Virus record (IMG/VR): IMGVR_UViG_3300031857_001193 | Coordinates: 1 to 26,211 of that record | Strand: one strand, 5' to 3' | Source: a virus | Length of the DNA: 26,211 bases | Shown here: positions 1 to 26,211 of the stretch, one piece after another | How positions within the stretch are numbered: position 1 is the stretch's first letter | Layout: each line of letters begins with the position of its first letter | Notes under the pieces: model-generated | The model's input: the letters and a program-made list of their open reading frames with translations, nothing else | Databases searched by the model: none | Told to the model about the DNA's origin: nothing | Made by a program: the position numbers and the translations under genes

Positions 1-43
1 GGAATAATCTCTATTATTGATTCGAGATTAAAGGAAAATGATT

Positions 44-943
44 ATGACCCAAGTGACTGCTGTTTCTTTCGATGCCAAGACTGGCAACTACTTCGCAAAA
101 GTCGGTTCTAAGACCATCAAGTCTTACTCCAAGTCTTATGTGGAGCGTCGTGTGAAGTCCATGGTTGGTGACATCGAAGTGGCAGTTGCTGCAGCTGTTG
201 AGAAGTCGAATCGCTACGACATCAATACTCGTTTCGGTTTCGTTGAGAAGTTGGTGAACATGGTTGCCACTGGTGTTCAGCCCTCTGCTGTTATCACTGG
301 TGAGGGTGGACTCGGTAAGACTTACACTGTGACCAAGACTCTGGAAGCCAATGGCTACAAGGACATCTCTGATCTTGCAGACTTCCAAGTTGGCTCGATT
401 ATCAATACTCGTAAGTGCTTTACGATGATTAAGGGTTTCTCGACTGCTAAGGGTTTGTATCGTACACTGTTCGAAAACAACAAGTCGATCGTTGTGTTCG
501 ATGACTGTGATGCTGTTCTGAAAGATCCAATTGCTCTGAATCTTCTCAAAGGTGCTCTGGACTCTTACGGTAAGCGTATTATTTCCTGGAATGCCGATAT
601 GAAGGACGACGATCTGCCACGTTCATTCGAGTTTACTGGTCGTGTGATCTTCATCTCGAACATGGAACAGGATCGTATCGACCAAGCCATTCGTAGTCGT
701 TCGATGATGATTGACCTGTCGATGACTCTAGACCAGAAGATCGATCGTATGGAGTTTATTGCTGCATCCGATGAGTTCTTGCCTGAGTACGATGCCACCA
801 TTAAGACTGATGCTCTGAAGCTGATTCGTAGCATTAAGACTGAGTGCAAAGAGATATCTCTCCGTACTCTGATTGCTGTATCGAAGGTTCGTGCCAGCAA
901 CAAGGACTGGAAAGATCTGGCTACCTACATGTTGACTGCTTAA
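44..943 (+). CDS. AAA+ family ATPase
   Basis: A 299-residue P-loop ATPase of unknown specific role, probably acting on phage DNA or a protein complex in the cytoplasm. A Walker A motif GEGGLGKT lies near residues 86-93, a Walker B motif VVFDDCD near 150-156, and a sensor-like FISNM followed by arginines (RSRS) near 194-210. The N-terminal 80 residues have no motif I recognise. An ATG at 38 abuts the AAGGA ribosome site at 31-35; the ATG at 44 has better spacing and is preferred. It is followed 12 bases later by a small basic gene, so it probably heads an operon. Related single-domain ATPases are common in T4-like phages of aquatic bacteria. The ATPase call is firm; the function is not. Confidence 0.85.
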   Translation: MTQVTAVSFDAKTGNYFAKVGSKTIKSYSKSYVERRVKSMVGDIEVAVAAAVEKSNRYDINTRFGFVEKLVNMVATGVQPSAVITGEGGLGKTYTVTKTLEANGYKDISDLADFQVGSIINTRKCFTMIKGFSTAKGLYRTLFENNKSIVVFDDCDAVLKDPIALNLLKGALDSYGKRIISWNADMKDDDLPRSFEFTGRVIFISNMEQDRIDQAIRSRSMMIDLSMTLDQKIDRMEFIAASDEFLPEYDATIKTDALKLIRSIKTECKEISLRTLIAVSKVRASNKDWKDLATYMLTA

Positions 944-955
944 TAGGAGAATAGT

Positions 956-1111
956 ATGAGTAAGCGTAAAGAAACCCCTGAAGAATTTAAAGCACGTGTC
1001 GAAGCTGGTGTTGCAAAGGCGATGCGTAAGAGTTATGATCTAGTTGCTGAGGGTCGCCGACAGCTTGAAGAAGCAAAGCGTAAAGCAAAAGAACTGGCAC
1101 AGACTGCCTAA
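956..1111 (+). CDS. small basic helical protein
   Basis: A 51-residue protein starting MSKRKETPEEF, with an AATAGGAGAA ribosome site just upstream (GGAG at 946-949). It is very rich in Lys, Arg, Glu and Ala, and the whole chain is predicted to be a single amphipathic helix; the C-terminal half has a heptad-like pattern. It sits between the AAA+ ATPase and the next gene with 10-12 base gaps, which argues for co-transcription. I do not recognise the family. The strong ribosome site and tight packing are the main support for it being real. Confidence 0.65.
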   Translation: MSKRKETPEEFKARVEAGVAKAMRKSYDLVAEGRRQLEEAKRKAKELAQTA

Positions 1112-1120
1112 GGAGTTATT

Positions 1121-1330
1121 ATGAAGATCAATGTAACAATCAATGGCATCTCGTTCTACACTACTAGTGCTGCTATTAAGAGAGGTGTAGGTAATAACAG
1201 TAATGTAAATGTGGCAGTGCAGCAAGTGTTCGCAGACCTACACAATGCAGTGGGTATTGGTACTACGATTCGTCTCTACGACCACCAAATGAAACAACAT
1301 ACATACGACATACAATTGAGGAGAGTATAA
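1121..1330 (+). CDS. hypothetical small protein
   Basis: A 69-residue protein (MKINVTINGISFYT...) preceded by TAAGGAG with good spacing to the ATG. The N-terminus alternates hydrophobic and polar residues and looks like a beta hairpin, followed by a helix and a basic C-terminus (IQLRRV). The stop overlaps the next ATG by one base (TAATG), which indicates translational coupling. No family is recognised. Confidence 0.7.
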   Translation: MKINVTINGISFYTTSAAIKRGVGNNSNVNVAVQQVFADLHNAVGIGTTIRLYDHQMKQHTYDIQLRRV

Positions 1331-1560
1331 TGGGCGCAATTAAGGAACAAATCAACGATATCCTCGAAATGCTCGAAGATACCAATATGGACTTTGATGT
1401 AGTTGCAAAGTATTTCGGTATGACGCCACGTGAAGTGTACGATATCGCCTGTGATTATAGCGAGTACTTTGATGACTCCATGGATGGCGACCACGACTCG
1501 GCTATGGCTTCTGCTGGGTTTGGAACTGATGAGGACTATGGTTACTATGGGGATGAATAA
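1330..1560 (+). CDS. hypothetical acidic protein
   Basis: A 76-residue strongly acidic protein with a C-terminal third almost entirely Asp, Glu, Gly, Ser and Tyr. The middle (residues 20-40, with YFGMTPREVYDIA) resembles a short helix-turn-helix-like segment, but this is weak. The start overlaps the preceding stop, and GAGGAGAG lies 8-10 bases upstream. Acidic C-termini of this kind occur in phage DNA mimics and in acidic-tailed replication proteins; I have no evidence for either. It ends the first operon, since a 220-base gap follows. Confidence 0.7.
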   Translation: MGAIKEQINDILEMLEDTNMDFDVVAKYFGMTPREVYDIACDYSEYFDDSMDGDHDSAMASAGFGTDEDYGYYGDE

Positions 1561-1669
1561 GCGAATATAATACCCTTACCACACAAAAGGGATTATCTGT
1601 AAATCTGTATTTGAAGGGACTCCTACCTCATGGTCGAAACACGATTAACCCCAGCCCTACATTTATCTC
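1561..1669 (+). other. non-coding gap with imperfect hairpin
   Basis: No convincing gene lies here. An imperfect hairpin pairs 1567-1571 plus 1573-1577 (ATAAT, CCCTT) with 1587-1596 (AAGGGATTAT), with one bulged A at 1572 and a nine-base loop. No U-run follows, so it is a weak terminator at best. A TATAAT at 1566-1571 inside the stem lacks a good -35 box. The rest contains only short stop-interrupted frames. Confidence 0.4.
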
Positions 1670-1698
1670 TTGTCTTGCAAGATTCTCTGTAGTATAAT
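1670..1698 (+). promoter_or_regulatory. sigma70-type phage promoter P1
   Basis: TTGTCT at 1670-1675, a 17-base spacer, and a perfect TATAAT at 1693-1698. It has the same architecture as four other sites in the window (TTG[TC][CT]T-N17-TATAAT). It lies in a gene-free gap and would start RNA near 1705, about 75 bases before the PGDYG-like gene, so it likely drives the run of small genes from 1781 on. Confidence 0.75.
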
Positions 1699-1715
1699 AA
1701 TCTCTATAGGGTTAC

Positions 1716-1784
1716 ATGGTTGCGAATCAATTGCAGCCAAAAAATTTCTCCGAGAAAATTTTCACTGTAAAAGGTTGCATATGA
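1716..1784 (+). CDS. possible 22-residue leader peptide
   Basis: An ATG at 1716, eleven bases after the predicted P1 transcript start and preceded by an AGGG at 1707-1710, opens a 22-codon frame (MVANQLQPKNF...KGCI). Its TGA overlaps the next ATG as ATGA (1781-1784). It would be the first frame on the P1 transcript, and its precise overlap with the next start is suggestive. It may be a leader peptide, a small gene, or chance; there is no family support. Confidence 0.3.
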   Translation: MVANQLQPKNFSEKIFTVKGCI

Positions 1785-2008
1785 AAGTATTTGATACATT
1801 TGAGATTGTAGAGGGTATGAAACCCTGTAGGAAGAAACCGATTGTAATTCATGCACAGTCGATTCCCACTGAGTTTCGAGTCAATACCTTGGAGGGTAAT
1901 TATAAGCAGGGTAAGGCTGGAGATTATCTCATGTGTGGTATTGATGGTGAGTTGTATATTTGTGATCGAGAGATCTTTGAGAAAACTTATGATTGGGTGC
2001 AAGAATGA
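1781..2008 (+). CDS. PGDYG-like small phage protein
   Basis: A 75-residue protein. The ATG at 1781 with AAAAGG six bases upstream is chosen over a longer frame from 1670, which would run through the P1 promoter. The C-terminal half carries AGDYLMCGIDGELYICDREIFEKTY, here split as AGDYLMCGIDG then ELYICDREIFEKTYDW. This matches the pattern of the small PGDYG domain found in phages and some bacterial proteins, where a G-D-Y core precedes a Y-x-[IC]-x-x-x-x-F-x-x-T-Y segment. No biochemical function is known for the family. The stop overlaps the next start (ATGA). Confidence 0.7.
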   Translation: MKVFDTFEIVEGMKPCRKKPIVIHAQSIPTEFRVNTLEGNYKQGKAGDYLMCGIDGELYICDREIFEKTYDWVQE

Positions 2009-2214
2009 ACGAACGAATTAAAGAACTTGCTGATAAGATATGGGAAGAAAAATACTGGACTAATCCTAACACGGATAAACTTTTGCCAGCACAGTTAAAC
2101 AGATTCGCTGAGTTGATTCTACAGGATGTCATGTCCATCTGTGAAAAGATGGGTGATAGAGGTATGGATGGTCACTATTGTGTAGATAAGATTCGTAAGG
2201 AATTTGGAGTATGA
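2005..2214 (+). CDS. conserved small phage protein (NERIKELA type)
   Basis: A 69-residue protein beginning MNERIKELADKIW. The start at 2005 overlaps the preceding TGA by ATGA; a longer frame from 1993 would overlap the upstream gene without a ribosome site. The pattern of an NERIKELA helix, an F-A-E-L helix and a C-terminal DKIRKEFGV is one I associate with small conserved proteins of T4-like phages of aquatic bacteria. Function is unknown. It ends coupled to the next gene, again by ATGA. Confidence 0.7.
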   Translation: MNERIKELADKIWEEKYWTNPNTDKLLPAQLNRFAELILQDVMSICEKMGDRGMDGHYCVDKIRKEFGV

Positions 2215-2558
2215 GTCTAGATGTCTATCTTTCAAAGATGATGCCCACTGAGGTTTTTACTGGGAATATTACTCACAATCTTGGCAAGATGGCTGACAAG
2301 GTTGTTCTTTCTAATGGGCAGACTCTCTATCAGATTCTTTGGCGACCCGATGAATGCACTCCACCCTATACGAAGGCGAGTGAGATTGCAGAGTTGCTTG
2401 ATGAAGGATGGAATATTTTACTTTCGAATCCCGAGGAATATAAGAAATACAATCCAGAGAATGGTTGGGGCAACTATGATGGTCTGGTAAATTTTGTGTA
2501 TCAATATCGTAATGCTTGTTGGGATGATCCCGATGCGAAGATTGGAGTTTCGAGATGA
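2211..2558 (+). CDS. MSLDVYL/NITHNL conserved phage protein
   Basis: A 115-residue protein with the N-terminal signature SLDVYL, then NITHNLGKMA near residues 19-28, and LYQILWRPDE near 38-47. Proteins with this combination are widespread in phages and some bacteria and remain uncharacterised. It has several Trp and Tyr in the C-terminal half, so it is likely a compact globular protein. It overlaps both neighbours by ATGA, so it is part of one tightly coupled translation unit from 1781 to about 3300. A second protein with a related opening (GLDMYL) lies at 14324. Confidence 0.75.
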   Translation: MSLDVYLSKMMPTEVFTGNITHNLGKMADKVVLSNGQTLYQILWRPDECTPPYTKASEIAELLDEGWNILLSNPEEYKKYNPENGWGNYDGLVNFVYQYRNACWDDPDAKIGVSR

Positions 2559-2761
2559 AAGAAAAGTACTTTAATTTTTTGGATTCCCTAAGAGACAGTG
2601 GACAGATTAATATGTTTGGGGCTGCTCCGTATCTTGCAGAGTTGTATGATTTAAATAGATACGAAGCAAAACAAATTGTATTGGAATGGATGAGCACCTA
2701 TGGCGAACGTAAAGCAAGGCAATTCGACACGACCACCACAGTGGTGGAAACATCTACGTGA
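2555..2761 (+). CDS. conserved small phage protein (FGAAPYL type)
   Basis: A 68-residue protein with FGAAPYLAELYDLNRYEAK near residues 21-39 followed by VLEWMSTYGE. This pattern of a short helix, YL...F/YxL, EA and a terminal W-M helix is shared by small conserved proteins of T4-like phages and looks like a winged-helix-like fold; this is inference. The C-terminal 20 residues are low complexity (Thr, Val) and overlap another frame (2700-2846), so they may be shaped by that overlap. Confidence 0.7.
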   Translation: MKEKYFNFLDSLRDSGQINMFGAAPYLAELYDLNRYEAKQIVLEWMSTYGERKARQFDTTTTVVETST

Positions 2762-2846
2762 CTGGAAGCGAGTCTTCTGGAAAAAGGAACGTAAGGCACA
2801 GAAAAGGAATATTGACAATGAGCAAAAAACTAGAGATTCCCTATGA
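2700..2846 (+). CDS. small Trp/Lys-rich protein, overlapping gene
   Basis: A 48-residue frame with a proper ATG, running across the end of the gene at 2555 and the start of the gene at 2818 in a different frame. The protein is dominated by PPQWWKHLRDWKRVFWKKER, a dense Trp/Arg/Lys helix that is very unlikely as random read-through and resembles small conserved basic proteins of T4-like phages. It fills a stretch that otherwise would be a 56-base gap. Function is unknown; a nucleic-acid- or membrane-contacting role is possible. Confidence is moderate because both ends overlap neighbours by 62 and 29 bases. Confidence 0.55.
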   Translation: MANVKQGNSTRPPQWWKHLRDWKRVFWKKERKAQKRNIDNEQKTRDSL

Positions 2847-3027
2847 AGTAGCCGATGGTATTACATTGGCGACTCTACAAGATCATCTCGAATACCTAGA
2901 GCAAGAGCTAAAGGATCATGTTGAGAATGGTAAGTGGATGCATCCCGAAGATGTATTAAAGAGTCGTGGTGAATATATCCCTGCATTAAAAGTGCTTGTG
3001 AAATTCTTTGGTGGAGACTATGAGTAG
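2818..3027 (+). CDS. hypothetical small protein
   Basis: A 69-residue protein (MSKKLEIPYEVADGITLATL...). The ATG at 2818 has AAAAGGAA about ten bases upstream and is preferred over a GTG at 2758. The pattern of a short strand, VADGIT, then a long charged helix (QDHLEYLEQELKDHVENGKW) and a MHPED loop is seen in small conserved phage proteins without known function. It overlaps the following lipoprotein start by eight bases. Confidence 0.7.
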   Translation: MSKKLEIPYEVADGITLATLQDHLEYLEQELKDHVENGKWMHPEDVLKSRGEYIPALKVLVKFFGGDYE

Positions 3028-3178
3028 AATCTTTCTTCTTTGTTTTCTGCTGACTGGTTGCACCACCTATGATCACTCTATTCATATGAAGGATGTAAAC
3101 ATTAACACAACAACGATTGAGAAGAAATGTGGTATAAAGTGTACTCCAGTTCGCAATCCAGAGAATCCCTATAAATGA
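3020..3178 (+). CDS. putative small lipoprotein
   Basis: A 52-residue protein with a short N-terminal hydrophobic segment after SR (IFLLCFLLTGC) ending in a lipobox LTGC at residues 11-14, so Cys14 would be lipidated and the remaining 38 residues sit in the periplasm on a membrane anchor. Two further Cys (KKCGIKC) could form a disulfide. Small phage lipoproteins are often spanin outer-membrane subunits or superinfection-exclusion factors; nothing here decides between them. The ATG overlaps the previous gene's end, and the stop overlaps the next ATG. Confidence 0.65.
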   Translation: MSRIFLLCFLLTGCTTYDHSIHMKDVNINTTTIEKKCGIKCTPVRNPENPYK

Positions 3179-3309
3179 CGGATGATGAAGTATTAAAAAT
3201 GTATAACGAGATGCTAGAGTATTTCGGCACACTACCCAACCCAGAACAAGAACCACGAAGATTTGCATACTATGTAAAATTGTATCGATACTATAAGGAA
3301 AGAAAATGA
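3175..3309 (+). CDS. small conserved phage protein
   Basis: A 44-residue protein (MTDDEVLKMYNEM...) that begins in an ATGA overlap with the lipoprotein stop and ends in an ATGA overlap with the metallophosphoesterase. It has an acidic N-terminal helix, a LPNPEQEP loop and a basic Tyr-rich C-terminal helix (YYVKLYRYYKERK), a pattern I have seen in small T4-like accessory proteins. It is supported mainly by perfect coupling on both sides and protein-like composition. Function is unknown. Confidence 0.6.
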   Translation: MTDDEVLKMYNEMLEYFGTLPNPEQEPRRFAYYVKLYRYYKERK

Positions 3310-4238
3310 AAGTCGCAGTCTGCTCCGATCTGCATCTAGAGTTCGGAGATCTACATCTAAAGAATGAACACGATATAGATGTTCTCATTCTCTCTGGCGA
3401 TATCTGTGTTGCAGCAGATATTGGTAAGCCAGATCCAAATAACTTTATGGAGGGTGCACGTAGTAATCGCATCGTGGACTTCTTCAAGCGTTGTTCGTTT
3501 CAGTTCCCCCATGTTCTCTATGTAATGGGAAATCATGAGCACTATCATGGTGATGTTGCGACCAGTGCAAGTAAGATTCGCTCTATGCTAGAGTCACATA
3601 TGCTGAGTAATGTACGACTGCTCGATAAAGAGTTTGTTGATATCGATGGGATTCGCTTTATCGGTGGTACGCTATGGACTGATATGAATAACGAAGATCC
3701 AATTACTCTTGCACACATTCGTGGTATGATGAATGATTTTCGTATTTGCTCGAATAGCAATCGCACTGTGTCACGTAAAGTACCCATCTATCAGAAAGAC
3801 GAGAATGGTAATTACGTCACTGAAACTGTGGATGGAATCAATCGTATAGTTCAGAGTGGTATAAAGATGAAGTCTGAACCAGCAACATGGTCGCCAGAAG
3901 ATGCAGTCGAAGATCATAAGGCGATGAAAAGTTTTATTGAGAAGACTGTTGCTGAGACAGATCCGTCCACGAAGATTGTTGTGATTGGTCATCATGCACC
4001 GAGTAAGTTATCGACTCATCCTCGTTACAAAGATGAGACACTAATGAATGGTGGCTATAGTAGCGATCTCAGTGAGTTTATTCTGGATCGTCGTATGATT
4101 AAGTTGTGGACTCATGGACACACTCACGAAGACTTTGACTACATGCTTGGTTCTACACGTGTAGTCTGCAATCCTCGTGGCTATGATGGCTATGAAGAAC
4201 GTGCAGATCGTTTTGAACTCAAGGTAGTAGAAGTATGA
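3306..4238 (+). CDS. calcineurin-like metallophosphoesterase
   Basis: A 310-residue two-metal phosphoesterase. All family motifs are visible: D8-x-H10 (SDLHLEFGD), GD at 31-32 (LSGDIC), GNHEH at 75-79, GHHAP near 226-230, and the C-terminal HGHTH. These place it in the Icc/calcineurin-like superfamily, which hydrolyses phosphodiesters or phosphomonoesters with Mn/Fe. The substrate cannot be read from sequence. Known roles in phages include end processing of RNA or DNA and cyclic-nucleotide hydrolysis, the latter relevant to nucleotide-signalling defences; that is only a possibility. It is coupled to both neighbours by ATGA overlaps. Length is normal for the family. Confidence 0.9.
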   Translation: MKVAVCSDLHLEFGDLHLKNEHDIDVLILSGDICVAADIGKPDPNNFMEGARSNRIVDFFKRCSFQFPHVLYVMGNHEHYHGDVATSASKIRSMLESHMLSNVRLLDKEFVDIDGIRFIGGTLWTDMNNEDPITLAHIRGMMNDFRICSNSNRTVSRKVPIYQKDENGNYVTETVDGINRIVQSGIKMKSEPATWSPEDAVEDHKAMKSFIEKTVAETDPSTKIVVIGHHAPSKLSTHPRYKDETLMNGGYSSDLSEFILDRRMIKLWTHGHTHEDFDYMLGSTRVVCNPRGYDGYEERADRFELKVVEV

Positions 4239-4570
4239 GTGAGTATATCCCAGACAAGTGGGTCGTTGTCAAGATTAGCAGAGACAATGTGGAGACAATC
4301 TACAAAGTCTTTGCTTGCTGGTATGGTGGATACACAGGATCTGATTCTTGGAAGTTAAACAGTGGCATCACTCGAGCATTTTTCGGAGGAGAAGTCTATT
4401 CCTTCGAAGGTTCTTCTGGTTCTGTCTATGAGTGCCATAAGAATCTTTATGGCACGAACATGTATGGACAAGGTGTCCTTAACAATATGATTAATAACGC
4501 TGCAAAGAGTGGCGTGGCGATCGAGATAATGCCAGAAGATACAAACTGGCTGGAGTTGAAATATGAATAG
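4235..4570 (+). CDS. conserved phage protein (ACWYGGY type)
   Basis: A 111-residue protein with the striking central string FACWYGGYTGSDSWKLNSGI at residues 27-46, rich in aromatic residues and glycine. I associate it with uncharacterised proteins of T4-like cyanophages and relatives. It looks like a small all-beta or alpha/beta globular domain. It overlaps the metallophosphoesterase by ATGA and the next gene by eight bases. Function is unknown. Confidence 0.7.
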   Translation: MSEYIPDKWVVVKISRDNVETIYKVFACWYGGYTGSDSWKLNSGITRAFFGGEVYSFEGSSGSVYECHKNLYGTNMYGQGVLNNMINNAAKSGVAIEIMPEDTNWLELKYE

Positions 4571-4751
4571 CTGGAAAATTACTCTGGAGGAAGATCCAGA
4601 AACAGGTGACTTGCTAATGCCAATTCCTACTGATTGTCTAAATCAGATGGGATGGGATATTGGTGATGTATTAATTTGGGAGGATATGCAAAATGGATCT
4701 TGGTCTCTACGAAAGAAAGACGATGGAACTACTGAAAATGCCACTGAGTGA
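4563..4751 (+). CDS. AbrB/swapped-hairpin-like small protein
   Basis: A 62-residue protein with W-K-I-T-L-E-E-D-P-E-T-G-D-L near the N-terminus, then L-x-Q-M-G-W-D-I-G-D-V-L-I-W and a final GSWSLRKK. This beta-alpha-beta layout with a GWxxGDxLxW turn resembles the AbrB/MazE/SpoVT swapped-hairpin fold, often DNA-binding, and T4-like phages carry similar small proteins. The fold call is inference from pattern only. The C-terminal ten residues overlap another frame (4693-4866). Confidence 0.65.
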   Translation: MNSWKITLEEDPETGDLLMPIPTDCLNQMGWDIGDVLIWEDMQNGSWSLRKKDDGTTENATE

Positions 4752-4866
4752 TCAGGAAGAAGCAATTGTTTCACTAATGCAAAAGATTAATAAACTTGAG
4801 CATGAGAATCGAGAGCTAAAGGAAGAACTTAGAATGTTAAAATGGTCAATAATGGAGCACGATTGA
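4693..4866 (+). CDS. small coiled-coil protein
   Basis: A 57-residue frame. The start at 4693 is chosen because a strong GGGAGGA lies 8-10 bases upstream inside the preceding gene; an in-frame ATG at 4723 would give 47 residues. The C-terminal two thirds (LMQKINKLEHENRELKEEL, then RMLKW) is a clear Leu-zipper-like coiled coil with Leu, Ile or Asn at heptad positions. It probably dimerises; no DNA-binding region precedes the zipper except a short basic patch. It overlaps the previous gene by 59 bases. Confidence 0.6.
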   Translation: MDLGLYERKTMELLKMPLSDQEEAIVSLMQKINKLEHENRELKEELRMLKWSIMEHD

Positions 4867-4867
4867 T

Positions 4868-5146
4868 ATGCCAAAATTTACACTTATTGGTGAGCACACA
4901 GATATCTACGGTAAACCTGATGGTAGTAAAATTACCTATGAATTTTATGTTGATGGACTAAACGATGTTCTCGAACACGTTGATCTTTTTATTCGTGGTT
5001 GTGGTTACATGCCACCTCCAGGAACTCTTGACTATGTTGTTGATGATTATAGCGACTTTGGTGGTGGATCAACTCTTGCTGATTATGAAATGCATGACGA
5101 CGTTCAACACAGCGAATCTTATTTTGATATAGAAAGAAACAAATGA
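4868..5146 (+). CDS. conserved phage protein, acidic
   Basis: A 92-residue acidic protein. The N-terminal half (FTLIGEHTDIYGKPDGSK, then ITYEFYVDGLNDVLEHVDLF) alternates strands and a helix; the GCGYMPPPGTLDYV segment in the middle recurs in small T4-like phage proteins I recognise only as conserved hypotheticals. It is coupled to the next gene by ATGA at 5143-5146. No ribosome site stands out other than weak GGAGC at 4854-4858. Confidence 0.7.
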   Translation: MPKFTLIGEHTDIYGKPDGSKITYEFYVDGLNDVLEHVDLFIRGCGYMPPPGTLDYVVDDYSDFGGGSTLADYEMHDDVQHSESYFDIERNK

Positions 5147-5517
5147 GTAAAGTCTTTACAGATGTGCATGTTTTCATGATTGCAGCAGGACAAACCATTC
5201 CACCATTCAATGCAAATCGTTCAGATCAGTCAGATTTGTATATGAAACTCATTCAAGAAGAGTTTTCTGAGTTAATGGACGCTGAAGCAGTGTCTGATGA
5301 CGCTGAAATTTGTGATGCATGCTTTGATTTAATGTGGGTGATTGTTGGTTACATGAAATCTCGTGGCTGGGATTGTGGAGAACTTTGGGATGAGGGTGCA
5401 AAATCCAATTTATCCAAGATTGACAAGGTGACTGGCAGGGTTATTAAGCGTGAAGACGGTAAAATTCTCAAGCCAGAGGGTTGGAAACCACCAGATTTTG
5501 CAAAATTTGTAAAATAA
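5143..5517 (+). CDS. MazG-like nucleotide pyrophosphohydrolase
   Basis: A 124-residue all-alpha NTP-PPase. The metal-binding pattern is visible: E39-E40-x-x-E43 (QEEFSEL) followed by D58-x-x-x-D62 (DACFDLMWVIVGY). Enzymes of this superfamily (MazG, HisE, dUTPase-type) hydrolyse NTPs or dNTPs to NMP and pyrophosphate. Phage versions are proposed to act on ppGpp or to clean the dNTP pool during host DNA recycling; which applies here is not known. The C-terminal 35 residues, rich in Lys and ending KPEGWKPPDF, match the extension seen in T4-like cyanophage-type members. It is followed directly by a hairpin and promoter P2. Confidence 0.8.
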   Translation: MSKVFTDVHVFMIAAGQTIPPFNANRSDQSDLYMKLIQEEFSELMDAEAVSDDAEICDACFDLMWVIVGYMKSRGWDCGELWDEGAKSNLSKIDKVTGRVIKREDGKILKPEGWKPPDFAKFVK

Positions 5518-5539
5518 TTGTTGTTTTGCAACAATTTTT
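5516..5539 (+). terminator. hairpin with short T tail after MazG-like gene
   Basis: A perfect 8-bp stem, AATTGTTG at 5516-5523 with CAACAATT at 5529-5536, a five-base loop and TTT after it. It starts inside the stop codon of the MazG-like gene. The stem is AT-rich so termination may be partial. It overlaps the -35 box and spacer of promoter P2. Confidence 0.5.
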
Positions 5540-5549
5540 GATGTATAAT
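5521..5549 (+). promoter_or_regulatory. sigma70-type phage promoter P2 (leaderless)
   Basis: TTGTTT at 5521-5526, a 17-base spacer and TATAAT at 5544-5549. The expected transcript start seven bases after the -10 box is the A of the ATG at 5556, so the nucleotidase mRNA would have no leader. The site shares its first 11 bases, TTGTYTTGCAA, with promoter P1. Confidence 0.7.
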
Positions 5550-5555
5550 ATGATT

Positions 5556-6065
5556 ATGATTACACTTTACCTTGATATGGACGGAGTTCTTGCCAATTTT
5601 GACAAGGCATATCGTCAGTTAGATCCTCATAAAGAGGATCGAGTGCGTTTTCGTGATGCTGTAATGCTTCATCGCATCTTCGAGGACTTAGAATTCATGC
5701 CTGATGCACAAGAATTGTTGAATCATGTGTCAAGATTGCATGATGTTCGTGTTGAAATTCTTACTTCAATGGGTACTTTTGAAACAACACGTGGTTTACA
5801 AGCAAAGTTACAGAAAATGCACTGGCTTGATAAGCATAACATTCCTTACAAACCAAATTTTGTTCGTACTAAGTCAGAAAAGGCACAGTACGCAACACCA
5901 GAGTCAATCTTAATTGATGATTCTCCAGGATGCATTGGTCCATTTATCGCAAGTGGAGGACACGGCATACTCCATAACCATGCCAGTGAGTCTATTCGAA
6001 TTTTAGACTCAACAATTTTACAGATACGTGCATTACATGCACTACGAGAAGGAATGTATGAATGA
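5556..6065 (+). CDS. HAD-family 5'-nucleotidase-like phosphatase
   Basis: A 169-residue HAD-superfamily phosphatase. Motif I is D7-M-D9-G-V-L (nucleophile and acid/base Asp), motif II is the ILTSMG Thr/Ser near residue 65, a Lys near 105-112 (RTKSEKAQY) is motif III, and motif IV is LIDDSP near 124-129. The pattern is closest to 5'(3')-deoxyribonucleotidases of the NT5C type, which dephosphorylate (d)NMPs; in a phage this would tune nucleotide pools, in line with the adjacent MazG-like enzyme. Starts at 5550 and 5556 are both possible; 5556 coincides with the predicted RNA start of promoter P2. The final codons overlap the next gene. Confidence 0.8.
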   Translation: MITLYLDMDGVLANFDKAYRQLDPHKEDRVRFRDAVMLHRIFEDLEFMPDAQELLNHVSRLHDVRVEILTSMGTFETTRGLQAKLQKMHWLDKHNIPYKPNFVRTKSEKAQYATPESILIDDSPGCIGPFIASGGHGILHNHASESIRILDSTILQIRALHALREGMYE

Positions 6066-6342
6066 CTTACTACGCACTACGTTTGAATGGATAAAAGATG
6101 ACTGGAATAGCCATCCTTTTAGGTTTTTTATTGAGTTGTTGGCTTGGGCTATCAGCATTGGTTGCTCGATCACAATGGCTCTCACAGTCCCCACTCCTCC
6201 CCTACTTATACTATATCCTATCTGGATCCTTGGCTGTGCTATGTATGCTTGGGCTGCTTATACTAGGAAATCTTTTGGCATGTTGGCTAACTACATCTTG
6301 TTGACTACAATTGATACAGTTGGTTTGATACGTATGTTATGA
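6058..6342 (+). CDS. putative three-helix membrane protein
   Basis: A 94-residue protein with three hydrophobic stretches: FRFFIELLAWAISIGCSITM, then PPLLILYPIWILGCAMYAWA, then FGMLANYILLTTIDTVGLI. The N-terminus (NDLLRTTFEWIKDDW) is amphipathic. The start at 6058 lies in an overlap with the preceding stop and has GAGAAGGA just upstream. Phages of marine and freshwater bacteria carry similar inner-membrane proteins ending FGMLANY...L..IDxxG; no function is known. A holin role is possible but the hydrophobic spacing with a polar RKS linker does not settle it. Confidence 0.65.
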   Translation: MNDLLRTTFEWIKDDWNSHPFRFFIELLAWAISIGCSITMALTVPTPPLLILYPIWILGCAMYAWAAYTRKSFGMLANYILLTTIDTVGLIRML

Positions 6343-6758
6343 TAAATTTAGATATTTACGGTGAACCAATTGTTGAGCAACATAAGAATTGTAATTGTTG
6401 TAAACGATCTTTACCATTAAGTGCTTTTGGTAACGACAGTGGAGGTAACAAACTTCGATCATGGTGTAAAGAATGTGATGCAGAATATCGCAAAGGTGCT
6501 AATGCTGTAAAGAAAAATGCACCACCGCCAGAAGATGATCATTGTTGTGAAATATGTGGGTGTTCTGCAGATGAATTAAATTCAACAGTACAACATGTCA
6601 CTAAAGTTGTTTCTCCATGGGTATGTGACCACGATCACCAAACATTAACTTTTAGAGGATGGTTGTGTAGAAAATGTAATCTTGGTCTTGGTAATTTTAA
6701 TGATAGTATAGAAAGAATGCAAAACGCTATTGAATATTTAAAAAAACATAAATTATGA
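6339..6758 (+). CDS. 49: recombination endonuclease VII-like (gp49-like)
   Basis: A 139-residue HNH-type nuclease. The C-terminal domain has C70-x-x-C73, CDHDH at 96-100, RGWLC-x-x-CN at 106-114 and a GLGNFNDS turn, matching the T4 endonuclease VII family, where four Cys hold zinc and Asp/His plus the Asn after the last Cys form the active site. An extra N-terminal zinc module, C18-x-x-C21 with C43-x-x-C46, precedes it, as in many standalone phage members. T4 gp49 resolves branched DNA before packaging; that role is inferred here. The start overlaps the previous stop by ATGA. Confidence 0.85.
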   Translation: MINLDIYGEPIVEQHKNCNCCKRSLPLSAFGNDSGGNKLRSWCKECDAEYRKGANAVKKNAPPPEDDHCCEICGCSADELNSTVQHVTKVVSPWVCDHDHQTLTFRGWLCRKCNLGLGNFNDSIERMQNAIEYLKKHKL

Positions 6759-7375
6759 ATATATTTTACTTACACCCTGATACTAAAGAATGTGCCAAGC
6801 AACATCTAGACAAACACGTTGTCAAGATGATTCTCGAATATGCACAACTTCTTTCCACTGCTCATCGTCTTCTCGATGGCACAGAGTATGAGGGTCGTAC
6901 AGTAAGTGGCACTCGCAAAGCCATGCGTTGGTTACTACCAGATGAACGTGAGACTGGTTTGTATATGGCATCACATATGAAGCACCCATCAGGTATGTGG
7001 TGTCGTCAATCGCTAGATAATTATTGGTGGTTGTATAATCTTTGGCGAGATCTAATGCGAGAATATACATTTCGTTATGGAAAACATCACGTTGCAGAAA
7101 AGTTAATTCCATATCTTTCTTCTCCACCGAGCAAGATTCCATCTACAATAGCAGATGCGATGCCACAGTGTATGCCAGATCAATATAAGGTTCCAGGAAA
7201 TTCTATTCAAGCATATCACAATTATTACATCGGTGCGAAACAACCTTTTGCAGTGTGGACTAATCGTCCGATTCCAGAGTGGTATGTTCAAGCGTGGAAA
7301 GAACAGAATCATAAACCTATTGCACAGATAGATAAGAAGAACAGTAAAGTTCGATTCAGAATGATTTCTTTATAA
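6755..7375 (+). CDS. conserved phage protein (MNIFYL...HLDKHVVKMI)
   Basis: A 206-residue protein with the N-terminal signature NIFYLHPDTKECAKQHLDKHV, then KMILEYAQLLSTAHR. His, Asp, Lys and Glu are strongly patterned, as in an enzyme active site, and several Trp occur in the middle (WWLYNLWRDL). This family is widespread in T4-like and other aquatic phages; I recall a loose likeness to pyrimidine-dimer glycosylase-type proteins but cannot confirm it. It is coupled to endonuclease VII by ATGA, consistent with a DNA-processing role, which remains inference. Confidence 0.75.
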   Translation: MNIFYLHPDTKECAKQHLDKHVVKMILEYAQLLSTAHRLLDGTEYEGRTVSGTRKAMRWLLPDERETGLYMASHMKHPSGMWCRQSLDNYWWLYNLWRDLMREYTFRYGKHHVAEKLIPYLSSPPSKIPSTIADAMPQCMPDQYKVPGNSIQAYHNYYIGAKQPFAVWTNRPIPEWYVQAWKEQNHKPIAQIDKKNSKVRFRMISL

Positions 7376-7378
7376 ATA
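7371..7378 (+). promoter_or_regulatory. T4-type late promoter TATAAATA
   Basis: An exact copy of the T4 late -10 consensus TATAAATA overlaps the stop of the gene at 6755. It lies five bases before the ATG at 7384, so by T4 spacing (-13 to -6) the RNA would start at or next to that ATG. No Shine-Dalgarno is present. It probably drives the PhoH-endolysin-exonuclease run late in infection. Confidence 0.65.
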
Positions 7379-7383
7379 CAGTT

Positions 7384-7626
7384 ATGCCTACATATTCATT
7401 TCGAGATAAACAGACAGGTTTTGAATTTGAGAAGTTTCTTTCCTTTACAGGAAGAGAAGAATACCTACAACAAAACCCACATATCGAGCAGATTCATACT
7501 TCTGCGCCAGCATTCACTGGCGATCATGTAACTCTTAAAAAAGACACAGGGTTTAAGGAGGTGCTACAGCGAATACACGAAAAAACTCCAGGAAGTCAAT
7601 TAGATAAATCATCATCGCAACTATAA
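7384..7626 (+). CDS. conserved small T4-like protein (MPTYxFR type)
   Basis: An 80-residue protein with N-terminal MPTYSFRDKQTGFEFEKFLS and REEYLQQNPHIEQI following. The opening resembles FmdB-type zinc ribbons, but the Cys pairs are absent, so zinc binding is not expected. Small proteins of this type are conserved in T4-like cyanophages, sometimes labelled FmdB or regulatory on weak grounds. The start has no ribosome site and lies at the predicted start of the late-promoter transcript. Function is unknown. Confidence 0.75.
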   Translation: MPTYSFRDKQTGFEFEKFLSFTGREEYLQQNPHIEQIHTSAPAFTGDHVTLKKDTGFKEVLQRIHEKTPGSQLDKSSSQL

Positions 7627-7636
7627 AGGAGTCCGC

Positions 7637-8413
7637 ATGGCTCGAAAACCAAACGCTGCACTCGCAGTCGTTGATAATAATGAACCACGTGAACCAAGAA
7701 AACCAAACAATCAACTAAGATTACGACTTGATGACCTAAAAACTTTTCAACCATTAACAGAAAATCAGAAAAAGTTTTTTGATACTTATAAACGACAGGA
7801 TTATTTTGTAGCATTACACGGAGTAGCTGGAACAGGTAAAACATTTATCGCTTTATATAAAGCAATTGAAGAAGTATTAGATAAAAGTAATACGTTTAAT
7901 AAAATTATTGTAGTAAGATCTGCAGTACAATCAAGAGAGATTGGTCATCTTCCAGGAGATGTTTCAGAGAAGATGGAAATCTATCAACAACCATATCGTC
8001 AAATCTGCGAAACATTATTTGCTCGCAAAGATGCATGGGATAGATTAGAAGAACAACACCATATTGAATTTATCTCTACATCATTTATTCGTGGTATGTC
8101 GTTTGATGATGCAATTATTATCGTTGACGAAATGCAGAATATGAATTTTGAAGAGATTGATACTGTGATGACTCGTGTTGGTTATCGCTCTAAGATTATT
8201 TGGTGTGGTGATTATCGCCAAACCGATTTAAGAAAAAATAATGACAAGTCTGGTCTATTGAAGTTTTTTGATATTGCGCAGCATATGGGTGCATTTACTC
8301 GTATTGAATTTACTCCAGACGATATCGTGAGAAGCAGTTTGGTCAAAGATTATATCTTGGCTAAACTAAAATACGAAGATATTGTAGAAGGAAAACCAAA
8401 TGCTAACAGCTGA
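7637..8413 (+). CDS. phoH: PhoH-like P-loop ATPase
   Basis: A 258-residue PhoH-family protein. The Walker A motif GVAGTGKT is at residues 62-69, the helical VVRSAVQSREIGHLPG region at 92-107, Walker B IIIVDEMQ at 160-167, and the GDYRQTDL sensor segment near 193-200. PhoH domains resemble the N-terminal part of SF1 helicases and are thought to bind RNA or ribosome-associated factors; in phages they are common, and the role is unresolved. The N-terminal 35 residues are basic and flexible. The ATG has AAAGGAG upstream. The end overlaps the endolysin start by 14 bases. Confidence 0.9.
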   Translation: MARKPNAALAVVDNNEPREPRKPNNQLRLRLDDLKTFQPLTENQKKFFDTYKRQDYFVALHGVAGTGKTFIALYKAIEEVLDKSNTFNKIIVVRSAVQSREIGHLPGDVSEKMEIYQQPYRQICETLFARKDAWDRLEEQHHIEFISTSFIRGMSFDDAIIIVDEMQNMNFEEIDTVMTRVGYRSKIIWCGDYRQTDLRKNNDKSGLLKFFDIAQHMGAFTRIEFTPDDIVRSSLVKDYILAKLKYEDIVEGKPNANS

Positions 8414-9023
8414 ACAATTTGCTCACTTATTCCCAAGAGCACAAGACCCACAGGGATGGGTTAACTCAATGAACAATGTATTCCCAACATATGACCTTAA
8501 CACACCAAAAAGAATTGCTGCATTTCTTGCACAGTGTGGACATGAGTCTGGTGGATGGACAGTGTTCGAAGAAAACTTAAATTACTCTGCAAAGGGATTG
8601 ATGGGAATCTTCAAAAAGTATTTCCCTACTGAAGATCTCGCTAATCAGTATGCAAGACAACCACAGAAGATTGCTAATCGTGTTTATGGTGGTCGCATGG
8701 GCAATGGTCCAGAAGCGTCTGGTGATGGATGGAAGTATCGTGGACGTGGACCAATCCAGTTGACTGGAAAAGATAACTATCGTGCATTTGCTCAAGAGAT
8801 GTTTGATGACTGGCAAAATCTTTTTGATAATCCAGACTGGGTAAATGCAGATCGTGACTTTGCTTTGATGTCTGCAATCTGGTTCTGGAACAAGAACAAA
8901 CTAAATCGTGAAGCAGATGCTGGCGATATTAAGACAATGACTCGTAAAATCAATGGTGGTTTTATTGGTCTTGAAGATCGTATTAAACACTATGAGGAAG
9001 CAATGCACTTATTGCACGGATAA
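8400..9023 (+). CDS. GH19 endolysin (chitinase-like lysozyme)
   Basis: A 207-residue glycoside hydrolase family 19 protein that would cleave the peptidoglycan glycan backbone at lysis. Catalytic glutamates are E49 in CGHESGGW and E58 in FEENLNYS. Further family hallmarks are WKYRGRGPIQLTGKDNY near 115-131, AIWFWNKNKLN near 161-171 and INGGFIGLEDR near 181-191. There is no signal peptide, so export needs a holin; candidates are the membrane proteins at 6058 and 21588. Length fits a single-domain endolysin without a cell-wall binding module. It is coupled to the next gene by TAATG. Confidence 0.92.
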   Translation: MLTAEQFAHLFPRAQDPQGWVNSMNNVFPTYDLNTPKRIAAFLAQCGHESGGWTVFEENLNYSAKGLMGIFKKYFPTEDLANQYARQPQKIANRVYGGRMGNGPEASGDGWKYRGRGPIQLTGKDNYRAFAQEMFDDWQNLFDNPDWVNADRDFALMSAIWFWNKNKLNREADAGDIKTMTRKINGGFIGLEDRIKHYEEAMHLLHG

Positions 9024-9676
9024 TGAAAACATTTATACATCATGATTTACCCAAACTTGAACGTGACACCAAACCCGATGGAACTCGTTTATACAAAACA
9101 CCATCGGGTTTTGCCTATCCAAGCGTCACAACGATTACAGGATTGCACACAAAAAAGGCAATCATGGAATGGCGAAAGCGAGTCGGAGAAGAAGAAGCAA
9201 CAAGAATCTCTACCAGAGCAGCAAACAGAGGAACAAAAATTCACAAACTCTGCGAAGACTATCTGCGTGGAGAACTTGATGAACCAGATATCTTTCATGC
9301 AGAGATGTTCAATTCCATCAGACCAATGCTCGATGACATCGACAACATTCACTGCTTGGAAGATCCGCTCTATTGTGACCACCTACAGGTGGCAGGAACA
9401 GTTGACTGCATCGCAGAATATCAAGGTAGACTTAGTGTCATAGATTTTAAGACATCATCTCGACCAAAAGATCGTGATGATATTCATAACTACTTTATGC
9501 AAACTGCAGCATATGCAGTTGCGTTTGAAGAGAGAACTGGAATTGCAGTTGATCGAATGGTTGTTATCATGGCAGTTGAAAACGATGATCCAAGATGGTT
9601 TATTGAGAAACGTGATAACTGGATTGCAGGATTTAAAAAATTAAGACTTGACTATAAGAACAAGTATGGTGTATAA
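9023..9676 (+). CDS. PD-(D/E)XK exonuclease (RecB/MGME1-like)
   Basis: A 217-residue nuclease of the RecB/Cas4/MGME1 group. Visible motifs are RGTKIHKLCEDYL (H74, E78), GTVDCIAEYQGRLSVIDFKT with D128 and D141-x-K143, and a QTAAYA motif at 160-165 with Q160 and Y164. These are the classical H-(E)-D-DXK-QxxxY residues of single-strand exonucleases. T4-like aquatic phages often carry such an enzyme in the recombination or end-processing set. The last 29 bases of the gene carry the -35 box and spacer of promoter P3. Confidence 0.88.
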   Translation: MKTFIHHDLPKLERDTKPDGTRLYKTPSGFAYPSVTTITGLHTKKAIMEWRKRVGEEEATRISTRAANRGTKIHKLCEDYLRGELDEPDIFHAEMFNSIRPMLDDIDNIHCLEDPLYCDHLQVAGTVDCIAEYQGRLSVIDFKTSSRPKDRDDIHNYFMQTAAYAVAFEERTGIAVDRMVVIMAVENDDPRWFIEKRDNWIAGFKKLRLDYKNKYGV

Positions 9677-9677
9677 T
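9648..9677 (+). promoter_or_regulatory. promoter P3 upstream of the tmRNA gene
   Basis: TTGACT at 9648-9653, an 18-base spacer and TATAAT at 9672-9677. It overlaps the end of the exonuclease gene. The RNA would start near 9684-9685, about 75 bases before the acceptor piece of the tmRNA. It has a better -35 box but a one-base longer spacer than the other sites. Confidence 0.65.
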
Positions 9678-9684
9678 AGATAAT

Positions 9685-9759
9685 ATGGATGACGATCTTA
9701 CTAGATTTTTGATAGGGTTTATAATAATTGTAATTATAATTATTTTAATCTTATCGTAA
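9685..9759 (+). CDS. possible 24-residue hydrophobic peptide
   Basis: An ATG lies at the predicted start of the P3 transcript and opens a 24-codon frame: an acidic MDDDLTR followed by FLIGFIIIVIIIILILS, a single membrane span. There is no Shine-Dalgarno. It may be a leaderless membrane microprotein, or just AT-rich leader of the tmRNA precursor, since it ends immediately before the acceptor piece. Confidence 0.3.
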   Translation: MDDDLTRFLIGFIIIVIIIILILS

Positions 9760-9760
9760 G

Positions 9761-9825
9761 AATTGCTGTATGAAGCAATGAGAAAGGTGTTCTGGACGAG
9801 GGTTCGATTCCCTCCACCTCCACCA
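9761..9825 (+). ncRNA. tmRNA acceptor piece
   Basis: It contains a small hairpin (ATTGCT 9762-9767 with AGCAAT 9774-9779), the 3' strand of P2, and a perfect five-pair T stem GAGGG 9798-9802 / CCCTC 9810-9814 around a TTCGATT loop. These are followed by the 3' acceptor strand, A discriminator and an encoded CCA at 9823-9825. No D or anticodon arm precedes it, so it is not a tRNA. Confidence 0.88.
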
Positions 9826-9917
9826 TAAGAGAACTATGACATGGGATGATATACGAAGAGTTAAAGTTTTACTAACATGTTACTTGTTAGTAATCTTTGC
9901 ATTAGTTTTCTTATGAT
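9826..9917 (+). other. tmRNA intervening segment with hairpin
   Basis: A 92-base linker joins the CCA end to the 5' acceptor strand and would be excised in maturation. It contains a perfect 9-bp hairpin, TTACTAACA at 9869-9877 with TGTTAGTAA at 9885-9893, loop of seven. A 26-codon frame (9836-9916) also spans it but probably reflects the AT-rich hairpin. Confidence 0.65.
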
Positions 9918-10083
9918 GGGGGTGACTAGGTTTCGACAGGGCAATGAGTAACAGAGTGGACAGCACGACACAGAGAGTCGTAAAAAGTAAACAACGTAAA
10001 CGCAAACGACGCACAGTTCGCATTAGCAGCCTAAACACTGCTTAGGGTTTCGGTAGGTTTCCTCGTAACAGAATAACCTACCA
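9918..10083 (+). ncRNA. tmRNA coding piece with tag ANDAQFALAA
   Basis: It begins with the 5' acceptor strand and the D-loop-like ACTAGGTTTCGACA typical of tmRNA. A PK1-like helix CGAC 9966-9969 / GTCG 9977-9980 is followed by the conserved TAAAAAG. The tag codons run GCA AAC GAC GCA CAG TTC GCA TTA GCA GCC TAA (10002-10034), with a helix GCAG 10026-10029 / CTGC 10038-10041 across the stop, as in E. coli P5. A terminal 8-bp hairpin pairs GGTAGGTT 10052-10059 with AACCTACC 10075-10082 and probably defines the 3' end. Confidence 0.88.
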
Positions 10084-10107
10084 TTAATTTTATTCACTGA
10101 GGATTAT

Positions 10108-10377
10108 ATGACTGTATTGCCATTGAAAGATAAAGTTCTTGTAGCAGAGAACAAGAAAGAAAATACTACTGCGAGTGGTATCGTAATTGAAGGTGCAGGT
10201 GGATTAGGTGAGTCCAAAACTGGAACTGTTTTAGCGATTGGACCAGATGTAAAGGATGTCAAAGTTGGCGATGTCATTTATCTTGAGTGGAACAAAGCAC
10301 AAGTTGTTACTATAGATGGTAATCAACGTGTTATGATTAAAGAAGAAAATATTGTTGCTGTAGTTGACAATGTATGA
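10108..10377 (+). CDS. groES: GroES-like co-chaperonin
   Basis: An 89-residue protein with the co-chaperonin fold signature: VLPLKDKVLVAE at the N-terminus, a TASGIVIEGAGG mobile-loop region (residues 20-31), TGTVLAIGPDVKDVKVGDVIY in the middle (38-58), and a terminal KEENIVAVVDN. It would cap host GroEL and assist folding of phage proteins, the job gp31 does for T4 gp23. The hydrophobic tripeptide of the mobile loop, which touches GroEL, is represented by GIVIEG. TGAGGA upstream is the ribosome site. The gene starts 25 bases after the tmRNA and could share its transcript. Confidence 0.9.
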   Translation: MTVLPLKDKVLVAENKKENTTASGIVIEGAGGLGESKTGTVLAIGPDVKDVKVGDVIYLEWNKAQVVTIDGNQRVMIKEENIVAVVDNV

Positions 10378-10918
10378 GTTAGTAGAACAATATAAACAAA
10401 TGCATAAAGACGAAAATCTTTATGCTGGTTCAGCCTTAACTATACACAAGGAAAATATTCGACAGTACTTGAGTTTGTCGAAGTGTGAATCTATTTTAGA
10501 TTATGGATGCGGTAAAGGGATACAATATCATAAAGAGAATATCCATGAAACTCATTTCTTTGGTATTATACCATCTCTCTATGACCCAGCAGTAGAAGAA
10601 TATTCAACACTACCTTCTAAAAACTTTGATGCAGTAATTTGCACTGATGTGTTGGAACATGTTGAAGAAGAAGATGTTGATTCTGTTATAAAAGAAATAT
10701 ATTCTAAAGCAGACAAATTTGTTTATCTTGGTATATGTAACAAGTTGGCAGATTCATTTCTACCAGACGGAAGAAATGCACATGTGACTTTAAAATCTAT
10801 TGACTGGTGGATCGAGAAAACATTACCCCACGCTAAGTTGCTAACACTTATGTTTGTTTATGGGGATTGTAAGAATACTGCGATACTCATTGACAATAAA
10901 GTGAAGATGAAGAAATGA
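10370..10918 (+). CDS. class I SAM-dependent methyltransferase
   Basis: A 182-residue protein. Motif I is ILDYGCGKG (residues 42-50), the post-I acidic region is weak, and FDAVICTDVLEHVEEEDVD is the classical motif II-III region. After this comes a PDGRNAHVTLKS segment typical of small phage and bacterial sugar/lipid-type or tRNA-type methyltransferases. The substrate cannot be assigned; motif IV of DNA amino-methyltransferases (DPPY/NPPY) is absent. The ATG at 10370 overlaps the groES end. It is coupled by overlap to the next gene, so the two may act on the same substrate. Confidence 0.8.
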   Translation: MYELVEQYKQMHKDENLYAGSALTIHKENIRQYLSLSKCESILDYGCGKGIQYHKENIHETHFFGIIPSLYDPAVEEYSTLPSKNFDAVICTDVLEHVEEEDVDSVIKEIYSKADKFVYLGICNKLADSFLPDGRNAHVTLKSIDWWIEKTLPHAKLLTLMFVYGDCKNTAILIDNKVKMKK

Positions 10919-11406
10919 AAACTGCACTTCTCTGCAATGGACCAAGTAGAGAGTTATACCAGTCAGACGAATCGTATAAGTATATTATCGGATGTAACAT
11001 TCCGTGGACTAGGGTAAACTCTACAGTTGTTATGGATGTTGGTGTTCTTGAGAAGTTTGACTCAACATGTTTTATAATTGTGAGCAGAAAAGCATGGCTT
11101 GAGTGTCCGATGAAATTTAGAAACAAACTAATTGGACAAATTATTGGTATGTTTGATCCATATCCAGAGTATGATTCTGCTGGACATGCAGCATGTAGAA
11201 AGTTATTAGAACTTGGTTCTACTGAGATAAATATCTATGGTTGTGATTCTTGGTTTACGAATAACACTGAAAGTTATACGCACCAATATGTAGATGGAAG
11301 ATCAGTAGACATGAGTAAGAATGTGAGTGTTTGGCGAGCAAGATGGTATGAACTCATGGCTAAAAACTCACAGGTTAAATTTAATTTTATAGGAGATCCT
11401 AAATGA
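10915..11406 (+). CDS. uncharacterised Rossmann-like enzyme
   Basis: A 163-residue protein opening MKTALLCNGPSRELY, a strand followed by a Gly-Pro-Ser turn as in nucleotide-sugar-binding folds. Then come VVMDVGVLEKF, SAGHAACRKLLELGSTEINI and YGCDSWF. This order resembles the DUF115/MptE-like and small sialyltransferase-like groups (N-G-P-S at the start, a late G-x-A...G-x-D pattern). The resemblance is by eye and weak. It follows a methyltransferase with overlapping codons, so a joint modification pathway for a surface sugar or small molecule is possible. It precedes a signal-peptide protein. Confidence 0.6.
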   Translation: MKTALLCNGPSRELYQSDESYKYIIGCNIPWTRVNSTVVMDVGVLEKFDSTCFIIVSRKAWLECPMKFRNKLIGQIIGMFDPYPEYDSAGHAACRKLLELGSTEINIYGCDSWFTNNTESYTHQYVDGRSVDMSKNVSVWRARWYELMAKNSQVKFNFIGDPK

Positions 11407-11591
11407 AAGCATTAATCACAGCAGTAGCACTAGCGTTTGCAACTGCATCTTTTGCAGCTGATGCACCAAAGAAAGATGTAAAGCCAGCAGAAAACACAAA
11501 CTGCGTAAAGAAAGATAAGAATGGTAAGTGTCCACCACTACCAGATTCTCCAAAGCCAACACCAAAGAAAAAAGCTGAAGAAAAGAAATAA
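11403..11591 (+). CDS. small secreted Lys/Pro-rich protein
   Basis: A 62-residue protein with a clear signal peptide, MKALITAVALAFATASFA, probable cleavage A-D after ASFA, and a mature part of about 44 residues rich in Lys, Pro, Asp and Asn with two Cys (NCVKKDKNGKCPP) that could form a disulfide loop. Chromosomally encoded small periplasmic proteins with near-identical signal segments are common in betaproteobacteria. In a phage it may be a captured host gene or a periplasmic factor acting at lysis or exclusion. GGAGATCC upstream is a good ribosome site; it overlaps the preceding gene by four bases. Confidence 0.7.
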   Translation: MKALITAVALAFATASFAADAPKKDVKPAENTNCVKKDKNGKCPPLPDSPKPTPKKKAEEKK

Positions 11592-11596
11592 TCTTT

Positions 11597-11604
11597 CCTA
11601 AATA
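11597..11604 (+). promoter_or_regulatory. possible late promoter CCTAAATA
   Basis: CCTAAATA, six of eight bases shared with T4 TATAAATA, in the 87-base gap between two genes. The RNA would start near 11610. The leader then holds a hairpin GAAGG/CCTTC (about 11622-11643) and two copies of TCATTACACACAA at 11642-11654 and 11656-11668 before the AAGGAG ribosome site. Confidence 0.45.
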
Positions 11605-11678
11605 ATTATACACAGTGGGTTGAAGGATCCCAATAAAACCTTCATTACACACAACTCATTACACACAAGGAGTAAAAC

Positions 11679-11957
11679 ATGAGTAACTTGACCCCGTTCG
11701 AGATTCGCCTTGAACTATTAAAAATGGCGAAAGACATGCTTAACGATGACTACTACGGTAAGCGTGAAGTTATTAGCAATAGTTGGCATGCCCAATTAGA
11801 AGTTGCTAAAATCAATGGCGGTGTGCTACCTGAACATCCAGGATTTCCAGCATATCCATCAGAAGCAGATATCATTGCAAAGGCTCAGGTCTTGAATGGT
11901 TTTGTTTCAAATATTCCCACCAACACATTAGAAAAGACTAGCAAAAAGTCCACCTGA
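11679..11957 (+). CDS. conserved T4-like protein (LTPFEIRLELLKMA)
   Basis: A 92-residue protein with an N-terminal helix SNLTPFEIRLELLKMAKDML followed by DDYYGKREV and a C-terminal PSEADIIAKAQVLNGFVS. This pair of segments flanking a variable centre is the signature of a conserved hypothetical family in T4-like cyanophages and relatives. It stands alone between a putative late promoter and a hairpin terminator, as expected of an abundant, separately regulated protein, perhaps virion-associated. No function is known. Confidence 0.75.
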   Translation: MSNLTPFEIRLELLKMAKDMLNDDYYGKREVISNSWHAQLEVAKINGGVLPEHPGFPAYPSEADIIAKAQVLNGFVSNIPTNTLEKTSKKST

Positions 11958-11965
11958 TAGGGATC

Positions 11966-11994
11966 AGACAGAGGGATATTGCATTCCTCTGTCT
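11966..11994 (+). terminator. hairpin after the 11679 gene
   Basis: A perfect 9-bp stem AGACAGAGG 11966-11974 / CCTCTGTCT 11986-11994 with an 11-base loop, starting nine bases after the stop codon. The U-run is poor (CTAACTGATTT), so termination may be incomplete or the stem may protect the mRNA end. Confidence 0.55.
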
Positions 11995-12017
11995 CTAACT
12001 GATTTAAGGAGATCAAT

Positions 12018-12533
12018 ATGCGAATACGATTGTATACGTTAATCACATTATTACTAGTAAGTTTTGGATTTTTTATTTCAACAACATCCTCAAGCGAAAG
12101 AGTTATTACTGTTGAATTGACCCATTTAACAAAAGATGCTAGAACGCAAGTTGAATGCTTAGCCGATAACATCTATCACGAGGCAGGTTATGAACCTGAT
12201 TCTGGTAAGGTCGCAGTTGCACTGGTTACATTAAATCGAGTGCAAGACCCAAGATACCCAAAAGATATTTGCTCTGTAGTGAAACAAAAGTTAAACTCTA
12301 CATGTCAGTTCACATGGTGGTGTGAAAATAAAATCACCAACAGAAGCAAACAAGCATATGAGAATTCTAAAGAGATTGCATTGTATGTCTATGCAAACTA
12401 CGAAAGAATGAAAGACTTTACAGATGGTGCACTGTTTTATCACGCTGATTATGTTAGACCAAATTGGAAAGGTTTAGAAAGAACTGCAGTGGTAGGACGA
12501 CATATTTTTTATAAAGAAAAGGCGAAACTATAA
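12018..12533 (+). CDS. SleB/CwlJ-like cell wall hydrolase
   Basis: A 171-residue protein with an N-terminal signal or anchor (LYTLITLLLVSFGFFIS, residues 5-21) and a hydrolase domain of the SleB/CwlJ type: CLADNIYHEAGYEPDSGKVA near 48-67, then TLNRVQDPRYPKDICSVVKQ, CQFTWWCE near 95-102, and ALFYHADYVRPNW near 133-145. Glu in YHEAGYE is the expected catalytic acid. Members are lytic transglycosylase-like enzymes acting on peptidoglycan. Because it carries its own export signal, it could act from the periplasm without a holin, complementing the GH19 endolysin. AAGGAG precedes the ATG. Confidence 0.85.
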   Translation: MRIRLYTLITLLLVSFGFFISTTSSSERVITVELTHLTKDARTQVECLADNIYHEAGYEPDSGKVAVALVTLNRVQDPRYPKDICSVVKQKLNSTCQFTWWCENKITNRSKQAYENSKEIALYVYANYERMKDFTDGALFYHADYVRPNWKGLERTAVVGRHIFYKEKAKL

Positions 12534-13093
12534 TGATGAACAAATTGAACATTCAGCTTAAAGAGCAAGAGAGTTCACAACACTCGTTTTACTTGCTCAT
12601 GGATGATATATCATTAGCAACTGTGAAGCCAGTAGTTGAATGGATATTTGAAGCAAACTTTGTAGAAGAAAGACCAGATTTATTAAATCTAATCATCTGT
12701 TCTCCAGGTGGTGACTTGAATGCAGCGTTTGCACTGATTGATACAATGAGAGGTTCAGCAATACCAATTCGTACTATTGGATTGGGGCAGATTGCTTCTG
12801 CTGGACTTATGATTTTCATTGCTGGAGATAAAGGGAAGCGTATTCTTACACCAAACACTTCTATTCTGTCACACCAATATTCTTGGGGTGCGTTTGGTAA
12901 AGAACACGAACTATTTGCAACAGTAAAAGAGTTTGATTTAACCACTAAGAAAATGATACAGCATTATAAAAAGTGCACTGGTCTTACGGACGCAAAAATT
13001 AGAGAAGTTCTTTTGCCACCGCAGGACATTTGGTTAAGTCCACTCGAATCTAAAAAGTTAGGACTATGCGATGATGTTAAAGAACTATCTTAA
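12533..13093 (+). CDS. ClpP-like serine protease
   Basis: A 186-residue peptidase of the ClpP/S14 fold. The triad is S89 in GLGQIASAGL, H114 in ILSHQYSWG and D180 in KLGLCDD. The SPGGDLNAAFALIDTM segment (residues 57-72) forms the oxyanion/substrate-strand region. Length is close to mature ClpP. ClpP forms tetradecamers fed by ClpX or ClpA; no phage ATPase partner is seen, so it would need host ClpX or act alone. Aquatic T4-like phages do carry clpP-like genes, sometimes suggested as capsid proteases. Alternative starts are 12533 and 12536; the first overlaps the preceding TAA. Confidence 0.85.
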   Translation: MMNKLNIQLKEQESSQHSFYLLMDDISLATVKPVVEWIFEANFVEERPDLLNLIICSPGGDLNAAFALIDTMRGSAIPIRTIGLGQIASAGLMIFIAGDKGKRILTPNTSILSHQYSWGAFGKEHELFATVKEFDLTTKKMIQHYKKCTGLTDAKIREVLLPPQDIWLSPLESKKLGLCDDVKELS

Positions 13094-13253
13094 GTTTTCT
13101 GGAATGTGGATGGGATTCGTATTGAATCCTTATCATTGGGAGTTTAAGATTCAAAGGATCAAACCTGATGAGTCTAATCCCAAAAATTATGGATTTATGA
13201 TTTCAGTTGGACCATTTTGGGTTCGTGGAGTTATAGATGATGGTACTTGGTAA
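13071..13253 (+). CDS. conserved small phage protein (NPYHWEF)
   Basis: A 60-residue protein overlapping the ClpP end by 23 bases. It is rich in Trp, Phe and Tyr: WMGFVLNPYHWEFKI, then GFMISVGPFWVRGVIDDGTW. This looks like a small beta-sheet domain. I associate the GPFWVRGVI-type ending with small conserved T4-like cyanophage-type proteins. Starts at 13071 and 13074 are equivalent. Function is unknown. Confidence 0.65.
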   Translation: MMLKNYLKFSGMWMGFVLNPYHWEFKIQRIKPDESNPKNYGFMISVGPFWVRGVIDDGTW

Positions 13254-13269
13254 ATTAAAGGAGTTTATT

Positions 13270-13503
13270 ATGCATGATACTGTATTTGTTGTTTCACTAT
13301 TGATCTCGATCGTTACACTTATTGTTTCTGTAGTATTTTATCATTACAGTGAATTGAAATCCGTTGAGAAAAATGTAGAGTCTGCAATCGTTAAGGGAAT
13401 TGACCCTATTGCTGTTCGTTGTGCCTATGCTAATGCACACGATAATGTTTGTATTGCATACGCTGCATCCCATCAAACTGCCCCTGTGAAAACAGGTAAG
13501 TAA
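13270..13503 (+). CDS. single-pass membrane protein
   Basis: A 77-residue protein. The ATG at 13270 is preferred over an upstream ATG at 13237 because AAAGGAG lies 6-8 bases before it. Residues 4-24 (TVFVVSLLISIVTLIVSVVFY) form one membrane span, followed by a helical polar domain with two Cys (RCAYANAHDNVCIAYAA). This resembles small i-spanin-like or Rz-like arrangements only in topology. A 20-base palindrome overlaps its stop codon. Confidence 0.65.
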   Translation: MHDTVFVVSLLISIVTLIVSVVFYHYSELKSVEKNVESAIVKGIDPIAVRCAYANAHDNVCIAYAASHQTAPVKTGK

Positions 13504-13515
13504 GTACTTACTTAC
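13496..13515. repeat. 20-bp perfect palindrome
   Basis: GTAAGTAAGTACTTACTTAC, a perfect inverted repeat without spacer, covers the stop codon (13501-13503) of the preceding gene and lies just upstream of a terminator and promoter P4. Gapless symmetry is more typical of a protein binding site than of an RNA hairpin. Confidence 0.6.
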
Positions 13516-13521
13516 TCGGAT

Positions 13522-13560
13522 AACCCTCTAGGATACAGGCATTCTAGGGGGTTGTCTTTT
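13522..13560 (+). terminator. rho-independent terminator
   Basis: Stem AACCCTCTAG 13522-13531 with CTAGGGGGTT 13544-13553 (one wobble pair), a 12-base loop and a GTCTTTTATT tail. It ends the tmRNA-groES-clpP block. Its tail contains the -35 box of promoter P4. Confidence 0.8.
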
Positions 13561-13580
13561 ATTCCACTTTAGCGTATAAT
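13552..13580 (+). promoter_or_regulatory. sigma70-type phage promoter P4
   Basis: TTGTCT at 13552-13557, a 17-base spacer and TATAAT at 13575-13580. The RNA would start near 13587, with a leader of about 26 bases carrying ATGGAG before the ATG at 13613. The -35 box is built from the last bases of the terminator stem and its tail. Confidence 0.8.
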
Positions 13581-13612
13581 AATCTTATATCGTTGAAATG
13601 GAGTCTTAAATT

Positions 13613-14308
13613 ATGAGTCTGCTTACAGTTGGAAACCCAAAGTTGTTGAAAGGTCAGAAGAAAGGTTATTTGTCTTCAGTCCTGCACTTAGCACCTGCAA
13701 ATTTGTCAGGTAAAGAAGTGTGCCCCAAACGAACAGCTGGTTGCACTGCTGCATGTTTGAACACTGCTGGTCGTGGTGGCATCTTCAAGAAAGGTGAAAC
13801 CACTAATGTGATTCAGCAAGCACGAATTCGTAAGACCAAATCATTCTTCGAAAATCGTCCAGCATTTCTTCTTGAGTTGCTTGTTGAAATTCGTAAGACT
13901 ATTAAGAAAGCAGAAAAACAGGGACTGATTCCTGTCTTCCGTCTTAATGGCACTTCAGATCTCTCATGGGAGAAGTACGAAGTACAAGATGGTAAAAACA
14001 TTTTCCAAATGTTCCCTGATGTGCAGTTCTATGACTACACCAAAGTAAACAATCGTAAAGTAAAGCACATTCCTAACTACCACCTGACTTTCTCTAAAGC
14101 AGATGGCAACGATATGGATGTTCGAATTGCAATATCAAATGGCATGAATGTTGCAGCTGTATTCCACAAAGTGCCAGAGACATATCTTGGTCGTCCAGTC
14201 ATCAATGGTGATGAAACCGATCTGCGTTTCTTGGATCCAAAGGGTGTTATCGTTGGTCTCAAAGCCAAAGGTAAAGCGAAGAAAGATACTTCTGGGTTTG
14301 TCGTTTAA
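13613..14308 (+). CDS. GP88-like conserved phage protein
   Basis: A 231-residue protein with NPKLLKGQKKGYLSSVLHLA near the N-terminus, then CPKRTAGCTAACLNTAGRGG (residues 37-56), a cluster of three Cys, and RLNGTSDLSWE near 121-131. This set matches the 'gene product 88' family first named in mycobacteriophages and common in plasmids and phages. The Cys pattern C-x6-C-x3-C could bind metal or an iron-sulfur cluster. The family has no proven function. It is the first gene after promoter P4 and so likely expressed early or in the middle phase. Basic C-terminus (KAKGKAKKDTSGF). Confidence 0.75.
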   Translation: MSLLTVGNPKLLKGQKKGYLSSVLHLAPANLSGKEVCPKRTAGCTAACLNTAGRGGIFKKGETTNVIQQARIRKTKSFFENRPAFLLELLVEIRKTIKKAEKQGLIPVFRLNGTSDLSWEKYEVQDGKNIFQMFPDVQFYDYTKVNNRKVKHIPNYHLTFSKADGNDMDVRIAISNGMNVAAVFHKVPETYLGRPVINGDETDLRFLDPKGVIVGLKAKGKAKKDTSGFVV

Positions 14309-14323
14309 ATAAGGAGATATATT

Positions 14324-14788
14324 ATGGGTTTAGATATGTACTTATCTGCTAAGAAATACATGAGTAAGTATTTCGATCCAGATGACGCTGATAAGATTAA
14401 GAAGGTCAATGACATCTTTGGTATTGTTGGTATTGAAGATGAAGATTATGGAGCAGAAGAAGTTAAGTTTCGAGTTGCATATTGGCGTAAAGCCAATGCC
14501 ATCCATGACTGGTTTGTTCAGAATGTTCAAGATGGTGTTGATGAGTGTCAAGAAGCATGGGTCAGTCGTGAGCAGTTGCAAGAACTGATTGATATATGCA
14601 AACAAATCATTAGTGTTCCCGAGAAAGCACAAAATTTGCTACCTACACGTAATGGTTTCTTCTTTGGTTCTACTGATTATGACGATTGGTACTTAGATCA
14701 GTTGCAATACACTGTAGATAGGCTAGAGAAGATTCTCCTCGACCCTGCATTTACAAAGGCAGATTTTTATTATCAATCTAGCTGGTAA
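14324..14788 (+). CDS. MGLDMYL conserved phage protein
   Basis: A 154-residue protein beginning MGLDMYLSAKKYMSKY, a signature shared by many uncharacterised phage and bacterial proteins. The central VAYWRKANAIHDWFVQNVQD and FFFGSTDYDDWYLDQLQYT near 109-127 are further conserved blocks. It is acidic and Trp/Tyr rich. The ATG has TAAGGAGAT upstream. The opening recalls the MSLDVYL protein at 2211, and the two may be distant relatives. Function is unknown. Confidence 0.75.
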   Translation: MGLDMYLSAKKYMSKYFDPDDADKIKKVNDIFGIVGIEDEDYGAEEVKFRVAYWRKANAIHDWFVQNVQDGVDECQEAWVSREQLQELIDICKQIISVPEKAQNLLPTRNGFFFGSTDYDDWYLDQLQYTVDRLEKILLDPAFTKADFYYQSSW

Positions 14789-14791
14789 TCC

Positions 14792-14820
14792 TTGCCTTTA
14801 ATTCATAATTGGAGTATAAT
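14792..14820 (+). promoter_or_regulatory. sigma70-type phage promoter P5 (leaderless)
   Basis: TTGCCT at 14792-14797, a 17-base spacer and TATAAT at 14815-14820, placed three bases after a stop codon. Exactly six bases separate TATAAT from the ATG at 14827, so the RNA start is expected at that ATG. There is no Shine-Dalgarno between them. Confidence 0.75.
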
Positions 14821-14826
14821 TATATT

Positions 14827-15174
14827 ATGCAAATGATACATACATCCCTTGGAAAGTCTAAAAAGCGTAAGCAAACAGCCAAGCAACGAGAGTTGCAGGC
14901 ATCATGGGAAGCCATGATGAAGAAGTATGAACCGAAGAAACCTGTGCCTGCACGGAAGGGTGACGGATTTTCATACTCACTTGGAGTACCTGCTCGTCGT
15001 GAGACGCCTAAGATTCCAAGTCTTCCATTTACTGGTGCACCTTGCACTAAGAAAGAGACACCAGTATACACTGGCACTGCCATGAAAGGTATTGGCACGA
15101 TGCACAAGTCGAATGCAGTTCCAATCTTCTCTGACGAACAAGCGATTGAAATTGCAACTATGAGGAGAGGATAA
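14827..15174 (+). CDS. conserved basic phage protein (TPVYTGTAMKGIG)
   Basis: A 115-residue basic protein. The N-terminus (GKSKKRKQTAKQRELQASWE) is a positively charged helix, the middle is Pro/Arg rich, and the C-terminus carries ETPVYTGTAMKGIGTMHKSN followed by AVPIFSDEQAIEIATMRR. That C-terminal block is highly conserved across many unrelated phages. It looks like a disordered basic protein with a short conserved tail motif; function is unknown. The ATG at 14827 is chosen over an upstream TTG because it matches the promoter P5 start; no ribosome site is present. Confidence 0.75.
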   Translation: MQMIHTSLGKSKKRKQTAKQRELQASWEAMMKKYEPKKPVPARKGDGFSYSLGVPARRETPKIPSLPFTGAPCTKKETPVYTGTAMKGIGTMHKSNAVPIFSDEQAIEIATMRRG

Positions 15175-15359
15175 TGAACTACAATCAACCACATCGTCCA
15201 TACAGTAGGATTACCTACAAGGTAGACAATCGAGTTATCATTGATCAACTGTTGGATGACCTTCATACTATTCAACTCGATTATATTGATGAAGCAGTAG
15301 ACAAGTCAGATCTCTCTGATGCTAAAGCAGTGATTCAGTGGATCAAGGAGAAGTTATGA
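15174..15359 (+). CDS. hypothetical small protein
   Basis: A 61-residue protein overlapping the preceding stop (TAATG) with GAGGAGAGG upstream. N-terminal NYNQPHRPYSRITYK is polar and flexible; the rest is two amphipathic helices (VIIDQLLDDLHTIQ and SDAKAVIQWIKEKL). It ends in an ATGA overlap with the next gene. No family is recognised. Confidence 0.65.
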   Translation: MNYNQPHRPYSRITYKVDNRVIIDQLLDDLHTIQLDYIDEAVDKSDLSDAKAVIQWIKEKL

Positions 15360-15556
15360 GTGAGTTCTGTGTTAAATGTTGCGAGAAAGAGTCACAGATA
15401 GAGATATTGAATTCTCGGTTTTACAAAGAGTCGCAGTGTATGCGTGAACGAATTGCCAAATTGCAACGAGAAAACGAAGCACTGATAAATGAGAATGAAC
15501 GACTTGCAATTGATGTTGCATTTTACAAAGGCGACTTGCCTTCCAATATTAATTAA
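15356..15556 (+). CDS. small coiled-coil protein with Cys cluster
   Basis: A 66-residue protein starting at an ATGA overlap; a GTG at 15338 is rejected. The N-terminal EFCVKCCEKE has C-x-x-C-C and could bind zinc, and residues 15-55 form a continuous coiled coil (MRERIAKLQRENEALINENE). The layout of a small metal knuckle plus coiled coil is seen in phage adaptor proteins and regulators, but no family is assigned. The gene end carries promoter P6. Confidence 0.65.
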   Translation: MSEFCVKCCEKESQIEILNSRFYKESQCMRERIAKLQRENEALINENERLAIDVAFYKGDLPSNIN

Positions 15557-15564
15557 GGTATAAT
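15536..15564 (+). promoter_or_regulatory. sigma70-type phage promoter P6 (leaderless)
   Basis: TTGCCT at 15536-15541, a 17-base spacer and TATAAT at 15559-15564. Six bases separate TATAAT from the ATG at 15571, again predicting an mRNA that begins at its start codon. It stands directly before the gp33-gp59-gp32 cluster and likely contributes to its expression. A 5-bp hairpin AAGGC/GCCTT (15528-15542) overlaps the -35 box. Confidence 0.75.
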
Positions 15565-15570
15565 AGCATC

Positions 15571-15789
15571 ATGACTAGAATTGAAAAACAAAATGAACTC
15601 GTCTTGCAAAAGATGAAATTAGATAAATTCTTCTCCATGTACTTGGAAAAGTTTGAAAGACAGATGGATTCAGATAAGACCGATACTCCCATCTGGAAAC
15701 TTTATAAGGCTAAACTTAAAGAGTATGATAAAGTCAGTTACGAAATTAGGGCTAATGAGTATTGGTTAAAGAAGGAACACTATGTTTAA
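15571..15789 (+). CDS. hypothetical helical protein before gp33
   Basis: A 72-residue almost entirely helical, highly charged protein (MTRIEKQNELVLQKMKLDKF...). There is no ribosome site; the ATG lies at the predicted P6 transcript start. T4 has the small DsbA gene in the equivalent position before gene 33, but I see no sequence likeness. It overlaps gp33 by eight bases. Confidence 0.7.
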   Translation: MTRIEKQNELVLQKMKLDKFFSMYLEKFERQMDSDKTDTPIWKLYKAKLKEYDKVSYEIRANEYWLKKEHYV

Positions 15790-15997
15790 AACAGCAAACG
15801 ATTTTTCGATGCATATTGAGCAGATCGTTCGTAATAAAAAGATGTCCTATATGGATGCGGTACTTGACTATTGTAAAGAGAACTATCTTGAGCCAGAAGA
15901 TATCGCATCGTTAATTAACAAATCCCTTAAAGATAAAATCGAAATGAATTTTCGTGAATTAAATTATTTACCAAAACAAGCGCAACTAGATGTCTAA
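15782..15997 (+). CDS. 33: late transcription co-activator gp33
   Basis: A 71-residue protein matching the gp33 type of T4-like phages of aquatic bacteria: KKMSYMDAVLDYCKENYLEP, then EDIASLINKSLKDKIEMNFR and a terminal LNYLPKQAQ. In T4 the equivalent protein binds the RNA polymerase beta flap and links it to the sliding clamp, allowing gp55-directed late transcription. It is shorter than T4 gp33 (112 residues), as usual in cyanophage-type relatives. Gene order gp33-gp59-gp32 supports the call. It implies that T4-type late promoters operate in this phage. Confidence 0.82.
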   Translation: MFKTANDFSMHIEQIVRNKKMSYMDAVLDYCKENYLEPEDIASLINKSLKDKIEMNFRELNYLPKQAQLDV

Positions 15998-16193
15998 AAT
16001 TTGGATTGATATACTATTAGTTTTGATGTTTATTGGTGCAGTTACTGCACTGGTACTTTCTTTTAATAAAATAGTACCTGCGGGTAAATGGTATGATTGT
16101 ACTATCTCAGAAATATCTCCCGACTTCCCTCCGCAAGTAAGAGAAGAGTGTCGCAAACTTCGTAGTGAAGCATATAAGAATGGACGGATTTAA
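15990..16193 (+). CDS. small single-span membrane protein
   Basis: A 67-residue protein with one N-terminal membrane segment (IWIDILLVLMFIGAVTALVL) and a polar C-terminal part with two Cys (WYDCTISEISPDFPPQVREE, then CRKLRSEAYKNGRI) probably in the periplasm if the N-terminus stays inside. It is inserted between gp33 and gp59 and overlaps both. A similar short membrane protein occupies this place in some T4-like cyanophages. No function is known. Confidence 0.7.
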   Translation: MSKIWIDILLVLMFIGAVTALVLSFNKIVPAGKWYDCTISEISPDFPPQVREECRKLRSEAYKNGRI

Positions 16194-16791
16194 AGCATAT
16201 CGTTACTACCTAGCGATTAAACTTCACTTCACCACCGATAAATTTAATGTGTTCCAGAATCGTGGAAATGTTCGTGGTACTCGTGAAGCATTTAATGCTA
16301 GAAATGATAGATACATATTCGAGAAGTTAGCAAACAAATACTCAGATGATAAAGATATCATTCAGTTCTTTGTTGCCAACTTTGCATATGGTAGCGATAA
16401 TGCAATCTATGCTGGGCAGGAAGCAGAAGAAAACTATACAGAATGGATTCGTAGGAAACAGAGTATTACAAAGATAGTCATAGATGATCTCGCAAAACTC
16501 TTAACCTACGTTGAAACTAACAGACTAAAACACACAGCACTTTTTGAATTTACTGATAACGAATACCCTGTTGCATTGAACATGTTTGTTGGTGGTAAAC
16601 TTGCAATAGAAACACTAAGAATCATTGATGACTTTACAGGTATTATTGATAAGTGGAAGGAAAATCTATCGGTAAAATATATCTGGGAAAACGAGATGCG
16701 TCGGATTACAAAGTTGACTGGCTTTGTTAAATACGATAAACTAAAGGTAGAAAAAATCTTTAATCACTTCTTAGAAGAAGTTGCAAACTAA
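16180..16791 (+). CDS. 59: gp59 helicase loader
   Basis: A 203-residue protein starting MDGFKAYRYYLAIKLHFTTD; the ATG at 16180 is preferred over a GTG at 16165. The FKAYRYYLAIKLHF opening, the RNDRYIFEKLANKY segment near 47-60 and the C-terminal IFNHFLEE fit gp59 of T4-like phages. T4 gp59 (217 residues) loads the gp41 helicase onto gp32-coated forks and coordinates replication with recombination. Position between gp33 and gp32 is the same as in T4, which strengthens the assignment. It overlaps the membrane-protein gene by 14 bases. Confidence 0.85.
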   Translation: MDGFKAYRYYLAIKLHFTTDKFNVFQNRGNVRGTREAFNARNDRYIFEKLANKYSDDKDIIQFFVANFAYGSDNAIYAGQEAEENYTEWIRRKQSITKIVIDDLAKLLTYVETNRLKHTALFEFTDNEYPVALNMFVGGKLAIETLRIIDDFTGIIDKWKENLSVKYIWENEMRRITKLTGFVKYDKLKVEKIFNHFLEEVAN

Positions 16792-16793
16792 TC

Positions 16794-17027
16794 ATGGGTA
16801 AGACTTACAAGAAACCTAATCATCGTTATGATGATGAGCAATCCAGTGGGCGATCTGGAAAACATACCAAACACTCTAATAATAAAAAGGGTGGAGGTAT
16901 GAAAACGCTAAATAGTTATGTTGAAGAAGATTATGAATTTGATGATTACGATCCATTTGATGATGCGATTGAAATTAGTGATGACATAACAATTGAACAT
17001 ACTAAAGATACAAACGATACTCCGTAA
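16794..17027 (+). CDS. conserved phage protein (GRSGKHTKHSN)
   Basis: A 77-residue bipartite protein: a basic N-terminal half with GRSGKHTKHSNNKKGGGMKT and an acidic C-terminal half with YVEEDYEFDDYDPFDDAIEI. It is likely disordered. I recognise the GRSGKHxKHSNN...GM(R/K)TLN(N/S)YVEED arrangement as conserved just upstream of gp32 in T4-like phages of aquatic bacteria. The acidic half resembles gp32-type acidic tails and might interact with replication proteins; this is inference. Confidence 0.72.
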   Translation: MGKTYKKPNHRYDDEQSSGRSGKHTKHSNNKKGGGMKTLNSYVEEDYEFDDYDPFDDAIEISDDITIEHTKDTNDTP

Positions 17028-17044
17028 ATACGAAAGGAAATACA

Positions 17045-17959
17045 ATGGATATTCAAACTCTACGCAAAATGCGTAACTCTGACTTCGGTCAAATCTCTCA
17101 AGCATTCGATAAGATTGCAAATCCCCAAACAGAAACTAAGTCTTATGCCGATGATCGCTTTTGGCGATTGGAAGGTGATAAGGCAGGTAATGGTACAGCA
17201 ACCATTCGCTTTCTGCCACGTGTAGAAGGTGACGATCTGCCATGGGTTCGCATTTTCAGTCATGGTTTCCAAGGACCAACTGGAAAGTGGTACATCGAAA
17301 ACTCTTTGACCACTCTTAGTGAAAATGATCCAGTTGGTGAACTAAACACTCAACTCTGGAACAGTGGTTCCGAAGCAAACAAAGAAATTGCACGTAAACA
17401 AAAGCGTAAACTTTCTTTTATTGCTAACATTCTTGTTGTCAGCGATCCTAAGCATCCTGAGAATGAGGGTAAAGTATTCTTGTTTAAGTTTGGCAAGAAA
17501 ATCTTTGATAAGATTATGGACAAGGCTCGTCCGACTTTTGAAGACGAAAAGCCAGTGAATGTTTTTGATCTGTGGGAAGGTGCGAACTTTAAACTTCGCA
17601 TGCGTAAGAAAGATGGCTATGCGAACTATGACGAATCTGTGTTCACTGATCCATGTGTAGTTTCTGATGATGAAAACTCTCTGTTGAAGATTGTTTCTGC
17701 TCAGAATAAACTTTCTGAATTCACCGATCGTAAAAACTTTAAGTCTTACGATGAGTTGAAGAAGAAACTCAACGAGGTTCTTTCTGGTGATAGTTTTGCG
17801 AGTAAGTCTGCTGCTGAAATTGCAGAAGATGAAGATCGTCCAGTTGCCTCTGCACCTAAGATGGCATCTAAACCTGCACCAGCACCAAAGTCATCATCAG
17901 TTGATGATGATGACGATGATGTTATGTCTTACTTTGAGAAGATTGCGAAAGAAGACTAA
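17045..17959 (+). CDS. 32: gp32 single-stranded DNA-binding protein
   Basis: A 304-residue SSB of the T4 gp32 type that coats ssDNA in replication, repair and recombination. The basic N-terminal cooperativity segment (LRKMRNS), the OB-core block DPKHPENEGKVFLFKFGKKI near residues 137-156 and the acidic tail ending DDDDDDVMSYFEKIAKED are clear. The T4 zinc ligands (His plus three Cys) are replaced by a Cys-free loop, NSLTTLSENDPVGELNTQLW, as in cyanophage-type proteins. AAAGGAAAT precedes the ATG. The linker before the tail is Ala/Pro/Lys rich. It ends the rightward block before a bidirectional terminator. Confidence 0.95.
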   Translation: MDIQTLRKMRNSDFGQISQAFDKIANPQTETKSYADDRFWRLEGDKAGNGTATIRFLPRVEGDDLPWVRIFSHGFQGPTGKWYIENSLTTLSENDPVGELNTQLWNSGSEANKEIARKQKRKLSFIANILVVSDPKHPENEGKVFLFKFGKKIFDKIMDKARPTFEDEKPVNVFDLWEGANFKLRMRKKDGYANYDESVFTDPCVVSDDENSLLKIVSAQNKLSEFTDRKNFKSYDELKKKLNEVLSGDSFASKSAAEIAEDEDRPVASAPKMASKPAPAPKSSSVDDDDDDVMSYFEKIAKED

Positions 17960-17981
17960 TCGTCTATACTTCGCTACATAA

Positions 17982-18012
17982 AAAAGGGGATCTTCGGATC
18001 CCCTTTTGTTTT
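17982..18012. terminator. bidirectional rho-independent terminator
   Basis: An 11-bp stem AAAAGGGGATC 17982-17992 / GATCCCCTTTT 17997-18007 capped by a stable TTCG tetraloop, followed by GTTTT on the + strand and a T6 run on the - strand. It lies between gp32 and the leftward tape-measure-like gene and serves both. Confidence 0.92.
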
Positions 18013-20269
18013 ATCCAGTGTATCTGGATTGTAGCCAAGACGAAACAGAGTTGTCGCTGTTTCTTACTGGGACACGAACTACGTTTGTTTGCTTAGTTGT
18101 GTTATTGACTGTTGGAGCAGAAACGATAGTATTTCCTGCTGGTGCTGTAGGTGCTTCTTTCATTGCAGCAGTTTCACTTGATTTTTTAGTTAATGTATCT
18201 GCAGAAGTTGGTTTAGATGCAGCGAGTAAATCAGATGCCTTAGCATAACCAACATCAACCTTACGTCTATCAAAGAAACTAAGTTTCTGATATGCATCAT
18301 CTTCTTTAACGATTTCAGCAATCTTATCGTTGTCAGTACCCTTTTGTGCAGCTGATTTAATTTGATCAAAAGCACGTTTACTAATTTCTCTGGATCCATC
18401 TTTACCTGCTGCATCGCCAGCAAGCATTGCTTTACCAGTCTTTGGATCGAAAGTAGCAAAGTCTTCTTTTATTACTGCTTTACCGTCTTTGCCAACTTTT
18501 TCAGTAGTGGTTAGAACTCTGGTTTCATCTGATTCTTTCTTACCAGTTCTTCTGTTGACTTCGCCTGTAGTTCCACTTGTTACTATGTTCTTACTATAGT
18601 TGCTCACCTCACCAGCATTACCAGAGGATTGAGCCATCTGTTCATTACCAGAAACTTTTACTGTGCCTTCTTCTGGACGGAATGGATACCATGGACCAAT
18701 AGAGAATTTTTTACCGAGTACAGAGAAACCAATTTCTGGTAATCCAAAATCTTCAAATATACTTAAGATTTTATCAGCCAATCCTTTAAAGAAATTGGTG
18801 ACTGGTTTAAATGCATTTAGTAGTGGATCAACAACATAATCAGTGATCAAGCCAAATAACTGTTTTGGTAACCAGAGAATAGCATCAAACAATGTTCCCA
18901 TTGCTTCTTTAACTGGCTCCCACAATTCACCGAGAATATTTGCTAACTTCTTCATGGTCTCAATAGGACTCATAATGAAGTTTTGAATCTGTTTTGGAAT
19001 AAACATAATCACATCAACAAGATCTCCGAACAAGTCAGAGAATGAGAATGAATCTAAGAATTTCTCTACTGCATCAAATCCTAGTGCGCCAGCAATCCAA
19101 GAGATAGCACCCTTAATTAAATCTAGTACACCACCAACAAGAGAAGAAAATAGTCCTTTAATTGCACCACCGATAGCACCAACTAAACCACCCTCTTCCC
19201 ATCCTTTCATAGCACCTTTGATTGTATCCCATACAGCCATAATTACCATAAGTGGAAATGCGATCTTTGACACAACTGCCGACACTGCACCAAATAGTTT
19301 ACCGAACACTGATAGTTTAGAACCCATCTCTGCAAAGAATCTTCCGATACCACCGAACCATTCAAACACTGCAGTAATACCACTGCGTATCATTCCAACA
19401 AACTTTGCGATTGGACCACTGGTTTCAGTCATTACTTTGAAACCTTCAATGATCGGTGTGATAAAGTTTGTGACTGCTGTTCTAATCGATGTGATTATTT
19501 TACCAATTGCAGAACCTTCACCAAGAATACCTTTAAAGTAATCTATTGCACCCTTAAACACATTAGCGATATTACCAGCAAGATTACTGAATACATTACG
19601 CACTGAACCTACTGCATTTTTGAAAATATTTTTCATACTTTCAACAAGCAGTGTAAAAGTTACCTCGATGTTAAAAAGTATTTTTCGTAGAGAAGGAAAC
19701 CATCTTGAAAGAAACACAACTGTTTTTTCAATAGCTAATCCGATACCTGTAACGAAGAATTTAACAGTCTTGACCCAAGCAGAAACCAACCCAGCAACAG
19801 TGCCAGCTGCGATTGCGATTGCAGAAAGAAGACCACCTAATCCAAACCCACCTTGTTCTTCTGTTTTTTGTGCTTTTATTTCTTTTGGTCTAGTATTTTC
19901 TTCAATTCGTTCGAGAAGTTCCATCTGTTTGCTCAGAAGTCTGCTATACTCTAGCTCTGCTTCTTTACTAGCTGGTTTAACTTCTTTTGGAACTACATCT
20001 ATCACACCACCATTCTTTTCAGGTTTAACTTCTTTTGGAACTACATCTATCACACCACCATTCTTTTCAGGTAGTTGTTTTATAGTTGGTGAATCGATAA
20101 CCTTTGCCTGACCATACATTGCTCCTGTTAAAGTATTAACACTTGAGGTTAACTCTTTAAGTGCCATAATAAGAGCAACGACGATTGGAGGTGCTTGTGT
20201 TGATCCACCGCCATCCGATGACATCGGTACGATCGCATTTGATCTCTGTTGCTCTAATATTGCTTGCAT
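18011..20269 (-). CDS. putative tail tape measure protein
   Basis: A 752-residue protein, the longest gene here. The centre (about residues 140-520) is a succession of hydrophobic and amphipathic helices rich in Phe, Gly, Ile and Trp (for example VFSNLAGNIANVFKGAIDYF), as in tape measure proteins, which line the tail tube and are ejected with DNA. The C-terminus ends in an Asn/Val-rich segment and NSDNSVSSWLQSRYTG. Two copies of EKNGGVIDVVPKEVKP (about residues 68-99) come from a perfect 48-bp tandem repeat. It is directly downstream of a gp26-like gene with a frameshift-type overlap, the usual place of a tape measure gene. It could be a gp29 counterpart, but no specific T4 gp29 motif is seen. 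Confidence 0.7.
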   Translation of the reverse strand: MQAILEQQRSNAIVPMSSDGGGSTQAPPIVVALIMALKELTSSVNTLTGAMYGQAKVIDSPTIKQLPEKNGGVIDVVPKEVKPEKNGGVIDVVPKEVKPASKEAELEYSRLLSKQMELLERIEENTRPKEIKAQKTEEQGGFGLGGLLSAIAIAAGTVAGLVSAWVKTVKFFVTGIGLAIEKTVVFLSRWFPSLRKILFNIEVTFTLLVESMKNIFKNAVGSVRNVFSNLAGNIANVFKGAIDYFKGILGEGSAIGKIITSIRTAVTNFITPIIEGFKVMTETSGPIAKFVGMIRSGITAVFEWFGGIGRFFAEMGSKLSVFGKLFGAVSAVVSKIAFPLMVIMAVWDTIKGAMKGWEEGGLVGAIGGAIKGLFSSLVGGVLDLIKGAISWIAGALGFDAVEKFLDSFSFSDLFGDLVDVIMFIPKQIQNFIMSPIETMKKLANILGELWEPVKEAMGTLFDAILWLPKQLFGLITDYVVDPLLNAFKPVTNFFKGLADKILSIFEDFGLPEIGFSVLGKKFSIGPWYPFRPEEGTVKVSGNEQMAQSSGNAGEVSNYSKNIVTSGTTGEVNRRTGKKESDETRVLTTTEKVGKDGKAVIKEDFATFDPKTGKAMLAGDAAGKDGSREISKRAFDQIKSAAQKGTDNDKIAEIVKEDDAYQKLSFFDRRKVDVGYAKASDLLAASKPTSADTLTKKSSETAAMKEAPTAPAGNTIVSAPTVNNTTKQTNVVRVPVRNSDNSVSSWLQSRYTG
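19974..20069. repeat. 48-bp perfect tandem duplication
   Basis: Two identical 48-base units (19974-20021 and 20022-20069) inside the tape-measure-like gene. The length is a multiple of three, so 16 residues are duplicated without a frame change. Zero divergence points to a recent duplication. Confidence 0.9.
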
Positions 20270-20451
20270 TATCGTTTACTCTCTATTCTCTTTTTTTCTT
20301 CTTCTAGATACTGTATCAGCATGAAAACATAAATCTCACGCTCGAACGGAATCATTTCTTCTACTTCTGTTAGCGAATATTTATGATATTGCATCAGGGC
20401 AAAATTCATTTTGTAATAATTTGACAAATTATCATGACAAAGGTTTATCAA
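20269..20451 (-). CDS. -1 frame extension of gp26-like protein
   Basis: A 60-codon open frame in the -1 register relative to the gp26-like gene, joined to it at a T8 run. It has no good start: the first codon is TTG, the first ATG (20409) has no ribosome site. A -1 slip on T TTT TTT, where the zero frame then hits TGA, would add these residues to the 240-residue upstream protein. The peptide (HKYSLTEVEEMIPFEREIYV, then FMLIQYLEEEKKRIESK) is typical of C-terminal domains of tail assembly chaperones. The end overlaps the tape-measure-like start (TAATG). A separate gene initiated at TTG is the alternative. Confidence 0.6.
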   Translation of the reverse strand: MINLCHDNLSNYYKMNFALMQYHKYSLTEVEEMIPFEREIYVFMLIQYLEEEKKRIESKR

Positions 20452-21170
20452 AAAAAACTGTCCATGCCCTCCAACCTAACTTTATGCTTTTTGCTACAAA
20501 CTGGACAGCCGTAGTCGATATCATAAGTTAGTTTTGGCATAGTTTCAAAGAATTTTTGGATTTTCTGAAACTGATCGGTTGTTAAATTGTTGATAAACTC
20601 AAGTAATTCAGTTTTTGTCTGATCTTTAGCATGATAAACCTCATTGCCATCATAAATGTAGTCGATAGACTGAGAAATAATGTTAAAAACTGATTCTGTA
20701 TCTGATTCTTTAAGGTTTTGAAACTTTTTAAGGATATCTACAGAAGGATATTTCATAACTACACCAACATCACCCCATAGATTGATGTTTTTCTCGTGTC
20801 CTTCTTTAGATTGCACTTTAATATCAGTCAAATTCACTGATACTTTAACTTTTGCCTCTTTATTTCTTTCTCCGTGATCCTCATCACATGAGAGAATTAG
20901 TTCTACAGTTTCGCCAACAGATTTTGATCTTAGTTGAGTGAAAATGTACTCCAAATCAAACATCGCAAGACTGCTGACATCAATTGTGTCTGTTATGCAT
21001 GATGTTATAACAGTTTTTAATGTCTCAACCATCACCTTTTCATCTTCGCTTTGCTGAGCAAGCATTAATGCTTTCTGATCTTTAACCAGAAATGGGCGAT
21101 AGTTGACAGTTTTATTTAACGATGGAACAACCAGACTGTAGACTGGTGTACTATTTGATGGTAATGCCAT
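20448..21170 (-). CDS. 26: gp26-like baseplate hub/tail assembly protein
   Basis: A 240-residue protein with VPSLNKTVNYRPFLVKDQKA near the N-terminus and YGCPVCSKKHKVRLEGMDSFF at the C-terminus, here as YGCPVCSKKHK then VRLEGMDSFF. This pairing marks the T4 baseplate protein family that contains gp26 (T4 gp26 is 208 residues). The CPVC knuckle may bind zinc. It ends in TTT TTT TGA TAA preceded by T, a canonical slippery heptamer. Position just before a tape-measure-like gene suggests it works as the tail assembly chaperone of this phage, as lambda gpG does; that is inference. Confidence 0.75.
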   Translation of the reverse strand: MALPSNSTPVYSLVVPSLNKTVNYRPFLVKDQKALMLAQQSEDEKVMVETLKTVITSCITDTIDVSSLAMFDLEYIFTQLRSKSVGETVELILSCDEDHGERNKEAKVKVSVNLTDIKVQSKEGHEKNINLWGDVGVVMKYPSVDILKKFQNLKESDTESVFNIISQSIDYIYDGNEVYHAKDQTKTELLEFINNLTTDQFQKIQKFFETMPKLTYDIDYGCPVCSKKHKVRLEGMDSFF

Positions 21171-21172
21171 TA

Positions 21173-21586
21173 CTATTCTCCTTTAGTCATATTCTTGATA
21201 AGTTTATTCAACTCAGTTGTGCTACCAACAAAGATAGCATTGTTTGTTACCTGTTTTGTCTTTTCAGACTTAGTTGGTTCATCTAGTTTCTGTTTTTGTT
21301 GATGTAAATCTAGTAGCTGCTGATTGATATCGGCTAACTGCTTCATTAAATTACCAACAACTTCAAATGCACGAGGATGTTCTGATTGTTGAGCAACCTC
21401 TATTGCTTTGTTAAGTGCTTCTTGTCCCTGTGTTAAAATAGATCTAAGATTATTACGAGAAACCTCATAGTCGTCTTCAATCTTTTCATTGGCTGGTTTT
21501 ATAACTTCGCCATCTTGTGTTATCAATTCAGTTTTGCCTATTGGTGTTACGCCAAATTCAGCAGATAATGCCTCATCAATCTTCAT
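21173..21586 (-). CDS. 16: terminase small subunit gp16
   Basis: A 137-residue protein matching the T4 gp16 layout: an N-terminal linker ending EDDYEVSRNNLRSILTQGQE, a long central coiled coil (residues 45-100, SEHPRAFEVVGNLMKQLADI) and a C-terminal NAIFVGSTTELNKLIKNM. T4 gp16 (164 residues) has the same DDYGVVRRN, HMEVFATLMGQM and NATVFMGSPTELM blocks. It forms rings that regulate the large terminase gp17 and initiate DNA packaging. The large subunit is not in the window; it may lie elsewhere. It lies one base from the next upstream gene and two bases from gp26. Confidence 0.88.
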   Translation of the reverse strand: MKIDEALSAEFGVTPIGKTELITQDGEVIKPANEKIEDDYEVSRNNLRSILTQGQEALNKAIEVAQQSEHPRAFEVVGNLMKQLADINQQLLDLHQQKQKLDEPTKSEKTKQVTNNAIFVGSTTELNKLIKNMTKGE

Positions 21587-21587
21587 A

Positions 21588-21914
21588 TTATTCTTTCGCC
21601 TTATTTACATACTTATCAAAAATAGCGTTGGCTACCCAAACACCCATATAGCCCATAAAGTACCATTCTGGAAATGTAGTTGGATTGCTAACGATCAGAT
21701 AGATAAAACCCCATGTGGAAATGACCCATGCTCCGAAGCGAGTGAATTTCTTTTCATCTAACTTTCCATCTTTACTCACTAAGTCTTTTATATCAAACGA
21801 GTCTTCTGGATTGCGATGCATTGCAATCATTGTTAAAAGAATGATAAAAAGAAGCACCCCAAGCAGTAATGCTAGGGTTGTTTTAATGGTAAGTAATGCT
21901 AGTATCTCAGTCAT
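21588..21914 (-). CDS. membrane protein, holin candidate
   Basis: A 108-residue protein with an N-terminal hydrophobic helix (ALLLGVLLFIILLTMIAM), a polar loop with Lys and Asp (NPEDSFDIKDLVSKDGKLDE), then two hydrophobic segments (FGAWVISTWGFIYLIVSNP and WYFMGYMGVWVANAIF) and a basic tail. Three spans and small size fit a class I-type holin, which would release the GH19 endolysin at 8400, but virion-associated membrane proteins of similar shape also exist in T4-like phages. It sits in a late structural operon, consistent with late expression. Its start overlaps the upstream gene end by one base. Confidence 0.6.
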   Translation of the reverse strand: MTEILALLTIKTTLALLLGVLLFIILLTMIAMHRNPEDSFDIKDLVSKDGKLDEKKFTRFGAWVISTWGFIYLIVSNPTTFPEWYFMGYMGVWVANAIFDKYVNKAKE

Positions 21915-22603
21915 TAGAATCTTACAAGTCCAGGTAATTGACTAATACCGTATGTCATTCCATTACCAGTCATAGTATTGCTAGCAAACCCTGCTGCTGC
22001 AGTATTTAAATTTCTTTGGAAGTTATCGTAATTGTCAGTATACTCATTATACCAAACATCAGGAATTTGTTCTTCCGTATCAAGAACATCAATCGCAGTA
22101 GAAGTCCAGTATTTGTATTGCATAGTTACATTTAATTTCATTAGCTCTTTACTGGAGTTATCTAACTGGATAGCAGAAATAGTTTTTGGATAGCACTCAT
22201 AAAGAGATATTTCATAACGTGTTCTATCGAGCACATCTTGAACTTCGATAAGCATATCACAAACATATTTGTTATAATAGTTAAATGCTCTCGTTTCTGG
22301 ATTTTGAATAACATTTACCCAGTTGTCAAATAATGTCTTTACTTGTAAGCTGGCATCTACGTAAAATGTTAGATTGATCGCTTCATATAATCTCTCATAT
22401 GGGATCTCACGAAACTCTCCATAAGATCTATTTTGAACTGTTGAATAGTTAACACCTGGAATTTGAACTGAATCGCAGAATAGTAAAACATTGTCTAAAG
22501 TTGCAGGAGATACTCCAGCTGGTGGATTAAATAAAACTGCAAATCGATTGGATCTAGCCAACGACTCAGTTTTAACTTGTGCTATAAATCTTTCGATCGA
22601 CAT
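21914..22603 (-). CDS. tail tube/tube-initiator protein (gp19/gp54 family)
   Basis: A 229-residue protein. SLARSNRFAVLFNPPAGVSP at the N-terminus, AINLTFYVDASLQVKTLFDN with WVNVIQNPETR in the middle, and SLYECYPKTISAIQLDNSSK with LMKLNVTMQYKYW later correspond to the blocks of T4 gp19 (tail tube) and its homologue gp54 (baseplate tube initiator). T4 gp19 is 163 residues and gp54 320; this is between. The extra C-terminal 60 residues (Asn/Thr/Gly-rich) and closeness to gp48 and gp53 favour a gp54-type role, but a tube protein cannot be excluded. Confidence 0.7.
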   Translation of the reverse strand: MSIERFIAQVKTESLARSNRFAVLFNPPAGVSPATLDNVLLFCDSVQIPGVNYSTVQNRSYGEFREIPYERLYEAINLTFYVDASLQVKTLFDNWVNVIQNPETRAFNYYNKYVCDMLIEVQDVLDRTRYEISLYECYPKTISAIQLDNSSKELMKLNVTMQYKYWTSTAIDVLDTEEQIPDVWYNEYTDNYDNFQRNLNTAAAGFASNTMTGNGMTYGISQLPGLVRF

Positions 22604-23205
22604 TATTGTTTCCTAATAATTCTTTTTGAATCTGCCCACACTTCTTGTTTTGATGCTCCAACAAATCGTTCGACTGGCAGTAGCATAGCTGTCGCCCAGT
22701 CGTTTGCATTAACTCTTCTAAACTGACTTCTAACATGAGGCATAAGATATTGTTTTATACAAGGTTTAGCTGCATTGTATCTAGACACTCCATCAATAAC
22801 TGCCCACGAATACTTTAGTCGAGTTGTCTCATCTAATCTATTGTTGTTCTTAAAAACCAACAACGAGTCAAGCAATCCTATACGAAGATTATATGGTAAA
22901 TAATGCATATTTAAACCGATAAAACCATCTTGTGTTTTTCTGTATGGAAAAACAAGAGGGAATCTGTCGTAGTAAGGCAATGTTTCTTTTAACTTTGGAT
23001 CATATATGTACATGTACAAATGTCCAGGCATAATCGTGGTCGTTAATTGATCCGTATTACCTGATATTACTTTCTGAGGTGTGAGATTTTCCCTCGCAAG
23101 CATTTGCACCTGACGATCGAACCAAGAACGAGATTTCTTAATCGCTGTGTTAAGATCGTACTTGTTTCTTTCGAAAACGTCTTTAATAGTTGGTTGTTTA
23201 GCCAT
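22603..23205 (-). CDS. conserved T4-like virion/packaging protein
   Basis: A 200-residue basic protein found in this neighbourhood of T4-like phages of aquatic bacteria. Recognisable blocks are MPGHLYMYIYDPKLKETLPY followed by YDRFPLVFPYRK (residues 59-90), INMHYLPYNLR-like LNMHYLPYNLRIGLLDSLLV, and ERFVGASKQEVWADS near the C-terminus. It lies directly downstream of gp4. In T4 the neighbours of gp4 are gp2 (DNA end protector) and gp50, so a head-completion or end-protector role is possible, but I cannot show likeness to gp2. A CCTAAATA box lies six bases before its ATG, within the end of gp4. Confidence 0.7.
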   Translation of the reverse strand: MAKQPTIKDVFERNKYDLNTAIKKSRSWFDRQVQMLARENLTPQKVISGNTDQLTTTIMPGHLYMYIYDPKLKETLPYYDRFPLVFPYRKTQDGFIGLNMHYLPYNLRIGLLDSLLVFKNNNRLDETTRLKYSWAVIDGVSRYNAAKPCIKQYLMPHVRSQFRRVNANDWATAMLLPVERFVGASKQEVWADSKRIIRKQ

Positions 23206-23210
23206 ATTAA

Positions 23211-23642
23211 TTATTTAGGGGACAAGCCTAGCTCTTTTTCCGTGATAATTTTAAATTCCCAGTTACGATCTTTACAGTAGTTTTTTGCAGCTTCCCACTT
23301 AGCTTGATTCTTGATAAATAAGAGAGATTCTGTTAGATACCTTTGAGTTTGTCTTCCAGGATACACTGGTGGTAGAGTTTGTTTTGCAGGTTTAACCTCA
23401 ACAAGAAACGTCTTCCCTTCCTTTATCGTAATTTTAAAGTCTACGAAATACCGATGGATTTTACCGTCGGTTGGGCATCTGTAAGGTATAATTGTTTCTT
23501 CTGAACTCCACCTTACTATGGATGGGTTTTTATCACACCAGTTGGCGAACATAGTTTCCCATGAAGACCTCATGATAATGTTTGTGGGGTCTCCGCTATA
23601 CTTTTCTGGGAAGATTGGTTTAAATAACCTTTTATGGTACAT
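23211..23642 (-). CDS. 4: head completion protein gp4
   Basis: A 143-residue protein with an N-terminal YSGDPTNIIMRSSWETMFAN, CDKNPSIVRWSSEETIIPYR in the middle and HRYFVDFKITIKEGKTFLVE then VKPAKQT, matching T4 gp4 (gp50/gp4, 150 residues). The D-F-x11-E-x-K pattern is a nuclease-like PD-(D/E)XK core (D68, E81, K83 by count). T4 gp4 is needed to complete the filled head before tail joining. It is the first gene of the leftward structural operon and starts just after the divergent promoter region. Confidence 0.85.
   Translation of the reverse strand: MYHKRLFKPIFPEKYSGDPTNIIMRSSWETMFANWCDKNPSIVRWSSEETIIPYRCPTDGKIHRYFVDFKITIKEGKTFLVEVKPAKQTLPPVYPGRQTQRYLTESLLFIKNQAKWEAAKNYCKDRNWEFKIITEKELGLSPK
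23212..23219 (-). promoter_or_regulatory. possible internal late promoter CCTAAATA
   Basis: On the - strand CCTAAATA ends six bases before the ATG at 23205, and there is no clear Shine-Dalgarno in between. It coincides with the last codons and stop of gp4 (CCT AAA TAA), so chance is a real alternative. Confidence 0.35.
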
Positions 23643-23644
23643 CG

Positions 23645-23652
23645 CCTAAATA
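23645..23652 (+). promoter_or_regulatory. late promoter CCTAAATA, rightward
   Basis: The rightward member of an inverted pair of CCTAAATA boxes in the 43-base gap between gp4 and gp48. The RNA would start near 23658, with a leader of about 28 bases containing the ribosome site AGGGGT before the gp48 ATG. Confidence 0.6.
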
Positions 23653-23670
23653 ATATGTTAGATTTCCTAA

Positions 23671-23678
23671 TATTTAGG
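23671..23678 (-). promoter_or_regulatory. late promoter CCTAAATA, leftward
   Basis: TATTTAGG on the + strand, i.e. CCTAAATA facing gp4. The RNA would start near 23665 with a leader of about 23 bases. It is the mirror image of the box at 23645-23652. Confidence 0.6.
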
Positions 23679-23685
23679 GGTAGGC

Positions 23686-24780
23686 ATGCCAAGTATAGAT
23701 AGACAGATAGAAAAAGCTGATCAAGCATCCAAGCTGGATCGCAGTTTTAAATCAGACAAGTATAAAATAGAACAACATATGTATCCCTTCGATTTGATGG
23801 GTGAGGGATCAAATTACACCGCAAATCAATATGGTGGAAATTATGTAATCTTCTATATCAACGTCGCTGTAGATTCAAAACTTTTAGACAAGTCTAGGGG
23901 CAAAGCAGAAGAAATCACAGACGATGTTTCTTTCACAAGAGATCGTGGTCCACTCTTAGCAGAAAATCTATCTAAAACAGGATTAGTTACTGGCGCAGTC
24001 GCAGGAACTGCTATTAAAGGTTTAATCGCAGGTGGCTTTGCTGGTGGTAAAGCATTAACTGGTGCTGCAGTTGCAGCTGCTCCAGGTGCTATCGCTTTTA
24101 CTGCTGCAGCTAATATTGCAGCATCAACAACTCGTGCACAAAAGCGACTAAAAACTGCAATTGCTTTGCATGTACCAAATCAGTTAAACATTCGTTATGG
24201 TCTTCAGTGGGGTGAGGAAGAAACAGCCACTGCCATGATGGCACCAATTCTTGGTGAAGCTGCACTAAAAGCACTTGATCAAAAGAATATAGACAACCTT
24301 GCTGCGCCAGCAAAAGCAGCTGTTGCGAATCTAGGTTTAACATCTGGACCAAATGCTGGTGCAGTTTCAGCTGCAACTGGTCTTGCAGCTAACCCACGTA
24401 AAGAACAAGTTTTTAAGGGTGTTGATTTTAGAACATTCCAGTTTGATTATCAATTCTTCCCACGTGATCCTAAAGAAGCAGAAAATGTATTGAACATTAT
24501 CAAAGCATTTAAACTTCATATGCATCCAGAGTTTAAAGACGCTAATAAATTCTTATACATCTATCCATCTGAATTTGATATTTCTTACTATACAAATGGT
24601 AAAGAAAACACAAATTTACATCGCCATACTTCTTGCGTGTTAACAGAATTGAACGTAAACTATACACCAAATGCTGCATTTACTACTTTTGAGAATGGTA
24701 TGCCTACTCAAATAAACGTAACAATGAGTTTCCGTGAACTTTCACTCATGGATAAAGATAAGATTGTGGAAGGACTATAA
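23686..24780 (+). CDS. 48: baseplate tail tube cap gp48
   Basis: A 364-residue protein aligned by pattern with T4 gp48 (364 residues). The N-terminal third opens with an IEQHMYPFDLMGEGSNY block, the middle (100-230) is a low-complexity Ala/Gly-rich helical region that includes GAVAGTAIKGLIAGGFAGGK, and the C-terminal third has TFQFDYQFFPRDPKEAENVL followed by NIIKAFKLHMHPEF, then LTELNVNYTPNAAFTTFENG and INVTMSFRELSLM. These last blocks match the tube-fold end of gp48, which closes the hub and starts the tube with gp54. AGGGG precedes the ATG. Confidence 0.85.
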   Translation: MPSIDRQIEKADQASKLDRSFKSDKYKIEQHMYPFDLMGEGSNYTANQYGGNYVIFYINVAVDSKLLDKSRGKAEEITDDVSFTRDRGPLLAENLSKTGLVTGAVAGTAIKGLIAGGFAGGKALTGAAVAAAPGAIAFTAAANIAASTTRAQKRLKTAIALHVPNQLNIRYGLQWGEEETATAMMAPILGEAALKALDQKNIDNLAAPAKAAVANLGLTSGPNAGAVSAATGLAANPRKEQVFKGVDFRTFQFDYQFFPRDPKEAENVLNIIKAFKLHMHPEFKDANKFLYIYPSEFDISYYTNGKENTNLHRHTSCVLTELNVNYTPNAAFTTFENGMPTQINVTMSFRELSLMDKDKIVEGL

Positions 24781-24783
24781 TAA

Positions 24784-25278
24784 ATGTATTTCGAAGACTT
24801 TCCAAGATTTGTTTATGACTTTGAAATTGGTGGCGAGAGAAAGGTTATTCTAATAACCGACATAACACGAAATGTTCGTTTTCGTGCAGAGTTGCTATCA
24901 AACATCTCTTTGTGGGATGAGTATGATATTGTAGACGATGAAACTCCAGAGATTATAGCTGAGAAGTTATATGGCAACTCTAATTATCATTGGATAATTA
25001 TGCTATTAAATGAACGATTTGATTACATAGCAGATTTCCCACTATCATATCCTAAACTTTTAAAATATGTAGAAGACAAATATGGTTCAGCCAATATAAA
25101 TTCTACACATCACTATGAAGACGCAAAAGGATTTGTTGTCAACTACGATAAACCAGGAGCAACTTCTGTTAGTAATCTACAGTATGAAGATAGATTAAAT
25201 GAAAGTAAACGCAGAATTAAAGTCATAACACCAGAAATGGTAGATAGAGTTATTCAACAGTTTGGTGAATTGTTATAA
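24784..25278 (+). CDS. 53: baseplate wedge gp53
   Basis: A 164-residue protein with PEIIAEKLYGNSNYHWIIML followed by LNERFDYIADFPLSYPKLLK, the hallmark of T4 gp53 (LYGNxxYHWIIML...D...WPLS/FPLS). T4 gp53 (196 residues) joins adjacent baseplate wedges to the hub. The C-terminus NESKRRIKVITPEMVDRVIQ is also shared with the family, where it contacts other wedge proteins. It starts three bases after gp48 and its stop overlaps the next ATG (TAATG), so the three baseplate genes are translated together. Confidence 0.9.
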   Translation: MYFEDFPRFVYDFEIGGERKVILITDITRNVRFRAELLSNISLWDEYDIVDDETPEIIAEKLYGNSNYHWIIMLLNERFDYIADFPLSYPKLLKYVEDKYGSANINSTHHYEDAKGFVVNYDKPGATSVSNLQYEDRLNESKRRIKVITPEMVDRVIQQFGELL

Positions 25279-26211
25279 TGCAAACCTCTCAAGTTTTAAG
25301 AGTTGCTGGTGACGTAAATATTGAAAAGGTACAGGTGGTAACACCGAATGGACTTTTTCAGGATATCACCAACCAAGTAATAGCGATACAAGTTTTTGAA
25401 GACTTGTTTTCGCCATTTATTACTGGCACGTTAGTTGTAAAAGATACATTAGATTTAATCAATTTGTTTCCATTTGTTGGTGAAGAGTTTGTTGAGATGA
25501 AAATTTCAACACCATCTTTAAAAGTTCCAATTGAAGGTAAGTTTTATATTTTTAAGATGACCAATCGTGAGATGGTTGGTGATCGTACAGTAGTTTATGA
25601 ACTACACTTTATCACTCAAGAAGCATTGATAGATCTAAACAAGCGACTAAGTAAAACCTTTTCTGGTAAGTGTTCTGATATTGCAAATACTTTGATGACG
25701 GATAAGACTGTTGGTCTACAACTGTCAAGAAAATTAAATGTAGAAGAATCTAAAAACAATACAAAGTTTGTATCCAATTTTTGGACTCCAGTTAGATGTT
25801 TAAACTACATTGCGAATACTGCAGTAAATAAAAATGGTTCACCATCGTATGTATTTTTTGAGAACAGAGCAGGGTTTAACTTTGTATCACTAGAAACTCT
25901 GTATACCAATAATGATGTGATGGAAGAATTTGTTTTTGATAACTATCAGCGTGACGATCTCGCTGGTGGTGGCTCAGCGAGAAATGTTCCAGAAGATTTT
26001 CGTCGTGTGAAAGAAATACATATTCCAACAGCGTTTGACTATATGGATCGTATTCGTTCTGGATTGTATGGATCTAAACAATATAGTTATGATTTAACAA
26101 CAAAACGATTTGGTAGTAAAAACTTTGATATGTTACAAAGTTTCCAAACAGACAAACACTTGAACCCATATGCAATGGCTGCAAAGACTGTTATCTATCG
26201 ATACGCTTCTG
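25278..26211 (+). CDS. 27: baseplate hub protein gp27-like, cut by window end
   Basis: At least 311 codons, open to the end of the window without a stop. The N-terminus MQTSQVLRVAGDVNIEKVQV, then FEDLFSPFITGTLVVKDTLD and LFPFVGEEFVEMKIS, fits the tube-like domain I of T4 gp27 and of phage hub proteins in general. Later parts (VSNFWTPVRCLNYIANTAVN, then YVFFENRAGFNFVSLETLYT) match the region of gp27 that builds the central cup. T4 gp27 is 391 residues, so about 80 more are expected. Partner gp5 is probably outside the window. The family call is by pattern and position after gp53. Confidence 0.75.
   Translation, partial: MQTSQVLRVAGDVNIEKVQVVTPNGLFQDITNQVIAIQVFEDLFSPFITGTLVVKDTLDLINLFPFVGEEFVEMKISTPSLKVPIEGKFYIFKMTNREMVGDRTVVYELHFITQEALIDLNKRLSKTFSGKCSDIANTLMTDKTVGLQLSRKLNVEESKNNTKFVSNFWTPVRCLNYIANTAVNKNGSPSYVFFENRAGFNFVSLETLYTNNDVMEEFVFDNYQRDDLAGGGSARNVPEDFRRVKEIHIPTAFDYMDRIRSGLYGSKQYSYDLTTKRFGSKNFDMLQSFQTDKHLNPYAMAAKTVIYRYAS

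Follow-up and report, generated by a model that had tools for sequence, protein, structure and literature searches.

The window analysed here (the whole stretch of 26,211 nucleotides) very likely carries a functional two-piece tmRNA gene of the beta type in a T4-like phage, in which the spacer between the two halves is an exchangeable cassette that here appears to encode a 26 amino acid membrane peptide, whose expression is predicted. Covariance models and comparison with its relatives strongly support the identity of the gene as a phage-encoded, permuted two-piece tmRNA of betaproteobacterial type whose acceptor stem would fit charging with alanine.

The initial annotation, made by reading the sequence, had placed a permuted tmRNA with the tag ANDAQFALAA at positions 9760-10083. 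Both the gene and the tag were recovered when the whole window was analysed with ARAGORN, which called a permuted tmRNA at 9733-10125 with the same tag, and when covariance models were run. The match to RF04321 (tmRNA_permuted, Rfam) covers the full model (positions 1-213) between 9764 and 10034, with 128.2 bits for a gathering cut-off of 47 (E = 4e-25); the best-scoring member of the clan, RF01850 (beta_tmRNA), matches at 9730-10096 with 127.8 bits (gathering cut-off 84). Both alignments span their models end to end, the spacer appearing as an insertion. The order of the halves is that of a permuted tmRNA scoring above the RF04321 gathering cut-off, with the acceptor half 5' of the tag half. 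When folded, the 324-nt RNA was more stable than all 100 shuffled versions (z = -3.6).

All parts of the gene lie on the plus strand. The acceptor (3') half, with its T arm, occupies 9760-9825 (ARAGORN, RF04321 and RF01850; its 5' end, near 9760, is approximate) and terminates with the acceptor 3' strand CACCTCC (9815-9821), the discriminator A (9822) and an encoded CCA (9823-9825). The tag-bearing coding (5') half occupies 9918-10083 (ARAGORN and Rfam; 3' end approximate). It starts with the acceptor 5' strand GGGGGTG (9918-9924), contains the tag reading frame at 10002-10034 (ARAGORN; ANDAQFALAA followed by TAA) and ends in a 3'-terminal hairpin at 10052-10082 formed by GGTAGGTT (10052-10059) and AACCTACC (10075-10082), as seen in the sequence and in the RF01850 alignment. 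The seven acceptor pairs and the G3-U noted at the outset were confirmed: the stem is complete (7/7), and G3-U70 is invariant in all 112 distinct relatives, whose acceptor stems covary. The CCA and a linker of exactly 92 nt (9826-9917) were likewise located correctly. CCA is encoded in 106 of the 112 relatives and replaced by CCT or CCG in the other 6. Such phage genes (L100, L106, L115, L030 and L085) have a changed leader base opposite position 76 that matches the substitution, and in these genes CCA would need to be added post-transcriptionally. A tree of mature tmRNAs gave no firm indication of origin, the sequences being too short and the support weak. A separate observation concerns L167, a contig of a metagenome-assembled genome labelled UBP17, where a standard tmRNA call is overlapped by a second tmRNA (ANDDTYLLAANA), which is permuted and has an 88-nt spacer of the phage type; this is possibly a viral contig inside the bin.

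The initial annotation had treated the 92-nt linker as a segment to be discarded, distinguished by a perfect hairpin. The hairpin (TACTAACA...TGTTAGTA) is indeed present, but it is not a conserved element, as it has no counterpart in the nearest homologous spacer (L381). An internal hairpin as the key element of the linker was therefore rejected; what is conserved is the pairing of the linker's two ends. Rather than waste, the spacer (9826-9917, plus strand, predicted to be excised) is a cassette slot with a conserved closing helix and an ORF running from this helix to the processing site.

The closing helix is formed by 9826-9835 and 9904-9913, which pair at 10 of 10 positions in the window. 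Among 112 distinct phage spacers the mean was 9.38 of 10 pairs, compared with 6.58 when 3' ends were swapped between sequences (sd 0.11, maximum 7.03 in 2000 trials). In a first set of 59 spacers, shifting the register abolished the pairing, and several Watson-Crick types were found at most positions. The helix extends through the CCA, since changes at base 76 are accompanied by changes at leader base -4 (A-T 106, T-A 4, G-C 1, G-T 1), the T and G at position 76 belonging to members without an encoded CCA. This covariation shows that the spacer closes on the acceptor stem as one extended helix. The region is unpaired in the Rfam models.

Between the two halves the spacer is an exchangeable cassette. 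Among 149 distinct versions there are 273 pairs in which the mature RNAs are at least 93% identical and the spacers less than 55% identical; the reverse, mature RNAs below 80% with spacers at 80% or more, was found in 56 pairs. The two nearest relatives of the window have mature RNAs 98% identical to its own, but their spacers (78 and 138 nt) are unrelated. An exchangeable centre between conserved halves would be the simplest description of these sequences. Non-coding spacers of 57-101 nt also occur nearly unchanged across distant tmRNA backbones (L072, L418, L468, L447 and L460), and some non-coding spacers could have a function as RNAs or be small mobile elements.

Among the 69 distinct spacers that are 75 nt or longer, 15 contain an ORF filling the slot, compared with 0.8% of spacers shuffled base by base; the 15 ORFs make up just six families, encoding 22-62 amino acids. 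Their layout is uniform: the ATG lies 10-12 bases after the CCA, behind a purine-rich stretch, and the frame is closed by the TGA within the leader sequence TGAT, one base ahead of the predicted RNase P site. In three further spacers (L033, L076 and L090) the ORF is not closed by the leader TGA and extends into the tag-bearing half. The strongest case is a family of 41 amino acids, for which dN/dS is 0.05-0.18 where dS is unsaturated. Its homologues are found directly upstream of the tmRNA (L426, L429, L430 and L432) or elsewhere (L427 and L434), three members are nested in tmRNAs with another acceptor stem (L414-L416), and the loci with nested members score as tmRNA by Infernal. Together these comparisons are strong evidence that the 41 amino acid family is a real protein gene lying in the spacer. 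Its upstream location corresponds to the position (9685-9759) at which the window has a second membrane-type ORF of 24 amino acids (MDDDLTRFLIGFIIIVIIIILILS), in the interval that separates the acceptor half from the exonuclease gene.

The nested ORF of the window (9836-9916, plus strand) would encode the 26 amino acid peptide MTWDDIRRVKVLLTCYLLVIFALVFL, with a single predicted membrane segment. The 5' strand of the closing helix provides its purine-rich stretch, and its stop codon (TGA, 9914-9916) ends one base 5' of the coding half. Divergent homologues occur at the same position in L381, L437/L439 and L438, giving a family of 26-27 amino acids whose four distinct members lie in tmRNAs that carry three different tags. 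The ORF is likely, rather than proven, to be coding, because substitutions among these four members are no more than moderately biased towards synonymous sites (pN/pS 0.54-0.70). The shared C-terminal ALVFL is to be read with caution, as the helix dictates part of it and, in L437-L439, the search pattern does so as well. Among named families (PHROGs), the nested peptides gave at most weak matches of unknown function (best E = 0.011).

It is somewhat unlikely that the tmRNA is functional and the spacer ORF of the window a chance frame in a segment that needs only to fold. The lack of an ORF in most spacers would fit such a chance origin, as would the mild synonymous bias of the 26 amino acid family, whose conservation is due in part to the helix. 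However, start, length, frame and stop are kept in four divergent members, and the same arrangement is under clear purifying selection in the 41 amino acid family. The reading of the window ORF as a gene, then, has the peptide translated either from the precursor before processing or from the spacer after excision, and comparison supports coding. Translation probably competes with processing, as the start region abuts the helix and a single base separates the stop codon from the processing site. The same geometry, with the start region against the processing helix and the stop codon one base before the RNase P site, allows a more tentative proposal, which we regard as possible though doubtful, that the spacer, once excised, serves as an mRNA, so that maturation into tmRNA and production of a small membrane protein would be alternative or coupled fates of a single transcript. 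If true, the locus, with ClpP and GroES of the phage nearby, would be a proteostasis island in which an RNA gene contains an exchangeable slot for microproteins.

The window comes from a T4-like phage, whose gp32 has full-length matches in Melnitz and a higher identity to a cyanophage over part of the protein; the PhoH-exonuclease neighbourhood is also common to the window phage and cyanophages. The tmRNA gene belongs to a conserved island of T4-like phages comprising the exonuclease, the tmRNA, often GroES, and ClpP. In the window, these neighbours are all on the plus strand: the PD-(D/E)XK exonuclease gene (9023-9676, PF12705), the upstream syntenic neighbour; the GroES-like co-chaperonin gene (10108-10377, PF00166), the downstream neighbour; and the gene of the ClpP-like protease (12533-13093, PF00574), the conserved partner of the tmRNA locus. 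A gene for a cell-wall hydrolase (12018-12533, PF07486) lies immediately 5' of the ClpP gene. When viral contigs were searched for the exonuclease, 80 loci were found, most with a permuted tmRNA downstream followed by ClpP, and many with GroES between. A search anchored on ClpP, a starting point that does not presuppose a tmRNA, was restricted to loci with at least 4 kb upstream; all 41 such loci have a permuted tmRNA on the same strand 883-2561 bases upstream of ClpP, and 20 of them contain the GroES gene. Among 18 larger records of the family, ClpP is found in all 18 and the tmRNA in 17, the exception being a 59-kb fragment (G014) that has ClpP and shows no tmRNA. The window ClpP keeps the Ser-His-Asp triad: Ser89, His114 and Asp165 align with the equivalent segments of ClpP chains of known structure. 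No SmpB was found in the 18 larger family records, and no unfoldase of the ClpX or ClpA type in the 11 family records tested. The phage would thus rely on SmpB and ClpX of the host while supplying its own tag and peptidase.

The distribution of the tag was also analysed, including the comparison with host ssrA genes called for at the outset. ANDAQFALAA is present in 65 viral stretches; it was found in none of the GTDB r220 contigs searched and in none of 399 Burkholderiales genomes, where ANDERFALAA is the dominant tag. The beta type suggests that the host may belong to the Burkholderiales as GTDB defines them. That the gene was captured recently from one of the hosts sampled was considered and rejected, as the 399 Burkholderiales genomes contain no near-full match, the best matches being short and mostly limited to the T arm and acceptor. 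The gene could in principle be a functionless passenger or a decaying host-derived copy, for example from an integration site, since prophages integrate at host ssrA genes and fragments of ssrA can be carried by prophages (PMC9004378). However, the gene is complete, covarying and syntenic across many contigs, and the lack of a near-full match in those genomes points the same way, so that we consider this origin extremely improbable. Relatives carry about 30 other tags, mostly ending in ALAA, and phage loci L008, L017, L082, L333 and L447 have longer tags (ANDAFFGEVRLAA and ANDAFYFEDLRLAA) unlike the usual ten-residue AND..ALAA. The tag frame, open and with a terminal degradation signal in the window, is kept in full among relatives despite codon changes. 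Such conservation would be needless for a decoy or inhibitor that titrates SmpB from host trans-translation, as might be imagined by analogy with the RNA of phage DS6A, which consists of a tRNA-like domain only. Although molecules of the DS6A type do inhibit tmRNA (PMC4131195), a decoy role for the window gene seems highly improbable to us.

The preferred reading, a functional tmRNA, leads to the following scheme. The gene would probably be transcribed from a sigma-70-type promoter just 5' of it, for which TTGACT-18-TATAAT (9648-9677, plus strand) is a candidate matching 11 of 12 consensus positions. The search returned 3 such sites compared with 2.5 in shuffled sequence, and -10 box statistics against shuffles were uninformative; several relatives have a perfect TTGACA-17-TATAAT near the acceptor half. 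Folding of the precursor would join the halves via the acceptor stem, with the spacer, as the covariation indicates, closing on this stem in one extended helix. By analogy with known permuted tmRNAs, RNase P would then cut at 9917/9918 and the other end would be trimmed to the CCA, leaving two base-paired RNAs. Host AlaRS would charge the acceptor via G3-U70, and host SmpB and EF-Tu would deliver the molecule to stalled ribosomes. After addition of ANDAQFALAA, host ClpX would pass the tagged products to ClpP of the host or of the phage. We infer that the outcome is ribosome rescue with tagged proteolysis during infection. The tight link between tmRNA and ClpP makes the question of why phages carry a tmRNA directly testable, and the findings suggest that small genes occupy the spacer of a split tmRNA as an exchangeable slot, in which phage microproteins escape annotation, being hidden within an RNA gene.

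A phage two-piece tmRNA is not a novelty in itself. One has been described in Melnitz, a phage of OM43 (Methylophilales), in a paper that predicts a two-piece form for 53 of 133 phage tmRNA structures and finds 17 in 47 Melnitz-like contigs (PMC9004378). The view that a permuted gene in a T4-like phage is unusual could therefore not be maintained: Melnitz and the Pelagibacter phage Mosig, both T4-like with a permuted tmRNA, are published, and related records hold 132 distinct spacer versions. The ssrA of Melnitz differs in being of the alphaproteobacterial type with a glutamine riboswitch (PMC9004378), whereas the window gene is of the beta type; apart from tmRNA, Rfam models, including those for riboswitches of the glnA type, had no match at gathering scores anywhere in the window, nor any with E up to 0.01 in the surroundings of the gene. 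In Mosig, the annotated SsrA is 3' of a PD-(D/E)XK nuclease gene related to that of the window (41% identity), but its tag is GEDNFALAA and it has no ClpP, whereas the window gene has ClpP as a partner and an ORF in its spacer. The betaproteobacterial permuted tmRNA (RF01850, merged into RF04321) shares the order of halves, the acceptor and T arm, and the AND..ALAA style of tag. Some bacterial permuted tmRNAs also have a similar spacer helix, with a short spacer (L233 and L284). Bacterial spacers in our set range from 2-4 nt to about 50 nt and contain no recognised gene, except for the 88-nt spacer of L167, and Accumulibacter-type genes have merely 2-4 nt between the halves, whereas phage spacers reach 208 nt. 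ORFs in spacers of permuted tmRNAs were not described in the literature searched, the 2004 paper on a third two-piece lineage lying outside that search. A parallel is provided by tmRNA genes with group I introns, which carry LAGLIDADG homing-endonuclease genes (PMC11915505) and hence also have a protein gene within a removed segment of a tmRNA gene; removal there is by self-splicing, whereas here a permutation spacer with ORFs of 22-62 amino acids is predicted to be removed by tRNA-type processing. All testable features of a permuted tmRNA are present in the window gene, and the features in which it is a variant are its ORF-bearing cassette spacer and its linkage to ClpP.
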